From positions 1 to 64,000 of the forward strand of contig VGVQ01000009.1 of the NCBI GenBank assembly GCA_016874005.1: a DNA stretch of 64,000 bases, read 5' to 3'. Position 1 is the first letter of the stretch, and every line of letters begins with the position of its first letter. Source of the DNA: Gemmatimonadota bacterium (GTDB lineage: Bacteria; Gemmatimonadota; Gemmatimonadetes; Gemmatimonadales; GWC2-71-9). Shown piece after piece: positions 1 through 64,000 of the stretch. The translations under genes were made by a program, and so were the position numbers. Below the pieces are notes generated by a model. That model saw only the letters and a program-made list of their open reading frames with translations, was not told the DNA's origin and searched no databases.

Positions 1-553
1 CCCGTGCCGGAGGTGCAGACCGAGTGCGATCATCGCCACGAGGTAGATTGCCACCACCCATCCGGAACGGAAGCTTCGGACCACGTTCTGGTACACCTCG
101 CCCTCGACGAATCGCGAGGGCAACACTTGCCCGGTGGTGAAGTGGAGGACATGAAACACGATGAACGCCGCCAGGAGGACCCCGCCGATCCGCATGGCCA
201 TCGCCGCGAGGCTAGCCGCCCGCCTGGTTTGCTTGCCGTAACGCACCGGACGAGCCGCCGCGGCCCGGCGGCTCAGGGACATCGCGGCGTGAATGTGGAG
301 CACGGCAGCAAGCAAGAGGGAGCGATCGGACTCCCCACAGGACGGCCAGGTTGCTCTTGAGAAACACCGCGTAGTCGTTGATGGCGGCGGGGCCGCGGTG
401 AATCAGCAGGTTGCCCCCCATGTGTACCAACAGAAAACCCACCAGCAACGCGCCGGTGAGCGCCATGACCACTTTCCGCCCGATGGTCGAGGCATAGAAA
501 CGGACCGGCCATGCCACCGCGTGGTCCCCCGGCGTTCGCACCGTCCCGGCCAT
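1..553 (-). CDS. sdhC: Succinate dehydrogenase cytochrome b subunit, frameshifted and cut by the window edge
   Basis: Membrane anchor that carries haem b and passes electrons from succinate dehydrogenase to quinone. The N-terminus runs in one frame from ATG 553, with a first membrane segment around residues 28-48 and a His/Asn-rich stretch after it. Near 318-320 the good reading moves to another frame. Removing one C from the CCC run restores an uninterrupted product with further hydrophobic segments that stays open to base 1. Without the shift the protein would end at 212 with arginine- and proline-rich nonsense. The family is the b558-type single-subunit anchor (TIGR02046-like), usually about 220-250 residues. 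It starts 3 bases after the mdh stop, so the two are likely co-transcribed. The shift may be a sequencing or assembly error or a real mutation. Confidence 0.8.
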
Positions 554-556
554 GCC

Positions 557-1486
557 TCAGACGCCGACGGTGGCCTGGATCGACCGGACCGCCTCGGCCG
601 AGGCGTGCAGGTCGGTTCGTTCCTGCGCGGTCAGCGTCACCTCGACGATCTGCTCGAGGCCACCCTTGCCAAGCTTGCATGGCACGCCGCAGTATACGCC
701 GTGAAGGCCGTATTCCCCCTTGAGCCAGGCCGCGCACGGTAAGATCCGCTTCTTGTCCAGGACGATGGCCTCGACCATCTGGACCGCGGCGGCGCTGGGC
801 GCGTAGTAGGCCGAGCCGGTCTTGAGATGGGCCACGATCTCGGCTCCCCCGTTGCGGGTCCGGGTGACGATCTGGTCGAGCTTGTCCTTGGCCAGGAGTT
901 GGGTCACCGGGATTCCGGAAACGGTCGTGTAGGACACCAGCGGGACCATGGTGTCCCCATGCCCGCCCAGAACCATCGCCTGGATGTCTTCGACCGAGAC
1001 GTCCATCGCCTCGGCCAAGAACATTCGATAGCGAGCGGTGTCGAGCACGCCCGCCATCCCGAGCACCCGTTGACGCTGGAAGCCGCTCGCCTTCATCGCC
1101 ACATAACACATCACATCGAGGGGGTTGGATACCACGATGATGATCGACTCGGGAGCGACCCGCCTGATGTTCTCCGAGACGGTCTTGACGATTCCGGCGT
1201 TGGTCTTGACGAGATCGTCGCGGCTCATGCCCGGCTTTCTCGCGATCCCAGCGGTCACCACGAAGATCTCCGACCCGGCAGCCATCTCGTAGTCGTTGGT
1301 GCCATAGACCCTGGAGTCGTAGCCCTCAACCGGCCCGGATTGCCACTGATCGAGGGCCTTTCCCTGCGGAACGCCCTCCACCACATCCACCATGACAATG
1401 GTGCGGGCGAGGTTTTTCTCGGCCAGCCGCTGGGCCGCGGTGGCCCCGACGTTTCCGGCCCCGACGACAGTGATCTTGTTGAGCAT
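557..1486 (-). CDS. mdh: Malate dehydrogenase (LDH-like, NAD-dependent)
   Basis: Oxidises malate to oxaloacetate with NAD in the cytosolic TCA cycle. The 309-residue length is normal for the LDH-like family. A Rossmann glycine motif lies at residues 9-14, an acidic residue ending strand 2 (Asp34) favours NAD over NADP, substrate arginines are at 83, 89 and 152, and the catalytic pair is Asp149 with His176 in the GGHGD motif. The gene is followed after 3 bases by sdhC, which links two adjacent TCA steps. A 112-base gap separates it from trmL upstream and should hold its promoter, but I see no convincing hexamer pair there. Confidence 0.96.
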
Positions 1487-1598
1487 ATGTTGGGTGTCGA
1501 TTGATGAATGAGGGGATCAGCCTGGCCGGACCACCCGGCCCGGGCGGAAAGGTATTTGGAGATAACGGCTTGGGTAAAGGGACCGGGATCTCAGCCAC

Positions 1599-2093
1599 CT
1601 ATCGTTTCGCGCCCCGCCTGCCGGCCCGGGCGTTCCCGCCGAGGTCTCCGAGTTGGCGAATCGCCTCGTAGAGGACGATACCGACGGCCGTGGCCAGGTT
1701 GAGGCTCCGAACCGCTCCGCTCATCGGGATTCGGAAACACTCGTCCGGGTGCTTCTCGAGGATCCGCTCCGGCATGCCACTGGTTTCGTTGCCGAAGACG
1801 AGGCAACTGTTCGGCAGGAACCTCGCCTCCCATAGGGGCCGGGTGGCGTTGGCGGAAAAGTAGAGGCACCGCTCGCGGCTGATGGCATCCCGAAAGGCAA
1901 ACCAGTTCGGGTGGACCCAGAGATCGACGTGGGGCCAATAGTCGAGGCCAGCCCGCCGCAGGTCGCGATCGTCGATCGAGAAGCCTAACGGCTCTATCAG
2001 GTGAAGGCTGGTCTCGGTCGCGGCGCAGAGTCTGGCGATGTTGCCCGTGTTCGGCGGGATTTCCGGCTGGATCAGGGCGACGTTCAGTGCCAT
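1599..2093 (-). CDS. trmL: tRNA (cytidine/uridine-34 2'-O)-methyltransferase, SPOUT family
   Basis: Methylates the ribose of the wobble nucleotide in tRNA-Leu isoacceptors using S-adenosylmethionine. The 164 residues match the family (about 157). The N-terminal motif PEIPPNTGNIARLC and the knot motifs FGNETSGMPE and an NLATAVGIVLYEA stretch near the C-terminus are diagnostic of TrmL within SPOUT enzymes. It lies 9 bases after the moaA stop and may be expressed from the molybdopterin operon. The window also encodes a tRNA-Leu(CAA), one of the known substrate types. An octamer copy (GCCTAACG) at 1983-1990 encodes Leu-Gly here through a TTA codon. Confidence 0.95.
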   Translation of the reverse strand: MALNVALIQPEIPPNTGNIARLCAATETSLHLIEPLGFSIDDRDLRRAGLDYWPHVDLWVHPNWFAFRDAISRERCLYFSANATRPLWEARFLPNSCLVFGNETSGMPERILEKHPDECFRIPMSGAVRSLNLATAVGIVLYEAIRQLGDLGGNARAGRRGAKR

Positions 2094-2102
2094 GAGGTTG
2101 GT

Positions 2103-3122
2103 TCAGCCGCCTCGGGTATGCATTTCGCGCCGCGGATCGTCCCGGAGTCGTTCGATCGAGTGGAGGACGCCGCGGCCGGCGACGGCGAGTCGCTCCTCGG
2201 CACCCCGATCGACCCGCCGGCCCCAATGCGTCGCGATCGCCTCCGCCAGCTCGCGGTCCGTGGCTCCGGCCCGGATCGGTTCGCGGAGGTCGAGCCCCCC
2301 GTCGGAGTAGAGGCAGGTGAACCAGGTTCCGTCGGCCGTGATCCGGCTTCGGTCACAGGCGCCGCAGAACGGTGCGGTGGTCGAGGCGATGATCCCGAAC
2401 CCGGTTCCGTCCCCGAGCCGAAACCGTTCGGCCGGTGCCTCGCCTCGCGCCGGGAGCGGTTCGGCCGGCCCCCAGTCGCGCTCGATCGTCGCGAGCATCT
2501 CGGCCCGGCTCACCACCTGATCCGGGGTCCAGGTGGTTGCCCCACCCACGTCCATGAACTCGATGAAGCGGACCTCGATCCCGCGGGCCTTCCCGAAAGC
2601 CAGGAGCGATCCGATCTCATCTTCGTTGTAACCGCGAATGACCACCGCGTTCAGCTTGACCGTCGCGAAACCGGAGTCGATGGCGGCGTCGATTCCGGCG
2701 AGGATTTGGGCGTGTTGGCCGCTCTTGGCGAATCGCTGGAGTCGCTCCGGCCTCAAGGTGTCCAGGCTCACTGTGACCCGGTGAAGGCCGGCGGCCCGGA
2801 GCGGGACCGCCATTCGCTCCAGCAAGATCCCGTTGGTCGTAAGGGCAATGTCACGGATCGAGGAGCGTCGGGCCAACATGCCGACGAGGTGGGGAAGGTC
2901 GTGTCGCAGCAGCGGCTCGCCTCCGGTAATTCGGATCTTGGAGGCACCCAAACCCGCGAAAATACCCGCCAGCCGATCCAGTTCCTCGTAAGTCAGCAAG
3001 GCCGGGCGCGGCAGCCAAACGTAGTCCTCGTTGGGCATGCAGTAGCCGCACCGCATGTTGCACCGGTCGGTGACCGAGAGGCGAAGGCTGCCGAGCCGCC
3101 TGCCCAACCGGTCCAACGTCAT
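2103..3122 (-). CDS. moaA: GTP 3',8-cyclase MoaA (radical SAM)
   Basis: Catalyses the first step of molybdenum cofactor synthesis, rearranging GTP to 3',8-cyclo-7,8-dihydro-GTP. The radical SAM cluster motif is Cys21-x3-Cys25-x2-Cys28, and the C-terminal GTP-binding cluster is Cys253, Cys256 and Cys270 (CxxC-x13-C). The protein ends in Gly-Gly, a tail required in characterised MoaA. The ATG overlaps the moaE stop as ATGA. moaC, which normally acts with MoaA, is not in this window. Confidence 0.97.
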   Translation of the reverse strand: MTLDRLGRRLGSLRLSVTDRCNMRCGYCMPNEDYVWLPRPALLTYEELDRLAGIFAGLGASKIRITGGEPLLRHDLPHLVGMLARRSSIRDIALTTNGILLERMAVPLRAAGLHRVTVSLDTLRPERLQRFAKSGQHAQILAGIDAAIDSGFATVKLNAVVIRGYNEDEIGSLLAFGKARGIEVRFIEFMDVGGATTWTPDQVVSRAEMLATIERDWGPAEPLPARGEAPAERFRLGDGTGFGIIASTTAPFCGACDRSRITADGTWFTCLYSDGGLDLREPIRAGATDRELAEAIATHWGRRVDRGAEERLAVAGRGVLHSIERLRDDPRREMHTRGG

Positions 3123-3559
3123 CGAGCGGGCTCGGGCGCTCGGCCCGTCGGCGCGGTCGGATCGACCCAGGCCTCGGTCCCGTCGGCATACCGTTCGCGC
3201 TTCCAGATCGGAACCCGCTTCTTCAGCTCCTCGATCAGGAACCGGCAGGCCGCGAACGCCTCGTCACGGTGACCGCCGGCGACGGCGACCGCAACCGCCA
3301 CGTCGCCGACCTCGAGGCGGCCAAGGCGATGGCGCACCTCCACCGCGACCGGCCATCTCGCCGTGGCCTCGCCGATCAGCGCCTCGAGAGTCGACTCGGC
3401 CATCGCACCGTAGGCCGAGTACTCGAGCCCGACCACGGCTCTGCCGGCATGGTGGTCCCGGACGGTGCCGAGGAAGAGGGCCTGGGCACCGCGCCCGGGA
3501 CCGGCGGTCGCCTCCACCAGCTCGCTCCAGTCGATCGCCGAATCGGTAAGTCGGTTCAC
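3119..3559 (-). CDS. moaE: Molybdopterin synthase catalytic subunit MoaE
   Basis: Transfers sulfur from the MoaD thiocarboxylate onto precursor Z to form molybdopterin. The reading frame is open further upstream, but that part lies over moaD in another frame and has no family similarity. GTG 3559, one base past the moaD stop, gives a 146-residue protein that begins just before the conserved region. Family features visible include FLGTVRDHHAGR, a YSAYGAMAE segment, the HRLGRLEVGD strand and the active-site KKRVPIWKRE motif with its lysines. The end overlaps the moaA start by four bases. Confidence 0.93.
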   Translation of the reverse strand: MNRLTDSAIDWSELVEATAGPGRGAQALFLGTVRDHHAGRAVVGLEYSAYGAMAESTLEALIGEATARWPVAVEVRHRLGRLEVGDVAVAVAVAGGHRDEAFAACRFLIEELKKRVPIWKRERYADGTEAWVDPTAPTGRAPEPAR

Positions 3560-3560
3560 C

Positions 3561-3812
3561 TCAACCGCCTGCCATGGGCGGCAGGAGCGCGACCTCGTCA
3601 CCGGCCACCAGTGGGCGATCGGAGCTAGCCTGTTGCTGGTTGACGGCAACGAGCGGCCGCTCCGGCAAGGCCTGGCCACCTGGCAATCGCCGGAGGTGTT
3701 CGATCAGCGCTCCCACCGTAGCCGCGTCGAATCTCGGCACCTGGATCGCGGTGGCGCCGAACAGCTCGGCATATCGGGCGAACATCAATACGGTAATCTC
3801 ATCCCGCATCAT
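3561..3812 (-). CDS. moaD: Molybdopterin synthase sulfur carrier MoaD
   Basis: A ubiquitin-fold protein that carries sulfur as a C-terminal thiocarboxylate for MoaE. It is about 83 residues and ends in Gly-Gly, as the family must. The segment before the end, DEVALLPPMAGG, matches the usual DEVAxxPPVxGG. Two adjacent ATG codons (3812 and 3809) are the best starts. An upstream ATG at 3848 would add 12 residues with no family similarity and would fall inside the hup terminator hairpin. It is the first gene of moaD-moaE-moaA, with junctions of one base and then a four-base overlap. Confidence 0.93.
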   Translation of the reverse strand: MMRDEITVLMFARYAELFGATAIQVPRFDAATVGALIEHLRRLPGGQALPERPLVAVNQQQASSDRPLVAGDEVALLPPMAGG

Positions 3813-3849
3813 GGTTTGAATGATGTCGCGTCGGTTGGCCCCATGCAAA

Positions 3850-3878
3850 TGGCGGGGTCCGTGCTCCGGACCCCGCCA
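3850..3878 (-). terminator. Hairpin terminator downstream of hup
   Basis: A perfect 12-base-pair inverted repeat (arms 3850-3861 and 3867-3878, loop TGCTC) lies 25 bases past the hup stop and 38 bases before moaD. Read on the minus strand the stem is followed only by ATTTGC, so the U-tract is weak. It could act as an intrinsic terminator or an RNA-stabilising 3' end that separates hup from the moa genes. Confidence 0.7.
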
Positions 3879-3903
3879 ATCGAAAGTACTCCAACCGGGC
3901 TAG

Positions 3904-4236
3904 TTACTCGAGTTCACTGCTCGGGGGAATCGGGCCATCGCCCTCCTCCGCAACCAGGGCTCGTAACTCCTTGCTCGGCTTGAAGACCGGTACCGGGCGC
4001 GCGGCGACCTCGACCGGATCCCCAGTTCGCGGGTTCCGCGCCATCCGCGTCTTTCGCCGGCGGATCTTGAAGGTCCCGAATCCACGAACTTCGATGTTGT
4101 GCTGATCGCGGAGAGCGAGTTTGATCGCGTCCAGGAACGAGTCAACCACCCTGGCGCAATCCTTCTTCGAAATGAGTGGCCCGGCGGTCCGAGCCATTGC
4201 GGCGGTTACTTGTTCGACCAAATCGGCCTTCGTCAT
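3904..4236 (-). CDS. hup: HU/IHF-family DNA-binding protein
   Basis: Small basic nucleoid protein that bends and compacts DNA as a dimer. The N-terminal helices (MTKADLVEQVTAAMAR) and the DNA-arm signature FGTFKIRRRKTRMARNPRTG are typical of HU/IHF. At 110 residues it is longer than the usual 90-95, because of an acidic, serine-rich tail after residue 98 (EEGDGPIPPSSELE). It stands alone between a consensus-like promoter and a hairpin, as expected for an abundantly made protein. Whether it is HU or an IHF subunit cannot be settled from sequence alone. Confidence 0.95.
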   Translation of the reverse strand: MTKADLVEQVTAAMARTAGPLISKKDCARVVDSFLDAIKLALRDQHNIEVRGFGTFKIRRRKTRMARNPRTGDPVEVAARPVPVFKPSKELRALVAEEGDGPIPPSSELE

Positions 4237-4299
4237 GCTCCCCCCTCAAGGGTCACACGGGCCCCCAGGCCACCAAGCCGGGGGGACGACTGGGGTCCG

Positions 4300-4328
4300 A
4301 TAGTAGGGCCTTAAGCATTGTGTGTCAA
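4300..4328 (-). promoter_or_regulatory. Sigma-70-type promoter of hup
   Basis: On the minus strand TTGACA (4323-4328) and TACTAT (4300-4305) are separated by exactly 17 bases. The -35 box is a perfect consensus match and the -10 box matches at four positions. Transcription would begin near 4293, leaving a leader of about 57 bases before the hup ATG. This is the clearest housekeeping-type promoter in the window and sits in an otherwise G+C-rich gap after carA. Confidence 0.8.
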
Positions 4329-4354
4329 GGGGTTGCGTCCTCACCACGCCCCGG

Positions 4355-5464
4355 TCACCGCCCCATGAGCCGGAGGAACTCGCCAAAGTGCGGGAATGCG
4401 TCGTGGGGACCGGGGGCCGCCTCAGGGTGGTACTGAACCGCGAACACCGGCAACTCCCGGTGCCGGAGCCCCTCGACCGTCCCGTCGTTGAGGTTCAGAT
4501 GGGTGACCGACAGCTCGGGGGCGCCGGCAACCCGTTCTCCTTCCCCCTCCACGGCAAAGCCGTGGTTCTGGGAGGTAATCAGCACTCTTCCCGTCGCGAG
4601 TTCCCGAACCGGGTGGTTCCCGCCCCGATGACCGTACGGCAGTTTCACGGTCCGCCCGCCGAAGGCCCACCCGAGGAGCTGATGCCCCAAGCAAATCCCG
4701 AAGGTAGGCATCCCGGAGCCGGCCAATTCGCGGATATTTCGAATGGCGTACCCGACCGCACCCGGATCGCCGGGACCGTTCGAGAGGAAGAGGCCGTCCG
4801 GGTGCTTGGCTCGGATCTCATCGGGCGGGGTGGTCGCTGGGACTACCGTAACCCGGCAGCCCGCCTGCGAGAGCATCCGGACGATGTTCCGCTTCATCCC
4901 GAAGTCGACTGCCACGACGTGCGGACGATCGGCGCCACCCCCGGTTCCGCCGCCTTCCCCGTATTCCTCCTTGGTACCGGCGAGAGAGGCCAAGTCCAGC
5001 CCGACCATCGAAGGAGAGGCCTGCAATTGCCTGATCAGCTCCGGCGTCGGTTCGCTACCCGCCGCCACGACGCCCCGCATGGCTCCCCGCTCTCGGATGT
5101 GCCGGGTGAGCCGGCGGGTGTCGACGCCCTCGACGACCGGGATCCCGGCGCCGGAGAGCCAGCTGCCAAGGTCTCCCGAGGCCCGCCAATTCGAATGGGC
5201 CCGGGACAGTTCCCGCACGATGACGCCGGTCACCTGGGGGCGCTCCGACTCCATATCGGCGGCGTTGATCCCATAGTTGCCAATCATCGGCGCGGTCATC
5301 ACCACGATCTGCCCCATGTAGCTGGGGTCGGTGAAAGTCTCTTGGTAGCCCGTGAGGTTGGTCGTGAAAACCACCTCGCCGAACGCCGGGCCGGCTTCGG
5401 ACCGCATCACGCCGGAGTACCAGGTTCCGTCTTCGAGCAAAACGAACGCGGGGCGCTCGGTCAT
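4355..5464 (-). CDS. carA: Carbamoyl-phosphate synthase small subunit (glutaminase)
   Basis: Hydrolyses glutamine and channels ammonia to CarB for carbamoyl phosphate, the precursor of arginine and pyrimidines. ATG 5464 gives 369 residues; the frame is open upstream to 5917, but that part overlaps secG and is not CarA-like. Residues 1-150 are the CarA N-terminal domain. The class I glutamine amidotransferase domain has its nucleophile at Cys258 (GICLGHQ) and partners His346 and Glu348. carB is not nearby. The gene follows secG by 38 bases and is probably the last of the gap-pgk-tpiA-secG-carA run. Confidence 0.96.
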   Translation of the reverse strand: MTERPAFVLLEDGTWYSGVMRSEAGPAFGEVVFTTNLTGYQETFTDPSYMGQIVVMTAPMIGNYGINAADMESERPQVTGVIVRELSRAHSNWRASGDLGSWLSGAGIPVVEGVDTRRLTRHIRERGAMRGVVAAGSEPTPELIRQLQASPSMVGLDLASLAGTKEEYGEGGGTGGGADRPHVVAVDFGMKRNIVRMLSQAGCRVTVVPATTPPDEIRAKHPDGLFLSNGPGDPGAVGYAIRNIRELAGSGMPTFGICLGHQLLGWAFGGRTVKLPYGHRGGNHPVRELATGRVLITSQNHGFAVEGEGERVAGAPELSVTHLNLNDGTVEGLRHRELPVFAVQYHPEAAPGPHDAFPHFGEFLRLMGR

Positions 5465-5502
5465 CGAGCGCCCCGGGACCGACCCGCTCTTGGAGTCATT
5501 GA

Positions 5503-5892
5503 CTAGCGAGTCGCTGGAGCCGGCGCCGGCGCGACAGGAAGCGTGGCGGAGGGTGCTGGCGACGGGGCACCGGTGGCCGGCGCCTCGCCCAAGGGCGATG
5601 GGGCGAGCTGGGTCGCGGGCGCGGTTCGGAGCCGGTCCTGAACCCCCGAGGTGCCCACGGTGCTTCGCGAGGCGAGCAGCGAGAGGATCAAGGCCAGGGC
5701 CATGAAGAGGCCGCCGGTCCACCACGACAACGTGTGGAGGAGGGTGACCGCCTGCCGGCCGCCCATCACCAGGTCCGTCGTCCCGCCGCCGAGCGAGGCG
5801 AGACCGCCGCCCTGGCCCGCTTGCAGGAGGACCACCGCCGCCAGCAAGATGCCGTCGAGGATGAGGAGCGTTAGGATGAATCCGTACAGCAT
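5503..5892 (-). CDS. secG: Preprotein translocase subunit SecG
   Basis: Accessory inner-membrane subunit of the SecYEG channel. Two hydrophobic segments (about residues 4-24 and 52-74) flank the conserved GQGGGLASLGGG loop, which is diagnostic. At 129 residues it is longer than E. coli SecG (110) because of a C-terminal tail rich in Ala and Pro (about residues 85-129). The location directly after tpiA in a gap-pgk-tpiA cluster is a very common bacterial arrangement. A good Shine-Dalgarno (GGAGG) precedes the ATG. Confidence 0.93.
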   Translation of the reverse strand: MLYGFILTLLILDGILLAAVVLLQAGQGGGLASLGGGTTDLVMGGRQAVTLLHTLSWWTGGLFMALALILSLLASRSTVGTSGVQDRLRTAPATQLAPSPLGEAPATGAPSPAPSATLPVAPAPAPATR

Positions 5893-5917
5893 TGAATGCC
5901 TCCGACTTAGCCAGCAA

Positions 5918-5946
5918 AGCTAACGCCGGTAGGCGTTTGCGGTCAA
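5918..5946 (-). promoter_or_regulatory. Candidate promoter before secG
   Basis: On the minus strand TTGACC (5941-5946) and TTAGCT (5918-5923) are spaced by 17 bases, 26 bases upstream of the secG ATG. The -35 box is good and the -10 box poor, so this may be a weak internal promoter in the glycolytic operon, or chance. Confidence 0.35.
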
Positions 5947-5967
5947 ATCGGGCCTCGGCCCATCGCC

Positions 5968-6714
5968 CTATGGCACCTCACAAATGCGCCGCCAGGCGGC
6001 CGGGTCGAGACTGGCCCCCCCCACCAGCACGCCATCGATCTCAGGCTCCGCAGCGAGGCCGGCCACGTTGCCTTCGTTCACGCTGCCGCCGTAGAGAATC
6101 AGCGGCGACGGGTGGCCCATTCGAACCAGTTCCGATCGAATGGCCCGGTGAACCAAGCCGGCGTCGGCCGGGGTGGCGGTCTTTCCGGTCCCGATGGCCC
6201 AGACCGGCTCGTAGGCCACCACCACCGCCCCAATGAGGCCGACGTCCTGCCCTCCTAGGGCGGCCCGAAGTTGCCTTAGCACCACGGCTTCCGTCGTTCC
6301 GGCCTCCCGCTCGGCAAGCTGCTCACCGACACAGAGAAGCGGAGTCAGCCCGCCCCCGTGAGCCGAGGCAACTTTGCGAGCGGTATCGGCGTCCGTCTCG
6401 CCGAACACATGGCGCCGCTCCGAGTGCCCGACCAGCGCGAGACTCGCCCCCGCCCCTTTCGCGAGCGGCACCGAGGTCGCTCCGGTATAGGCGCCCTTCG
6501 GTTCCCAGTGGACGTCTTGGCAGCCGACCGAGACGCGTTCAGCGCCAGCGAACGCGGCCGCGGTCGCCTCGATGCTCACCGCGGACGGGAAGAACCAATA
6601 GCGTCGATCGGGGCGCGCGACGAAGCCGGACAAGAACGCCCTGGCGAAATCTCGGGCGGCAGCGGGGGCGAGGTGCATCTTCCAGTTCGCGGCCATGATC
6701 AGGGGACGGGCCAT
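5968..6714 (-). CDS. tpiA: Triosephosphate isomerase
   Basis: Interconverts dihydroxyacetone phosphate and glyceraldehyde 3-phosphate. The 248-residue length is standard. Catalytic residues are all present: Asn10 and Lys12 (AANWKMH), His97 (LVGHSERR) and Glu169 (AYEPVWAIGTG), followed by the flexible loop 6 and the phosphate-binding GGSV near the C-terminus. It is preceded by pgk after 26 bases and followed by secG after 75 bases. Confidence 0.97.
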   Translation of the reverse strand: MARPLIMAANWKMHLAPAAARDFARAFLSGFVARPDRRYWFFPSAVSIEATAAAFAGAERVSVGCQDVHWEPKGAYTGATSVPLAKGAGASLALVGHSERRHVFGETDADTARKVASAHGGGLTPLLCVGEQLAEREAGTTEAVVLRQLRAALGGQDVGLIGAVVVAYEPVWAIGTGKTATPADAGLVHRAIRSELVRMGHPSPLILYGGSVNEGNVAGLAAEPEIDGVLVGGASLDPAAWRRICEVP

Positions 6715-6740
6715 TGAGTCTCCGGGTGCGAGGCCGCTGG

Positions 6741-7934
6741 TCAGGCCGCGTCGTCGAGGGCGGCGACCCCCGGCAGCACTTTGCCCTCGAGGAACTCGAG
6801 CGAGGCCCCGCCTCCGGTGGAGACGTGGCTCACCCAGTCGCTCAGCCTCGCCTGGGCGACTGCGGCGGCCGAATCGCCTCCGCCAACCACGGTGACCGCA
6901 CCTCGCGCGGTCGCTTCCGCCATGGCAGCCGCGATCGAGCGGGTCCCCTTGTCGAACGGGGGCGTTTCGAAGACCCCCATCGGTCCGTTCCAGACCACCG
7001 TGCCCGCGGCGCGGATCCGTTCGCTGAACTCCTTGACACTGGCCGGATCGATGTCGAAGACCGAAAACCCGATCGGGATCGACTCCTTCGGCACCGTGAG
7101 GGCGGTGATTCCCTCTTTGAGCTCGGGGGCGATCACCCCGCCGCGCGGGAGAACCAGCTTGGGCCCAGCCCGGGCAAGGAGCGAGCGAGCCATTTCGATT
7201 CGGTCGGCCTCGACCAGCGAGTTGCCGGTTTCCAGCCCCATGGCCTTGAAGAAGGTACAGGCCATGGCGCCACCAATGAGGATCGCGTCCACCTTCGGCA
7301 GCAACGCGTCGATCAAGTCGATCTTGCCCGAGATCTTGGCGCCGCCCAGCACCGCCAGGAACGGTCGCTTCGGGTTGGCCAACGCCTCCCCGAGGTACTT
7401 GAGCTCGGTCTCCATCAGGAGCCCTGACACCGCCGGCTTGAGGACTCGGGCCACTCCCTCGGTCGAGGCATGGGCCCGGTGAGCCGAGCCAAAAGCATCA
7501 TTGACGTAGAAGTCGCCTAACGCTGCGAATCGTCGGGCCAACCCGGCATCGTTGGCTTCTTCTCCCGGGTAGAACCGGGTGTTCTCCGCCAGGGCCACCC
7601 CGCCCCTCGGCAGGCGCCGGCTGGCAGCCGCGGCCGCCTCGCCCGCCGGGTCGTCGAGGAAGGTGACCGGGACGCCCAGAGCCGATTCCAGCGCCCTCAC
7701 GCACGGCTTGATGCTGTACTTCGGATCCGGACCGCCCTTGGGACGACCGAAATGGGACAGGAGAATCACCCGCGCTCCCCTCTCGCGGAGGTACCGGATC
7801 GTGGGCAACGAGGCCCGGATCCGGGTGTCGTCGGTCACCACCCCGTCCTTCACGGGACAGTTGAAATCGACCCGGACCAAGGCCCGTTGACCATCGAGGC
7901 GGGCCGGATCGAGCGAACCGAGACTGCGCTTCAT
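6741..7934 (-). CDS. pgk: Phosphoglycerate kinase
   Basis: Transfers phosphate from 1,3-bisphosphoglycerate to ADP. ATG 7934 overlaps the gap stop as ATGA and gives 397 residues, the normal length; 13 extra codons are open upstream but lie inside gap. Visible motifs are [11 protein letters not shown] near residue 20, the substrate-binding [21 protein letters not shown] in the nucleotide domain, and the C-terminal [12 protein letters not shown]. An octamer copy at 7515-7522 encodes Leu-Gly through TTA-GGC. Confidence 0.97.
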
Positions 7935-8944
7935 GCGCCGCGCGATCCGATGTATCGCATCAGATCCACGCACCGAGCCGAGTAGCCCATCTCGTTGTCG
8001 TACCAGGACGAGACGTGGATCAAGGTTCCGTCGATCACCTGGGTGGAAAGCAGATCGACCGTGCTCGACGCCAGGTTGCCGATATAGTCCACCGAAACCA
8101 AGGGCTCGTCGCTCACGGCCAGGACCCCGTTGAGCGACCCTGCCGCGGCGGCCTTGAATGCCCCGTTGATCTCATCCACGGTGGTGGCCCTCTCGACGAT
8201 GCACGTCAGGTCCACCAGCGACACGTCCGCGGTGGGAACCCGGAGGGAGACACCGTCGAGCTTCCCCTTCACCTCCGGGATGACCAAGGAGGTGGCCTTC
8301 GCCGCCCCGGTGGTGGTGGGGATGATGGACAAAGCCGCCGCCCGCGCCCGACGAAGATCCTTGTGCGGCAGGTCGAGAATCTGCTGATCGTTGGTGTACG
8401 AGTGCACCGTGGTCATGTAGCCGCGCACGAAACCGAAGGTATCGCGCACCACCTTCACGACCGGAACCAAGCAGTTGGTGGTGCAGCTCGCGTTCGAGAT
8501 GACGAAGTGCTTGGCCGGATCGAAGGCGGTGTGATTGACCCCGAACACGACCGTGATGTCTTCGTTTTTCGCCGGCGCCGAGATGACGACCCGCTTCGCC
8601 CCGGCGGCGAGGTGCTGCGCCGCGGGCTCGCGGTCGGTGAACCGGCCGGTGGACTCGAGGACGATGTCGACCCCGAGTTCCTTCCAGGGGAGTTTGGCCG
8701 GCTCCTTCTCCGAAGTCACCTTGAGCGGCCTGCCGTTGACCCGAATGCCCTCGGACGTCGCCTCCACGGTGCCAGGGAACTTCCCGTGGACGGAATCGTA
8801 CTTGAGCAAATGCGCCAGGGTCTTGGTGTCGGTGAGATCGTTGACGGCTACGAACTCGATCTCGGCGACCTTGGCCATGGTTGCTGCCCTGAGCACGTTG
8901 CGGCCGATCCGTCCGAATCCGTTGATGGCAACCCGAATCGCCAT
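7931..8944 (-). CDS. gap: Glyceraldehyde-3-phosphate dehydrogenase, type I
   Basis: Oxidative phosphorylation of glyceraldehyde 3-phosphate with NAD. The Rossmann motif NGFGRIGR lies at residues 8-15 and the catalytic cysteine is Cys154 in SNASCTTNC, with its partner His in TTVHSYTND. The NDLTD turn around residues 35-39 supports NAD preference. The length of 337 is standard. A GAGGAGA ribosome site sits 10 bases before the ATG, 32 bases downstream of comF, so the glycolytic genes may be a continuation of the long dnaB-comF cluster or have their own weak promoter. Confidence 0.97.
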
Positions 8945-8976
8945 GATGCCTCTGTCTCCTCGTTGTTGGTCCTGGT

Positions 8977-9726
8977 CTATACCATCCGGCCGATCGCCGC
9001 CAGGGGCAACTCGGCACGGGCGAACGTCACCGCAGACACCGCCGCCACTCCGCGTTCCAGCAGGCTCTTTGCCGCGGATACGAGGGTGGCCCCCGTCGTG
9101 AAGACGTCGTCCACCAGCACGATTCGTTCCGGAAGCGGACCGGCCGCCGCGAAGGCACGCCGAAGATTGGCTTCTCGTTGGTCCGGCGTCAGGGCCGTCT
9201 GCGAGGCGGTCTCCCTGACCCGCGCCAAGAGGCCCTCGTCGACCCGCGCCCCAGCCATGCCCGCCAACGCCCGGGCGATCCGCGCGCTCTGATTATAACC
9301 TCGCTCTTTGAGCCGCGACCGACCGAGCGGGATCGGCACCAGGACCGCTCCTGGCCGAACCGCGGCGAGCCCGACCATTCTCGTCGCGAGGCTGTCGGCC
9401 ACCCGTTGCCAACCGCGGTATTTGAGCAGGTGGACTACCCGCCGGGCGGCGTCGTCGAGCCAAACCGCGCTCGACACCGCTCCGAACCCGGCGGGCCAAT
9501 CCGGGCAGACCCGACAGGCCCGGCCGCTCTCGACCGGCTGACCGCACCGGTCGCATTGGGGCGTCGGCACCGGGAGCCAACGCGAGCGGCATACCGGGCA
9601 GATCAAGTGATCCTGGGGACCGACCCGTTGCTGGCAGACGAGGCACTCTCCGGGCAGCAACCATCGCTCGGCGGCGTCCCACGACCCCCCGAGTCTGCTA
9701 GCGAAGCGCGTGAGCGAGGGCACCAC
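8977..9726 (-). CDS. comF: ComF family phosphoribosyltransferase-like protein
   Basis: Member of the ComF/GntX family; in naturally competent bacteria ComF works in the cytoplasm on incoming single-stranded DNA. Four CxxC pairs in the first 70 residues form a zinc-ribbon region. The C-terminal half carries the phosphoribosyltransferase PRPP motif [13 protein letters not shown] in the form [14 protein letters not shown]. The frame is open far upstream, but GTG 9726 (or 9723) lies within the last codons of aroE and gives about 249 residues, the family length. It is the last gene of the long overlapping cluster. Other competence genes are not in the window. Confidence 0.88.
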
Positions 9727-10489
9727 GCATGACCTCGGTGGGTGGTCGGTGTTCGGGATACCAACAGCGAAAGGCGGCGATTGCCTGGCCGAGCAGCACC
9801 TCCCTGCCGTCCATCGCCGGGCGTCGGGCCGCTTTCGCGTGGCGCACCCACTCGGTCTCGCCGGCCCGGTAGACCAGATCGAGCACTGCGGCGCCCTCTG
9901 GAATCGCCTCGACGGGAAAGGGCAGCGCGTCGTTGGCGCGGAGGCCCAGCGGGGTGCAGTTGAGCACCAGGCCGGGCTCGCCACCCTCCCCCGATCGAAC
10001 GCCGAGGTCGGTCATCCTTTCGAGGAATTGCGCCGCGCGGCTCGGCAGCCGCGACGAGACGGCGATCGCCGCGCCGGCCCGGCGGGCGGCCAGGGCGGCG
10101 GCAATGGCGCTGCCACCGGTGCCGACGATCAGCCACTGTCCCGCCGGACTGCCGAGCCCGTCCCAGGCCGCCAGGATACCGTCCGGGTCGGTATTGGCGC
10201 CGGCGATCGCCGCGGCCTCGCCCCAGAAGGTGTTGATCGCGCCGCCCTCGACGGCCGTCGCGACCAGGCCGGCCGCCAGCCGCTTATGGGGAACAGTGAT
10301 GTTGCCGCCGCCACCGGCACCCGCCAGCGCCCGCATGACGGCCGGGAGCGACGGCGCGTCGGCCCGCAAGGCGACCGAGACGGCGTCGATTCCGAGGGCC
10401 CGGAAGGCGGCGTTGTACAGCACCGGCGAAAGTGAGTGGTGGACCGGATCGCCGAGCACGGCGTACACCCGGGTCGCGCCGGTAATCAC
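9698..10489 (-). CDS. aroE: Shikimate dehydrogenase
   Basis: Reduces 3-dehydroshikimate to shikimate with NADPH for aromatic amino acid synthesis. The substrate domain has HSLSPVLYNAAF near the N-terminus and the catalytic lysine in NITVPHKR; the nucleotide domain has a VGTGGSA glycine motif, followed by the NCTPLGL segment. The length of 263 is typical. GTG start overlaps the phosphatase stop by four bases, and the 3' end overlaps the likely comF start. Confidence 0.95.
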   Translation of the reverse strand: MITGATRVYAVLGDPVHHSLSPVLYNAAFRALGIDAVSVALRADAPSLPAVMRALAGAGGGGNITVPHKRLAAGLVATAVEGGAINTFWGEAAAIAGANTDPDGILAAWDGLGSPAGQWLIVGTGGSAIAAALAARRAGAAIAVSSRLPSRAAQFLERMTDLGVRSGEGGEPGLVLNCTPLGLRANDALPFPVEAIPEGAAVLDLVYRAGETEWVRHAKAARRPAMDGREVLLGQAIAAFRCWYPEHRPPTEVMRGALAHALR

Positions 10490-10950
10490 TCCGCCCGGCC
10501 CTCGAGCAGTCGCATCGCGATCGCCGGCATCATCCCCGCGAGGACCCGGAAGGTGACCCGATACTCCTCCAGTTCCCGTCCGTAGGGATCGGAAATCTCG
10601 GCTTCAGGGCCCACCCGCCCGGCGTACTCCGCCAGCAGGTGGGCGCGGTGCCCCGCCCCAAGCTCGCGAACCCGCGCGAGGTGGGTCCGAGACATGGTTA
10701 GAATCAGATCGGACTTCTCCACCGCCGACCGACTCAGCAGCCGGGCCCGATGGGTCGATAGATCAAGACCGTGTTCGAGGCTGACGAGGTAGGCACCCTC
10801 GGAAGCCGGAGCGCCTTCCCACGCCCCGGTGCCGGCCGATTCGACCGTGACGGATGGGGCGCCGGACGCCTCGAGGGCGCGGGTCAGCAGCGCCGCCGCC
10901 ATCGGGCTGCGGCAGGTGTTTCCGGTGCACACGATCAATACCCGCTTCAC
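10486..10950 (-). CDS. Low-molecular-weight protein-tyrosine phosphatase family protein
   Basis: Cytosolic phosphatase of the LMW-PTP / arsenate reductase-like fold. The P-loop CTGNTCRS starts at Cys8 with Arg14, and the general acid Asp lies in the later SDPYGRELEEY motif. In many bacteria this gene follows the Sua5/YrdC gene, as here, and the product may act on protein arginine phosphate (YwlE type) or tyrosine phosphate. The Thr after Asn in the P-loop (GNTCRS) is also found in YwlE-type arginine phosphatases, so that activity is plausible but not shown. GTG start, four-base overlaps on both sides. Confidence 0.9.
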   Translation of the reverse strand: MKRVLIVCTGNTCRSPMAAALLTRALEASGAPSVTVESAGTGAWEGAPASEGAYLVSLEHGLDLSTHRARLLSRSAVEKSDLILTMSRTHLARVRELGAGHRAHLLAEYAGRVGPEAEISDPYGRELEEYRVTFRVLAGMMPAIAMRLLEGRAE

Positions 10951-11597
10951 GGTGCCAGCCGCCCGACCGCCCTGCGTAGTTCGGCGCGCGGGATCGCCCC
11001 TTCCCGAATGATCGCCGGCTGGGCGGTGGTGCAGTCGACCAGGGTCGACGGCGGCACGTTGCCGAGGACGCCGCCGTCGAGAATCACCAGCTCGCCGGAG
11101 GCGACCGCGGAGGGAAAGAACTCGCCAACTCCCTCGGCACCCGGTGCCGGTGGGCCCCCGGGCTGGTTGGCCGATGTCGAGGTGACGGGAGCGCCGAGCG
11201 TCGCGACGAGTCTGGCCATCCCGGGATGAGAGGTGTGCCGGACCGCGATACCACCCTCGGCGCCGCGGAGACGGGCGGGAAGTCGGCCCTCGCCGCCCGG
11301 CAGCACCAGCGTCAGCGGGCCAGGCCAGAACGCCTCGGCCAGCGCTCGTGCGGCCGGGTTGAACACCAGCCCGTTGGCGACGGCCATCTCCGGTCCCGAG
11401 AGGAGCAGGAGAAATGGTTTCCGAGGGGGGCGGCCTTTGAGCCGAGCTAGCGCGTCGAGTCCGGCATCGCTGGCCAGCGACCCCAAGCCATAGACGGTCT
11501 CCGTGGGATAGGCGATCAGCCCTCCGGCCCGCAGGTGCCCGATCACCGCGGGAATGGCGGCCGTGACCTCATCGTTGGTCCGAAACGGATGGATCAT
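10947..11597 (-). CDS. tsaC: L-threonylcarbamoyladenylate synthase
   Basis: Makes threonylcarbamoyl-AMP from threonine, bicarbonate and ATP for the t6A37 modification of ANN-decoding tRNAs. The YrdC/Sua5 signature IAYPTETVYGLGSLA lies near residue 30, followed by the KGRPPRKPFLLL strand and the STSANQPGG motif. At 216 residues it is the short form, closer to TsaC than to Sua5, which has an extra domain. It overlaps ispD upstream and the phosphatase downstream by four bases each. Confidence 0.93.
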   Translation of the reverse strand: MIHPFRTNDEVTAAIPAVIGHLRAGGLIAYPTETVYGLGSLASDAGLDALARLKGRPPRKPFLLLLSGPEMAVANGLVFNPAARALAEAFWPGPLTLVLPGGEGRLPARLRGAEGGIAVRHTSHPGMARLVATLGAPVTSTSANQPGGPPAPGAEGVGEFFPSAVASGELVILDGGVLGNVPPSTLVDCTTAQPAIIREGAIPRAELRRAVGRLAP

Positions 11598-12289
11598 TGG
11601 TTGGCCCGAACCAGCGCGCTCGCCAGCGCGACGTCTTCGGCTTCGGTGATCTTGAGATTGCTGGGGCGATCCGGGATGACGATCACCGGCCCGCCGATTG
11701 CCTCGACGGCGGCCGAGTCGTCGGTGGCCGTGGCTCCGGTGGCTCGGGCATGCCGCAGGGCGTTTGCGAGCAGCGCCGCCGGGAAGCCCTGTGGAGTCTG
11801 CGCTCGCCAGATGGTCGATCGATCCAGGGTGGCTTCGATCCGGCCGCCGGCTCCGACTTTCTTAAGGGTGTCGGCGACCGGGAGTGCCGCGACCGCGCCG
11901 GTGCCCGACCGCGCGGCCGTGATCACGGCATCGATGGTCGCGGCATCGACGAGGGGCCGAGCGGCGTCGTGCACCAGAACCACCGGCTGCTGGCCACCTA
12001 ACGACTCGACCCCGCGCTCCACCGAGTCGATCCGGGCCGCGCCGCCAGCGACCAGGCGCACCCGGGGCCCCACCATGGCACGGAGCCACTCGGGCGGCGC
12101 CTGAACGACATCGGCGGGGAGCACCACGACGACGATGGCCACCGCGCGGTGGGCGAGAAAGCGACGGAGCACGCGGGCCAACACCGGTACGCCCGCCACC
12201 AGCCGAAACTGCTTCGGCACTCCGCCGCCGGCCCGTTCGCCACGGCCCGCCGCGACCAGAACGACCCCGACGTCAGGCGGCGAGGGCAT
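11594..12289 (-). CDS. ispD: 2-C-methyl-D-erythritol 4-phosphate cytidylyltransferase
   Basis: Third step of the MEP isoprenoid pathway, forming CDP-methylerythritol. ATG 12289 lies 17 bases inside the end of radA and gives 231 residues, the usual size. The nucleotide-binding motif LVAAGRGERAGGGVPKQF is at the N-terminus, LVHDAARPLV is the central metal-binding motif, and the RAQTPQGF segment is present. A near copy of the octamer (ACCTAACG) at 11997-12004 encodes Leu-Gly. ispF is not nearby. Confidence 0.95.
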   Translation of the reverse strand: MPSPPDVGVVLVAAGRGERAGGGVPKQFRLVAGVPVLARVLRRFLAHRAVAIVVVVLPADVVQAPPEWLRAMVGPRVRLVAGGAARIDSVERGVESLGGQQPVVLVHDAARPLVDAATIDAVITAARSGTGAVAALPVADTLKKVGAGGRIEATLDRSTIWRAQTPQGFPAALLANALRHARATGATATDDSAAVEAIGGPVIVIPDRPSNLKITEAEDVALASALVRANQ

Positions 12290-13634
12290 GAACCAGCTGC
12301 TCCACGTGGTCGATGGCAACCGGCGCGATTGCCGTTGGCGGCCCCTGATGACGGCTCGAGCCAAAAGCTCGGCGGAACCCGAGCCGGGAGGCCTCGGCCA
12401 TTCGGCGTTCGATGCCCACCACCGGGCGCACCTCGCCAGCCAGGCCGATCTCACCGAGGAAGAGGGCGTCGGCGGGGGTCGGGCGGTTCGCGAGACTGGA
12501 GATCAGCGCGGCCGCGACCGCCAGGTCGGCCCCCGGCTCGCTCAACCGGACCCCGGCGCTGACTTGGACGAAGACGTCGAGATGGGCGAATCGCTGATTG
12601 GCTCGCCGTTCCAGCACCGCCAACAGCACCGCCAATCGCCGGGGATCCAGGCCGGTGGCGACACGTTGTGGGGTACCGTAGCCGGACGGGGCGGCCAAGG
12701 CCTGAACCTCGACCAGCACCGGCCGGGTCCCCTCCATCAGCGCCGTTACCGCGCTGCCGCTGGCCCCGGCGGCGCGGGCGGCGAGAAATACAGCCGAAGG
12801 ATTGGGCACCGCCGCGAGCCCCCGATCGCTCATCGCGAAGACCCCGAGTTCGTCGACCGAGCCGAACCGGTTCTTGGTCGCCCGCAGAAGGCGGTAGTCG
12901 AGCGCCGGTTCCCCCTCGAAGTACAAGACCGTGTCGACGATATGCTCCAGGGTCTTGGGGCCGGCGAGCGACCCGCCCTTGGTGACATGGCCCACCACGA
13001 TGACGCTGGTGCCGGTGTCCTTGGCGAACCGCATCAGCAGGGCGGCCGACTCCCGTACCTGGCCGACGCTGCCGGGAGCGCTTTCGAGTGTCTCGGTGAA
13101 AACGGTCTGGATCGAATCGAGGATCAGCAGGTCCGCCCGGACCTCCCGGGCCGCCGCCACGATCGCCTCGAGGTGGGTCTCGCCGATCACCAGAACCTGG
13201 GCAGCATCCTCGACCAGCCGATCGGCCCGAAGGCGGATCTGCGCCGCCGACTCTTCGCCACTGGCATAGAGAACCCGGCGGCCCGCTCCGACCATCTGGG
13301 CCGCCGCTTGCAACAACAGAGTGCTCTTGCCGATGCCGGGCTCCCCGCCGATCAGCGACATCGAGCCCGGAACCAACCCCCCGCCAAACACGAAGTCCAG
13401 CTCCGGCATCCCAAGCGACCAGCGAGACAGCTGTTCGCCGGCGACGTTGCCCAACGTCATGACCCGTCCCCCGGCCCCATCACCGCTCGACCGGGACCGC
13501 CGACTTCCCTTGCCCGCGGCCAGTGGTTCTTCGGCGATCGCGTTCCAGGCGCCGCAGGCCTCGCAGCGCCCCACCCACTTGGGATGATCGTGTCCGCACT
13601 CGGCGCATCGATAGGTCGATCGAGGTCGGGCCAT
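12273..13634 (-). CDS. radA: DNA repair protein RadA (Sms)
   Basis: RecA-like motor that drives branch migration in recombination; also important in natural transformation where that occurs. An N-terminal zinc finger has Cys10, Cys13, Cys24 and Cys27. Walker A is GGEPGIGKSTL, the RadA-specific KNRFG motif follows, and the C-terminal part is a Lon-like domain. The 453 residues match the family. Its ATG shares one base with the dnaB stop (TGATG), so the two are translationally coupled. Confidence 0.96.
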   Translation of the reverse strand: MARPRSTYRCAECGHDHPKWVGRCEACGAWNAIAEEPLAAGKGSRRSRSSGDGAGGRVMTLGNVAGEQLSRWSLGMPELDFVFGGGLVPGSMSLIGGEPGIGKSTLLLQAAAQMVGAGRRVLYASGEESAAQIRLRADRLVEDAAQVLVIGETHLEAIVAAAREVRADLLILDSIQTVFTETLESAPGSVGQVRESAALLMRFAKDTGTSVIVVGHVTKGGSLAGPKTLEHIVDTVLYFEGEPALDYRLLRATKNRFGSVDELGVFAMSDRGLAAVPNPSAVFLAARAAGASGSAVTALMEGTRPVLVEVQALAAPSGYGTPQRVATGLDPRRLAVLLAVLERRANQRFAHLDVFVQVSAGVRLSEPGADLAVAAALISSLANRPTPADALFLGEIGLAGEVRPVVGIERRMAEASRLGFRRAFGSSRHQGPPTAIAPVAIDHVEQLVHALAA

Positions 13635-15016
13635 CAGTAGCTCCCGCCCCCTTGGTCGTCTCGACTCGAGTAGTTGTCGAATCGGGTGTATTCGCGGGTG
13701 AAACGCAGGGTAATGTCGCCAGTCGGGCCGTTGCGGTGCTTGGCAAGGAGGATCTCGGCGATTCCCCGCTTGGACTCGTCATCCCGGTCGTAGTATTCGG
13801 GTCGATGAATGAAGATCACCACGTCGGCGTCCTGCTCGATTGCGCCGGAGTCGCGCAGGTCCGAGAGCTGGGGGCGCCGGTCGCCGCCGCGCTGCTCGGA
13901 AGCCCGCGACAGCTGCGACAGCGCCACCACGGGGATCTCGAGTTCCCGGGCCAACGCCTTGAGAGATCGCGAGATGTCGGAGACCTCCTGGACCCGATTA
14001 TCGGCATACTCCGGGCTCCGCATCAGCTGGAGGTAGTCCACCACGACGAGGCCGAGGTCCGACTCGGCCTTGAGACGCCGCGCCTTCGACCGCATCTCCA
14101 GGAGCGTGATCGACGGGGTATCGTCGATCCAGACCGGGCATTGCTGCAATACTCCGGCGGCCCGAGCCAGGTTGGTGAAGTCCCGGTCCTTGAGCATCCC
14201 CCGGCGGACGGCCTGGCTGTCGACCCGCGCTTCGGCACAGAGCATTCGTTGCACCAACGAGTCCTTGGACATCTCCAGCGAGAACACCGCGACCCCGAAG
14301 CCGTCGACGGCTGCCTGGGTCCCGACGTTGAGGCAGAACGCCGTCTTCCCCATCGACGGGCGGGCGGCGACGATGATCAGCTCCGACTTCTGGAACCCCG
14401 ACGTCAGCTCGTCCAAATCTGCAAAGCCGCTGGGAACTCCGGTAACCTTTTTGCCGCTCTTCTGGAGCGTTTCGATGCGCTCCATGGTCGGCCAGAGCAT
14501 TTCCTTGATCCGGATGAAGCCCTCTTGCCCCCGTTCCTGGCTGATCTTGAAGATCCGAGCTTCGGCGTGATCGACCAGCTCCCCCGCTGGCAGCTTGGCG
14601 TCGTACGTCTCGGTGATCGTTTGGGTGGAGGCGTCGATCAGCCGCCGCATGATCGCCTTGTCCCGAACGATCCGGGTATGGTGCTCGAGGTTGGCCGCGC
14701 TCGCCACCGAGTCGACCAACTCGGCGAGGTACTCGATCCCGCCCACCATCTCGAGATCGTTGCGACGGATCAGCTCGTCGCGCAGGGTGACGTGGTCGAT
14801 GACGACTCGCTGCTCGGTGAGCGCCACCATCGCCCGGAACAGCCGGCGGTGAGCCTCCTGATAGAACATCGAGTGATCGAGCAGCTCGGCGGCCCGGAGG
14901 GCGGCATCCTGGTCGAGCAGCATTGCTCCCAAGACCGCCTGCTCGGCCTCCTGACTCCAAGGCGCACCTCGGAGTGAATCAGGCGTCGAGGAGTTGCCGA
15001 GCGATCCGGACGTCAT
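13634..15016 (-). CDS. dnaB: Replicative DNA helicase DnaB
   Basis: Hexameric 5'-3' helicase at the replication fork. ATG 15016 gives 460 residues, the family norm; upstream in-frame codons lie over the uracil-DNA glycosylase gene. The N-terminal primase-interaction domain starts at PWSQEAEQAVLGAML. The RecA-like domain has Walker A AARPSMGKTAF, the VVVDYLQLM Walker B strand and the arginine-finger region. It overlaps udg by 38 bases at the start and radA by one base at the end. Confidence 0.96.
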   Translation of the reverse strand: MTSGSLGNSSTPDSLRGAPWSQEAEQAVLGAMLLDQDAALRAAELLDHSMFYQEAHRRLFRAMVALTEQRVVIDHVTLRDELIRRNDLEMVGGIEYLAELVDSVASAANLEHHTRIVRDKAIMRRLIDASTQTITETYDAKLPAGELVDHAEARIFKISQERGQEGFIRIKEMLWPTMERIETLQKSGKKVTGVPSGFADLDELTSGFQKSELIIVAARPSMGKTAFCLNVGTQAAVDGFGVAVFSLEMSKDSLVQRMLCAEARVDSQAVRRGMLKDRDFTNLARAAGVLQQCPVWIDDTPSITLLEMRSKARRLKAESDLGLVVVDYLQLMRSPEYADNRVQEVSDISRSLKALARELEIPVVALSQLSRASEQRGGDRRPQLSDLRDSGAIEQDADVVIFIHRPEYYDRDDESKRGIAEILLAKHRNGPTGDITLRFTREYTRFDNYSSRDDQGGGSY

Positions 15017-15800
15017 CCCAGGTGGGTTTCTTCCAGTGCGGGTTTCGGAGCAGGGCCGCCGGGTGATAGGTGACGACGAGCGGCGTTCCGCGATAAGAAT
15101 GCACCTTGAGCCGCAGTTCGGCCAGGCTCTTCTTGACCCCGAGGAGGGCCTCGGCAGCGGTCGAACCAAGGGCGACGATGACCTTCGGGTTGATCAGGTC
15201 GAGTTGGGCCCTAAGGTATGGAAGGCAGGCCGCCATTTCATCGGGAAGGGGCTTTCGATTCTGAGGCGGGCGGCATTTCACCACGTTGCAGATGAAAACC
15301 TCGGACCGCGGAAGCCCGATTGCCGCGAGAATCCCGGTCAGCAGCTCGCCCGCTTTGCCAACGAACGGCCGGCCGGTCTCGTCTTCGGTCTGGCCCGGCC
15401 CCTCGCCCACCAAGACCAAACGGGCCAGCGGGTTGCCTTCACCAGGGACAACCTTCGTTCGGCCCTGGCACAAGAAACAACCGCGGCAGTCCCCGACCGC
15501 GGCAGCCACCGCCGCCAGGTCGGGGTAATCGGGTAGAGCGGCGAGGAGATCGCGGGCAATGGTGAGTCCCGGCCCCGGGATTGCCGGTGCCCCCACTCGC
15601 CAGTCCTTCGTGCCGGCTCCACCCGGCCGCGCCTCGCCGCCCGCCACTGGCGCCCGTTGAAGCGGAGCCTCGGCGGGCTCGGGGGCGGGCGGTGTACCGC
15701 GGGCCACCCCGTGGGCTTGGCGGGTTGGCCCCTCGAGGACCACGTCCCTGCCGCCCAACTCCGCCTGCTGCTTGAGGTACCGGCGCCTCAGTTCATCCAA
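14979..15800 (-). CDS. Uracil-DNA glycosylase, family 4 (iron-sulfur type)
   Basis: Removes uracil from DNA in base-excision repair. Family 4 features are the cluster cysteines (CRGCFLC and CNVVKC), the GEGPGQTEDETGRPF motif and the HPAALLRNP motif near the C-terminus. The enzyme core is about 190 residues. Ahead of it lies a Pro/Ala/Gly-rich, non-conserved N-terminal stretch of about 80 residues. TTG 15800, overlapping the coaBC stop by 8 bases and preceded by a GGAG, is the likeliest start; CTG 15791 is an alternative. The start is the uncertain part; the family is clear. Confidence 0.88.
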   Translation of the reverse strand: MDELRRRYLKQQAELGGRDVVLEGPTRQAHGVARGTPPAPEPAEAPLQRAPVAGGEARPGGAGTKDWRVGAPAIPGPGLTIARDLLAALPDYPDLAAVAAAVGDCRGCFLCQGRTKVVPGEGNPLARLVLVGEGPGQTEDETGRPFVGKAGELLTGILAAIGLPRSEVFICNVVKCRPPQNRKPLPDEMAACLPYLRAQLDLINPKVIVALGSTAAEALLGVKKSLAELRLKVHSYRGTPLVVTYHPAALLRNPHWKKPTWDDVRIARQLLDA

Positions 15801-16989
15801 GCTTGGTCTCCACCAGGTCGAGGATTTGTTCCGCGACGACAGACTTGCTGGCCAATGGGAACTCGCGCCGGAAACCATCGCGGCCCAGCACCAGGACTCG
15901 GTTGGTATCGACCTCGAAGCCGGCGCCTGGCTCGAGGGCGTCGTTGCCGACAACGAAGTCGAGGCCCTTGCGTTCGAGCTTGGCCTTCGCCTTGCCCAGA
16001 TCGAGCCCCGTTTCGAGCGCGAAACCGACCACGACCGCTCCCGGCTTCCGATCTGGTTGGGTGGCGACCAGAATGTCCACGGTCGGTTCGAATGACAACG
16101 AGACGGGCCCTTGCTGGCGCGGACGCTTGGTCGGGGTGCTCTCGCTCGGACGATAGTCCGCTGGCGCCGCGGCCATGATGAGCACATCGGCCGCTGGCAG
16201 GGCGCGCTGGACGGCGCCGTGGAGATCCGCCGTCGATTCGATGGCCTCGAATTCCACGCCAATCGGCACCGCTTCGCCGGATGGGCCGGAGATCAGGAGG
16301 ACGTTGGCGCCTCGCTGCCAGGCCGCTTCGGCGAGTCGATACCCCATTTTGCCGCTCGAGCGGTTGGTGATCACCCGCACCGGATCGAGCGACTCCCGCG
16401 TCGGGCCGGCGGTCACCACCACCCGCCGGCCAACCAACGGCGACGCCGAAGCGACCGCCCGGCGAGCATAGGCCAAGATGGTGTCCGGCTCGCTCATTCG
16501 GCCTGGACGGTCCGCGGCCCCTTCGGCGAGAGGGCCGCCTTCGGGACCCACGACCGTCATCCCGCGGCTTCGCAGCTCGGCGACGTTCTCCACGGTGGGA
16601 GGGGCCGCGAACATGGCGTCGTTCATCGCCGGGGCCAACACTACCGGGCACTGCGCGGCCAGCACCGCCGCGGTCAGAAAATCATCGGCGAAGCCATGTC
16701 GGATCCGGGCCAAGGTATGGGCCGTGGCCGGCGCCACGATGAAGAGGTCCGCGGATCGCCCCAGTTGCACGTGGGCGAGGGCCCGGCCGGGCTCCCAGAG
16801 TGAGCTGAAGACCGGCCGCCCGGTCAGGGCTTCGAAGGTGACGGGTGTGACGAACTCCGCCGCGCCCCTGGTGAGGATCACATCGACCTGGGCACCGGCC
16901 TCGACCAATCGGCGCACCAGGTAGCAACTTTTGTAGCAGGCGATCCCGCCGGTTACTCCGACGACGACGTGACGGTTCGCCCAGAGCAT
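15793..16989 (-). CDS. coaBC: Bifunctional phosphopantothenoylcysteine decarboxylase / phosphopantothenate-cysteine ligase
   Basis: Two steps of coenzyme A synthesis. The CoaC flavoprotein half has GVTGGIACYKS at the N-terminus, the catalytic His in the FSSLWEPGRALAHVQL region, and APAMNDAM. The CoaB half starts around residue 185 with VVVTAGPTRESLDPVR and ITNRSSGKMG, and includes AAAPADYRP and the KxK-type CTP site. The length of 398 is normal. ATG 16989 overlaps the rpoZ stop (TGATG); a GTG one codon upstream is also possible. Confidence 0.96.
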   Translation of the reverse strand: MLWANRHVVVGVTGGIACYKSCYLVRRLVEAGAQVDVILTRGAAEFVTPVTFEALTGRPVFSSLWEPGRALAHVQLGRSADLFIVAPATAHTLARIRHGFADDFLTAAVLAAQCPVVLAPAMNDAMFAAPPTVENVAELRSRGMTVVGPEGGPLAEGAADRPGRMSEPDTILAYARRAVASASPLVGRRVVVTAGPTRESLDPVRVITNRSSGKMGYRLAEAAWQRGANVLLISGPSGEAVPIGVEFEAIESTADLHGAVQRALPAADVLIMAAAPADYRPSESTPTKRPRQQGPVSLSFEPTVDILVATQPDRKPGAVVVGFALETGLDLGKAKAKLERKGLDFVVGNDALEPGAGFEVDTNRVLVLGRDGFRREFPLASKSVVAEQILDLVETKLG

Positions 16990-17216
16990 CACACTTCGGT
17001 GCGTCGCCGACGCAGCTCCTTGAAGACCAGCTCGCCGTGGGACAACTTCCGGAGAGCCAAGGTCGTGAGCTTCTTGTACTGATGGGTCTGCTCGAGCTGC
17101 ACCTGGCGTTCTTTCGGCAACTCGTTGACCATCCGCGCGAAGCGCGCGGCCACCAGGATGCTGCGGTATTTGGTCCCGGCGTGTTTCGCCGCGTCCGCCG
17201 GAGTAATGATTTCCAC
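16989..17216 (-). CDS. rpoZ: DNA-directed RNA polymerase subunit omega
   Basis: Small subunit that assists RNA polymerase assembly. The 75 residues include the conserved YRSILVAARFARMVNEL helix and the ALRKLSHGE segment. GTG start. Position between gmk and coaBC is the standard bacterial arrangement and supports the call. Confidence 0.93.
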   Translation of the reverse strand: MEIITPADAAKHAGTKYRSILVAARFARMVNELPKERQVQLEQTHQYKKLTTLALRKLSHGELVFKELRRRRTEV

Positions 17217-17227
17217 CGTGTTCCTCC

Positions 17228-17839
17228 CTAGGTCTCTAACAGTTCCCGCCGCATGGTCGCGACGACGTTCCCGAGGGCCGCCAACCGCCGTGGCCGGGCC
17301 GCTTCGGCATCGATGATGTGCCCTACCGCGGCAACGGCCGCATCGAGCGACTCATTGATCACCACATAGTCATACCGCTCGACCGCCCCGAGTTCCTCTC
17401 CGGCGATGGCCAACCGGCGCCGGTATGCTTCCGGACTTTCGGTGCCCCGGTCGGCCAGCCGCTTCATCAACTCCCGGCCACTGGGCGGGAGGACGAACAC
17501 GTGGACGGCCTCGTCAGCTTGGGCCCGTAATTGATCGGCCCCCTGTACCTCGACGTCGAGCACCACGTGGCGGCCCGCCGAGAAACCCCGGGCGACTTCC
17601 GATCTCAAGGTGCCGTAGAGGTTGCCGCCGTACTCGGCCCACTCGAGGAACTCGCCCAGCCCGACCCGTCGGGTGAACTCGTCCCGGGAGAGGAAGTGGT
17701 ACGACACGCCGTCTACTTCTCCGGCCCGTTTGACTCGGGTGGTCGCCGAGATCGAGTGGGTCACGTCGGCTCGATCGGCAACCAAGCGCCTGGCGATCGT
17801 GGTCTTCCCCCCGCCCGACGGCGAGGAGAGCACGACCAT
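17228..17839 (-). CDS. gmk: Guanylate kinase
   Basis: Phosphorylates GMP to GDP. The P-loop SSPSGGGKTTI is at residues 5-15, the GMP-binding segment SATTRVKRAGEVDGVSYHFL follows, and a Glu/Tyr pair in EWAEYGGNLYGT binds the base. The 203 residues are standard, with a very short N-terminus before the P-loop. It lies 8 bases after yicC and 11 bases before rpoZ. Confidence 0.96.
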   Translation of the reverse strand: MVVLSSPSGGGKTTIARRLVADRADVTHSISATTRVKRAGEVDGVSYHFLSRDEFTRRVGLGEFLEWAEYGGNLYGTLRSEVARGFSAGRHVVLDVEVQGADQLRAQADEAVHVFVLPPSGRELMKRLADRGTESPEAYRRRLAIAGEELGAVERYDYVVINESLDAAVAAVGHIIDAEAARPRRLAALGNVVATMRRELLET

Positions 17840-17847
17840 GAAGGGCG

Positions 17848-18717
17848 CTATTCCAAGTTCTCGAGCTGTTCTCGGAATCGCTCCAACTCCCCTTTCATCT
17901 CGACTACCAGGTGCTGGATCGGCGCGTCGTTGGCCTTCGACCCGATCGTGTTGATCTCGCGGCCGATTTCCTGAGCCAGGAAGCCGAGCTGCTTCCCAAC
18001 CGGCCGCTCGCTTCCCAGAGCCGCGCGGGCCGCGTTGAGATGAGAACCCAAGCGCACCAACTCCTCGGTCACGTCGAGCTTCTCGGCCAAGAAAGCGATT
18101 TCCTGCACCATCCGGGACTCGTCGACCGGGCGACCATCCAGCAGGACGGTCACGGCGGCACGCAATCGATCCCGTTCCCTTTCGACTCTGGCCGGGGCCC
18201 GAGTCGCTACCGACGCGGCCGCCGCGTCGATCGCATCGAGCCGACCGCCCAGTTCCTGGGCCAGGACTGCTCCTTCCGTCCTCCGCGCGGCGTCGAATTC
18301 AGCCGCGGCCCGAGAGAAGGTCGGCGCCACCTCCGACCAGGCGTAGTCGGGCCGCGGATCCGGGCCAACCATGACATCCGGCTGCCGCGCCAGGAGGTCC
18401 AGGGTGATGGCGGCATCCACGCCGGCCACCCGAGCCAGTTCCCGCAGCCGGGCGACCGCTTGACGGGCCCTTTCCGGGTCGATTCCGGCCTCGGCGGTCG
18501 CTGGTACCTCGAGCCACCGCACGGTGACCGTCAAATAGCCCCGCTCAAACCGCTTCCGAAGGGCATCCCGGACCTCGGCCTCCCAGTGGGCCAGTTCCGC
18601 GGGGGCACGATAGGTCATGGTGAGGTATCGGTGGTTGACCGAACGGATCTCGAACTGGACCGATCCGCCGGCCACCGCTCCCGTGCCACTACCGAACCCC
18701 GTCATGCTTGCCGGCAC
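17848..18717 (-). CDS. yicC: YicC family endoribonuclease
   Basis: Cytoplasmic RNase family recently linked to small-RNA and mRNA turnover. The N-terminus PASMTGFGSG, the following EIRSVNHRYL motif and the C-terminal EIGREINTIGSKAND (here QEIGREINTIGSKANDA) are family signatures, and the 289-residue length fits. It opens the long cluster yicC-gmk-rpoZ-coaBC-udg-dnaB-radA-ispD-tsaC-ptp-aroE-comF. Confidence 0.94.
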   Translation of the reverse strand: MPASMTGFGSGTGAVAGGSVQFEIRSVNHRYLTMTYRAPAELAHWEAEVRDALRKRFERGYLTVTVRWLEVPATAEAGIDPERARQAVARLRELARVAGVDAAITLDLLARQPDVMVGPDPRPDYAWSEVAPTFSRAAAEFDAARRTEGAVLAQELGGRLDAIDAAAASVATRAPARVERERDRLRAAVTVLLDGRPVDESRMVQEIAFLAEKLDVTEELVRLGSHLNAARAALGSERPVGKQLGFLAQEIGREINTIGSKANDAPIQHLVVEMKGELERFREQLENLE

Positions 18718-18747
18718 CCTGAATCCCCGATCGCGGGAAAGCTGGTA

Positions 18748-18753
18748 AGTATA
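18748..18753 (-). promoter_or_regulatory. Candidate -10 box for the yicC-gmk cluster
   Basis: TATACT on the minus strand, five of six matches to the sigma-70 -10 consensus, about 31 bases before the yicC ATG and in the only A+T-rich patch of the 137-base gap. No good -35 box stands 16-18 bases upstream, so activation or an alternative factor may be needed. Confidence 0.4.
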
Positions 18754-18854
18754 TGCAACGATTACCGTTTCAGGTAGGGCGGCGGGGGTGGCGATCGAGG
18801 CCCGATTGGGCCCGGTCGCAAGAGGGCCCTGGCGGGAAGCGGCCTACGCCGCGC

Positions 18855-20690
18855 CTAGTTGCTGAACTCCCACCGCACCCCAAAGGTGCTGGCGAAGCGA
18901 ACGATGTTGAGGCCGGGGAGATACCCGAGATCGGTGCCCTGGAGGTTGGCCCGGTCGTAGAAGGCGATGAAGTCGCCGAGCCGAATCTGCAGCTGGGCCC
19001 GAAACATGGTGGCCCCCTTGAGGGTGATCGGCTCGCCGTCGCGGTCTCGGCCGATCACCGCGTCGCCCCACGATTCCATCGACCCCTGGAGCTTGAGCCC
19101 GAAGATCCCACTGCGGAAGGTGGGCAGGAACTTGCTCTGAATCGTCGCGTTGACGATTCCGTGGGTGGGCGGGATGCCCTCGGGCCGGTCCTTGATCGGG
19201 TTACTATACCATCCGTCGAGAACGAACCACTGCCGCGGGGCGACCCGAGCCGATACGGTCAACCACTTCGTCGTCCCGCTCGGCCCGATCCCATCGATCG
19301 TCCGATACAGGGGGAACGTCACCGGCTCGAACCCCGCGGTGCGCCAGAGGCCGCCTTCGAGCGCCAGCCGGGGATGATCGAACGACGCCAGGACGCCAAG
19401 GTCCGTGAGGGAAACCGGAGCCGCTGCCTTCAGGGTTGGATGGGGCACGAAGGTGCCGGCTCTCCCGGCCACCGACGCGGCGAGACGTAGCGGCAGCCGG
19501 ATCGAACCTCGGGCCGTGAGCCACCGGTTGGTGCGCCCCCCATCGTGGCGCTGATAGCCGACTTCCGCCGAACCCGCCAGCAGGGTGGCGGGAGCCAGTC
19601 CCAGGTGGACCCGGGCATCGAGCGGGGTCCATCGGGTTCGATGCCAGACCTCGGCCTCGAGGGTCGAGACCGCGGTCCGATGACCCACGCGGCCCCCGAA
19701 CAGCCACAGGCTCTGGTCGACGTAGCGGACGTGTCGGGTGGGATCGCCTAACGTCAGCAGGATGGAGTCCTCCGCCCACCCGCTCCGGGCGGCGACCAGG
19801 CTGCCGGTGAGCCCGAGGCCGTGCCGGCCGGGCCTGAGAAAGACACTGGCCTGAAGGTCGTTGCGGGTCCCGTCGAGTCCCTGCGAGAGGGTGTCGACGG
19901 GCGTACCGGTCGAAAGGATGTTCTCCCGATTCGGGCCGCCGCGAATCCACTGAATCGAGGCCCCGAATCGTTTGGCGGGTGGCAGGTACGAGGCTTGGAG
20001 CCACGCCTGGGTGTTGCTGTACGAACCGGGGATGTCCCTGCGGAGGGGGACCGCGAGATGCTCGGCGGCGACGACGAGCCCGAATCCGCCCACGCTCCGC
20101 CGCTCCAGCGATACAATATAGCGCGCAATGTCGAGGTCGCCGCTGGCGACCCCGATCCGCGTTCGGGGCGGCAGCCGGTCGTGCCGCCTGGTGAACATCG
20201 CCACCCGAAGGACACCGGGGAGTCGTTCGACCTCGATCCGGTCGAGAAACGACAAGGGGAACAGCGACGGGTCGACCGAGACGCTGTCGGGGCCGAGGGG
20301 CAAGAACGGAACCCCATCGATGCTGTACTCGACCGACGCTGCCCCCCTCGCCTGATAGTTGACCGGCTCCGGCCGGCCGATCCAACCGCCCCGCCAGAGG
20401 AATACCCCGGGCACCTTCGAGAGCAGGTCGGAGACCGTTTCGGCATTGTGCCACTCCATGGTGTCCCGATCGAACACCAGGCGGCTCATCGCCGGCAGCA
20501 GGTCGCGGCGGCCGAGCCTGGGCATCACCGGGACCCGGGTTCGGTTGGCCTCGTAAGTCTTGAGGAAGACTGCCGAAATGTCGGTGGCGTCGGCCGCCAG
20601 ACTGTCGACGGCGGTGGTATCGGGTCGCTGAGCCACCGCGGGCCAGGCGACGGCCCCGAACGCGAGTGCCAAGGCGGCGGCAGTCTTCAT
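18855..20690 (-). CDS. Outer-membrane beta-barrel with TonB-receptor plug domain
   Basis: Signal peptide at residues 1-20 (ends AVAQ). A plug-like domain spans roughly residues 75-175, with NAETVSDLLSKVPGV and the later VEYSIDGVPFLPL and LDRIEVERLPG motifs of TonB-dependent receptors. The rest is alternating barrel strands and ends with VRWEFSN. At 611 residues it is small for a TonB-dependent receptor, and I see no obvious TonB box or carboxypeptidase-like domain before the plug. Substrate unknown. The ATG overlaps the stop of an upstream lipoprotein gene by four bases, so they are likely partners. Confidence 0.8.
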   Translation of the reverse strand: MKTAAALALAFGAVAWPAVAQRPDTTAVDSLAADATDISAVFLKTYEANRTRVPVMPRLGRRDLLPAMSRLVFDRDTMEWHNAETVSDLLSKVPGVFLWRGGWIGRPEPVNYQARGAASVEYSIDGVPFLPLGPDSVSVDPSLFPLSFLDRIEVERLPGVLRVAMFTRRHDRLPPRTRIGVASGDLDIARYIVSLERRSVGGFGLVVAAEHLAVPLRRDIPGSYSNTQAWLQASYLPPAKRFGASIQWIRGGPNRENILSTGTPVDTLSQGLDGTRNDLQASVFLRPGRHGLGLTGSLVAARSGWAEDSILLTLGDPTRHVRYVDQSLWLFGGRVGHRTAVSTLEAEVWHRTRWTPLDARVHLGLAPATLLAGSAEVGYQRHDGGRTNRWLTARGSIRLPLRLAASVAGRAGTFVPHPTLKAAAPVSLTDLGVLASFDHPRLALEGGLWRTAGFEPVTFPLYRTIDGIGPSGTTKWLTVSARVAPRQWFVLDGWYSNPIKDRPEGIPPTHGIVNATIQSKFLPTFRSGIFGLKLQGSMESWGDAVIGRDRDGEPITLKGATMFRAQLQIRLGDFIAFYDRANLQGTDLGYLPGLNIVRFASTFGVRWEFSN

Positions 20691-21289
20691 GGCGCGGCGG
20701 TGGGCTCGATTCGATGGAATCCGGCCGTCGGGCTGGCGTCCACGTCGGGCCGGCGCCCGCGGCCGGCGATATCGACGGCCATCCGAAACCAGGAGTCGCG
20801 GTCGCTGTCCGTGGTGAGGAATGACCTCGGGATGGTCACCGTCACCGTGGCATCCTCGAACCGAGCCTCCGCCCGCTCGAACCGCCGCTTGGCGAAGTTG
20901 ACCACGGCCATCTTGCCGAAACCGTCGTCACGAAGGTCGAGGTAGAAATCGACCCCCAATCCATGGGCCGGGTTGGCGAAACCGCTGGCGCTGGAGGTGT
21001 CGCTGTCGAACAGGACGAAGCCGTCGAGCGCGTCGGCGCCACCGTCGGTCCATCGGGTGACCGGGTTGGCGAACCGGAGGGTGAGGACCAGCCGTTGCCG
21101 GTCGAGCCGGCCGGTGATCTCGAGGAGGTCGGTTGCCCTGACCTGATTCGGATTGGTGGTGGCGGCGACGGTATCGCCCGCCGGGTCGGCGAAGGCAAAG
21201 TCGAATTCGGCGTCGTCGGTCGGTTCCGTGCCGCCCCCACCGCACCCGAGTACCATCGCGACCAGGGCCGCGCGCCCCGCGGGCTTCAC
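20687..21289 (-). CDS. Putative lipoprotein of unknown function
   Basis: The short signal sequence ends at a lipobox with the lipid-accepting Cys16 (VLGCGGGG). The remaining 180 residues look like a beta-rich secreted domain with many Asp/Phe pairs (FDFAFADPAGD, VDFYLDLRDDGFG). I recognise no named family with certainty. GTG start one base after the pepA stop, and a four-base overlap with the following barrel gene, point to a pepA-lipoprotein-barrel operon and to a surface role together with the barrel. Confidence 0.75.
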   Translation of the reverse strand: MKPAGRAALVAMVLGCGGGGTEPTDDAEFDFAFADPAGDTVAATTNPNQVRATDLLEITGRLDRQRLVLTLRFANPVTRWTDGGADALDGFVLFDSDTSSASGFANPAHGLGVDFYLDLRDDGFGKMAVVNFAKRRFERAEARFEDATVTVTIPRSFLTTDSDRDSWFRMAVDIAGRGRRPDVDASPTAGFHRIEPTAAP

Positions 21290-21290
21290 G

Positions 21291-22781
21291 TTAGGCGCTC
21301 ACCCGGGCGAGAACGAACTCGGCGAACAGTCGGACGCCCATGGCGGTGGGGCCCCGGACCGAGGCGGCGTCCTCGCGGTCGGTGTAGGCGGTGGCCGCGA
21401 TGTCGAGGTGAACCCACGGGAACCCGTCGACGAACTCCTTGAGGAACCAGCCCGCGGTGATGCTCCCCCCCAACCGCCCTCCGGAGTTCTTCATGTCGGC
21501 GATGTCCGACTTGATCAGCTCACGGTATTCGTCCCACAACGGCAGTTCCCAGCCGCGTTCACCTGCCCGTTCGCCGGCGGCCAACACCTCTTGGACGAGC
21601 GGCGGCGGCTCTCCCATCACACCGGCGGCTACCTGGCCCAAGGCGATCCCGATCGCGCCGGTCAAGGTCGCGATGTCCAGAACGCAGGCTGGCTTGAACC
21701 GGCGGGCATAGGACAGGGCGTCGGCGAGGATCAGCCGGCCCTCCGCGTCGGTATTGACCACCTCGATCGTCTTGCCAAGGTGGCTCTTCACCACGTCGGC
21801 CGGGCGGTAGGCGGTGCCGGAGGGCATGTTCTCGACCGTCGGGATCAGGCCGATCACGTTCACCTTGGGGCGAAGTCGGCCGAGCATCTCGAAGGTGCCC
21901 AGCACGGCCGCGGCGCCGGACATGTCGTACTTCATGTCCTCCATCCGGTCCGCCGGTTTGATGGAGATGCCGCCGGTGTCGAAGGTGACCCCTTTGCCGA
22001 TCAGCACCACCGGCGCCCCGGCGTCGCCCGGATATTCGAGCACCACGAAACGGGGCTCCTGGGCGGAACCTTGAGCCACGGCGAGCAACGCCCCCATGCC
22101 CTCGGCTACGATCGCGGCCTGATCGAGAACGGTGACGCGGTGCCCGAGCCGGTCGGCGAGCTCGGCCGCGAATCGGCCGAGGTAGCTCGGGGTGCAGACG
22201 TTAGGCGGCAGCATCTGAATGCCCCGGGCCACCAGCCCCCCGGCTCCGATCGCGGCCCCGATGGCGTGTCCGGTTCGCGCCTCGGCCTCCGAACCGGCGT
22301 CGACGAGGAAGGTGATCGACTCGAGAGGCGGCTTGGGGTCCTCGGGCGGCTTCTTCATGTCGGGGAAGAACCAGGAGCCGACCGCGGCCCCTTCGGCGAG
22401 CACCTGGTAGCACTCTTTCGTCGTCAGCCCGCCAGCCGAACCGCCGGCGAGCGCGACGGTCGCGGAACCGGTCCCGAGTTGCCGAGCCCGTTTGGCGATG
22501 ATGGCCGAAGCCCGCCGGAGCTTCTGCCGGGTGACCTCGGCCGCCTTCCCCACCCCAACCAGCAGCAACCGAGTCGCCGGCCCGGGCGGATAGAAGAGCG
22601 CCGCCTCGTCCTTCTTGGCCTTGAAATCTCCGCTGGCGATCGCCGCCGCGAGTTGGCTCCCAGCCCCGGAAGCGAGGGTGGCTGGAAGGGCCGCAAGGGC
22701 CTCTTCCGAGGCGATGACCGCCAACAATGGCCCGGCCTGCGCGGCGGGCGTGCCAACCTGAATGGAGGAGGTGAAAGCCAT
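21291..22781 (-). CDS. pepA: Leucyl aminopeptidase (M17, cytosol aminopeptidase)
   Basis: Removes N-terminal residues from peptides with two metal ions. ATG 22781 gives 496 residues. The C-terminal catalytic domain shows GKGVTFDTGGISIKPAD, DMSGAAAVLG and the signature NTDAEGRLILADAL, which hold the metal ligands Lys, Asp and Glu. The N-terminal domain is the less conserved M17 one. The gene ends in an octamer copy (21289-21296) that supplies its TAA stop. PepA can also bind DNA in some bacteria; no evidence for that here. Confidence 0.96.
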   Translation of the reverse strand: MAFTSSIQVGTPAAQAGPLLAVIASEEALAALPATLASGAGSQLAAAIASGDFKAKKDEAALFYPPGPATRLLLVGVGKAAEVTRQKLRRASAIIAKRARQLGTGSATVALAGGSAGGLTTKECYQVLAEGAAVGSWFFPDMKKPPEDPKPPLESITFLVDAGSEAEARTGHAIGAAIGAGGLVARGIQMLPPNVCTPSYLGRFAAELADRLGHRVTVLDQAAIVAEGMGALLAVAQGSAQEPRFVVLEYPGDAGAPVVLIGKGVTFDTGGISIKPADRMEDMKYDMSGAAAVLGTFEMLGRLRPKVNVIGLIPTVENMPSGTAYRPADVVKSHLGKTIEVVNTDAEGRLILADALSYARRFKPACVLDIATLTGAIGIALGQVAAGVMGEPPPLVQEVLAAGERAGERGWELPLWDEYRELIKSDIADMKNSGGRLGGSITAGWFLKEFVDGFPWVHLDIAATAYTDREDAASVRGPTAMGVRLFAEFVLARVSA

Positions 22782-22803
22782 GCCGTGGGATCCCCGCGGA
22801 GTC

Positions 22804-22825
22804 GCCACTCGCCCGCCCGAGTGGC
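22804..22825. repeat. Perfect inverted repeat upstream of pepA
   Basis: Arms GCCACTCG (22804-22811) and CGAGTGGC (22818-22825) with a 6-base spacer, 22 bases before the pepA ATG in the gap between divergent transcripts. It could be an operator for a dimeric regulator or a hairpin in the pepA leader. No regulator gene is adjacent. Confidence 0.5.
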
Positions 22826-22949
22826 AAGATGTGGTTGCCGCTGCGCTTGGTCGGGTCAACCTAACCGCCAGCGCCGCAAAAGGAAACGAGGTACCGGGCC
22901 ATCCCGGGGAATCCGGGCTATCTTGCCTGGCCATCGCTCGGGAGACTCG

Positions 22950-23294
22950 GTGTCAAGCTCCGACGAATTCACGCTGTACGATCTCAAGGTCGAGGTGGTC
23001 GGCAACCGCGGGCGGATGATGTGCCACGAACGAATCGGCGATTTCCTCACGGTGAGCGGTGGTCGGCTCGCTCTGCCTTCGGGTGGCTCGTTCCCGATCT
23101 ACGCGCTCGCGGCGTTGCTACCGCTGCTGCCCGCGAAGCAACGGGAGACCCACCCCAACGACTGGATGACGACCGACAGCGACATCGCCTGCCCTGATGT
23201 GCACTGTGGCGCGGTGTATCGGATTACCCGAACCGGCCGGCGGACCTTTCGGCACAGCGAGGAGTCCGGAGAACCGTTGAGTCGCGACGAGTGA
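22950..23294 (+). CDS. TIGR04076-like small protein
   Basis: A 114-residue cytoplasmic protein that resembles the TIGR04076 family of unknown function. Visible features are YDLKVEVVG at the start, a MCHERIGDF segment, and a CPDVHCGAVYRI motif near residue 90 with two cysteines. GTG 22950 is chosen because GGAG sits 5 bases upstream and the frame before it is antisense to pepA. The stop overlaps the GTG of the aldo/keto reductase gene (GTGA), so the two are co-translated and probably act together. Confidence 0.75.
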   Translation: MSSSDEFTLYDLKVEVVGNRGRMMCHERIGDFLTVSGGRLALPSGGSFPIYALAALLPLLPAKQRETHPNDWMTTDSDIACPDVHCGAVYRITRTGRRTFRHSEESGEPLSRDE

Positions 23295-24337
23295 TCCCGC
23301 TCACCGAACTCTGTCCGCAGTATCTCGTCCCGCGGATCATCCTCGGCGGATGGCAGTTTTCCGCCGGCCACGGCCCGGCCAGCCTCGGCCGCGAACAGAG
23401 CTACGCGTTGTGGGACCGCGCCTTGGACCAGGGGCTCAACACCTTCGACTGCGCCGACATCTACACCGGGGTCGAGTCGCTGATCGGGGCCTACTCGGCA
23501 GCCCGGAAGGCCCGCGGGGTGGCACCGCCGCAAGTTCACACCAAGTTCGTGCCGGATCTCGCGGCCCTGCCGACGCTTGGCCGGCCCGATGTCGAGAAGA
23601 TCGTTGACCGTTCTTTGCGCCGGCTCCGGGTCGATCGGCTCGATCTGGTCCAGTTCCACTGGTGGGATTACGCCATTCCGGGTTACCTCGACGCGATCGG
23701 CTGGCTCGGCGATTTGGCGAAAGACGGCAAGATCCGAGCGATCGGACTCACCAACTTCGACACCACCCGGCTTCGCGAGCTGGTCGCGACCGGAGTCGAG
23801 ATCGTGAGCCTGCAGCTACAGTATTCGGTCCTCGACCAGCGGCCTCGGCGCGGCCTCGACGCGGTGGCGGTCGCCAACAGGGTTGCCCTGCTCGGGTACG
23901 GCTCCCTCGCTGGCGGCTTCCTCAGCCCAGCATGGGTCGGGGTCGACGCGCCGGACGCGCTGGCCAATCGGTCATTGGTGAAGTACCGGCTGATCATCGA
24001 GGAGTCCGGCGGCTGGGCCGCGTTTCAACGGGTTCTCGGCGTCCTCGGGCGGATCGGCGAACGCTACGATGTCCCCCTTGCCGCGGTGGCCATTCGGTGG
24101 GTCTTGGACCAGCCGGGCGTTGCCGCCGCGATCGTCGGATGCCGGAAGACCGAGCACCTCGAGACGATCGGTCGAGTGTTCGGATGGTCGTTGTCCCCGG
24201 ATGACCGGCGATTGCTCGATGAGGTGGCGAATCCCTCGATCGGACCGGCGGGTGACGTGTACCAGGCCGAGCGCGACATGAGCGGCAAGCACGCCGCGAT
24301 CATGCGCTACGATCTCAACGCCCGGGCCGATGACTGA
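23291..24337 (+). CDS. Aldo/keto reductase
   Basis: NADPH-dependent TIM-barrel oxidoreductase, 348 residues. The catalytic tetrad is visible: Asp and Tyr in NTFDCADIYTG, Lys in VHTKFVPD and His in VQFHWWDY. The C-terminal QPGVAAAIVGCRKTEHLE segment binds the cofactor phosphate. The substrate cannot be told. GTG start overlaps the TIGR04076-like gene by four bases. Confidence 0.92.
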   Translation: MIPLTELCPQYLVPRIILGGWQFSAGHGPASLGREQSYALWDRALDQGLNTFDCADIYTGVESLIGAYSAARKARGVAPPQVHTKFVPDLAALPTLGRPDVEKIVDRSLRRLRVDRLDLVQFHWWDYAIPGYLDAIGWLGDLAKDGKIRAIGLTNFDTTRLRELVATGVEIVSLQLQYSVLDQRPRRGLDAVAVANRVALLGYGSLAGGFLSPAWVGVDAPDALANRSLVKYRLIIEESGGWAAFQRVLGVLGRIGERYDVPLAAVAIRWVLDQPGVAAAIVGCRKTEHLETIGRVFGWSLSPDDRRLLDEVANPSIGPAGDVYQAERDMSGKHAAIMRYDLNARADD

Positions 24338-24394
24338 AGCTGGTTTGGAGGCTGAGCGGATGGCGATCCGGTTGGAAGGTTGTCAGCCGACGAA

Positions 24395-24477
24395 TGCCCG
24401 AGGCGAGAGTCGAACTCGCACGCCGTTGCCGGCGGTGGATTTTGAGTCCACTGCGTCTGCCATTCCGCCACTCGGGC
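24395..24477 (-). tRNA. tRNA-Leu (anticodon CAA)
   Basis: An 83-base class II tRNA on the minus strand. The acceptor stem is GCCCGAG with CTCGGGC, the anticodon stem GTGGA/TCCAC encloses loop CTCAAAA (anticodon CAA), the long variable arm is CGCCG-GCAA-CGGCG, and the T-arm GCGAG-TTCGACT-CTCGC is perfect. The discriminator is A, and CCA is not encoded. It reads UUG codons, which are uncommon in this G+C-rich window. Confidence 0.97.
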
Positions 24478-24487
24478 GAGGGGCCGG

Positions 24488-24516
24488 AATATGGGTCAGC
24501 GGGTAGGTTGTCGCAA
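24488..24516 (-). promoter_or_regulatory. Candidate tRNA-Leu promoter
   Basis: TTGCGA (24511-24516) and CATATT (24488-24493) on the minus strand, each four of six matches, with a 17-base spacer. Transcription would begin about 4 bases before the mature tRNA 5' end. Confidence 0.55.
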
Positions 24517-24569
24517 CGGGAACCCGCGACCCCGCATGGAAACCAACGAGGCAGCGGCTCCGACCGGCT

Positions 24570-25088
24570 TTACGGACGCCGATCTCGCAACGGGAACTGA
24601 CCCGGACGCTGACTGCGAATCTCCTGGACCCGCTGCATCAGCCGGTCGCGCATCAGGATGTACTGCCCCCGTTGCACCGGGGTCAGGACGTCGGCGAGGG
24701 CGGTAAGCTCGTCCTTGAAGGTCTGGACATAGGCCAACCGGCTATCGAGAATCTCGTCCGTCAGCTTGGTCACTTGCCGCTCATCGGCCGCCACCCCCGG
24801 CCGCATGACCGATCCGAGACGCTGCCGCAGCCCCCGCTCCTCTCGCTCGAGCTGGCGCCGTTTCTGGGCCCAGGTGAACAGTACGCTTCTGACCCTCGTT
24901 GCCTGATCCGGGTTGAGTCCAAGCTCGACCGTGAGCCGCTCCGCGAATCGCTCCTCGATCAGCTGTCGAAGTCGCTCGGCCCGCGGCCCGACAAACTCGG
25001 CCGAGTCCTGGGCCCGCGCCGGAATCAGCGCACCGCCGGTCAGAAGCAAGGCGGCGCAGACGATGACATCTCGTTTGATCCTCGACAT
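24570..25088 (-). CDS. Spy/CpxP/ZraP-like periplasmic protein
   Basis: Signal peptide at residues 1-27 followed by a helical, highly charged domain. Residues 40-160 show the alternation of helices and the ELGLNPDQ and LTPVQRGQY motifs that mark the LTxxQ family (Spy, CpxP, CnrX). It contains no histidine or cysteine, so classical metal coordination as in CnrX or ZraP is unlikely; a chaperone or stress-sensor role is more plausible. ATG 25088, two bases after the anti-sigma stop; a start five codons earlier is also open. Third gene of the sigma / anti-sigma operon. Confidence 0.8.
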   Translation of the reverse strand: MSRIKRDVIVCAALLLTGGALIPARAQDSAEFVGPRAERLRQLIEERFAERLTVELGLNPDQATRVRSVLFTWAQKRRQLEREERGLRQRLGSVMRPGVAADERQVTKLTDEILDSRLAYVQTFKDELTALADVLTPVQRGQYILMRDRLMQRVQEIRSQRPGQFPLRDRRP

Positions 25089-25090
25089 GT

Positions 25091-25585
25091 TCAGCTCTCC
25101 CAATCCTGGAGCACTTGCTCCAATTCGTCGGTCGACAGATCGTCGAGCCTCTGGTCACCGGTGGTTTCGTCAGCCGACAGCTCCGCCAGCACGGTCTCCA
25201 ACTCGCTACTTGCCAGGTCATCCAGCTCGCTCAACACGCCGGCCGGCCGCGCGCCGCGGTCGGAGCGGCCAGTCGGCACGAACTGCACTGCGAGCAAGAG
25301 CGCCGCCGCCGCCGCGAGCGACCAGACCCACCGACGTCGCCGTGCCGCCAACGAGACGACCGGAATCTCCCTCGGAGCGCTGGCCAGGCGCGTCAGGACC
25401 CTGGCCGACATCGCCGCCGGGTCGATCGCTGGCTGGGCGCCGAGACCGGCGACCGCCCGGACCAGGCGCCATTCCGCTGCACAGTCGGCACATTGGGCCA
25501 AGTGGGCGAGTTCCTCGGCCGACCAAGCCGCTTGCCCGTTGCCCACCGCAGGCATCCGCTCCGACAGCCGCTCGCAATGTGTCAC
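25091..25585 (-). CDS. Transmembrane anti-sigma factor with zinc-finger domain
   Basis: Likely holds the ECF sigma encoded just upstream in an inactive complex. The cytoplasmic N-terminal part has the zf-HC2-type HLAQCADC motif (HxxxCxxC). A single membrane helix follows at about residues 87-104, then a periplasmic tail. The tail is acidic and holds two copies of an L-D-D-L-x3-E-L-E-x-V-L motif about 32 residues apart. GTG start overlaps the sigma stop by four bases. Release of the sigma would need a signal sensed outside, perhaps through the Spy-like protein. Confidence 0.88.
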   Translation of the reverse strand: MTHCERLSERMPAVGNGQAAWSAEELAHLAQCADCAAEWRLVRAVAGLGAQPAIDPAAMSARVLTRLASAPREIPVVSLAARRRRWVWSLAAAAALLLAVQFVPTGRSDRGARPAGVLSELDDLASSELETVLAELSADETTGDQRLDDLSTDELEQVLQDWES

Positions 25586-26112
25586 TGGACGTACTCCTTC
25601 AGTCGCTTCACCGCGTTGTGGTAATGCACCCGAGCGGCCCCCGGCGTGGTCCCCAACGCCTCGCTGATGGCCCCGTACTCGAGACCCTGCTGCGCTCGCA
25701 ACAAGAACACCTCCCGCTGCAGCCGAGGCAATCTGGCCAACTCCGCCATGAGACGGGCCTCGATCTCATTCGCCCCGGCCTCGCCCTCCGGATCGGCGCT
25801 ATCGGCGGCGTCGTGACCGTCGATTGGCACCGTCACCTGGCGGCGCTCTCGCCGATAGGCGTCGCGGTGGAGGTTGGTGGCGATCCGAAAGAGCCAGGTC
25901 CGGAACGACGCCTCACCGCGCCAGGAATCGATCGCCCGAAAGGCCTTGAAGAACGCCTCTTGAGCCAGATCTTCCACCTCGGCCGAGCCGGCGCCGCTGG
26001 CCCTGAGGTAACGGCCCAACGGCATCGAATGCCGCCGGACCAACTCGTCGGCCGCGATTTGGTCTCCGGCAAGGAACCGAACGACCAGGTCTTCGTCGGA
26101 GGCATCAGTCAT
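25582..26112 (-). CDS. ECF-type RNA polymerase sigma factor
   Basis: Alternative sigma-70 factor of 176 residues with only regions 2 and 4. Region 2 has DLAQEAFFKAFRAIDSW and FRTWLFRIATNLHRD; region 4 has LPRLQREVFLLRAQQGLEYGAISEALGTTPGAARV. ATG 26112 begins at the normal distance before region 2; the frame is open upstream over the opposite-strand peptidase gene. It heads the operon sigma / anti-sigma / Spy-like protein and is probably autoregulated from the 130-base divergent gap. Confidence 0.94.
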   Translation of the reverse strand: MTDASDEDLVVRFLAGDQIAADELVRRHSMPLGRYLRASGAGSAEVEDLAQEAFFKAFRAIDSWRGEASFRTWLFRIATNLHRDAYRRERRQVTVPIDGHDAADSADPEGEAGANEIEARLMAELARLPRLQREVFLLRAQQGLEYGAISEALGTTPGAARVHYHNAVKRLKEYVQ

Positions 26113-26156
26113 CGGCCGAAGGTAAGACGCAAACTCGGGCCCGTTGTTAAAGGGAA

Positions 26157-26177
26157 CCGATAACTCATTGCCGATAA
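26157..26177. repeat. Direct repeat in the sigma / M16 divergent gap
   Basis: CCGATAA occurs at 26157-26163 and again at 26171-26177, 14 bases apart, in the A+T-rich centre of the 130-base gap. Just before the first copy is GGGAACC (26152-26158), which resembles an ECF -35 element reading toward the peptidase operon. No matching -10 at normal spacing is clear. This could be the regulatory core for both transcripts. Confidence 0.35.
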
Positions 26178-26242
26178 ATACCTTAACCATCTGACCACCG
26201 GTAGCCGGTATAGATTCCGGGTCCCTCGTCCCGCGGACGGTC

Positions 26243-27583
26243 ATGCGCTCGTCGTCGTTGCTGCTCTCGTTCTGGCTCACCCCGATCGGCCTCGCGGCAC
26301 AGGGGCTCCCCCGTATTGCCATCGAGCAATACCGCTTGGATAATGGCCTCGCTGTCGTCCTCGCCCCGGACCGAAGCACCCAAGTCGTCACGGTCAACGT
26401 CTGGTACGACGTTGGGTCCCGCAATGAAGTGCGCGGCCGGACCGGATTCGCCCACCTGTTCGAGCACATGATGTTTCAGGGTTCGGCCAACGTGAAGAAA
26501 GGTGACCACTTCGCGCTGATCGAGCGGGCGGGCGGCGAGTCCAACGCCAGCACGGCCGAAGACCGGACCAACTATTTCGCGATGCTCCCGAGCAACCGGC
26601 TGAACCTCGGGCTGTGGCTCGAGGCCGATCGGATGCGGGCGCTCGCGGTGACCGCGGAGAACCTCGACAACCAACGAGAAGCCGTGAAGGAGGAACGGCG
26701 GCTCCGGGTGGACAATCAACCGTATACGGCCGTGATCTTCGAGGGACTCTACGGCCTCGAGGACAGCACCCGCTGCTTCCCTTACTCGCATTCCGTCATC
26801 GGCTCGATGGACGATCTCAACGCCGCCAAGGTCGAGGATGTCCAAGCGTTCTTCGACCTGTACTACGCGCCGAACAACGCCTCGCTCGTCGTCGCCGGCG
26901 ATTTCGACCCCACCGAGGCCAAACGGATGATCGGCGAGTACTTCGGCTCGATCCCGAGGGGCAAGTCGCCCCCGCCGGTTTCCTGCGACTTCCGATACGA
27001 CACTGGCTCGGTCCGGCGTTCCTGGCCCGACACGAAGGCCACCCTGCCAGCCACCTTTCAGGTCTATCGGGTGCCGCCGTATGACCACGCCGACTATCCT
27101 GCCCTCTCGCTGCTTTCGACCATTCTGGGCCAAGGTGAAAGCTCTCGGCTCAACAAATCAGTGGTCCGGACCCAGCGGAAGGCCCAGTTTGCCTTCACCG
27201 GCCTGAATCTGGCCGGACCTCGCCGCGGACCAGGCACTTTTTTCGTCGCCGCGATCGCCAACCAGGGAATTGCGGTCGACTCGGTCGACGCCGCGGTGGC
27301 CGCTGAGATCGCCGTCCTTCACCGGACCGGCGTCACCCCGGCCGAGCTGGAGAAGGCCAAGAACGGCTACCTTGCTGCCAGGATCCAACAGCACCAGATC
27401 TCGTACTTCCTCGCCGAATCCATTCAGGAAGCTGCCCTTTTCCTGGGCGACCCGGCCGCCGTGAACACCGACCCTGAGCGCTATCTCGCGGTCACCGCGG
27501 CCGACATTCGACGGGTCGCGGCGAAGTACCTGACGCCGGCCAACGGCGGGACATTCATCGTGACACCCGGGAGCGGCCAGTGA
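26243..27583 (+). CDS. Secreted M16 zinc peptidase, catalytic type
   Basis: Signal peptide at residues 1-19, then an insulinase-family peptidase of 446 residues. The inverted zinc motif HLFEH is at residues 71-75 and the third ligand Glu is at about residue 150, so it should be active. The C-terminal half is the M16 inactive-fold repeat. Typical M16B enzymes work as heterodimers with a non-catalytic homologue, and the next gene is exactly that, overlapping by four bases (GTGA). Acts in the periplasm or outside the cell; substrate unknown. Confidence 0.93.
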   Translation: MRSSSLLLSFWLTPIGLAAQGLPRIAIEQYRLDNGLAVVLAPDRSTQVVTVNVWYDVGSRNEVRGRTGFAHLFEHMMFQGSANVKKGDHFALIERAGGESNASTAEDRTNYFAMLPSNRLNLGLWLEADRMRALAVTAENLDNQREAVKEERRLRVDNQPYTAVIFEGLYGLEDSTRCFPYSHSVIGSMDDLNAAKVEDVQAFFDLYYAPNNASLVVAGDFDPTEAKRMIGEYFGSIPRGKSPPPVSCDFRYDTGSVRRSWPDTKATLPATFQVYRVPPYDHADYPALSLLSTILGQGESSRLNKSVVRTQRKAQFAFTGLNLAGPRRGPGTFFVAAIANQGIAVDSVDAAVAAEIAVLHRTGVTPAELEKAKNGYLAARIQQHQISYFLAESIQEAALFLGDPAAVNTDPERYLAVTAADIRRVAAKYLTPANGGTFIVTPGSGQ

Positions 27584-29667
27584 ACCGACGGCGCCCCCGT
27601 TGCATCCGCTGGGCTCGATGGGCCGTCGTCGTCGTTGGAGCGAGCGTCCAAGCCCAAGAGCCGCGCCAGGCGCCGCCCGCGCCGGGGCCGTTGGTCCCCG
27701 CGGCACTGCCCCCGATCGCGGAGGCGGTCCTACCCAACGGGCTGCGGATCGTCGTCGTCGAAAATCGCCGCCACCCGATCTTGTCGCTCACCCTGGTGCT
27801 GCCGGCCGGCCGGGTCCTCGACCCGGCCGGCAAGGAAGGCCTCGCGTCCATGGTGGCGGGGCTCCTGACCAAGGGAGCCGGGGCCAGATCCGCCGATCAG
27901 ATCGCCGAGACGATCGAGCGGGTGGGCGGATCGCTCGGAGCCAATGCCGGAGCCGACTACTTCGCGGTGACTGCCACTGCGCTTTCCAAGGACCGAGCCT
28001 TGGCGTTCTCGCTGGTCGGCGATGCGGTCGCTCGCCCAATCTTCGCGGCGACCGAGATCGAGCTGCTTCGGACCCAAACCCTCTCCGCGCTCGAACTAGA
28101 GCGGTCTCAGCCTGACGCGTTGGCCGCTCGGCAGCTGGACCGAGTGCTCTACGGCAGTCACCCGTACGGCCGTCGAGCGACCCAGACCTCGGTCCAGCGG
28201 ATCAGTCGGACCGACCTGATCGGGTTTCACCGATCTCGGATCCGACCCCGAGGGGCACTTCTGGTCGTCGCGGGAGACATCACCCTGGCCGAGGTCCGCC
28301 GGCTGGCGACCCCGGCCTTCCGCGGTTGGCTCGGAACACCCATGCCCGCGCCCACGCTGCCGGCGCCACCGACTCGAACCAGGCCCGAGATCACCCTGGT
28401 GCACCGACCCGGCTCGGTGCAATCGAATCTGATCGTGGCAAACCTGACCTTCGGGCCGAACGACCCCCGCTATCACGCGGCCGTGGTGGTGAACAAACTG
28501 CTGGGCGAGGGCGCCGACTCCCGATTGTTCCAGGTCCTCCGCGAACAGAAGGGTTGGACCTATGGCGCCTACTCGTCGCTGACCCGACGGCGAGGTCTCG
28601 GGCGTTTCGAGGCGTCCACCGAAGTCCGGAGCGAGGTTACCGACTCGGCCCTCACCGAGATCCTGACCCAGCTGGGCACCATCCGATCCGTCCCGGTTTC
28701 CGGCGAGGAGTTGGAACGCGCGAAGGCCGCGATCGTTGGCTCCTACCCACTCACGGTTCAGACGGCGCAGCAAGTCGCCGACGCGGTGGCCGACGTCCGG
28801 CTCTACGCCTTGCCCCGTGACTACTTGGAGACCTATCGCGTCAAGATCGGCGCCGTTTCACCGGACGACTTCGTGGCCGCCGCCCAGGCAGCGATCCGGC
28901 CCGCGGAGGCGGCCATCGTGGTGGTTGGCGACGGTGGGAAGATCCTCGACGGCCTCAAGGGCATCGCCCCGGTCTCGATCGTCGATGGCGAAGGCGCCAG
29001 CCTTTCCGAAGCGGATCTCACGCTGACCGCTTCCGTGCTCCCGATCGACCCGGCCAAACTCCTGGCGACCCGGGACAGTTTTTCGGTCCGGGTCCAGGGA
29101 GCCCCATTTGGGGTGATCACCTCGAGTCTCACCCCGACCGATTCCGGCTACCGGTATACCGAGCACAGCGCCATCGGCGGCTTCGTCGAGCAAACCACCA
29201 TCCTCGATCTGGACCGAAGCGGCGGCATGGTTGCCGTGAAGCAGGACGGCAAGGCCCAGGGACAACCCACGACGATCGAGGTTCGCTACCGGGGCGGGCG
29301 AGCCACGGGCTCGGCGAATACCATCTCGCCGGAGGGACCCAAGGCCGTGACCGTCGACACCGTGGTCGCGGCCGGCACGATCGACGACAACGCGATCCAG
29401 GCGATCCTCCCTGCTCTTCCCTGGGCTCCCAACGCCAGCTGGTCGTTCAACGTATTCAGCGCGGGGCAAAACGAATCCCGGGTCACCTCGCTCAAGGTGC
29501 TGGGGACCGAAATGGTCAAGCTGGACAGGGGATCGATCGAGAGCTACAAAGTGGAATGGAGTGGCGGCTGGCAACCGGCGACGTTTTGGATTTCCGTAGC
29601 GATTCCCCACAAGCTGGTGAAGATCGGGATTGCCAATGCCCCGATCGAAATCGTTCGCGTCAAGTAA
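27580..29667 (+). CDS. Non-catalytic M16 subunit fused to a C-terminal beta domain
   Basis: Signal peptide ending near residue 24 (VQAQE). Residues 45-460 form an M16 peptidase homologue in which the zinc motif is replaced by SMVAG, so it cannot be catalytic itself; GWTYGAYSS is retained as in partner subunits of M16B dimers. Residues 470-695 are an extra beta-rich domain with repeated YRG and WSG stretches, somewhat like DUF3108-type periplasmic proteins; this likeness is by eye only. GTG start, coupled to the active subunit. Confidence 0.88.
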   Translation: MNRRRPRCIRWARWAVVVVGASVQAQEPRQAPPAPGPLVPAALPPIAEAVLPNGLRIVVVENRRHPILSLTLVLPAGRVLDPAGKEGLASMVAGLLTKGAGARSADQIAETIERVGGSLGANAGADYFAVTATALSKDRALAFSLVGDAVARPIFAATEIELLRTQTLSALELERSQPDALAARQLDRVLYGSHPYGRRATQTSVQRISRTDLIGFHRSRIRPRGALLVVAGDITLAEVRRLATPAFRGWLGTPMPAPTLPAPPTRTRPEITLVHRPGSVQSNLIVANLTFGPNDPRYHAAVVVNKLLGEGADSRLFQVLREQKGWTYGAYSSLTRRRGLGRFEASTEVRSEVTDSALTEILTQLGTIRSVPVSGEELERAKAAIVGSYPLTVQTAQQVADAVADVRLYALPRDYLETYRVKIGAVSPDDFVAAAQAAIRPAEAAIVVVGDGGKILDGLKGIAPVSIVDGEGASLSEADLTLTASVLPIDPAKLLATRDSFSVRVQGAPFGVITSSLTPTDSGYRYTEHSAIGGFVEQTTILDLDRSGGMVAVKQDGKAQGQPTTIEVRYRGGRATGSANTISPEGPKAVTVDTVVAAGTIDDNAIQAILPALPWAPNASWSFNVFSAGQNESRVTSLKVLGTEMVKLDRGSIESYKVEWSGGWQPATFWISVAIPHKLVKIGIANAPIEIVRVK

Positions 29668-29682
29668 CCTCCTGGAGATGGC

Positions 29683-31092
29683 ATGCATCGTTTCCTGACC
29701 CTGGCCCCGCTCGCGGCGGCATCCCTGCAGCTCGGATTCGACTCGGCGCCGCTCTCGGCGCAGGCGCCGCCCTCGGCGGAGCGCTTCACCGACACCCTGA
29801 GTTTCGCTCGACCGCAGTACCGATCGACCTATCAGCGCCGCCAGAATCCACCGGTCTTGATCCGGAACGCCACGGTGATGACCGCGACCGGTTCGGAATT
29901 CCGAGGCTCGATCCTGTTTCAGGACGGCAAGATCGTCGCTGTGGGGCCCGAGGTGGGCACCCCTCCCCCGGGAACCCAGGTCGTCGACGGCGCGGGCAAG
30001 TACGTCACCCCAGGACTGGTCGACACTCACAGCCACATCGGCGTCTACGCCGCGCCCGGGACCCAGGCCGAAAGCGATGGCAACGAAGCAACCAATCCGA
30101 ACACGGCCGAGGTGTGGGCCGAGCATTCGATCTGGCCCCATGACCCGCAGATCCCCCTCGCCATCGCGGGGGGCGTGACGGTCGCCCAGATCCTCCCGGG
30201 GTCCGCGAATTTGATCGGAGGACGATCGGCGGTCATCCGAATGGTGCCCGCTCGAACCGTGCAGGAGATGAAGTTCCCGGGCGCGCCGTACGGAGTGAAG
30301 ATGGCCTGCGGCGAGAACCCGAAGCGGGTCTACGCCAATCTGGGGCCATCGACTCGGATGGGCAACATGGCCGGCTACCGAGCCGCGTTCATCCAGGCGG
30401 AGCAATACCGCCAGCGGTGGGACAAGTGGAACACGGAACGCAAGGGCCAGCCACCCGCCCGGGACCTGCGGGCCGAGACTCTCGCCGGGGTCCTTCGAGG
30501 CGAGATCACGGTCCAGAATCACTGCTACCGGGCCGACGAGATGGCGCAGATGCTCGACCTGGCCACCGAATTCGGGTTCAAGATCCGGTCGTTCCATCAC
30601 GGCGTCGAGGCATACAAGATCGCCGATCTGTTGGCCAAAGCCGGGACCGCCGCGTCGATCTGGGCGGACTGGGGCGGGTTCAAGATGGAGGCCTACGATC
30701 AGATCCTCGAGAATCTGGCGCTGGTCACCAAAGCCGGCGCCGTCGGGGTTCTCCATACCGACAGCCCCGATGGCATTCAGCGGATGAACCAAGATGCCGC
30801 CAAAGCGATGTACGCCGGCACCCGGGCCGGGCTCGCGGTGACCCGGGACCAGGCGATCCGGTGGATCACGGCAAACCCGGCCTGGGCGTTAGGCATCGAC
30901 CACCTGACCGGGACCCTCGAGGTCGGCAAGATGGCCGACGTGGTGCTGTGGTCCGGCGACCCATTTTCGGTGTATTCCAAGGCCGAGAAAGTCTGGAACG
31001 AGGGATGGCTGGCATTCGACCGGCTCGACAAGACCCGTCAATACAAGACCGACTTCAACCTGGGCCACGGCGAGCCGGGGGTGGGCCGATGA
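29683..31092 (+). CDS. Secreted amidohydrolase, metal ligands intact
   Basis: Signal peptide at residues 1-26, then a metal-dependent TIM-barrel hydrolase like imidazolonepropionases and related exported amidohydrolases. Ligands visible are His116 and His118 (DTHSH), His280, His305 or His306 (FHHGVEAYK) and Asp360 (HTDSP). The C-terminal ALGIDHLTGTLEVGKMADVVLW returns to the small beta domain. 469 residues. Likely acts on cyclic amides or dipeptides made outside the cytoplasm; substrate unknown. It follows the M16 pair by 15 bases and overlaps the next gene by four. An octamer copy at 30887-30894 encodes Leu-Gly. Confidence 0.9.
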   Translation: MHRFLTLAPLAAASLQLGFDSAPLSAQAPPSAERFTDTLSFARPQYRSTYQRRQNPPVLIRNATVMTATGSEFRGSILFQDGKIVAVGPEVGTPPPGTQVVDGAGKYVTPGLVDTHSHIGVYAAPGTQAESDGNEATNPNTAEVWAEHSIWPHDPQIPLAIAGGVTVAQILPGSANLIGGRSAVIRMVPARTVQEMKFPGAPYGVKMACGENPKRVYANLGPSTRMGNMAGYRAAFIQAEQYRQRWDKWNTERKGQPPARDLRAETLAGVLRGEITVQNHCYRADEMAQMLDLATEFGFKIRSFHHGVEAYKIADLLAKAGTAASIWADWGGFKMEAYDQILENLALVTKAGAVGVLHTDSPDGIQRMNQDAAKAMYAGTRAGLAVTRDQAIRWITANPAWALGIDHLTGTLEVGKMADVVLWSGDPFSVYSKAEKVWNEGWLAFDRLDKTRQYKTDFNLGHGEPGVGR

Positions 31093-32375
31093 ACGCCCTG
31101 AGGCTCGAATCGAGGCCCGGCCCGGTCGCCGGGCGGGGGCGCTGGCAGGCGTTGGCAGTGGCCGGAATGGTCGTGCTGTGGTCCACCGCCGCGCAGGCCC
31201 AAACCGTTGCGATCACCGGTGGGAACGTCTTCCCGGTGTCCGGTCCCAAGATCGAAGGCGGCAACGTCATCATCACCGGTGGACGGGTGGTGGCGGTTGG
31301 CCGCAACGTCCCGGTCCCGGCCGGAGCCCGGGTGATCGACGCCACGGGAAAGTGGGTGACCCCCGGGTTGATCCATGCCAACGCCAGCGCCGGTGCTGGG
31401 GTCGGCGGTTTGGGCGGCTTGGGTGAAAGCCGGAAGCAGGGTGATATCAACCCGTCGTTCAATCTCACGGCGGGACTCGATCCTGAGGCGATCACGATCC
31501 CGGTGGTACGGACCGGCGGCGTGACCTCCGGGATCGTCGTCCCGGATGGGGGCCTCCTTGCGGGAGCCGCGGTGGCCCTCGACTACCACGGCGATCGGGC
31601 CGACCAGATGGCCATCCGGTCGGTGGCGCTGTCACTCAACCTCGGGGCTGGCAGCCGCGGCGCGGGCGGCGGGAGCCGAGCCGGGGCGATCGCGCGGCTC
31701 AAGCGGTTGATCGCGGATGCCGTCGAGTACGATCGGCGTCGATTGGAGTATCGCCGGGCCGCGACCCAAGCCTACTCGGCGCCGGTCGAGGAACTCGACG
31801 CCCTGCTCCCGGCGATTCGAGGACAGCTGCCCTTCTACGTCTCCGCCAATCGCAAGATGGACATCCAGAACGCGATTCGTCTGGCCGCCGAGCACCGGCT
31901 TCGCCTGGTCATTCTCGGCGGAGTCGAGGCCTGGAAGGTCGCAGCCGACCTTGCCCGCGCCGGGATCCCCGTCGCGCTGGAACCGAACAAAGACATCCCG
32001 GATTTCGAAGGACTCGGGGCGCGACTCGACAACATCGCCCTCCTCCGCGAGGCGGGAGTCAAGACCATCATCGCGCAAGGCGATCCTGGCGGCGAGCGGA
32101 GCCTTCGCTACGCGGCCGGCAATGCGGTGCGCAATGGGATCAGCTGGGACGACGCCCTGAAAAGCGTCACCCAGTGGCCGGCGGAGGCCTTCGGGCTGAC
32201 CGACTATGGGACCCTTGCCCCCGGCAAGGTCGCCAACGTCGTCATCTGGTCGGGCGATCCGTTCGAGTTCTCGTCAGCGGCGGAAACGGTCCTGATCCGA
32301 GGCGTCGAGACCTCGTTGCGAACGCGGGAGCACGAGTTGCGCGATCGCTATCGAACCCTTCCGCCACCTCGGTAG
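31089..32375 (+). CDS. Amidohydrolase homologue lacking metal ligands (pseudoenzyme)
   Basis: Signal peptide near residues 15-37 and the same fold as the preceding gene. Aligning by conserved blocks, the HxH motif has become IHANA (second His lost), the strand-5 His is replaced in VSANRK, and the strand-6 His is Gly in LGGVEAWK. Only an Asp in the strand-8 motif remains (GDPGG). It should therefore be inactive, as a partner or regulatory subunit. ATG 31089 overlaps the previous stop; a longer upstream frame is a shadow. A Gly-rich stretch occurs around residues 185-200. Confidence 0.87.
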   Translation: MNALRLESRPGPVAGRGRWQALAVAGMVVLWSTAAQAQTVAITGGNVFPVSGPKIEGGNVIITGGRVVAVGRNVPVPAGARVIDATGKWVTPGLIHANASAGAGVGGLGGLGESRKQGDINPSFNLTAGLDPEAITIPVVRTGGVTSGIVVPDGGLLAGAAVALDYHGDRADQMAIRSVALSLNLGAGSRGAGGGSRAGAIARLKRLIADAVEYDRRRLEYRRAATQAYSAPVEELDALLPAIRGQLPFYVSANRKMDIQNAIRLAAEHRLRLVILGGVEAWKVAADLARAGIPVALEPNKDIPDFEGLGARLDNIALLREAGVKTIIAQGDPGGERSLRYAAGNAVRNGISWDDALKSVTQWPAEAFGLTDYGTLAPGKVANVVIWSGDPFEFSSAAETVLIRGVETSLRTREHELRDRYRTLPPPR

Positions 32376-32386
32376 GCGTACCGGGA

Positions 32387-32950
32387 GTGGATCCGAACGG
32401 GCGAGCCGCGTCACTTGGCATCCGGCCAGCGAAGCCAAGGGACGCGGCCAGCATCGCCGCCATCATGGTGGCCAATTGGCGGGCCACCTACCGCCAACAG
32501 CTGTCGTCGGATTTCCTCGACGGCCTCAGCCAGGAGGTGGAGACGGCGAAATGGGTCGACCGAATCGGGCGGCCCGGGGTGTGCATCCTTGTTGCTCACC
32601 GCCGAGGGGACCGTCGGGTCGACGGGTTCGTTGCCTGCGGGCCGCCGTTCGACCGCGACCTCGATCACACCTCTACCTACCAGGTGTACAACCTCCACGT
32701 CAGCCCGGCCGCGCGAGGTCTTGGCTTGGGCAAGGCGCTCCTGAAAGCAGCCGCCCGTTTCGCGGCCGAGCGAGGGGCCAAGGACCTGTCCCTCTGGGTG
32801 GTTCCCGAAAACAACCATGCCCGCCGGTTCTACGAACAGGCGGGCATGCGGGCCGACGGCGCCCGGCAACGGGAACCGGTTGCCGTCGGGGAGTCCTTGG
32901 AAGAAGTCCGCTACCGGGGCGGCTTGGCCCCCATCATGGATTGGGACTGA
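32387..32950 (+). CDS. GNAT family N-acetyltransferase
   Basis: Acetyl-CoA-dependent acyltransferase of about 187 residues. The acetyl-CoA loop is VSPAARGLGLGKALL (R-G-x-G-x-G/A type), and NNHARRFYEQAGM is the usual motif B. The substrate is unknown. GTG 32387 is the first plausible start after the preceding stop at 32375, but its ribosome site is poor, so the start is uncertain. Its 3' end overlaps a convergent gene by 17 bases. Confidence 0.82.
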   Translation: MDPNGRAASLGIRPAKPRDAASIAAIMVANWRATYRQQLSSDFLDGLSQEVETAKWVDRIGRPGVCILVAHRRGDRRVDGFVACGPPFDRDLDHTSTYQVYNLHVSPAARGLGLGKALLKAAARFAAERGAKDLSLWVVPENNHARRFYEQAGMRADGARQREPVAVGESLEEVRYRGGLAPIMDWD

Positions 32951-33278
32951 CTTCCGCCTCGGCGGTATCCGCGGGCGGCGCAGGCTTCTCCTCGACGCGG
33001 ACGTCGTCCGCGCCCAAACCATCGATCTCTTTGTCGATCTTGGCGATCTTCGCGGCGATGTCGTCCATCTGAGCATAAAGGGCATCGACTTCGGCCGGGC
33101 TGACTTCACCGCCGCGATCCCGCCGATGGACCATCATGCCGAGCTTGTAGGCAACTTTGCTGCGAACCCCGATCAGACTGGATCGCTCGAGGTGCAGCTT
33201 GCTCGATTCGACGGCGTCTTTGACTCGATCGCCAATCTCGTCGAGCTCCGCGCGGACCCGGTCGAATAGGCTGGACAT
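32934..33278 (-). CDS. Small predicted coiled-coil protein of unknown function
   Basis: A 114-residue charged protein with heptad-like helices at residues 1-35 and 60-88 and a disordered Pro/Ala/Glu tail (EKPAPPADTAEAEV). No signal peptide or membrane segment. I do not recognise the family. A strong AAGGGAG site precedes the ATG. It lies behind the rpmA terminator, so it has its own promoter or depends on read-through, and it converges on the GNAT gene. Confidence 0.72.
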   Translation of the reverse strand: MSSLFDRVRAELDEIGDRVKDAVESSKLHLERSSLIGVRSKVAYKLGMMVHRRDRGGEVSPAEVDALYAQMDDIAAKIAKIDKEIDGLGADDVRVEEKPAPPADTAEAEVSPNP

Positions 33279-33333
33279 GTGGCTCCCTTGAAAAGGCGTG
33301 GTAGGGACGACGGGGAACTGCGCCCGCCGGTTT

Positions 33334-33367
33334 CAGAAAACAAAGGGCCGCCCGACCCGGGCGGCCC
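33334..33367 (-). terminator. Rho-independent terminator after rplU-rpmA
   Basis: A perfect 10-base-pair stem (33345-33354 with 33358-33367, 3-base loop) followed on the minus strand by the U-rich run TTTGTTTTCTG. It stands 22 bases after the rpmA stop and ends the ribosomal-protein transcript. Confidence 0.9.
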
Positions 33368-33389
33368 CTGAACAACGGTCTGCCGTCGA

Positions 33390-33656
33390 CTAGCTGGTGA
33401 CGGCCTGGGGATAAACCGAGACTTTCTGCCGTCCCCCCGACTTCCACTCGAACTTGACGACGCCGTCGGCAAGCGCAAACAGGGTATCGTCGTTGGCGCG
33501 GCGAACGTTGGTCCCCGCGTGGAACTTGGTGCCCCGCTGGCGGACGATGATGTTGCCAGCTATCACCCGCTCCCCCCCGAACCGCTTGACACCCAGATAT
33601 TGGGGATTGCTGTTGCGGCCGTTTTTCGACGAGCCGACGCCTTTCTTGTGTGCCAT
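33390..33656 (-). CDS. rpmA: 50S ribosomal protein L27
   Basis: Large-subunit protein whose N-terminus reaches the peptidyl-transferase centre. ATG 33656 begins [17 protein letters not shown], the family signature, and gives 88 residues; an in-frame start three codons earlier is unlikely. There is no N-terminal cleavage extension of the Firmicutes type. One base separates it from the rplU stop, the usual rplU-rpmA pair. Confidence 0.97.
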
Positions 33657-33657
33657 C

Positions 33658-33972
33658 TCAGCCACCCCTCACGTCGGTAATGCGGACTTCGGTGTATTTC
33701 TGCCGATGCCCGGTCTTGCGCCGGTAGTTCTTGCGGCGCTTGAACTTGAAAACGTAGATCTTGTCGCCCTTCTTCTGGGCAATGACCTCCGCCTCGACGG
33801 CGGCGTTGGCAACGAGCGGGGTACCAGCTTTGACGGTGGTCCCATCCGAGGTCAACAACACCTCGCCGAAGGTCACCTTGGTGCCGGCCTCTGCCTCCAT
33901 GAGCGGCAGCCGAAGGGTGTCACCCTTCGCAGCTTTGAACTGATGGCCCAGGGCCTTGAAGATCGCGTACAT
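33658..33972 (-). CDS. rplU: 50S ribosomal protein L21
   Basis: Early-binding large-subunit protein. ATG 33972 gives [14 protein letters not shown], the normal L21 N-terminus, and 104 residues; a second ATG one codon earlier is equally possible. The C-terminal [21 protein letters not shown] is the conserved rRNA-binding end. Confidence 0.97.
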
Positions 33973-34001
33973 CATCCAACCCGGTGAATGGAAAGCCCGT
34001 A

Positions 34002-34030
34002 ATGATATACGGGACAAGAAGATGGCGCAA
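34002..34030 (-). promoter_or_regulatory. Candidate promoter of rplU-rpmA
   Basis: TATCAT (34002-34007, five of six matches to the -10 consensus) with TTGCGC (34025-34030) 17 bases upstream on the minus strand. Transcription would start near 33995, about 23 bases before rplU. Confidence 0.55.
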
Positions 34031-34118
34031 GGATCGCCGTCCGAACCCTAGGAACCGGTCAGACAGTCGGCCATCCAATCGCTGTCCCGCAATCCATTCC
34101 CCGACAACACGTTAACCA

Positions 34119-34144
34119 GGGTCACCTCGATTCGAGTGTCACCC
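34119..34144 (-). terminator. Imperfect hairpin after the RNase G gene
   Basis: Arms GGGT...CTCGA and TCGAG...ACCC form an interrupted stem 16 bases beyond the rng stop, before the rplU promoter. There is a short TTTT run between the stop and the stem rather than after it, so intrinsic termination is doubtful. Confidence 0.3.
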
Positions 34145-34159
34145 GACGGGGGAAAATGT

Positions 34160-35788
34160 TCAGGCCACGGCATACAGCTCGGTCACATCGCGACCGCCAG
34201 GCCGACTCATCAGCCGGAACTCATCGGGGTTGATGGTGGGGTCGTCGCGGATCTCGACGTCGATTCCCGCAGCCTTGACCAGGCCGCCAATGAGCTTGGG
34301 CTCCTCTTCGCGGAGGTACAGTACGACGTCCGGATGGGTCCGGACACAGACCACCCGTTCCCGTCGCTCCAAAGCGCAGCGCTTGATCGAACGCTCGATC
34401 CGGCGGACGACGACCTCGGGCGTGAAGACCCGGCCAGAACCGTGGCATTGGGGACACTCCATGGTCATCGAGGCCCAGAGGGATGATCGCACCCGCTGCC
34501 TGGTCATCTCGACCAGGCCGAGGTCGGAGACGGCCAGCGCCTTGGTCCGGGCCCGATCCCTACCGAGGTGGGTTCGAAGCTCCTGGAGCACTCGGTCACG
34601 GTTTCCGCGGGACTCCATGTCGATGAAGTCGCAGACGATGATTCCACCCAAGTCTCGGAGCCGGAGCTGGCGGGCGATTTCCCGGGCGGCATCGAGATTG
34701 GTCTTGAGGATCGTCTTCTCGGGGTCCTTCTTGCCGGTGTAGCGCCCGGTGTTCACGTCGATCGACACCAGGGCTTCAGTGGGCTGGATGACGAGCGAGC
34801 CGCCGCTCGGCAGGTCGACGCGCGGCTTGAACAGCTTCTTGATCTCCGCCTCGACCTCGAACTTGTCGAACAGCGGAATCGGGTCGTCGTACTCCTGGAC
34901 TCGACTCAAGAGCTCCGGATCGACCTGCTCGAGGTACTGGGCCACCTCTCGATGGAGGTCCTTCGAGTCGACCCAGAGGGCATCGACCTTGTCCGAGAAG
35001 ACGTCCCGGATCAGCCCGCGGGTGAGGCTCGCCTCTCGTTGCAGCAGCGCCGGCGCCCGGCGAACGTAGAACTGCTTCTTTTTGACCCGACGCCACTGCG
35101 CCAGCAGCGAGTCGACTTCCCTCTTGAAGTGATCCTCGGTGACGCCCTCGGCGACGGTGCGCACGATCATGCCACCGGCGTCTTCGGGCAGCAGCCTGGT
35201 CACCATCTCGCGGAGCCGGGCCCGCTGTTCCCGACTATCGATTTTCCGGCTCACCCCCACGCGACTCGCGTAAGGCATATAGACCAAGAATCGGCCTGGC
35301 AGCGAGATCTGGGCGGTTACCCTGCACCCCTTGGTGCTGATCGGTTCCTTGGTGACCTGGACTGGAAGGGTCTGCCCCTTTTTGAGAATCTCGCCGATAT
35401 CCGGGAGCGCTTTTCGGCCGGAGACCTCCCGCTGGCGGGGCTCGCCGTTCCCCTTGGCCTTGCGGTTCCCGAGCGACTCGGCGGCCTGGGCAGCCGAGGC
35501 TTCGGCCTGATCCGGGACTTCGTCCGCGTCGTCGGGCTCGCTCGGGTCTTCGTCTTCGTCAGGCTCGAGGAGATCCGAGGCGTGCAGGAAGGCGCTCTTC
35601 TCGAGCCCGATATCCACGAAGGCCGCCTGAATTCCTGGGAGTACCGCCTCGACGCGGCCCAAGTAGATGTCGCCCACGATCCGCCGCCGATCGGGGCGGT
35701 CCACCATGAGTTCGGCCAGGCGGCCGTCCTCGAGAATGGCCACCCGCGATTCCCGGGGGCCACTGCTGATGAGAATTTCGCGCTTCAC
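34160..35788 (-). CDS. rng: Ribonuclease G/E family endoribonuclease
   Basis: Single-strand-specific RNase for rRNA processing and mRNA decay. The S1 RNA-binding domain starts at residue 38 (VGDIYLGRVEAVLPGIQAAF) and is split by an acidic, low-complexity insertion at residues 74-128 before continuing. Catalytic Asp344 (SIDVNTGRYTG) and the DFIDM aspartates near 387-390 bind Mg. The zinc-link CPQC (Cys445, Cys448) supports tetramer formation. There is no RNase E-type C-terminal scaffold, so RNase G is the better name. GTG start with GGAAGGA upstream. A leader of about 325 bases is likely. Confidence 0.94.
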   Translation of the reverse strand: MKREILISSGPRESRVAILEDGRLAELMVDRPDRRRIVGDIYLGRVEAVLPGIQAAFVDIGLEKSAFLHASDLLEPDEDEDPSEPDDADEVPDQAEASAAQAAESLGNRKAKGNGEPRQREVSGRKALPDIGEILKKGQTLPVQVTKEPISTKGCRVTAQISLPGRFLVYMPYASRVGVSRKIDSREQRARLREMVTRLLPEDAGGMIVRTVAEGVTEDHFKREVDSLLAQWRRVKKKQFYVRRAPALLQREASLTRGLIRDVFSDKVDALWVDSKDLHREVAQYLEQVDPELLSRVQEYDDPIPLFDKFEVEAEIKKLFKPRVDLPSGGSLVIQPTEALVSIDVNTGRYTGKKDPEKTILKTNLDAAREIARQLRLRDLGGIIVCDFIDMESRGNRDRVLQELRTHLGRDRARTKALAVSDLGLVEMTRQRVRSSLWASMTMECPQCHGSGRVFTPEVVVRRIERSIKRCALERRERVVCVRTHPDVVLYLREEEPKLIGGLVKAAGIDVEIRDDPTINPDEFRLMSRPGGRDVTELYAVA

Positions 35789-36163
35789 GCGAGACGTCCT
35801 TCCGATGGTTGACCGGGCGGTACCTCGACCCGGTTCGATCAGTTCTTCCGGCTCGGAACCCGGACCGCCGCGGACCTCGAATGCCTGAAGGCCGGGTTCG
35901 CCGCCGGCCCGGCGGCGAGGTCGTTGCCTCGGTGCCGGGTCGGGCGGTACACGGTCCTATCGCGGGAGGCATCCGGAAGAGCCCGCACGAAGGCGGCGTG
36001 GCGCGCCGTGGGAGGAAGAAACGGGAGTGGATCCAGCGAATCAGAGCGACCGCCGAATGGAACCAGTTCAGCCACAGCTGGCTCCGTGAAGCACGGCTCA
36101 GGATCGGTCGCATGGGCTAAAGATAGGAACGATGGGCGCTTACGGGCAAATCCCCGACCGGCT
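35789..36163 (-). other. Gene-free stretch, probable long 5' leader of rng
   Basis: 375 bases between the acyl-CoA dehydrogenase stop and the RNase G start. Short frames exist on both strands (up to about 100 codons), but none has family similarity, a good ribosome site or normal composition. A candidate promoter lies at its upstream end, which would make most of the stretch an untranslated leader. E. coli rne has a comparable leader used for autoregulation; whether this one works that way is unknown. Confidence 0.5.
36120..36149 (-). promoter_or_regulatory. Candidate promoter of rng
   Basis: TTGCCC (36144-36149) and TATCTT (36120-36125) on the minus strand with an 18-base spacer, just past the acyl-CoA dehydrogenase gene. 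Predicted start near 36113. Confidence 0.5.
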
Positions 36164-37384
36164 TCAGCCGTCGACCACCTTGCCCAGGATCTGTCGAGCG
36201 ATGACTAGTCGCTGGATTTCGCTGGTGCCCTCGCCGATTTCGCAGACTTTGGCGTCCCGCATCATCCGCTCGACCGGATAGTCTGCCGTGTAGCCGTAGC
36301 CCCCGAAAACCTGGACCGCCTGCGTTGTCGCCCGCATCGCCAGCTCGGAGCAGAACAGCTTGGCCATGGCGGCCTCTTTCTTGAACGGCCGGCCGGCCTG
36401 CTTCAGGCGAGCGGCCGTATAGAGCAGGTGGGTCCCGGCCTCGATCTCCGTGGCCATGTCGGCGAGCTTGAAACTGATGCCTTGAAAGCTCCCGATGTAG
36501 CGCCCGAACTGCTTTCGGGTGCCGGCATACTCGAGGGCGGCCTGGTAGGCCCCCTCGGCGATTCCGAGAGAAAGGGCCGCGATCCCGATTCGGCCCGCGT
36601 CCAGGGTCTTGAGGAAGTTCACGAAGCCCTCACCACGGGCCCCGAGTATGTTCTCCTTGGGGACGATGGCGTTGTCGAAGTGGAGCTCGCGGGTATCGCT
36701 GGCTCGCCAGCCCATCTTGTCTTCTTTCTTCCCCGCCCTGACCCCGCCGATCTTGGGCAGGGCGGCCACATGCCCCACGCCGATCCGGGTGCACTCGTCG
36801 AGGTCGACCGTGTCCTTGGTGACGATGAGGCTGGTGATACCCCGGTGGCCCGACCCCTGATCGGTTCGGGCGGTTACCGAAAAGATCTCGCCCACGCCGG
36901 CGTGAGTGATGAACACCTTGGAACCGTTGAGGACGAAGTGGTCGCCCTTGTCGACGGCGGTCGTGGCGGTGCCCCCGGCATCGCTGCCGGCACCCGGCTC
37001 GGTCAGGCCGAAGCCGCCGAGGACGGTCCCGGACGCGAGGAGCGGGACATACCGCTCCCGCTGGTCCGGGGTTCCGAACTCCACGATTGGGGAGGTGCCA
37101 AGATTGGTATGAGCGGAGATCGTCAGGCCGTGGGACGCGTCGACCTTGGCCATTTCGTGAATGGTGATGTAGTAGGAGATCTGGTCCATCCCAGCCCCGC
37201 CAAGCTCCTCCGGCCACGGGACGCCGAGGAAGCCAAGTTCCCCCATTCGCTTGATATTCTCCCAGGGGAACGTCGAAGTCCGGTCGAGATCGCGGGCGAT
37301 CGGCGCGACGTGGGCTCGGGCGAAGTCGCGGACGGTCTCGCGGACCTGATGGTGGTGGTCGGAGAAATAGAGGGAATCGTCCAT
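36164..37384 (-). CDS. Acyl-CoA dehydrogenase
   Basis: FAD enzyme for the first dehydrogenation of acyl-CoA, 406 residues. The N-terminal helical domain, the FAD-contact stretch [14 protein letters not shown], the ITHAGVG segment and the C-terminal [20 protein letters not shown] are family marks. The catalytic base is the Glu of [12 protein letters not shown]. It is close to short- or branched-chain enzymes (butyryl- or isovaleryl-CoA type), but chain length cannot be fixed. In context with the methylmalonyl-CoA genes it may serve branched-chain amino acid or fatty acid breakdown. It lies 72 bases after the kinase gene. Confidence 0.94.
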
Positions 37385-37456
37385 GGACCGTCGATTCAGG
37401 TTGAGGGCGAGAGCCAGCGAAGACGGTAAGATAGCAATCTTCAGGCCCAGGAAGCG

Positions 37457-39439
37457 TCAGCGCTCGATCGCCTCGGCTGCGGCGAGCATCGCCCCGGCGG
37501 TGGGCCAGCGGGCGGCTCGGTCTTTCGCCAAGGCCCGGTCGACGAGCGCCGCGACCGCACCGGACAGTTCGGGCACGACGGAGGCGAAGGATGGGACCGG
37601 TTCCTCGAGATGCCGGGCGATCAGCGCGATGACGTTAGGCGCGTCGTGGACCCGCCGTCCCGACAAGGCCTCGAACATCACGCAACCGGTCGCGTAGATA
37701 TCCACCCGGTGATCCACCTCCTCCCCGAGGAGCTGTTCCGGGGCCATGTAGTCCGGCGATCCGACGACCGAACCGGCGTGGGTCAAGGCGGCATTCTTGC
37801 CGGATTCCGCGAGCCGGGCGATGCCGAAGTCCATCACTTTGACCACGCCGGTGGGATCGACCAGCAGGTTGCCGGGCTTGATGTCGCGATGAATCACGCC
37901 TGCCTCGTGGGCCACTTCGAGGGCCCGAAGCAGCTGCTTGACCACGGTGAGGGCAACGTCCAGCGGCAACCGACCCCGACGGGCGATCAGGCGGTCGAGC
38001 GATGTCCCCTCGGCGTACTCCATGGTGATGAAGTAGATCCCCGCGTGTTCACCGAGATCGTGGGTTCGAACCACATTGCGGTGGGTGATCCGCCGGGCGA
38101 GCCGGATCTCCTGCTTGAACCGCTCGAGAAAGACCGGATCGTTGGCGTGAAGCGCCGGATGGAGCGTCTTGAGCGCGACCGTCTCCGACAGCTCGCGGTC
38201 GAAGGCCCGATAGACCACGCCCATCCCACCGGAGCCGAGATGCTCCCGGAGCTCGTAGCGGCCGGCCAACACCGTCCCGACGTCGAGGGCGCTCAGGGCC
38301 ACGTCCCCGGCACCGGTGGGGGTCGAACCTGCCGGCGGACCGGCGCTGAGGAAGTCGACCAGTCGCTGCTTTTCCTTGAGTTCCGCCACCATTTGCCCGA
38401 ACGCCCGAGTCAGCTCGCCGATTTCATCCCGGGTCACCGGCGGCAGCGGTGCCTCGAAGTCACCCTGCTCGATCCGCCGGGTTGCCGCCACCAGCCCGCG
38501 GACAGGCTTGGTGATCCGAGTTGCCAACCACGCGGACGCCGCCAGCGCGAGGGCGAGGGCGACCACCAGGCTTCCGATCACCGTGTACCGCAGCCGCTCG
38601 AACGGTGCGATCTCCTCGGCCCAGGACCGAAGCCCCACGAAGCCAGCGAGCGGCGTCCCAGCGGCCGAACGCAACACGCCGACACCCCCGACCCAGCGCA
38701 CCCCGTCGCGCTCCACGGTGACCCGCCCCGGCGCGGTATCGGCACCGAGGGCCGCGATCAGATCCGCCGCGACCGAGATCGTGCCGGTGTTGGCGACCGG
38801 GGCTCCAGCCGTGTCGCGAGTGAAGAACAGCACTTCCGAATCGGTGTTGCGCTTGAGGGCAGCCGCGAGGCCGGAATCGACGCCCAGAGCGGCCACCAAG
38901 ATGCCGAGGGGAACGCGGTCGGGACCGAGTCGGAACGGAACGGCCACGGCCTGATAGATCCGCTCGCCCGAATCCGATGGTTCGAGCCAAACCCCCTCGG
39001 TGGAAGCGCCCTGCATCGCCAGGCCGATCAGGGCACCTGGCGACAGGTCGATGCCAACCCGGTCCGGGTGGTCGGACCACGCCTCAAGAATGCCGCCGGC
39101 ATCGGTAATCAGGGCCCAGTCGGCCTCGAGTTGACGGCGTAGCTCGTCGGCCAAGTCGAGAAGGCTGCCGCGGTCGCCGGCGGCCAGCCCCTGCTCGACA
39201 CCAGCGAGGTAGCTGGGAACCGCGGCCAATCGTTCGGCGCCGGCTCGCAGGGCGCGGCTTCGGGCCTCGAGTTTGTCCTGGATCGAGGCTTGGGTCGCGA
39301 TGAGGCTGCGGCCGATCGACCGACCGACCACCTGCCGAGACACCGACTGAATGACGAGGAACGTCACGCCGACCGCGGCCGCGATGGTGAGCCCGGAGAG
39401 CGCGAAGATCCGAAGACCGAGCGGCGAGAGGCGCCCCAC
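37457..39439 (-). CDS. Membrane sensor Ser/Thr protein kinase with HAMP domain
   Basis: 660 residues: membrane helix 9-30, a periplasmic sensor domain of about 250 residues (Cache-like layout, with acidic and aromatic patches), helix 285-307, HAMP linker 305-358 and a C-terminal Hanks-type kinase from residue 393. The kinase has GSGGMGVVYRAFD, the VALK lysine, HRDIKPGNLL and DFGIARL, so it should be active. The order sensor-HAMP-kinase is that of a histidine kinase or chemoreceptor, unlike the PknB layout. GTG start directly abuts the stop of the blue-copper protein gene, with no base between. An octamer copy at 37633-37640 encodes Pro-Asn. Confidence 0.93.
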   Translation of the reverse strand: MGRLSPLGLRIFALSGLTIAAAVGVTFLVIQSVSRQVVGRSIGRSLIATQASIQDKLEARSRALRAGAERLAAVPSYLAGVEQGLAAGDRGSLLDLADELRRQLEADWALITDAGGILEAWSDHPDRVGIDLSPGALIGLAMQGASTEGVWLEPSDSGERIYQAVAVPFRLGPDRVPLGILVAALGVDSGLAAALKRNTDSEVLFFTRDTAGAPVANTGTISVAADLIAALGADTAPGRVTVERDGVRWVGGVGVLRSAAGTPLAGFVGLRSWAEEIAPFERLRYTVIGSLVVALALALAASAWLATRITKPVRGLVAATRRIEQGDFEAPLPPVTRDEIGELTRAFGQMVAELKEKQRLVDFLSAGPPAGSTPTGAGDVALSALDVGTVLAGRYELREHLGSGGMGVVYRAFDRELSETVALKTLHPALHANDPVFLERFKQEIRLARRITHRNVVRTHDLGEHAGIYFITMEYAEGTSLDRLIARRGRLPLDVALTVVKQLLRALEVAHEAGVIHRDIKPGNLLVDPTGVVKVMDFGIARLAESGKNAALTHAGSVVGSPDYMAPEQLLGEEVDHRVDIYATGCVMFEALSGRRVHDAPNVIALIARHLEEPVPSFASVVPELSGAVAALVDRALAKDRAARWPTAGAMLAAAEAIER

Positions 39440-40105
39440 CTAGTAGCGGCGTCCTTCGCTCGGGTACGGCTTGCCGAACTTGTTGAGATGGGCCGTGTGT
39501 CTGTGGCCCGAGGCATCGAGGGCGAGCTCGAGCCCGGTGAGGCCGCCGGCAGCGACCTCGATCTTCCGAGCGGTGTGGCCGCCTCGGTTGTGCCAGGCGG
39601 AGAGGGTGTAGGTCCCCGCCGGAACCCCGCCGAACTCGAAGGTGCCGTCGACCCCGGGCCGGGCAACGAAGGGTGACTCCAAGACGACGACCACCGCCCA
39701 CATCTGGGCGTGCACGTTACAGTAGACCGGGACGATCCCCGGCCGGTCGAACCGGGCGGAACGGGTCTCGCCCCGGCCGTAGAGGCCGAGATCGAAGGGA
39801 GCGTCCGGGGAGACCGAGAAGACGTTGTGGTTGAACGGGTCGTGGTTGGGAAATGCCACCGAGCTTCCCGGCGCGACGACCACGACGCCCGGGATCAGCT
39901 CCTTTTTCCGGGTGGCGATTTCGACCTGGCCGGGCCTGGCGCCCTTGGCCCCTTCGAGCCAGATCACCGCCTCGCTGAGGTCGGGGGCCGACTTGCCGCC
40001 CCGGTCCTTCAGGTTGAGCTTTCCGCGGACGACTCCGGGCTGGCCCATCGCGATCGTCGGCGCCAGGCAAAGGAGCAAGACGAGTCCACACCAACGGGGA
40101 GCCAT
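39440..40105 (-). CDS. Secreted cupredoxin-like blue-copper protein
   Basis: Signal peptide at residues 1-21. Residues 25-142 form a plastocyanin-like domain of the methylamine-utilisation type, with copper ligands His93, Cys129, His132 and Met135 (YCNVHAQM). A small carboxypeptidase-regulatory-like beta domain follows (FEFGGVPAGTYTLSAWHNRGG), and the last 35 residues are basic. Likely a periplasmic electron carrier or copper/redox sensor. It is directly joined to the sensor-kinase gene, which suggests it informs that kinase. Its start codon shares a CATG palindrome with the possible start of the divergent porin gene. Confidence 0.87.
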   Translation of the reverse strand: MAPRWCGLVLLLCLAPTIAMGQPGVVRGKLNLKDRGGKSAPDLSEAVIWLEGAKGARPGQVEIATRKKELIPGVVVVAPGSSVAFPNHDPFNHNVFSVSPDAPFDLGLYGRGETRSARFDRPGIVPVYCNVHAQMWAVVVVLESPFVARPGVDGTFEFGGVPAGTYTLSAWHNRGGHTARKIEVAAGGLTGLELALDASGHRHTAHLNKFGKPYPSEGRRY

Positions 40106-41276
40106 GGTGCCAAACTGTAGCGGCCGGGTCTGGAGGCGTCAACCGATCGTGGTGATGCTGTTGGGACTTTCCCTGATGCCGCCGGCGGCGTTCGGGCAGG
40201 CGACTTCGGAGCTCGATGTCGCGATCCATGGCACCATTCTCACCACGGCCTTCCGTAACAGCGGTCGGTTCAACAACGCCGACGTCCCCACTGTCTCCGC
40301 GCTGGGTCCGGCGGAAACGGCCTTCGGCGCCACGGTCCGGCAGACCCGCCTTCTGGTCAGGGCGCTCCACCCTGCGGTCCTGGGCGGTCGACTCGTTGCC
40401 AAGCTCGAAGCCGACTTCTTTGGCGGGCAGTTCGCCTCGGCGGGTGGGCGGACCCACCCGGTGCTGCGGATTCGGCGGGCCTTCGCCGAGATCCACTGAG
40501 CGGGCGCCACGCTCCTGGTCGGCCAGGAGGCACCCTCGGTTTTCGGGGTGAGCCCCCGGTCCATCGCCTCGTCCGGGTTCCCGCAACTCGCCTCGGCCGG
40601 CAACCTCTGGCTCTGGCTTCCGCAGGCCAGGCTGACGGTGATGACGGGCGACCCGGACCGGCTTCGGGCGGGCGTCGAGGGGAGCATCCTCGCGCCTAAC
40701 GGCGCGGAGCCGGTCGATCCGTTCCTGACGCAGCCGGACCGAGCCGAACTGAGTGGACGGCCGGCTCTCGAGCTCCGCGGGCTGGTGCGGTGGCGAAGCG
40801 CTGGCCGGGATGGGGAGTTCGGAATCGGCGGCCACCTCGGGTGGGTCGGGCCCGACAGCGTACGGCGAACCAGTCGGGCCATCGGCGGATCCGCGGTCGT
40901 TCCGCTCGGTGCCCGGGGGGAACTCAGAGGCGAGCTGTTTCGGGGTCAGGTCCTGGCCGGCTTGGGGGGCGGCGGGATCGGCCAGAACCTGGTCAACCTG
41001 GAACCGGTCGAGACCACTGGCGGATGGATCCAGGGTGTCGTCTTCCCCGCGGCCGCGGTCGAACTCGGCCTCTCGGCCGGGTTCGACGATCCAGAGGACT
41101 CGACGATCGCGCCGAGTGGGCGCCTTCGCAACGCGGTGGTCGCCGCCAATCTCACCTGGCGACCGGCGCCGCTCGTCGTTGGGCTCGAATATCGGCGAAT
41201 CGCGACTCGCTTCCGGGGCGCAACGGCCGCGACCATCGGGCATCATCTAGCATTGGCCCTGGGAGTCGAGTTCTAG
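40104..41276 (+). pseudogene. Outer-membrane porin-like gene interrupted by an in-frame TGA
   Basis: A signal sequence (hydrophobic core IVVMLLGLSLMPPAAFG) and a beta-barrel of about 390 codons. The frame is broken only by TGA at 40497-40499, exactly where related barrels have Trp (IH-stop-AGATLLVGQEAPSVFG); the same frame continues for 259 codons to a normal C-terminus ending LGVEF. So a single TGG to TGA change explains the break. Start is ATG 40104, or GTG/ATG at 40149-40155 behind TGGAGG. Could be a true pseudogene, a sequence error, or read-through. The stop overlaps the recQ stop at CTAG. Confidence 0.75.
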
Positions 41277-43090
41277 CCCGGGGGCTGTCGAGCGACCGCC
41301 TCGAGCAAGGCGGCACCGAACTTCGCGACGAATCGCGACCCGGCCCCGGGAATCCGGCTCAGTTCGGCCAGCGTCGTCGGCCCCGCCTTGGCCACCGAGG
41401 CCAGCGTTTGGAGGGAGGCGACGGTCGCCGCCGGCCGTCCAGTTGCCTTGGCGACCTCCCGACGCCAGTCGGCGAGGGCGACGGGGTGATGGGGCGCTCG
41501 ACCCAGGCCGCCTAACGCTCCGAGCAGACTCGCCCCGATCCGATGGGCCAACTCGGGACCGACCCCCGGCGTCGCGGCCAGGGCCTCGAGGTCCTCGGGC
41601 GGGGCCAACGCCAGCCTGGCCAGGGTCGCGGGCTCGAGCCAGGGCGACCCCCAGGGGCCGGCCCATTGGGCCGCAACGCGACGCAATTCCCGAAGCCTGA
41701 CCACGGCCTGGGGCGGCCAGGCCCCTCGGTGAACCGGCTCGCCGCAGACGTCACACCCGGCGCACCGCGGAATCCGTTCGCCGAAATACTCGAGCAAGGT
41801 GGCCCGGCGACAGTGATGCCTGCTGGCGTAACGTTCCATGGTAGCGAGCCGCTCGAGCGCGGCGACGCGGCGCTGGTGGACCCGGTCCCACCTGGCCCTC
41901 CCCCGTTCGGGCCGAAGCTCGCGTTTGAGCCGTTCCACCGAGGCGATGACCCCGCGAGGGAGCCGGTCCAAGGCCTTGGGGTCCGCCCAGGCCCGCTCGA
42001 CCAGCGCCCGGTCTGGGAAGGTGACCTCGAGTTCTCGCCTCGCGATCGCGCCGTCGCCCGGTCGATGGAGGAGGACGCAACGAGCCGGGGCACCATCTCG
42101 GCCGGCCCGACCGGCCTCCTGGTAGTACGCCTCCGGCGTGGCCGGCAGGTTCCAGTGGACGACCAACCGGACGTTAGGCTTGTCGATTCCCATGCCGAAC
42201 GCGCAGGTCGCGACGACCACATCGAGCCGGTCGGCCAGGAAATCGGCCAGCACGGTTCCCCGCTCCGCCTTGGCCAGGCCGGCGTGATACGGCGCGGCCC
42301 GGAGCCCCCGCCGCGCCAACTCGCGGGTCAGGCCCTCGACGATGTTGCGGGTCGGGGCGTAAACGATTGCCATGGCGTCGTCCCTCGCCACGAGACTCAC
42401 CAGCCGCTCGAGCCGTTCCGGCTCGCTCTTGACGGTCACGACCGCGAAACTCAGGTTGCGTCGATCGAACGACGCCACTTGGAGGGCGTACCCCCCCGTG
42501 GCACCGAGCCCGAGCACCCGAGCGATCGTGGAGCGAACGGCGGGGGTGGCGCTGCCGGTCAGCGCCACCGTCGGCGGCCCGCCGACGGCTCGTCGAAACT
42601 GGCCCAGTCCGAGATAGGCCGGTCGAAAGTCGGGCCCCCACTCGGCGATGCAATGGGCTTCGTCGACGGCCAGCAGGGAGGGCTTGATCCGCCGCTCCTG
42701 GAAATCCCGAACGAGCCGCGGACAACGTTCCGGCGCCAGATAGAGCAGCCGCAGCTCGCCCGAGACCGCCTCCGCCATGACCTGTCTCGAGGCCGCTTCA
42801 GTCAGGAGACTGTTGAGCGCCCGGGCAGGTATCCCTCGGGCCCGGGCCCCGGCGACTTGGTCCTGCATCAACGCCAACAGCGGCGAGACCACCACGGTGA
42901 GACCGCCCAGCACGATGGCCGGGACCTGAAAGCAGATCGACTTGCCGGCCCCAGTCGGCAGGATGGCGAGGGTGTCCTTGCCCGAGAGAATGGAACGAAC
43001 GACCCGTTCCTGCGGGGGACGGAAGGCCTGATAGCCGAAGTGGGTTGCCAGAACGGCGAGGGCGCGGTCGAAGCCGGGGGCGTGGTCCAT
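41273..43090 (-). CDS. recQ: ATP-dependent DNA helicase RecQ
   Basis: 3'-5' helicase for recombination repair, 605 residues. Walker A LPTGAGKS with Lys50, the DEAHCIAEWG box and the helicase C motifs are intact. The RQC zinc site is formed by Cys residues in HHCRRATLLEYFGERIPRC and AGCDVCG. An HRDC domain covers about residues 520-595. Two octamer copies fall inside (41510-41517 and 42172-42179). The start is at the normal N-terminus. It stands alone between the convergent porin gene and the S8 peptidase cluster. Confidence 0.95.
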   Translation of the reverse strand: MDHAPGFDRALAVLATHFGYQAFRPPQERVVRSILSGKDTLAILPTGAGKSICFQVPAIVLGGLTVVVSPLLALMQDQVAGARARGIPARALNSLLTEAASRQVMAEAVSGELRLLYLAPERCPRLVRDFQERRIKPSLLAVDEAHCIAEWGPDFRPAYLGLGQFRRAVGGPPTVALTGSATPAVRSTIARVLGLGATGGYALQVASFDRRNLSFAVVTVKSEPERLERLVSLVARDDAMAIVYAPTRNIVEGLTRELARRGLRAAPYHAGLAKAERGTVLADFLADRLDVVVATCAFGMGIDKPNVRLVVHWNLPATPEAYYQEAGRAGRDGAPARCVLLHRPGDGAIARRELEVTFPDRALVERAWADPKALDRLPRGVIASVERLKRELRPERGRARWDRVHQRRVAALERLATMERYASRHHCRRATLLEYFGERIPRCAGCDVCGEPVHRGAWPPQAVVRLRELRRVAAQWAGPWGSPWLEPATLARLALAPPEDLEALAATPGVGPELAHRIGASLLGALGGLGRAPHHPVALADWRREVAKATGRPAATVASLQTLASVAKAGPTTLAELSRIPGAGSRFVAKFGAALLEAVARQPPG

Positions 43091-43163
43091 CCCACAACCT
43101 GGGCGGCTGAACCGGAGGACCGGTAACCAAAACGCACCGGAGCGGGCGCAGATTGACGCGAGG

Positions 43164-43313
43164 CTAGCGGCCGCGACGATCCCAGAGCCGGATGAGAATG
43201 GAGGCGGCGATCAGTCCGATCGCGAGGCCGGTGAAACGGCGGTCGCCGCGAAGCGCGCCGATTCCGGCCAGGGCGAGCCCGGCCAGCGACAGCGCCAGCC
43301 GAACCCGACTCAT
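43164..43313 (-). CDS. 49-residue membrane protein coupled to the S8 peptidase
   Basis: A very short frame whose ATG overlaps the S8 peptidase stop as ATGA. The product starts MSRVRLALSL and has two hydrophobic segments (about residues 5-20 and 27-41) divided by a LRGDRRF basic turn, then a basic end (RLWDRRGR): a small hairpin inner-membrane protein. Overlap, composition and the membrane pattern support translation, but I know no family. It could serve as an anchor or chaperone for the peptidase, or be incidental. Confidence 0.55.
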   Translation of the reverse strand: MSRVRLALSLAGLALAGIGALRGDRRFTGLAIGLIAASILIRLWDRRGR

Positions 43314-46156
43314 CGCATCACGGGCGGGGCCGCCGGGGGAAGGCGGATTTCACGGCCCCAAAGCGAGCCCTTGGTGTCGACCACGAGGTTGCCTAACGGG
43401 AAGAAACCGTCCTCCAGCGGCCACGGCAGCCTTCCGAGCGGCACGGTGAGGCTCCGGGCGGCTCCCGGCTCGAGCGCGAACTCGCCGCCCGTGTTGAGAT
43501 CGACCAGCACCGGCGTGTCGGCGTAGGCCCGGATGGTCAGGTCGGCATCCCATGCCAATGTCGAGCCCGGATCGGCCAGGCCGGGGGTCAACACCACCGA
43601 GAGATCCCGGTCAGTCATCCCCTCCGGGACGTCGAAGGTCGCCCGGCCCCGGTGATAGTTGAGCGGCTCCGTCACCAGAATGCGACCCCGCGAGTCGACC
43701 AGGGACATCCCCAGGTCGGTAAACGACGGCCACCGCTCGGGCGCTAGCACCAGGTCGATCGCCAGGCGCCGGCTCCAGGCCGGCAGCCGAAAGGGGATCC
43801 GTCGAGTCGCCCCACCCCGATGCCCGAAGGTCACTACCCGCTCGGCCCCAACCAGGCCAAACATGACCGTCCCGGTGACCGGGGCCCGGGTCGCATTGGC
43901 GACGGCGATCCGGACCGAATCGCCCGCCACCCGACTGGCCCTGAGCGTGACGGGGCTGTGCGACACCTCGACGGTGGCGTTGGCCGAGAGGGCCGGCGGG
44001 GCACTCGCGATGGCCTCGTAATAGCCGGCGACCACATCGCGACCGTCGACCTCGAAGACCGCGGCGTTTTCTCCTGAACCAGCCGGCGTCCCGTTGTCGA
44101 CCGGCCCCGGTTGGCCGCCCGGGTCGTGGAGGAACGCCAGGACCCGCTCGTTCCGGCCGTTGGTGGCAATACGGACCCGAAACGGACGGCCCGAATCGGC
44201 GGCAAAGAACATCCGCAACGCCGCGGCCGGGGCGAGTTGCCGCCGGATCGAACTGGTGCTGTCGACGACTGGGTGGACCCGGATCAAGGTGAGCGGGAGC
44301 CGGAAGAGCGGACCGATCGTGGTGTCGGTGGCCCATCCGGTGAACGTGGCGGTCGTCAGGCCCGGGCCGGTCAGGCCCCCGTAGCTCACCCTGACCGCGA
44401 CAAAGGTCCGAGGCGGAGTCAACTGCACCTGAGCCGGGACGGTCACGAAGCCGACGTCCGAAACCAGCCGAACGGGTCCGCCTAACGCTCCCTCGACGGT
44501 CAGCGCCACGGTCGTGTCGCGGCCCGCGGCCGAGGAGATGCGAAGCACCCCGCCAGCCGGCACCTGGCCGAGCCGGGCCCGGACCAACGCCACGGCGGGG
44601 AGCCGGCGCACCAACCGGTCCGCCGCGACGAGGTCGAGGAGCCCAGCTCCCTGATCGACCCGGATCGCCCCGGCGAGCGGCCGAGCGGTGGCCACCATCG
44701 CCTGTTTCAATTGGGCCGCCGAGACCGACCGGCGCTCCTGCTTGGCGGCGGAAAGGATGAGCGCGGCGGCGCCGGCGACATGGGGCGAAGCCATGCTGGT
44801 CCCGTTCTTGGTCTCCTGGCCGATGTCCCACCGGGGGACGGTCGAGTAGGCGATGCCGGGCGCCACCAGATCCGGCTTGGCCAGCTCACCGCCACGGGAA
44901 CTGAAGAAGGCCATGACGTCACCGTTGGTGCCGCCCACGTAGGCCGGGGGGAGCGTCGCCCCGACCGAAATGACCCGATCGGCCGACCCTGGAAATCCGA
45001 TCGTCGACAGGCCGGGTCCATCGTTACCCGCGCTGGTGACGAAGACGACGTCGGGGTTGGCGGCGAGGACGGAATCGAGAATGGCATCGATCCGGGCCGC
45101 GCCTTCCCGCTCGTTGCCGACCCCGAAGCTCATGTTGAGCACGAGGGGGAGGCCGCGCGCCCCGGCGAGCTTAATGGCGTAGTCGATCGCCCGGACCATG
45201 CTGCCGGTGACGGAGATCCCACCGTGGGCGTTGTTCGCGATCTTGAGGCCGAGGAGCCAGGACCCGGGCGCGACGCCGTCGAACCCGCGGACGCCATAGA
45301 GGTCGGCCCCGGCGGCGATTCCGGCGACGTGGGTTCCGTGACCGCTGGTGTCGAAGAAGAGATCGAGGGTCGGCGCCGCATCGGTCCCACCGAAATTCGC
45401 CGCCACCGTCAGGGGCGTCGGGCGCCCGGCAACGGTCCAACCAAAGGTTTCGCGGCCGACCAGGAAGTCGTGGATCGGTCGCTCATTCGCGAGGGAGCGA
45501 TCGCCGTCCGTGTCGGTCAAGACGACCCAGCCATCGGGGGCCCGGGTCACGACGATCGGCATGACGTCGGCGTCGTCGCCATCTCCGTTGAGGTCGCTTC
45601 CTGGCATCTCGCCGAGGGGGCGCTCCGCGAAAGTGCCGCCGAAGGCGAGGCCGGTCGCGTTGAGAGCGAGCACCCGGGTCAGGCCGGTGAGGCGAATCCC
45701 ATTGACGACCGCGGTGTCGCCGCGGAGGGTGAGCGGCGTCAGGGCCACCGCCCCTTCCCCGGAAAAGTCGCGGAGGTCGACCAGCTTGCGGTCGCCGGTT
45801 GTCGTCGTCGACAGCCCGGCCACTCCGGCATCGATCCCGCTGTCGAGGATCCCGATCAGGACGCCGCGACCGTCGGCCGTCGGGTTTGCCTGTCGGAACG
45901 CCCACGCGGTGGTCGACGCGAGCGGCATCAGACCACGGCGGTACGCCTCGCTGGGGGCGAGCGATGGCGCCGGCGGCGGCGGCGGGGGGGGAGGCACCTC
46001 GGCGGCGGGCGGCGGCTCCCGGACGGGGTCCATCGTCGGAACGCCGGTGGCAACCGGCGTTCCGGCGCACCCCGCCAGCACGGCCAGCATGGCGAGGCTG
46101 GCCGGCAGCACGGTATCAGCCACGATCGAGGGGCGGAAGGACGAAGGCGCCGACAT
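43310..46156 (-). CDS. Large S8 subtilisin-like peptidase, lipoprotein
   Basis: 948 residues from ATG 46156. The signal sequence ends in a lipobox with Cys30 (LAVLAGC), followed by a Pro-rich linker (residues 48-65). The catalytic triad is Asp105 (GILDSGID), His273 (SGHGTHVAG) and Ser454 (GTSMASPHVAG), with oxyanion Asn378. The wide gap between Asp and His (about 168 residues) and long beta-rich C-terminal region after 480 recall tripeptidyl-peptidase II-like S8 enzymes. Membrane-tethered, facing the periplasm or surface. The start overlaps the end of the carboxyltransferase gene by 41 bases. Octamer copies at 43391-43398 and 44480-44487 encode Leu-Gly. Confidence 0.92.
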   Translation of the reverse strand: MSAPSSFRPSIVADTVLPASLAMLAVLAGCAGTPVATGVPTMDPVREPPPAAEVPPPPPPPPAPSLAPSEAYRRGLMPLASTTAWAFRQANPTADGRGVLIGILDSGIDAGVAGLSTTTTGDRKLVDLRDFSGEGAVALTPLTLRGDTAVVNGIRLTGLTRVLALNATGLAFGGTFAERPLGEMPGSDLNGDGDDADVMPIVVTRAPDGWVVLTDTDGDRSLANERPIHDFLVGRETFGWTVAGRPTPLTVAANFGGTDAAPTLDLFFDTSGHGTHVAGIAAGADLYGVRGFDGVAPGSWLLGLKIANNAHGGISVTGSMVRAIDYAIKLAGARGLPLVLNMSFGVGNEREGAARIDAILDSVLAANPDVVFVTSAGNDGPGLSTIGFPGSADRVISVGATLPPAYVGGTNGDVMAFFSSRGGELAKPDLVAPGIAYSTVPRWDIGQETKNGTSMASPHVAGAAALILSAAKQERRSVSAAQLKQAMVATARPLAGAIRVDQGAGLLDLVAADRLVRRLPAVALVRARLGQVPAGGVLRISSAAGRDTTVALTVEGALGGPVRLVSDVGFVTVPAQVQLTPPRTFVAVRVSYGGLTGPGLTTATFTGWATDTTIGPLFRLPLTLIRVHPVVDSTSSIRRQLAPAAALRMFFAADSGRPFRVRIATNGRNERVLAFLHDPGGQPGPVDNGTPAGSGENAAVFEVDGRDVVAGYYEAIASAPPALSANATVEVSHSPVTLRASRVAGDSVRIAVANATRAPVTGTVMFGLVGAERVVTFGHRGGATRRIPFRLPAWSRRLAIDLVLAPERWPSFTDLGMSLVDSRGRILVTEPLNYHRGRATFDVPEGMTDRDLSVVLTPGLADPGSTLAWDADLTIRAYADTPVLVDLNTGGEFALEPGAARSLTVPLGRLPWPLEDGFFPLGNLVVDTKGSLWGREIRLPPAAPPVMR

Positions 46157-47789
46157 GGGGCCCGGGATAGTTGGCGCTGGTGCGGAGGAGAAACGCCAGG
46201 ACATCACGAGTTTCCTCCGGGGTGACGATGGCATCGACTTGGCCCCTCGCCGCGGCGTGGCGGGCGTCCAGGTCCCGATCGTAATCGGCTCGCATCTGGT
46301 CGATGGCGGCCTGGGTCTCGGGGCTCAACGGCTTGCCCTCCTTGCGGGCGGCCTCGACGGCCGGCCCGTGGACCGCCATCACGGCCGCCTCGCCCTCCAT
46401 GACTCCCATTCGGCCCGTCGGCCACGAGACGACGAAGTCCGGGTCGAAGCCCTGTCCCGCCATCGCGTAGTAACCTGCTCCCGAGGCGTGGTTCACGGTG
46501 AGGACGATTCGCGGCACCAGCGCGGTGGCCATTGCCTCCACGAAGCGGGCGCCGGCGCGGATGATGCCGGAGTGCTCGGCATCGGTCCCGACCATGAAGC
46601 CACTCACGTCCTGGACGAAGAGGATGGGCAACCGTTCGCGATTGGCCGTCTCGATGAAGAAGGCGACCTTCTCGGCGCTGTCGGTGTAGATGATGCCGCC
46701 GAAATGGGGCCGTTCGCCCGGCTTGGCCTTGATCACTCCGCGCTGATTGGCGATCACCGCGACCGGCCACCCCTCGATTCGAGCGTGTCCGCAGAGCATC
46801 TCCCCCGCCACCGCCGGTTGGAATTCGTCGAAGCGGCCTTCGTCGAGCAACGCGGCGAGGACCTGGCGCATGTCGTACGACATCCGGTGATCGTGCGGCA
46901 GGATGTCGTAGAGGTCGGTGACGGGGCGCCCGGGCTCCTTCGCCGGTTCCACCCGGTGCGGCACTCCCGGCTCGCGGGGAAGGCGGCCGAGGTACTCGCG
47001 AATCTTGGCGAGGCATTCGCCGTCGTTGGCGGCGCGGTAGTGGGCGACCGCGCTCACCTCGGTGTGGGTCCTGGCGCCACCGAGGGTCTCCCCGTCGACG
47101 GTCTGCCCGGTAGCCCCCTTGACCAAGTTGGGACCTCCCAGTCCCATGAAGCTGGTGCCGTCGACCATGTAGATCACGTCGGAAAGCGCCGGGAGGTAGG
47201 CCCCGCCGGCCACGCAGCTCCCCATGACGGCGGCGATCTGGGGCACTCGGAGGTAGCGCCGCATGATCGAGTTGTAGTAGAAGATCCGGGCGGCTCCGTA
47301 CTGGCCCGGGAACACCCCGCCTTGGTAGGGCAGGTTCACGCCGGCGCTGTCGACCAGGTAGATGATCGGAATCCGCTGGCGCATGGCGATTTCCTGGGAC
47401 CGGAGAATCTTCCCGATGGTCTCCGGCCACCACGACCCCGCCTTGACCGTGGCATCGTTGGCCACGACTACCACCTCGCGACCGGCCACCACGCCGACCC
47501 CGGTGATGACGCCGGCACCGGGGGCCTGGCCGTCGTAGCGATCGTGGGCGACCAGCAGCCCGACTTCGAACCACCCGGTGCCGGGATCGAGGAGGTGGTC
47601 GACCCGCTCTCGGGGCGACAGCTTGCCCTGGGCGTGCATCTTGGCGACCCGCTCGGCCCCACCGCCGGTCCGGAGTTTCGCGGCGAGCACCCGGTATTCG
47701 TCGCTCAACTGGCGGAGCCGGCCGCCCTCGTCCGACTGGGCGGCGGGCGAGTCCTTGCCGGGCCGCTTCGGCTTGGTCGGCGCCTTCAT
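46116..47789 (-). CDS. Acyl-CoA carboxylase carboxyltransferase (beta) subunit
   Basis: Transfers CO2 from carboxybiotin to an acyl-CoA. ATG 47789 gives 557 residues. The two crotonase-like halves show the acyl-CoA site GSCVAGGAYLPALSD with FMGLGGPNLVKGATG, and the second-half motif NHASGAGYYAMAG. Sequence details look closer to the methylcrotonyl-CoA carboxylase beta type than to classical PccB, so the substrate is uncertain. Next to methylmalonyl-CoA mutase, propionyl-CoA is attractive. No biotin-carboxylase subunit lies in the window. Coupled to DUF2277 by four bases. Confidence 0.9.
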   Translation of the reverse strand: MKAPTKPKRPGKDSPAAQSDEGGRLRQLSDEYRVLAAKLRTGGGAERVAKMHAQGKLSPRERVDHLLDPGTGWFEVGLLVAHDRYDGQAPGAGVITGVGVVAGREVVVVANDATVKAGSWWPETIGKILRSQEIAMRQRIPIIYLVDSAGVNLPYQGGVFPGQYGAARIFYYNSIMRRYLRVPQIAAVMGSCVAGGAYLPALSDVIYMVDGTSFMGLGGPNLVKGATGQTVDGETLGGARTHTEVSAVAHYRAANDGECLAKIREYLGRLPREPGVPHRVEPAKEPGRPVTDLYDILPHDHRMSYDMRQVLAALLDEGRFDEFQPAVAGEMLCGHARIEGWPVAVIANQRGVIKAKPGERPHFGGIIYTDSAEKVAFFIETANRERLPILFVQDVSGFMVGTDAEHSGIIRAGARFVEAMATALVPRIVLTVNHASGAGYYAMAGQGFDPDFVVSWPTGRMGVMEGEAAVMAVHGPAVEAARKEGKPLSPETQAAIDQMRADYDRDLDARHAAARGQVDAIVTPEETRDVLAFLLRTSANYPGPHVGAFVLPPLDRG

Positions 47790-48061
47790 GCGCCGGTCCC
47801 GAAACGGCGTGCCGACCGCAGCTTGGCCTTGGCGGCTTCCGCCTCGCGGTTCTTGGGGGGTGCGGTCGTGACCAGCCGATCGAGCAGCCTGTGAACCGAG
47901 CCGGCGACCTCGCCGACCGCCTCCTCGAACGCCGGCGCGTTGGCCGCCGACGGTTTGGCGAACCCGCTGACCTTGCGGACGAATTGGAGCGACGCGGCGC
48001 GGATCTCCGCCTCCGTCACGGGCGGATCGAAGTGGTAGAGCACCCGAATGTTGCGACACAT
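47786..48061 (-). CDS. DUF2277 family protein
   Basis: Small cytoplasmic protein, 91 residues, of unknown function. It begins MCRNIRVLYHFDPPVTEAEI and continues ASLQFVRKVSGFAKPS, close to the DUF2277 consensus. It is placed between the mutase B12 subunit and the carboxyltransferase, whose start it overlaps by four bases. That suggests a link to acyl-CoA carboxylation or B12 chemistry, but the family has no assigned role that I know. Confidence 0.88.
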   Translation of the reverse strand: MCRNIRVLYHFDPPVTEAEIRAASLQFVRKVSGFAKPSAANAPAFEEAVGEVAGSVHRLLDRLVTTAPPKNREAEAAKAKLRSARRFGTGA

Positions 48062-48087
48062 GGACGCGATTCTCCGACGGGCGGACG

Positions 48088-48513
48088 TTAGGCGACCAAG
48101 TGCCGCGCGGCCCATCCGTTGATGTACTCGATCAGGTCCGCGAGCGGGGTTCCCGGGCCGAAGAGCTTGCCGATACCCTGCCCCTCGAGCGCGGCGGCGT
48201 CTTCGGCCGGGATGATACCGCCACCGGTCAAGAGGATGTCCTGGCGGCCCTGGGCGTCGAGCAGCGCCCGAACCCGGGGGAACAGGGTCATGTGCGCCCC
48301 GCTCAGAATCGAAAGGCCGACCACGTCGACATCTTCCTGGATGGCCGCGGTGGCGATCATCTCGGGTGTCTGGTGCAGCCCGGTGTAGATCACTTCCATT
48401 CCGGCATCGCGAAGCGCCGCGGCGACCACCTTGGCGCCGCGGTCGTGACCGTCGAGGCCGGGTTTGGCAACCAAGACCCGAATCGGACGGGGAAGCGCTT
48501 TGGTCGCTGTCAT
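48088..48513 (-). CDS. Methylmalonyl-CoA mutase, cobalamin-binding subunit
   Basis: 141-residue B12-binding subunit of a split mutase. The base-off/His-on motif DGHDRG is at residues 21-26 (His23 is the lower axial cobalt ligand), with LSILSGAHM and a TGGGIIP strand completing the fold. ATG 48513 shares one base with the large-subunit stop (TGATG), which ensures equal synthesis. The stop codon is supplied by an octamer copy at 48086-48093. Confidence 0.95.
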
Positions 48514-50213
48514 CAGAAGAACACCGGCTCCTGGTAGGCCCCGTAGATCGACTCGAGGGCGTGGCGGATTTCGTAGAGGGTGGCGTAGGCCCGGGCGCAG
48601 TCCAGCATCGCGGGAATCACGTTCCGATCCTCGGTCGCGGCCTGGCGCAAGCTGGCGAGCGCCCGCTCGACCTGGTCGTTGTCTCGGGTGGAGCGAAGCG
48701 CCGCCAACCGGGCCCGCTGGGTGCGGTCGGCCTCCTCGCCGATCTTGAGAATCTCGAGCGGGGCGGCGGATTCGGTTTCTTCGAAGGCGTTGACCCCGAC
48801 CACCAGGCGGCGGCCGCTGTCGACCTCGTCTTGGAATCGGGACGCCGACGCGGCGATCTGACGTTGGAACCAGCCCTTTTCGATCGCGGCGACGACGCCG
48901 CCTTGGGCCTCGATTTCGGCGAAGAGGCCCTCGGCCTCCCGCTCCATCGTGTCGGTGAGGGCCTCCACGAAGTACGAGCCGCCAAGGGGATCGGCGGTGT
49001 TGGCGACCCCGGTCTCGTAGGCCAGGATCTGCTGGGTCCGAAGCGCCACCCTCACCGACTCCTCGGTCGGCAGGGCCAAGGTCTCGTCGAGGGCATTGGT
49101 ATGGAGCGACTGGGCACCGCCCAACACCGCGGCCATCGCCTGGTAAGCCACTCGGGCGACGTTGTTGAGCGGCTGCTGCGCGGTGAGACTCACGCCGGCC
49201 GTCTGGCAATGGAACCGCATCTTCCAGCTGCGTTCGTCCCGAGCCCCGTACCGGTCCCGCAGATGCCTGGCCCAGATCCGTCGTGCCGCCCGCATCTTGG
49301 CGATCTCTTCGAAGAAATCGTTGTGGACATCCCAGAAGAACGACAACCGGGGAGCGAAGCTGTCGACGGCCAGCCCTCGCGCCATGCCGTGCTCGATATA
49401 GGAGAAACCGTTGGCCAAGGTAAATGCCAACTCCTGCGCCGCCGTGGCGCCGGCTTCCCGGATGTGATACCCGGAGATCGAGATGGTGTTCCACTTCGGG
49501 GTATGCTGGCCCGCCCACTCGAACATGTCGACGATGATCTTGAGGGCGCGTTCGACCGGGTAGATCCAGGCGTGCTGGGCCTGATACTCCTTGAGCATGT
49601 CGTTTTGCACGGTGCCCTGGAGCGTCGCGACGTCGACCCCCTGCCGCTCGGCCGCGGCGACGTAGAAGCAGAACAACATGGCCGCCGGGCCGTTGATGGT
49701 CATCGAGGTCGAGACCCGGTCCAGGGGAATCCCCTCGAACAGGGTCTCCATGTCGGCCAAGCTGGAGATCGCCACGCCACACTTCCCGACCTCGCCCTCG
49801 GACCGGGGATGGTCGGAGTCATAGCCCATCAGGGTCGGGAAGTCGAACGCCACCGAGAGCCCCGTCTGACCGTGCTCTAACAGAAACTTATACCTGGCGT
49901 TGGTGTCGTGGGCGGTTCCGAATCCGGCGAACTGCCGCATCGTCCAGAGCTTGCCGCGGTACATCGTCGGATGGATCCCGCGGGTGTAGGGGAACCGGCC
50001 TGGAAGGAGCCCGTCGCCACCCAGCGTATCGACCAAGTCGACCGGGGTGTAGATCGGCTCGACGTTCCGGCCCGAGATCGTGGTGAAATTGCCGTCGGGC
50101 CGGATCGGCAGGCGGCCGAATTCGGCCCGCCAGGCCTCGACCTCGCGACGCAGTTCGGCAATCTCCCGCTCCCGCTCCAGCAACCGAATGGCGAGGTCGG
50201 TCTCCGATTTCAT
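48513..50213 (-). CDS. Methylmalonyl-CoA mutase, large (catalytic) subunit
   Basis: Converts methylmalonyl-CoA to succinyl-CoA by radical rearrangement with the separate B12 subunit. 566 residues from ATG 50213. The TIM-barrel substrate region contains [26 protein letters not shown] (here [14 protein letters not shown] and [11 protein letters not shown]) and MTINGPAA. Split mutases include both methylmalonyl- and isobutyryl-CoA mutases. The RQFAG and Tyr-rich substrate loop fits methylmalonyl-CoA, but the other cannot be excluded. Coupled to meaB by four bases. Confidence 0.93.
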
Positions 50214-51250
50214 AGCCGCGCTCCTTCCCGCAAACTGGTGACGACGTCGGCCGCGACCTCGTAGGGACTGACGGCCCCGGCCAGCATCTCTTCGACCCGA
50301 TCGCCGATCCACCGATCGGCCGGCGATTCGCTCCACACCCAGCGCTGCAGCATCCGGCCCACGACCTCCCGGGTCCGTTCCACGACCCGACGGCGGCGGC
50401 GCTCCCCCAACTCCCCGGAGGCTTCTCCGGCCTGGTGATGCCGCTCGATCGCCTCGACGATCGAGGGAACGCCATCGCCGTCGAGGGCCTTGGCAAGCAA
50501 CACCGGTGGCTCCCACCCAGCCGATGCCTCCGGAGGCGGGCTCCCCTGGCCACCGGCTTTCGCGAGGCTGACCCCGTGATGGGCCCTGATCCGCCGATAG
50601 GCGTTGCCCCGGCGGATCCCGAGAGTCACCTCGATTTCCTGCTGCAACTTCTCTGCCCCGGGCCGGTCCGCCTTGTTGACGACGAAGATATCCGCGACCT
50701 CCATCACACCCGACTTGAGCGTCTGGATCCCATCCCCTGATTCGGGCACCAGGACCAATACCGTGGTATCGGCCATCTTCGCGACATCGAGCTCAGACTG
50801 GCCGACCCCGACCGTTTCGATCAGGATCCGGTCGAATCCGGCGGCATCGAGGACGTCGCACACTTCTCTGGTCGTGGTGGCCAAGCCACCGAGCGAGCCG
50901 CGCGTCGCCATCGAGCGGATGAAGACGCCCGGATCCAGCGAGACGGCCTCCATCCGAATCCGGTCGCCGAGGAGCGCCCCCCCGGTAAACGGGCTGGTCG
51001 GGTCCACCGCCACGATCGCCACCGTCAGTCCGCGCCGCCGGTACTCCGCGGCGACCCGGTGGGTGAGCGTCGACTTCCCTGCTCCCGGGGGGCCGGTGAC
51101 CCCGATTCGGCGGGCCCGCCCGAGTCTCGGATGGCATCCGGCCAGCAAGCGCTCAAACCCCGGCCGACCGTTCTCGACAACCGAGATCGCCCGGGCCAGC
51201 ACGGCCGGCCGGTCGACCCGCAGCTCGGCGAGGACGGTATCGATTTGCAT
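50210..51250 (-). CDS. meaB: Methylmalonyl-CoA mutase-associated GTPase MeaB
   Basis: G3E-family GTPase that loads and protects B12 mutase. Walker [12 protein letters not shown], switch residues in [19 protein letters not shown], the ETVGVGQSE motif and the guanine-binding NKAD are present. ATG 51250 gives 346 residues; GTG 51268 would add six. Its place directly before the mutase subunits confirms the role. The 93-base gap upstream has an extended -10-like TGATATCAC but no -35, so the promoter is unclear. No cobalamin riboswitch is apparent. Confidence 0.95.
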
Positions 51251-51343
51251 CCTTGGGAAAGGTGCCACCTCAGGTGATATCAGGCAAGTTGCGACAAGGA
51301 TTGGGGTTACGCTGCGGGGCCCAGGCAGGGCTCCGGCTGGTTT

Positions 51344-52696
51344 TCACAGCAGGAGCCAGCTTGCCAGACCGAGCAGCAAAGCGAAGCCACACATGTCGGT
51401 GAGGGCGGTCACGAACACCGACGAGGCGATCGCGGGGTCAATCCCGAATCGCTGCAACAACAGCGGCACGAAGGAACCGAGGGTACCAGCAACCAGGAGG
51501 TTGCCGGCCATCGCCATGAACACGACGGCGCCGAGCCAGGGCGTTTGGCCGGTCGCCGACGCCACGGCCAGCGCCGCTCCACCGGCCAAGAGACCGATCA
51601 CCAACCCGTTGGCCATCCCGACCAGCATTTCCTTCCCCACCACCTCGCGGAATTCGGCCGGGCTGATTTGGCCCAGGGACAGTCGTCTGATCGTCACGGC
51701 CAGGGCCTGGGTGCCGGTATTCCCGCCGAGTCCACCCACGATCGGCATGAAGATGGCCAAGGTCCAGATTCGGTCGAGGGTGCCCTGGAGCATCCAGACG
51801 ACCAACGCGCCCCCCGCGGCCGTTCCGAGGTTCACCAGGAGCCAGCGGAGGCGACTCCTGGTGGCCACTCGCCACTCCGCCCCGAGGTTCTCGTCCGCGG
51901 AAACGCCGCCGAATTTGAGGAGGTCCTCGGTGGCCTCGGCTTCGACCACATCGGTGACGTCGTCGAAGGTGATTCGCCCCAAGAGCCGCTGGTCGCGATC
52001 GATCACGGGAATCGCCGACACGTTGTACCGCGCCATCAGGCGGGCGACCTCCTCCTGATCCATCTCGGGCGGAACCGTCGCGTCGAGTTCCTCCATGACC
52101 TCACGGACCGACCGGTCGGGAGGCGCCAGGACGAGTCGCTTGAAGCTCATCACGCCCGTCAGGCGTCGATCGGCGTCGACCACGTACGCTTCGGAGAAGT
52201 CCTCGACCTGGTCAGCTTGGCGCCGAACGGCATCGAGCGCCTCGGCGACGCTCTCGCTGACCGAGACCGTCACGACGTGGGCGGTCATCAGGCCGCCGGC
52301 CGATTCCGGATCGTACTGGAGGAGTTCTTCGACGTCTTCCCGCTGCTCGGGGTCCTCGAGCTTCGAGAGGATCAGTCGTTGCTCTTCGGGTTCCAGTTCG
52401 CCGAGCAGGTCCGCCGCGTCGTCGTCTGGCAGCCCTTCGACGATCTCGGCGGCTTCTTCTGGCTCGAGGGCGGCGAGGGTTTCCTCGGGGTGCTCTTCCT
52501 GGGGCAGTTCCCACAGGGCTTGGCCCGACAGCGAGGGCGGCAAGAGCTTGACGATCTCGACCCGCTCGAACTCGTCGGCCTCCGCCAGCACGTCGGCCAA
52601 GTCCGCCGGGACGAGTTCTTCGGCGCGACTCAGGAACTCCGCGATGCGCCCCGCGCGCACCAACGCGATGAGTTCGTGAGCCTCGCGGGAACTCAT
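51344..52696 (-). CDS. mgtE: Magnesium transporter MgtE
   Basis: Homodimeric Mg channel of the inner membrane. Residues 1-130 form the superhelical MgtE N domain rich in E and D (Mg sensing), residues 135-255 the two CBS domains, a plug helix follows, and five membrane helices fill residues 285-450, with GGLGGNTGTQALA in the pore region. 450 residues is standard. The start ATG overlaps the stop of a CBS/CorC gene, so it belongs to the cation-homeostasis cluster. Confidence 0.95.
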   Translation of the reverse strand: MSSREAHELIALVRAGRIAEFLSRAEELVPADLADVLAEADEFERVEIVKLLPPSLSGQALWELPQEEHPEETLAALEPEEAAEIVEGLPDDDAADLLGELEPEEQRLILSKLEDPEQREDVEELLQYDPESAGGLMTAHVVTVSVSESVAEALDAVRRQADQVEDFSEAYVVDADRRLTGVMSFKRLVLAPPDRSVREVMEELDATVPPEMDQEEVARLMARYNVSAIPVIDRDQRLLGRITFDDVTDVVEAEATEDLLKFGGVSADENLGAEWRVATRSRLRWLLVNLGTAAGGALVVWMLQGTLDRIWTLAIFMPIVGGLGGNTGTQALAVTIRRLSLGQISPAEFREVVGKEMLVGMANGLVIGLLAGGAALAVASATGQTPWLGAVVFMAMAGNLLVAGTLGSFVPLLLQRFGIDPAIASSVFVTALTDMCGFALLLGLASWLLL

Positions 52697-53898
52697 TCGT
52701 CGGTCCGTCCGAGTTCGAGGGCGGGTGGTCCCTGGCGCCTGACGATCATCCGATCGAGGCGGGTGGGCGTGGCGGCCAGGACGTCGATCTCGAGACCCCG
52801 AATCCGGAGCCGCTCGCCGATTCGGGGGAAACGCCCCGCCAGTTCGGTGAGCCGGCCCCCGACGGTCTTGGCGGTGCCGGGCAAGGTCACCCCGAACTGG
52901 CGTTCGAGCTCCTCGACGTCGGCGGCGCCGTTGGTCTCGAACAAGGCCGCCGGCCCGAGGGCGGCGCGGCGCTCGGTCGTCTCGTCGTGTTCGTCGAAGA
53001 TTTCGCCGACCAGGGCGCTCAGGAGGTCCTCGAGGGTGACGATCCCGAGGGTGCCGCCGAACTCGTCGAGGACGACGGTGAGGTGACGACGTTCGCGCTG
53101 CATGTCGAGCAGGACGTCGCCCGAGTCCCGGCTGGCGGGGGTCACGCCGACCGGCCGAACCGGGACCCGTCCCTCAGGGCCAACCTTGAGCAAGTCGAGG
53201 ACGTGCACCATGCCGACGATCTCGTCGACGGTGCCCCGATAGACCGGGAGCCGGCTATAGCCGCTTTGCATGAAGGCGGCCAGAATTTCCTCCGATCCGG
53301 CGCCCTCGGGGATCGCGGCCAGCTCGGTTCGGGCCGTCATCAACTCTCGAATCGGCCGCTGAGCGAAGGTGATGACGTTGCCGACCATCACCAGCTCATC
53401 GCTCGGCGCCAGCGCCCCGGCGGTGGATTCCCACCAGAGCGACCGGACGTCGCTGGGATGCCGGCGAGTGGGTTCAGGCAGGAACAAGGACAAGACCCGG
53501 CCGAGGGCCCGGAGCACGGGACGGCTCTTGTCCGACACCCGCGAGGCGCGCCAGCCGGTGAGCCATCGAGGGAGGACATAGCCGCTGAAGAGCACAAACG
53601 GCACGGCCACGGCGACGAGCAGTCCCAGGACGCCCCACAGGGGCAGGGCGCCCGTCACGGCGTCGACCACCGCGGAAAGGCTGGCGGCGAGCAGACAGAC
53701 TCCGAGCCCGGTGACCGCGGTGGCAGTGATCAGGTCGCGCTCGGCGTCGTAGAGCCAGTCGAGGGACTCGGCCGCGCCCTTGAGTCGCCGGGAGACGGCT
53801 TCGGCCAGGGCGTTGCGGCTCACGGTGATCAGCGCCGCGGACGCCGAGGCCCCGAAGGTCGCCACCAGGAGGCCGAGCAGGGTCGCGATCCAGATCAT
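52693..53898 (-). CDS. CNNM/CorC-type membrane protein (hemolysin family), first copy
   Basis: 401 residues from ATG 53898: a DUF21-type membrane domain of about four segments (residues 1-140), a CBS pair (LMTARTELAAIPE onward) and a CorC_HlyC domain with VVLDEFGGTLGIVTLEDLL. The family is linked to Mg or Co export and resistance. It overlaps by four bases both the second homologue upstream and mgtE downstream, which makes a Mg-related operon likely. Confidence 0.92.
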   Translation of the reverse strand: MIWIATLLGLLVATFGASASAALITVSRNALAEAVSRRLKGAAESLDWLYDAERDLITATAVTGLGVCLLAASLSAVVDAVTGALPLWGVLGLLVAVAVPFVLFSGYVLPRWLTGWRASRVSDKSRPVLRALGRVLSLFLPEPTRRHPSDVRSLWWESTAGALAPSDELVMVGNVITFAQRPIRELMTARTELAAIPEGAGSEEILAAFMQSGYSRLPVYRGTVDEIVGMVHVLDLLKVGPEGRVPVRPVGVTPASRDSGDVLLDMQRERRHLTVVLDEFGGTLGIVTLEDLLSALVGEIFDEHDETTERRAALGPAALFETNGAADVEELERQFGVTLPGTAKTVGGRLTELAGRFPRIGERLRIRGLEIDVLAATPTRLDRMIVRRQGPPALELGRTDE

Positions 53899-55091
53899 GG
53901 CGCGGGCTCGGTCGGCGAGGAGGCGAGCGGCGCGAGCGGGCGGATCGTCACCCGCCGAATGCGGCGCCTGACGACTTGATCGATCGTGATGGCGTAATCG
54001 CCGGCCGAGAGCGACTCGGCGACCTTGGGAACCCGACCAGCCAGCGCCAGCACCAGACCGCCGACGGTCCCGACGTCGTCGCGACCAAATCGGTAGTCGA
54101 GTTCCGCTTCCAGATCCGCGAGCGCGGCGGTTCCCTGCACGATCAGGGCGCCGTCCGGCCGGCGCTCCATCGGGGCGGCCTCCTCGGTATCGTACTCGTC
54201 GTGGATCTCGCCGACGATCTGCTCGAGCACGTCTTCGAGGGTCACGATACCAGAGGTGCCCCCGAACTCGTCGACCACCACCACCAGATGGGCCCCACCC
54301 CGCTGGAAATCGCGGAGCTGGCGATCGAGCCGCTTGGCCTCGGGAACGAACTCGACCGGCTTGACGAGGCCGTGCCAATCGGCGTCGTCGCCCAGGGCGG
54401 GCAGGAGATCCTTGGCGTAGAGGACGCCGACGACGTTGTCCGGGTCCCCGTCGACGACCAGGAGGCGCGAGTGCTCGGCGGAGCGAAGGATGTCGAGCAC
54501 TTGGCGGCGGCTGGCGGAGAGATCGACCGCGATGACGTCGAGCCGAGGGGTCATCACCTCCGCGACGGTCATCTCGGGAAGGCTGAACACGCCGGAGAGC
54601 CGTTCGCGGACGTCGGCATCGGCCGGTCGAGGTGGCGCGGCGGTGGTGGCCGACCGTCCTCCGCGATCGGCCCAGGCGACGAGCTTGACGATCGGCCGGA
54701 AGACGGTCAGCGACGCGGTCGCGATCCGCCCATCGAAGCTCACCAGGCCGGGCTCGTTTGCGGCCCACAAACGGGGGAGGAGGTCCCCCACGACCCACAC
54801 CAGGAGGACCGCGAGGGCGAGACGGAAGATTGCCTGCGGGGTCGGCCAGGCCCACCAGGCCAGGGCAAGCCCCGCGAGGAACGCGGCGATGACGAGCAGG
54901 CTCAGGTGGACGATGTGGAGGCCCCGCTCGGGCGTGAGGTCGCGCGGCCGAGCTTCGGCGGCCGGGGCGATCAGCCGCGGAAGGGTGGCGTCGGCCTCGG
55001 CCGCCAGCGCGACCAGGGCGGCCCAGAGGGTGCAAAGGCCGGCGAGGATCGGCGCCACGCCGAGCTGGAGGGCCGCGATCAGGCTACGCAC
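53895..55091 (-). CDS. CNNM/CorC-type membrane protein (hemolysin family), second copy
   Basis: 398 residues from GTG 55091. It has membrane segments in the first 110 residues that fit a degenerate DUF21 domain, a CBS pair starting at VMTPRLDVIAVDLSAS, and a CorC_HlyC end with VVVVDEFGGTSGIVTLED. It probably pairs with the first copy as a hetero-oligomer, since the two share the domain order but only modest sequence. Its start overlaps the ybeY end by 13 bases. Confidence 0.9.
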   Translation of the reverse strand: MRSLIAALQLGVAPILAGLCTLWAALVALAAEADATLPRLIAPAAEARPRDLTPERGLHIVHLSLLVIAAFLAGLALAWWAWPTPQAIFRLALAVLLVWVVGDLLPRLWAANEPGLVSFDGRIATASLTVFRPIVKLVAWADRGGRSATTAAPPRPADADVRERLSGVFSLPEMTVAEVMTPRLDVIAVDLSASRRQVLDILRSAEHSRLLVVDGDPDNVVGVLYAKDLLPALGDDADWHGLVKPVEFVPEAKRLDRQLRDFQRGGAHLVVVVDEFGGTSGIVTLEDVLEQIVGEIHDEYDTEEAAPMERRPDGALIVQGTAALADLEAELDYRFGRDDVGTVGGLVLALAGRVPKVAESLSAGDYAITIDQVVRRRIRRVTIRPLAPLASSPTEPAP

Positions 55092-55543
55092 GCCAGGTAT
55101 CGCTCCTGTTTACGCCACATGGCCGACCGGGTCCGGCCCGGTCCGTCGGGGTGGTCGTGCCCCAAGGCGTGCAAGGTGGCGTGGATCACCACCCTGAGCA
55201 GCTCGGTGCGAACCGGGACGCCGAATCGGGCGGCATTCGATCGAACCACGGCGGGACAAAGGTAGACGTCACCCACCGGGCCGCCGCCCGGATTCCTGAG
55301 GGTGAACGCCAGCACGTCGGTTGGCCGATCGACCCCTTTCCAGCGCCGGTTCAGCCCGCGCATCGCGCGGGGGCCGATGAAGGTCATCGAGAGCGGAATC
55401 CGGCGCCGCTCCTTGGTCATCACCAGGCGAACCGCCTCGACGACTCGGGCGAGCGCGAGCGGGGCCGGGCGTCCGGTCACGGTGACGGGGCTCGTGGCCC
55501 GGTCAGCCGTTTTGGTCTTCCGCGTAGGCACGGATGATCTCAC
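55079..55543 (-). CDS. ybeY: Endoribonuclease YbeY
   Basis: Zinc-dependent RNase for 16S rRNA 3'-end maturation and 70S quality control. Zinc ligands His121, His125 and His131 (HATLHALGHDH) are intact, and the VLAFTLRNPGGGPVGDVYLCP region matches. ATG 55543 gives 154 residues and overlaps the phoH end by 41 bases. Later GTG codons (55531, 55480) are also possible. phoH-ybeY-CorC is a widely conserved order. Confidence 0.92.
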   Translation of the reverse strand: MRSSVPTRKTKTADRATSPVTVTGRPAPLALARVVEAVRLVMTKERRRIPLSMTFIGPRAMRGLNRRWKGVDRPTDVLAFTLRNPGGGPVGDVYLCPAVVRSNAARFGVPVRTELLRVVIHATLHALGHDHPDGPGRTRSAMWRKQERYLACVA

Positions 55544-56489
55544 GGACCAGGCGATGGCGCACCACGTCCGCTTCCGAGAGGTAGCAGAAGGCGAGGCCCT
55601 CGATCCCCGGGAGAATCCGTTCGACTTGGATCAAGCCGGAATCTTCCCGTTTGGGCAGGTCGATCTGGGTCTTGTCACCGGTGACGACGACCTTGCTGTT
55701 CACCCCGAGCCGGGTGAGGAACATCTTCATCTGAGCGCCGGTGGCGTTCTGGGCTTCGTCCAGGATGATGAAGGCGTCCGACAAGGTTCGGCCCCGCATG
55801 TATGCCAAGGGAGCGATCTCGATGGTCCGGGTCTCGATGGCCTTCTGGACCCGATCGTTGGGCATCATGTCTTCGAGCGCGTCGTAGAGGGGCCGAAGAT
55901 AGGGATCGACCTTGGCCTGGAGGTCTCCCGGCAGGAAACCCAACGACTCCCCCGCTTCCACCGCGGGACGAGCGAGGATGATCCGGCGGACCCGTTTGCG
56001 GGCCAGTGCCTCGATCGCCTTGGCGACGGCGAGGTAGGTCTTCCCGGTGCCGGCGGGCCCGATCCCGACGACGATGTCGAATTGGGCGATGGCGGCGAGG
56101 TAATCGCGCTGGCCCTGGGTCTTGGGAACGATCGCCCGGCGCAATCCCGGCAAGACGATCCGTCCTTCGGTGGACGGCGCCAGCTCGGCCGGCAGGGCGC
56201 CATCGATGGCCAGGCGCTGAACCACTTCGGGCGTGACCGTCTCCCCCATCCGAGCCAGGTCGATCAACCCGGTGGCGACGGTGGCGGCGCGATCGACCTG
56301 CTCCGGCTGCCCGGCGATCGTCAAGGTGTCGCCGCGGAGGTTCACCCGAACTCCGAGGACCCGCCCGAACTCGACCAGGTTGACGTCGTTGACGCCGCCG
56401 AGAAGCAGCGGGTCGGCCCCTTCGGTGCCGAACCGCTGGACGACGTCTTCGGCGGCCGGCCGCTCGCCGCCATTGCGCCCGTTAGGCAC
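55503..56489 (-). CDS. phoH: PhoH family ATPase (PhoH-like / YbeZ)
   Basis: Predicted RNA-associated ATPase and partner of YbeY. GTG 56489, 6 bases after GGAGG and inside the last codons of aspS, gives 328 residues, the normal YbeZ length; the longer frame upstream is an aspS shadow. Walker A is GPAGTGKTYLA, Walker B FIILDEAQNAT, and GDKTQIDLP is the sensor motif. A KH-like segment precedes it near residues 25-80. Confidence 0.93.
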   Translation of the reverse strand: MPNGRNGGERPAAEDVVQRFGTEGADPLLLGGVNDVNLVEFGRVLGVRVNLRGDTLTIAGQPEQVDRAATVATGLIDLARMGETVTPEVVQRLAIDGALPAELAPSTEGRIVLPGLRRAIVPKTQGQRDYLAAIAQFDIVVGIGPAGTGKTYLAVAKAIEALARKRVRRIILARPAVEAGESLGFLPGDLQAKVDPYLRPLYDALEDMMPNDRVQKAIETRTIEIAPLAYMRGRTLSDAFIILDEAQNATGAQMKMFLTRLGVNSKVVVTGDKTQIDLPKREDSGLIQVERILPGIEGLAFCYLSEADVVRHRLVREIIRAYAEDQNG

Positions 56490-58266
56490 GCCGCACCTCC
56501 AGGTGGAGGACTTCGAGATCGGCCTCCTTGATCGCGGTCGGCGCGCCTTCGAACATCGCCCGGGCCGCGGTGGTCTTCGGGAACGCGACCACGTCGCGTA
56601 ACGAGGGGGCGCCGGCCAGGAGCATCGCCACCCGGTCGAACCCGATCGCGAACCCACCCATCGGCGGCGCTCCGGTGGCCAGCGCATCGAGCAGGAAGCC
56701 GAACCGAACCTGCTGGTCGTCCGGACCGATCCCGAGCAGCTTGAACACCCGCTGCTGCAACTCGCGGGTGGTGATCCTGATGGAGCCGCTCCCGAGTTCG
56801 TTGCCGTTGTAGACCGCGTCATAGTGAATGGCGCGGCAGCGGCCGGGGTCCGACTCGAGATAGGGCACGTCGTCGGGATGGGGCGAGGTGAACGGGTGGT
56901 GCACGAAGACGTGCTGGCCGGTGCTCGGATCGGGCTCGAACAGGGGGAAGTCGACTACCCAGAGGAAGGCATGCTTGACGATCGGCGCCGGCTTGATGCG
57001 TTCGATCAGGGTGTCCCGGATCGCTCGGATCGCCGGGGTGGTCACCGAGTCGGTGCCGACGACGCCGAGGAACAGATCGCCGGGCTGCCCGGCCAGGGTG
57101 CCGGCGAACCCCGATCCAACCGCCTTGACCCCCTGCCCTTCCCACCCGCCGGTCCCGTGTCGCAACCACACCAGCCCACCGGCCCCGGCTGCCTTCACCG
57201 ACCGCCCGAGCTCATCGAGATCTTTGCGGGTCACCGTCGCCGCGTCCGGCGCGAGGATCCCCCGAAACCGGACCCCGTCTCGGCCGGCGGCGGCCAGAAA
57301 CGGCGCGGCATCCGGCCCGATACCGCCGGAGTAGTCCCTAGCCTCGAAGCCGAACCGGAGGTCGGGCTTGTCGATCCCGTACCGTTCCATCGCCTCGGCA
57401 TAGGTCATCCGACGGAATGGGCCCGTTACCGCCTCGCCGGCCTCATCCCAGAGCGCGATCAGAATGGCCTCGACGAAGCCCATCACATCGTCGGCCGTCA
57501 CGAACGACGATTCGATGTCGATCTGGGTGAATTCCGGCTGCCGATCGGCCCGGAGATCTTCGTCGCGAAAGCAACGGGCGATCTGGAAATAGCGGTCGTA
57601 CCCGGCCACCATCAGGAGCTGCTTGTAGATCTGCGGCGATTGCGGCAGCGCGTAGAATTCACCGGGGTGAACCCGGGACGGCACCAGGTAGTCGCGGGCC
57701 CCTTCCGGGGTTGGCTTGGTGAGGATCGGCGTTTCGATCTCGAGAAACCCGAGTTCGGACAGGGTGCGCCGAGCCCGTTGGGCGAGCCGGTGGCGCAAGA
57801 CCAGGTTATGCTGCAACTCCGGCCTCCTGAGATCGAGCACCCGGTGTTTGAGCCGTAACTCCTCCGCCGCGAGGTCCTCGTTCTCCTTCCGGGCCACCGG
57901 AATCGCCGGGGTCACCGCCGGGCCGACGACGACGAGATCCACGACATGGACCTCGACCTCGCGCGAGGTCATGGCCTCGTCCCGAGCGGCCACTGGCCGC
58001 CGGACCACGGTGCCGGTCACCAGCACGACCGTCTCCGCCCCCACCGCTTGAGCGCGCTCGATCACGGCGGGCGGGGTCCATTCCGGCGAGAGCGACAACT
58101 GGACCAAGCCGGCGCGGTCGCGCAGGTCGATGAAGACGAGGCCGCCCAAGTCGCGGCGCCGATGAACCCAGCCACCGAGTCGAACGGTGAGCCCGATGTG
58201 GGTGGAATCGAGCCCGCCGGCCAAGTGCGAGCGCATGGCTGTCGTAAATGGCTGGTGCGGGGTCAT
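56482..58266 (-). CDS. aspS: Aspartyl-tRNA synthetase (bacterial type)
   Basis: Class II synthetase, 594 residues from ATG 58266 (ATG 58236 is an alternative, 10 residues later). The anticodon OB-fold is at residues 20-105, motif 2 is FQIARCFRDEDLRADRQPEF in part, the bacterial GAD insertion lies near 290-420, and motif 3 is GGFAIGFDRV with GLDR-like Arg. Its last two codons and TAA stop contain an octamer copy, and phoH starts within them. Divergent from the L,D-transpeptidase gene with 54 bases between. Confidence 0.95.
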   Translation of the reverse strand: MTPHQPFTTAMRSHLAGGLDSTHIGLTVRLGGWVHRRRDLGGLVFIDLRDRAGLVQLSLSPEWTPPAVIERAQAVGAETVVLVTGTVVRRPVAARDEAMTSREVEVHVVDLVVVGPAVTPAIPVARKENEDLAAEELRLKHRVLDLRRPELQHNLVLRHRLAQRARRTLSELGFLEIETPILTKPTPEGARDYLVPSRVHPGEFYALPQSPQIYKQLLMVAGYDRYFQIARCFRDEDLRADRQPEFTQIDIESSFVTADDVMGFVEAILIALWDEAGEAVTGPFRRMTYAEAMERYGIDKPDLRFGFEARDYSGGIGPDAAPFLAAAGRDGVRFRGILAPDAATVTRKDLDELGRSVKAAGAGGLVWLRHGTGGWEGQGVKAVGSGFAGTLAGQPGDLFLGVVGTDSVTTPAIRAIRDTLIERIKPAPIVKHAFLWVVDFPLFEPDPSTGQHVFVHHPFTSPHPDDVPYLESDPGRCRAIHYDAVYNGNELGSGSIRITTRELQQRVFKLLGIGPDDQQVRFGFLLDALATGAPPMGGFAIGFDRVAMLLAGAPSLRDVVAFPKTTAARAMFEGAPTAIKEADLEVLHLEVRRA

Positions 58267-58320
58267 ATTCGAGCAAAACGTAATCCACCCGCCGGGGCGC
58301 GGGCAAGCAATTGGGAGACG

Positions 58321-59241
58321 ATGAGTTACGCACTGCGACGTTGGGCGGCGGCGGGGCTCGTGGCTGCCGTTGGATTGGGCTGCGATGCTTCGGGCGACCG
58401 GCCACCCGCACCGCCGCCCGACCCTAGTGCGAGCGCCGGACCGGTCGACCCGCCGGGTGACGCCCCAGAACGACCAACGCCGGCGCCGAGCGGGACGGGA
58501 CTGGCCGGGTTCGTCGCGATCGAAATCGATAGCAATGCCGGGGTTCGGCAACTGGCGCGTCGGCTCGGCCCGGATCGGTTGACGCTGCTCCTCAAGATCA
58601 ATCGGGTGGATCGCGACCACGTCCGGGCCGGCGACACGCTCTTCCTTCCAGCCGACACCACTCGCGGGTGGCTCGACCTGGCACCCTTTCCGGTTCGCCT
58701 CGGCGGACGTTTCGGGCTCGACAGCATGCCCAAACTGCTCCTGGTGTCGCAGCGGGTCCAGGCCGTCGGCGGCTACCAGTTTGGACAGCTCGTCTTCTGG
58801 GGCCCGACCAGCACCGGGAAGCGGGCCACCCCGACGCCGAACGGCTGGTTCCACACCACTTGGAAAGCCAAGGAGACCAGGTCCACCGATAACGAAGCGT
58901 GGTTGCCGCGGTGGTATTTCAACTTCGAGAATCGGCGGGGGATTTCCTTCCATCAATACGAGCTTCCCGGGCTGCCGGCGAGCCACGCCTGCGTCCGATT
59001 GCTCGAGGCCGATGCCGAGTGGATCTACCGCTGGGCCGATCAGTGGGAGGTGTCCGCCGATGGGCGTCGGGTGCTCCGGCCCGGCACCCCGGTCCTGGTC
59101 TTCGGCGAGTTCGGATTCGGGCAGGTCCCACCCTGGCGGCGCCTCGGAGACGATCCGGCGGCCGCCACGGTTTCGGAGGACGAGATTTCCCGGGCGGCGG
59201 CGATGCTCCCCGACTCGGCCGGGGCCGAGCCCCCCGGCTAG
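58321..59241 (+). CDS. L,D-transpeptidase lipoprotein
   Basis: Peptidoglycan or lipoprotein cross-linking enzyme of the YkuD family, 306 residues. The lipobox gives Cys21 (VGLGCDAS), followed by a Pro-rich linker at residues 28-57 and a LysM-like segment at about 62-112. The catalytic domain has His211 and the SHACVRL motif with Cys224, so the active-site nucleophile is present. Periplasmic, anchored to a membrane. GGGAGA sits 3 bases before the ATG. The next gene rlmN follows after 9 bases. Confidence 0.9.
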   Translation: MSYALRRWAAAGLVAAVGLGCDASGDRPPAPPPDPSASAGPVDPPGDAPERPTPAPSGTGLAGFVAIEIDSNAGVRQLARRLGPDRLTLLLKINRVDRDHVRAGDTLFLPADTTRGWLDLAPFPVRLGGRFGLDSMPKLLLVSQRVQAVGGYQFGQLVFWGPTSTGKRATPTPNGWFHTTWKAKETRSTDNEAWLPRWYFNFENRRGISFHQYELPGLPASHACVRLLEADAEWIYRWADQWEVSADGRRVLRPGTPVLVFGEFGFGQVPPWRRLGDDPAAATVSEDEISRAAAMLPDSAGAEPPG

Positions 59242-59250
59242 GTTTCGGCG

Positions 59251-60312
59251 ATGACCGGCAACCTCCTCGACCTCGCGCCCAAAGCGGCCGCCGCCGCGAT
59301 CGCGGCCCTCGTCGAGGGACAGGGATGGCCGCGATATCGGGCCACCCAGATCCTCCGCCGCCTCTGGGTGGCCCCGATCGCTCGCTGGGATGACGCCACC
59401 GAGTTGCCCGGGGCGATCCGTCGCCTCCTCGGGGCGGAATATCCGCTGGCCCGCCTCGCGGTGGCTCGACGCGAGGTCTCCTCGGACGGCACGGTCAAGA
59501 CCTTGTGGCGTCTCGACGACGGCGAGGCGATCGAATCGGTGTGGATTCCATCCGGCCAGCGCCGGACCCTGTGCATCTCCTCGCAAGCGGGCTGCGCGTT
59601 AGGGTGCCGGTTCTGCGCCACCGGGCGGATGGGCTTCCGGCGCGACCTGACCGCGGCGGAGATCGCCCTGCAGGTCAGGGAGCTGGTCCTCGATGACCCG
59701 GCGCGGAAGCCAACCAACGTGGTGTTCATGGGGATGGGCGAGCCCCTCCTCAATTGGCCGAGTGTCGACGTCGCCCTGTCGATCCTCAACGATCCCGACG
59801 GCTTCGGCATCGGGGCTCGTCACATCACCGTGTCCACCGTCGGCATTCTGCCGGGAATGGCCGCGCTCCGGGCCCGGCCCGAGCAATTCCGGCTGGCCAT
59901 CTCGCTCCACGCGGCCGACGACGTCACTCGGCTCGAGTTGATGCCGATCGAGAAGAAGTACCATCTCGCCGAGGTGCTCGCCGCCGCGAAGACCTTCGGG
60001 CGCCGGGTGACCTTCGAATACGTCATGATCGCCGGGAAGAACGACGGGGACCGCGATGCGGACCGACTGGCGCGGCTGGCGCGGCCGTTAGGCGCGCACC
60101 TCAACTTGCTGCCGCTGCACCCCGGCGGGGCTCCCGGCTTGTCGCCGTCGTCGCCGAGCCGGATTCGGGCCTTCGCCGAGCGGCTTCGCGCCGCCGGGAT
60201 CGAGGCCGTGGTCCGCCGAAGCCGCGGTCTCGACATCAACGCCGCCTGCGGCCAGCTCTACGTCGAGTCGGAGGCCAAGCGCCGGCCGGCGCGGGCGACG
60301 CCGGCCGGGTGA
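59251..60312 (+). CDS. rlmN: 23S rRNA (adenine-2503-C2)-methyltransferase RlmN
   Basis: Radical SAM enzyme that methylates A2503 of 23S rRNA and A37 of some tRNAs. The cluster motif CALGCRFC is preceded by SSQAG, the SAM-binding VVFMGMGEPLLNW follows, and the C-terminal ACGQL provides the methyl-carrying cysteine. 353 residues. Its stop overlaps the GTG of the acyltransferase gene (GTGA). An octamer copy at 60086-60093 encodes Leu-Gly. Confidence 0.95.
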   Translation: MTGNLLDLAPKAAAAAIAALVEGQGWPRYRATQILRRLWVAPIARWDDATELPGAIRRLLGAEYPLARLAVARREVSSDGTVKTLWRLDDGEAIESVWIPSGQRRTLCISSQAGCALGCRFCATGRMGFRRDLTAAEIALQVRELVLDDPARKPTNVVFMGMGEPLLNWPSVDVALSILNDPDGFGIGARHITVSTVGILPGMAALRARPEQFRLAISLHAADDVTRLELMPIEKKYHLAEVLAAAKTFGRRVTFEYVMIAGKNDGDRDADRLARLARPLGAHLNLLPLHPGGAPGLSPSSPSRIRAFAERLRAAGIEAVVRRSRGLDINAACGQLYVESEAKRRPARATPAG

Positions 60313-61649
60313 TTCGCGACGTCGTTACCGCCGTCCTTCGGATCGCGCTCGGCCTGTTCTTCCGCCGAATCGACGTGGTCGGGCGCGAGCGGGTCCCGGC
60401 AACCGGACCGACGATGTTCGCGATCAACCACCCCAACGGCTTGATCGACCCGGTGCTGGTACTCTGCCAGGCCCCCCGGCCGGTTGCGTTCCTGGGCAAA
60501 GCGCCGCTGCTCCGGCTCCCGGTGATCGGCCGGGTGGCTCGGGCCCTCGACACCATTCCGGTTCACCGCCGCCACGACCCCGGCAGCGACCCTGCCCACA
60601 ACCGCGAGACGTTTGCCCGGGCCCGAGCCCTGCTCGAGGCCGGTGGGACCATCGCGATCGCACCCGAGGGGGTGAGCCACGACGAGCCGGGCCTCAAGCC
60701 GCTGAAGACCGGCGCGGCACGCATCGCGTTAGGCGCCGGCACCGAAGCGCCGGTGGCCATCGTGCCGGTCGGGCTGTTCTACACCGAGAAGGCCACCTTC
60801 CGGAGCGCCGCCCTGGTGCTGTTCGGTTCCCCGGTGTCGGTGGCCGCCGCCCCGCTCGACGCCGGCGGCGAGCCACCGCCGGACCGGGTCGCCGCGGTCA
60901 CCCGCGCGCTCGATGACGCCCTGCGAAACCTGGTGATCGAAGCCGACGACCATCGCGCCGTCGAGGTGATCGCCCGGGCCGAGCGGCTGGTTGCCGGAAG
61001 CCTTCCGGGCGGAAACCGGCGTCCCCTCGACCAGGTGCTCGAGGCCCGTCAGACCCTGGTCGCCGGCTACCGGCGCCTGGCGAGCGACGACCCGGCCCTC
61101 TTGGCCCGACTGGTTCGGCGAGTCGACCGGCTCGAATCGGCATTCCGCCTGGCCGGAATGGACCCAGGCGCGCCGCGAGCCGGCTCGACGCCGAGTATGA
61201 TCGCGGCCCTCGGCGCCCTGCTGGTCCGGCTCGGCCTGCTCCTCCCGCTCGCCCTGCCGGGCCTTGCGATCCACTACCCGGCGTATCGATTGGTCGGGGT
61301 AACGGCCGATCGGCTCGCCAAGGGCCATCGCGACGCGGTGGCGACCATCAAGGTGATCTCGGCCGCGGTGTTCTATCCGCTCACCTGGATCGCCCTCGGC
61401 ATCGGGGTCGGAACCCGCTGGGGCGTCGGTCCCGGATTGGCCGTCCTCCTACTCGGGCCCGTCACCGGGTTGGCCGCCCTCAAGTTGGTCGAGCGGTTCG
61501 ACCGGTTCGTATCCCGGGCTCGCGCCTTGGGCTTCTACCTCGCCGCCCCGGAGCGAGCGGAACGGCTGATCGCCGAGCGCGAGCTGCTCCGGAGTGACCT
61601 GCTCCGGCTCGCCGAACGCCTCGGCGTGGGGGCGACGACGGGCCGTTAG
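60309..61649 (+). CDS. PlsC-like acyltransferase with extended C-terminal membrane region
   Basis: Glycerophospholipid acyltransferase fold in residues 1-215. The catalytic motif reads NHPNGLIDP, an H-x5-D spacing typical of a subgroup, and the later APEGVSH is the substrate motif. Residues 215-300 are a charged helical linker. After residue 300 come two or three hydrophobic segments (for instance LVRLGLLLPLALPGLAI and AVLLLGPVTGLAAL), which most PlsC proteins lack. GTG start coupled to rlmN. The gene stop (TAG) is inside an octamer copy that also gives the stop of the opposite gene. Confidence 0.87.
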   Translation: MIRDVVTAVLRIALGLFFRRIDVVGRERVPATGPTMFAINHPNGLIDPVLVLCQAPRPVAFLGKAPLLRLPVIGRVARALDTIPVHRRHDPGSDPAHNRETFARARALLEAGGTIAIAPEGVSHDEPGLKPLKTGAARIALGAGTEAPVAIVPVGLFYTEKATFRSAALVLFGSPVSVAAAPLDAGGEPPPDRVAAVTRALDDALRNLVIEADDHRAVEVIARAERLVAGSLPGGNRRPLDQVLEARQTLVAGYRRLASDDPALLARLVRRVDRLESAFRLAGMDPGAPRAGSTPSMIAALGALLVRLGLLLPLALPGLAIHYPAYRLVGVTADRLAKGHRDAVATIKVISAAVFYPLTWIALGIGVGTRWGVGPGLAVLLLGPVTGLAALKLVERFDRFVSRARALGFYLAAPERAERLIAERELLRSDLLRLAERLGVGATTGR

Positions 61650-62617
61650 GCGACCCGGTTGGGGAGGTCGTGCCCCGCGAAGAAGGCCTCGAGGTTGTCG
61701 GCCACCATCATTCCCATCGCCACCCGGGTTTCCAGGGTCGCGCTGCCCTGGTGCGGCAGGAGCACGACGTTCGGCAGGCCTAGCAACCCGGTCGGAACGG
61801 CCGGCTCGTCTCGATAGACGTCGAGGCCGGCTCCGCCGAGACGGCCTGCTTGGAGCGCGTCGACGAGGGCCGTCTCGTCGACCAACGCGCCACGGGCCGT
61901 GTTGACCAGAATGGCGTCGGACCGCATCAGGTCCAAGCGGCGCCGGTCGATCATCCCGACCGACTGCGGCGTCAACGGGCAATGGAGGGTTACCACCTCG
62001 GCGTCAGCCAACAACTCGTCGAGGGGCCGGAACCGTGCCCCGTATTCCGCTTCGGTTTCGGGATCGAGCCGGGTTCGGCTCGCATACCAGACGGTCATCC
62101 CGAACCCTCCCCGAGCGCGCTGAGCCACGGCCCGCCCGATCCGCCCCATCCCCACGATCCCCAACGTCCGGCCGGTCACCCGTCGGCCGAGGAGATGGGT
62201 TGGCCGCCAGCCGGTCCAGTCGCCGCGCCGCAGCTCCCGCTCGCCCTCACCGGTCCGTCGAAGGGTCATCGCGATCAAGGTCATCGTGAGGTCCGCGGTG
62301 CAATCGGTGAGGGCCCCCGGCGTGTTGGTCACCCTGACCCCGACTCGGCGCGCCGCGGCGAGATCGATGCGGTCGACCCCGACCCCGAAGTTCGCGACCA
62401 TCCGGATCCGCCGACCCGACGCCTCAAGCACCGCGGCGGAAACCGAATCGGTCACCGTCGTGATCAAGGCGTCATACTGCCGGGCTGCCTCGACGATCTC
62501 CACCTCCGGGAGGTCGGCATCGCGTTCGTTCCAAGTCATCCGAAACCGAGCCTCGAGTCGGGCTTCGACCGGGGCCGGGAGTCGATGGAGCGAGAAGACG
62601 CGGGGTTGGTCGGACAC
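61646..62617 (-). CDS. D-2-hydroxyacid dehydrogenase (glyoxylate reductase-like)
   Basis: NAD(P)H-dependent reductase of the D-isomer 2-hydroxyacid family, 323 residues from GTG 62617 (GAGG 6 bases before). The NAD fold has LGIVGMGRIGRAVAQRA; catalytic Arg is in NTARGALVDE and the His in LLPHQGSAT, with a Glu between. VANFGVGVDRID is the substrate-loop motif common to glyoxylate/hydroxypyruvate reductases. Divergent from a glycerate kinase gene only 24 bases away, which supports the glyoxylate-glycerate role. Convergent with the acyltransferase gene by a 4-base overlap. Confidence 0.92.
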   Translation of the reverse strand: MSDQPRVFSLHRLPAPVEARLEARFRMTWNERDADLPEVEIVEAARQYDALITTVTDSVSAAVLEASGRRIRMVANFGVGVDRIDLAAARRVGVRVTNTPGALTDCTADLTMTLIAMTLRRTGEGERELRRGDWTGWRPTHLLGRRVTGRTLGIVGMGRIGRAVAQRARGGFGMTVWYASRTRLDPETEAEYGARFRPLDELLADAEVVTLHCPLTPQSVGMIDRRRLDLMRSDAILVNTARGALVDETALVDALQAGRLGGAGLDVYRDEPAVPTGLLGLPNVVLLPHQGSATLETRVAMGMMVADNLEAFFAGHDLPNRVA

Positions 62618-62641
62618 GGGGCCTCTCGGTACTTTGGGCGG

Positions 62642-63937
62642 ATGGCGGCACCCTTGGAGCGGCTCCGCCGCGACGCGCGGACAATCTACGACGCCGCCTT
62701 GGCCAGTGTCGAACCCGGGAAGGCGCTTCGGCGAATCCTCGCCGCCGCCCCGCCGCCCGAAGGCGTGGCGATCATCGCCATCGGAAAGGCCGCGCGATCG
62801 ATGGCCCACGCGGCCGCCGAGCACCTCGCGGCCCTCGAGATTCCGCTCCGAACCGGAATCGTCGTCGCCAGTGACCCCGGTGAACCGGTCGGCCATCACC
62901 TCCTCGAAATCATCGGCGATCACCCTTTGCCCGGCGAGCGGTCTCGCGACGCGGCGGAGGCGGTCGCGACCACCGCCCGGGACGTCGGGGCCCATGACGA
63001 GGCATGGGTGCTGCTCTCCGGCGGTGCCAGCAGCCTGGTCGGGGCCCCGGTCGATGATATCCCCGATGGCGAGTACCGCACCCTGATGGCGGATTTGTTT
63101 CGGGCCGGCCTGCCGATCGGTGAACTCAACGCGGCGCGGAAACGGTTCTCGCGATTCGGCGGTGGGCGCCTGCTGGCGGCTCTCGCGGCGGATCGGGTTC
63201 GGGTGTTCGCGCTTTCCGACGTCATCGGCGACGACCCCGCGGATATCGGGTCGGGACCCTGCGAACCGGATCCCCAAACCGCGGCCGAGGTCCGCCGCCG
63301 ACTTCGGGCCGCCGACATCGCCCTCCCGCCCGGAATCGACGCCTGGCTCGCCACGGTCGAACAGGGTGGCCGTCCGGAAACCCCCAAGCCATCCGATCCG
63401 GTTTTTGCCCGCTGTACCACTCGGATCGTCGGCTCCAACCAGACCGCGCTCGGGGAGGCAGCGGCTGCCGCTCGGTCGCTCGGCTACCGCGCGGTCGTCA
63501 TTCCCACCCCGGTGGCCGGCCCGGCCGCCGCGGCCGGCCGCCATCTCGCCGCCGCGCTGCTGGCCACCCCATTCGAGTCGGGGCCGGTTGCGCTGCTCGC
63601 CGGCGGCGAGTGCACGGTACGCCTCGATGCCGACGCCGGTTTGGGCGGCCGTTGTCAGGAAGCGGCGTTAGCCGCAGCCGAGGTCCTGAGCCAGAGTTCG
63701 GAACGGAATGCGGTCTTGCTCGCCGCCGGGACCGACGGTCGCGATGGCCCCACCGACGCGGCCGGGGCGCTGGTCGACTCGACGACCTGGTCCGCCATCG
63801 TCGACCAGGGCGGCGCTCCCGCGACGAGCCTTGCCCGCCACGACAGTCACCGCGCCCTGGCGTTGGCCAAAGCCCTAGTCGTGACCGGTCCGACGGGAAC
63901 GAATGTCATGGACCTGATGATTGGGCTGGTTGACTGA
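62642..63937 (+). CDS. Glycerate 2-kinase (MOFRL / DUF4147 family)
   Basis: Phosphorylates glycerate to 2-phosphoglycerate. 431 residues from ATG 62642. The N-terminal domain has IGKAARSMAHAA and LLSGGASSLVGAP, and the middle has ALSDVIGDDPADIGSGP. The C-terminal MOFRL domain carries LLAGGECTVRL and AAGTDGRDGPTDAAGA with GPTGTNVMDL at the end. Together with the divergent reductase it would turn glyoxylate or hydroxypyruvate into a glycolytic intermediate. Confidence 0.94.
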   Translation: MAAPLERLRRDARTIYDAALASVEPGKALRRILAAAPPPEGVAIIAIGKAARSMAHAAAEHLAALEIPLRTGIVVASDPGEPVGHHLLEIIGDHPLPGERSRDAAEAVATTARDVGAHDEAWVLLSGGASSLVGAPVDDIPDGEYRTLMADLFRAGLPIGELNAARKRFSRFGGGRLLAALAADRVRVFALSDVIGDDPADIGSGPCEPDPQTAAEVRRRLRAADIALPPGIDAWLATVEQGGRPETPKPSDPVFARCTTRIVGSNQTALGEAAAAARSLGYRAVVIPTPVAGPAAAAGRHLAAALLATPFESGPVALLAGGECTVRLDADAGLGGRCQEAALAAAEVLSQSSERNAVLLAAGTDGRDGPTDAAGALVDSTTWSAIVDQGGAPATSLARHDSHRALALAKALVVTGPTGTNVMDLMIGLVD

Positions 63938-63941
63938 CCCA

Positions 63942-63966
63942 GGCCCGGGGGGTGACCCCTCGGGTC
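63942..63966 (+). terminator. Possible hairpin after the glycerate kinase gene
   Basis: Arms 63942-63952 and 63956-63966 form an 11-pair stem with two G-U pairs and a TGA loop, 5 bases past the stop. No U-run follows on the plus strand, so intrinsic termination is uncertain. Confidence 0.35.
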
Positions 63967-64000
63967 CCTCGCCCCATCAAAAACCCGGTTAGAGTGGGAA

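Follow-up and report, generated by a model that had tools for sequence, protein, structure and literature searches.

A Gemmatimonadota operon of two enzyme/pseudoenzyme pairs, one of them an amidohydrolase and a ligand-free paralogue that recur together across phyla

Four same-strand genes at positions 26243-32375 of a Gemmatimonadota contig encode two consecutive enzyme/pseudoenzyme pairs, as judged from motifs and Pfam domains. The second pair, an amidohydrolase followed by a paralogue that has lost all of its metal ligands, recurs as a unit in many phyla. We consider it probable that the operon specifies two exported heteromeric hydrolases, an A-B peptidase and a C-D amidohydrolase, with D as a non-catalytic subunit of C. 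The A-B pair is of a known kind. The C-D arrangement is apparently undescribed, as we found no paper describing an active/inactive amidohydrolase pair arrangement in the open-access literature. Its relatives (L121) likewise point to Gemmatimonadota as the phylum of the window. The window (the whole stretch of DNA analyzed) comprises 64,000 nucleotides of contig VGVQ01000009.1 and includes the following genes:

26243-27583, plus strand: A, M16B-type zinc peptidase, active subunit (Pfam PF00675/PF05193), with a probable weak signal peptide
27580-29667, plus strand: B, M16 homologue without the zinc motif and with a C-terminal DUF3108 domain (Pfam PF00675/PF05193/PF11306)
29683-31092, plus strand: C, amidohydrolase with a complete metal ligand set and a signal peptide
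31089-32375, plus strand: D, dead amidohydrolase paralogue with all six ligand positions lost and a signal peptide ending AAQA|Q

The A and B genes overlap by GTGA (27580-27583), B and C are separated by a 15 nt gap, and C and D overlap by ATGA (31089-31092). A first-pass annotation of this DNA, made from the sequence by itself, had recognized both the two successive pairs and the tight spacing at three gene borders, and we confirm both. It also assigned signal peptides to all four proteins. Using a crude heuristic, we found clear signal peptides in B, C, and D, while that of A scored just under the threshold (MRSSSLLLSFWLTPIGLAAQG); export of all four proteins is predicted, with the least clear signal in A. 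A scan of the operon for promoters and terminators yielded nothing informative. Head to head with the operon is a group of divergent genes on the minus strand (24570-26166), which includes a sigma-70-family regulator (25582-26166), an LTXXQ-motif protein (24570-25103) and a short protein without a Pfam match. Together, these genes resemble a small regulon for envelope or metal stress. The minus strand also carries an M17 leucyl-aminopeptidase-type gene (21291-22934), located a few kb upstream of the operon.

Both C and D are amidohydrolase homologues based on Pfam, and they share 28% identity. C keeps six metal ligands (H116, H118, K206, H280, H306, and D360), as had been noted before. These constitute the subtype I set, i.e., HxH, Lys on strand 4, His on strands 5 and 6, and Asp on strand 8, and the strand positions agree with the AF2 model. 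We aligned 44 C and 41 D sequences, those of the window among them. All 44 C proteins retain the four ligand His residues, the Lys, and D360, and not one of the 41 D proteins retains a ligand His. The ligand loss reported for D in the first-pass annotation is real, and it is more extensive than the three of four His positions given there: all four His, the Lys and the aligned Asp are gone, and the six positions are occupied by N, S, S, S, G, and G. The H97 of D aligns with D114 of C, not with a ligand. D lacks the subtype I set and was classed as a dead homologue. Among 24 other amidohydrolase frames sampled from the same genome as a control, 23 retain HxH and one has N-H; thus, ligand loss sets the D type apart and is not background.

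Across the D orthologues, many different residues occur at the six ligand positions. No His or Cys reaches 90% conservation among them, the closest being H400 (29/41) and H334 (21/41), and alternative metal ligands in D were ruled out on this basis. D orthologues do keep the invariant polar residues D84, R141, D210, D258, E280, N315, and D390, as might an enzyme in its own right whose active site has changed or works without metal, but given the variability at the ligand positions and the lack of a conserved His or Cys we regard such an enzyme as very improbable.

The two proteins have the same best PDB match, 3ooq (E = 3e-67 for C and 9e-35 for D), and the next best matches are far weaker (6e-11 and 7e-9, respectively). 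The single-chain AF2 models of C and D (alignment depth 21 and 26) have well-predicted cores, with pLDDT values of 81.5 for C and 84.5 for D, and Foldseek aligned them to 3ooq with TMt values of 0.92 and 0.88. Among the structure matches, there was none to a solved D-type protein.

An alignment of active domains served to scan named genomes for related loci. The 80 loci nearest to C are from Pseudomonadota, Myxococcota, Acidobacteriota, Bacteroidota, Planctomycetota, Verrucomicrobiota, Marinimicrobia, Bacillota, Actinomycetota, and Heimdallarchaeota. All collected loci together contain 157 active-type domains, of which 140 are followed directly by a dead domain, eight end at a contig edge, and nine had no downstream dead domain detected. 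Among these nine, L054 and L092 do have a D homologue according to BLAST, which was missed by the stricter domain call, and L167 has a dead domain upstream only. A TAG stop codon interrupts the D homologue of L054, which may reflect genuine loss of the gene or an error in the draft sequence. Solo active-type proteins were identified six times, in five genomes of the sample, from Bacillota, Actinomycetota, and an archaeon.

A second layout was detected for 56 active-type domains, which also have an upstream dead domain, in most cases joined to the active domain in a single chain of ~1000 aa. The active domain shares an open reading frame with the upstream dead domain at 41 loci, with the downstream dead domain at eight, and with both at two. 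Single-chain fusions of active and downstream dead domains occur in Myxococcota (L143, with a frame of 870 aa, and L144) and elsewhere. The ATGA overlap is retained in most relatives. The active domain of L208 forms the end of an open frame of 1539 codons, and ~3.3 kb separate it from the dead domain, the sole such gap we noticed. The loss of every catalytic ligand could be read as the decay of a functionless duplicate. We reject this explanation, which is scarcely credible for a protein that is intact beside C in many phyla and has one apparent ancient origin.

The ancestry of the pair was evaluated using a tree of 113 domains, rooted on the solo proteins, which fall outside. The paired active domains form one clade with moderate support only (SH-aLRT 84), all dead domains form another (94), and the upstream dead domains are a single clade as well (100). 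The proposed active/dead pair comprises dead domains that are monophyletic and are adjacent or fused to their active counterparts. The active and dead subtrees mirror each other (L060 with L118, L117 with L192, the pair type, and the triad type), and active and dead distances are correlated (r = 0.84, 42 pairs), although mirrored trees and such a correlation are expected from the joint descent of neighbors and alone are no proof of contact. Based on these sequence relationships, the active and dead copies have apparently been inherited together since before the carrier lineages diverged. The genome that includes the window encodes a second, divergent active/dead pair (L060, contig C11, about 105617-108063), which is sister to the L118 pair.

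From the ancient co-inheritance, the overlap within the operon and the natural fusions, we infer that C and D form an obligate, mostly exported active/dead heteromer. In this complex, C would carry a subtype-I binuclear metal center comprising HxH, a probably carbamylated Lys206, His280, His306, and Asp360. D would be a non-catalytic subunit required for assembly or stability, for closing the active site, or for letting substrate in, and C would need D for its activity. More generally, we lean toward the view that these mostly exported, phylum-spanning amidohydrolases function only as active/dead pairs or triads, which arose by one duplication and total ligand loss, and that their monoderm and archaeal cousins stayed single-gene.

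D might instead work on its own as a binding protein or receptor, with the substrate or product of C as one possible ligand. Consistent with this, mean identity over the same genomes is lower for D (62%) than for C (76%), indicating faster evolution of D. In most lineages, D also carries a signal peptide of its own, and reuse of its pocket is conceivable. A receptor is nevertheless improbable, as the one-chain fusions, the start/stop overlap and the near-universal adjacency all point to a 1:1 assembly.

Among first domains, the simple heuristic detected signal-peptide-like starts in 80/84 of the active and 137/165 of the dead ones. About two dozen relatives have a short D that starts with MIA[FLV]LLAQTIAITGG and overlaps the stop codon of C (L055-L059, L061-L065, L081, L082, L085-L091, L093-L096, and L120; also L203). 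This form begins with MIAFLLAQTIAITGG; just eight residues (MIAFLLAQ) precede its mature fold, and it is without an ordinary signal peptide. The C protein in these genomes looks like a lipoprotein. If the short D is cytoplasmic, it cannot partner C in the same compartment, and this would count against the C-D heteromer. Fusion of C and D by frameshifting in the short-D genomes was rejected after inspection of the junctions by eye, as there was no obvious slippery sequence.

The first pair shows the features of an M16 peptidase and its inactive homologue. HLFEH is located at residues 71-75 of A, with E150/E151 downstream, and the zinc motif is intact in 42/45 A sequences. The motif is absent from B. 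Instead, B has R321 and Y328, seven residues apart, which are conserved in 43/46 B sequences and absent from A; we take this R/Y pair to be the mark of an M16B inactive subunit. With Pfam M16 domains in both proteins, the original reading of an active M16 peptidase followed by a homologue without the zinc motif holds. The best PDB matches for A are 4nnz and 3amj_C (“zinc peptidase active subunit”), and for B the best is 3amj_B (“zinc peptidase inactive subunit”). With a zinc motif in A and an R/Y-type pair in B, A-B looks like the usual M16B heterodimer. M16B proteases are described as mostly heterodimers with one HXXEH, including SPH2681/SPH2682 and TTHA1264/1265 (2025 review, PMC12731061), and A-B is therefore ordinary except for DUF3108. 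A and B would assemble into an exported clam-shell peptidase with a single composite active site, to which A supplies the zinc and B supplies the R/Y pair and half of the chamber.

The DUF3108 domain at the C-terminus of B (residues 501-679, or about 480-695 with its margins taken more widely), which was overlooked in the first-pass annotation, would be an accessory part of B, and in relatives it also occurs by itself. In two congeneric genomes, a stand-alone DUF3108 protein with its own signal-peptide-like start is encoded directly before C-D, where it replaces the M16 pair (L043:9648-10373 and, on the minus strand, L045:9419-10405). Separate DUF3108 proteins with such a start also occur in L098 and L115, away from C-D. 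In L050, L110, and L111, the A homologue lacks both zinc His residues (ARLFER or SRLFEQ in place of HLFEH), and thus both M16 subunits are dead. In L050, an active C and a D are still present downstream.

We searched 102 genomes of the window's own family for the four genes, counting neighborhoods by hand; further copies were cut by contig ends. The complete A-B-C-D order was identified in 29 other genomes, giving 30 copies with that of the window, from 13 genera including the window's. The gene order is conserved within the family, and two genomes of the sister family f3 have it in full as well. One genome each of f6 and f7 has A-B located 1.4-1.7 kb before C-D. In a sample of 298 genomes from the phylum, 50 encode both B and C (E ≤ 1e-100); the two are linked in 30 of these (28 within 200 nt) and unlinked in 20. 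The neighboring family f2 has both modules and they are unlinked in all 16 genomes. C and D occur together throughout the phylum sample, several genera of the window's family have A-B but no C-D, and no M16 pair directly adjoins C-D in any other phylum sampled. Given that the linkage is absent in f2 and in the other phyla and that C and D stay together, we conclude that A-B and C-D are two separable modules that were joined, not one indivisible system.

These patterns bear on the earlier suggestion that A-B-C-D act as one secreted two-stage peptide-degrading machine, in which the M16 peptidase cuts and C-D hydrolyzes dipeptides or cyclic amides. The four-gene order in the 30 genomes and in the sister family is in line with this idea, as are distant C homologues that include Xaa-Pro dipeptidase, the Arg carboxypeptidase Cc2672, and prolidases. 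Yet the modules are apart in every f2 genome, C-D lacks an adjacent M16 pair in all other phyla sampled, and L050 keeps the operon despite the loss of the zinc motif from A. Beyond the shared operon the single assembly is unsupported, and we consider it unlikely. For two separate modules, as we prefer, C may act on small peptides or peptide-like amides, perhaps the products of A-B. The known activities of distant relatives of C include those of dipeptidases and carboxypeptidases, among others, and this kinship would suit an enzyme that acts after an M16 peptidase, but at such low identity no substrate can be assigned.

To our knowledge, pseudoenzyme partners have so far been known one by one. 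The amidohydrolase partner described here is near-obligate and ancient, seems to have arisen once and is sometimes fused to its active twin, and the pair thus offers a natural series for probing the role of a dead subunit. Genome annotation that labels both genes “amidohydrolase family protein” misleads in one of every two cases, and assays of the active protein alone may fail.

Among known systems, A-B resembles the M16B heterodimers (SPH2681/SPH2682, PDB 3AMJ; TTHA1264/TTHA1265; MPP beta/alpha) in that adjacent genes encode a match to the active subunit with the zinc motif and a match to the inactive subunit with the conserved R/Y; the DUF3108 domain at the C-terminus of B is the difference. 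The structure closest to C and D in both sequence and fold is that of an uncharacterized Thermotoga maritima amidohydrolase (PDB 3OOQ). It has all six ligands, as does C, but aligns from residue 57 of C on and lacks the N-terminal leader region. CRMPs are dead dihydropyrimidinase homologues that form tetramers. These dihydropyrimidinase-related proteins share the amidohydrolase fold, and the D profile matches them over a short stretch, but they are eukaryotic and are not operon partners of an active enzyme. The nearest precedent for D is the pseudo-dihydroorotase (pDHO/PyrX) of Pseudomonas ATCase, an inactive subunit with the amidohydrolase fold without which its partner is inactive (PMC7053772). 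In that case, however, the partner is a transcarbamoylase rather than the subunit's own active paralogue, and the complex is cytoplasmic.
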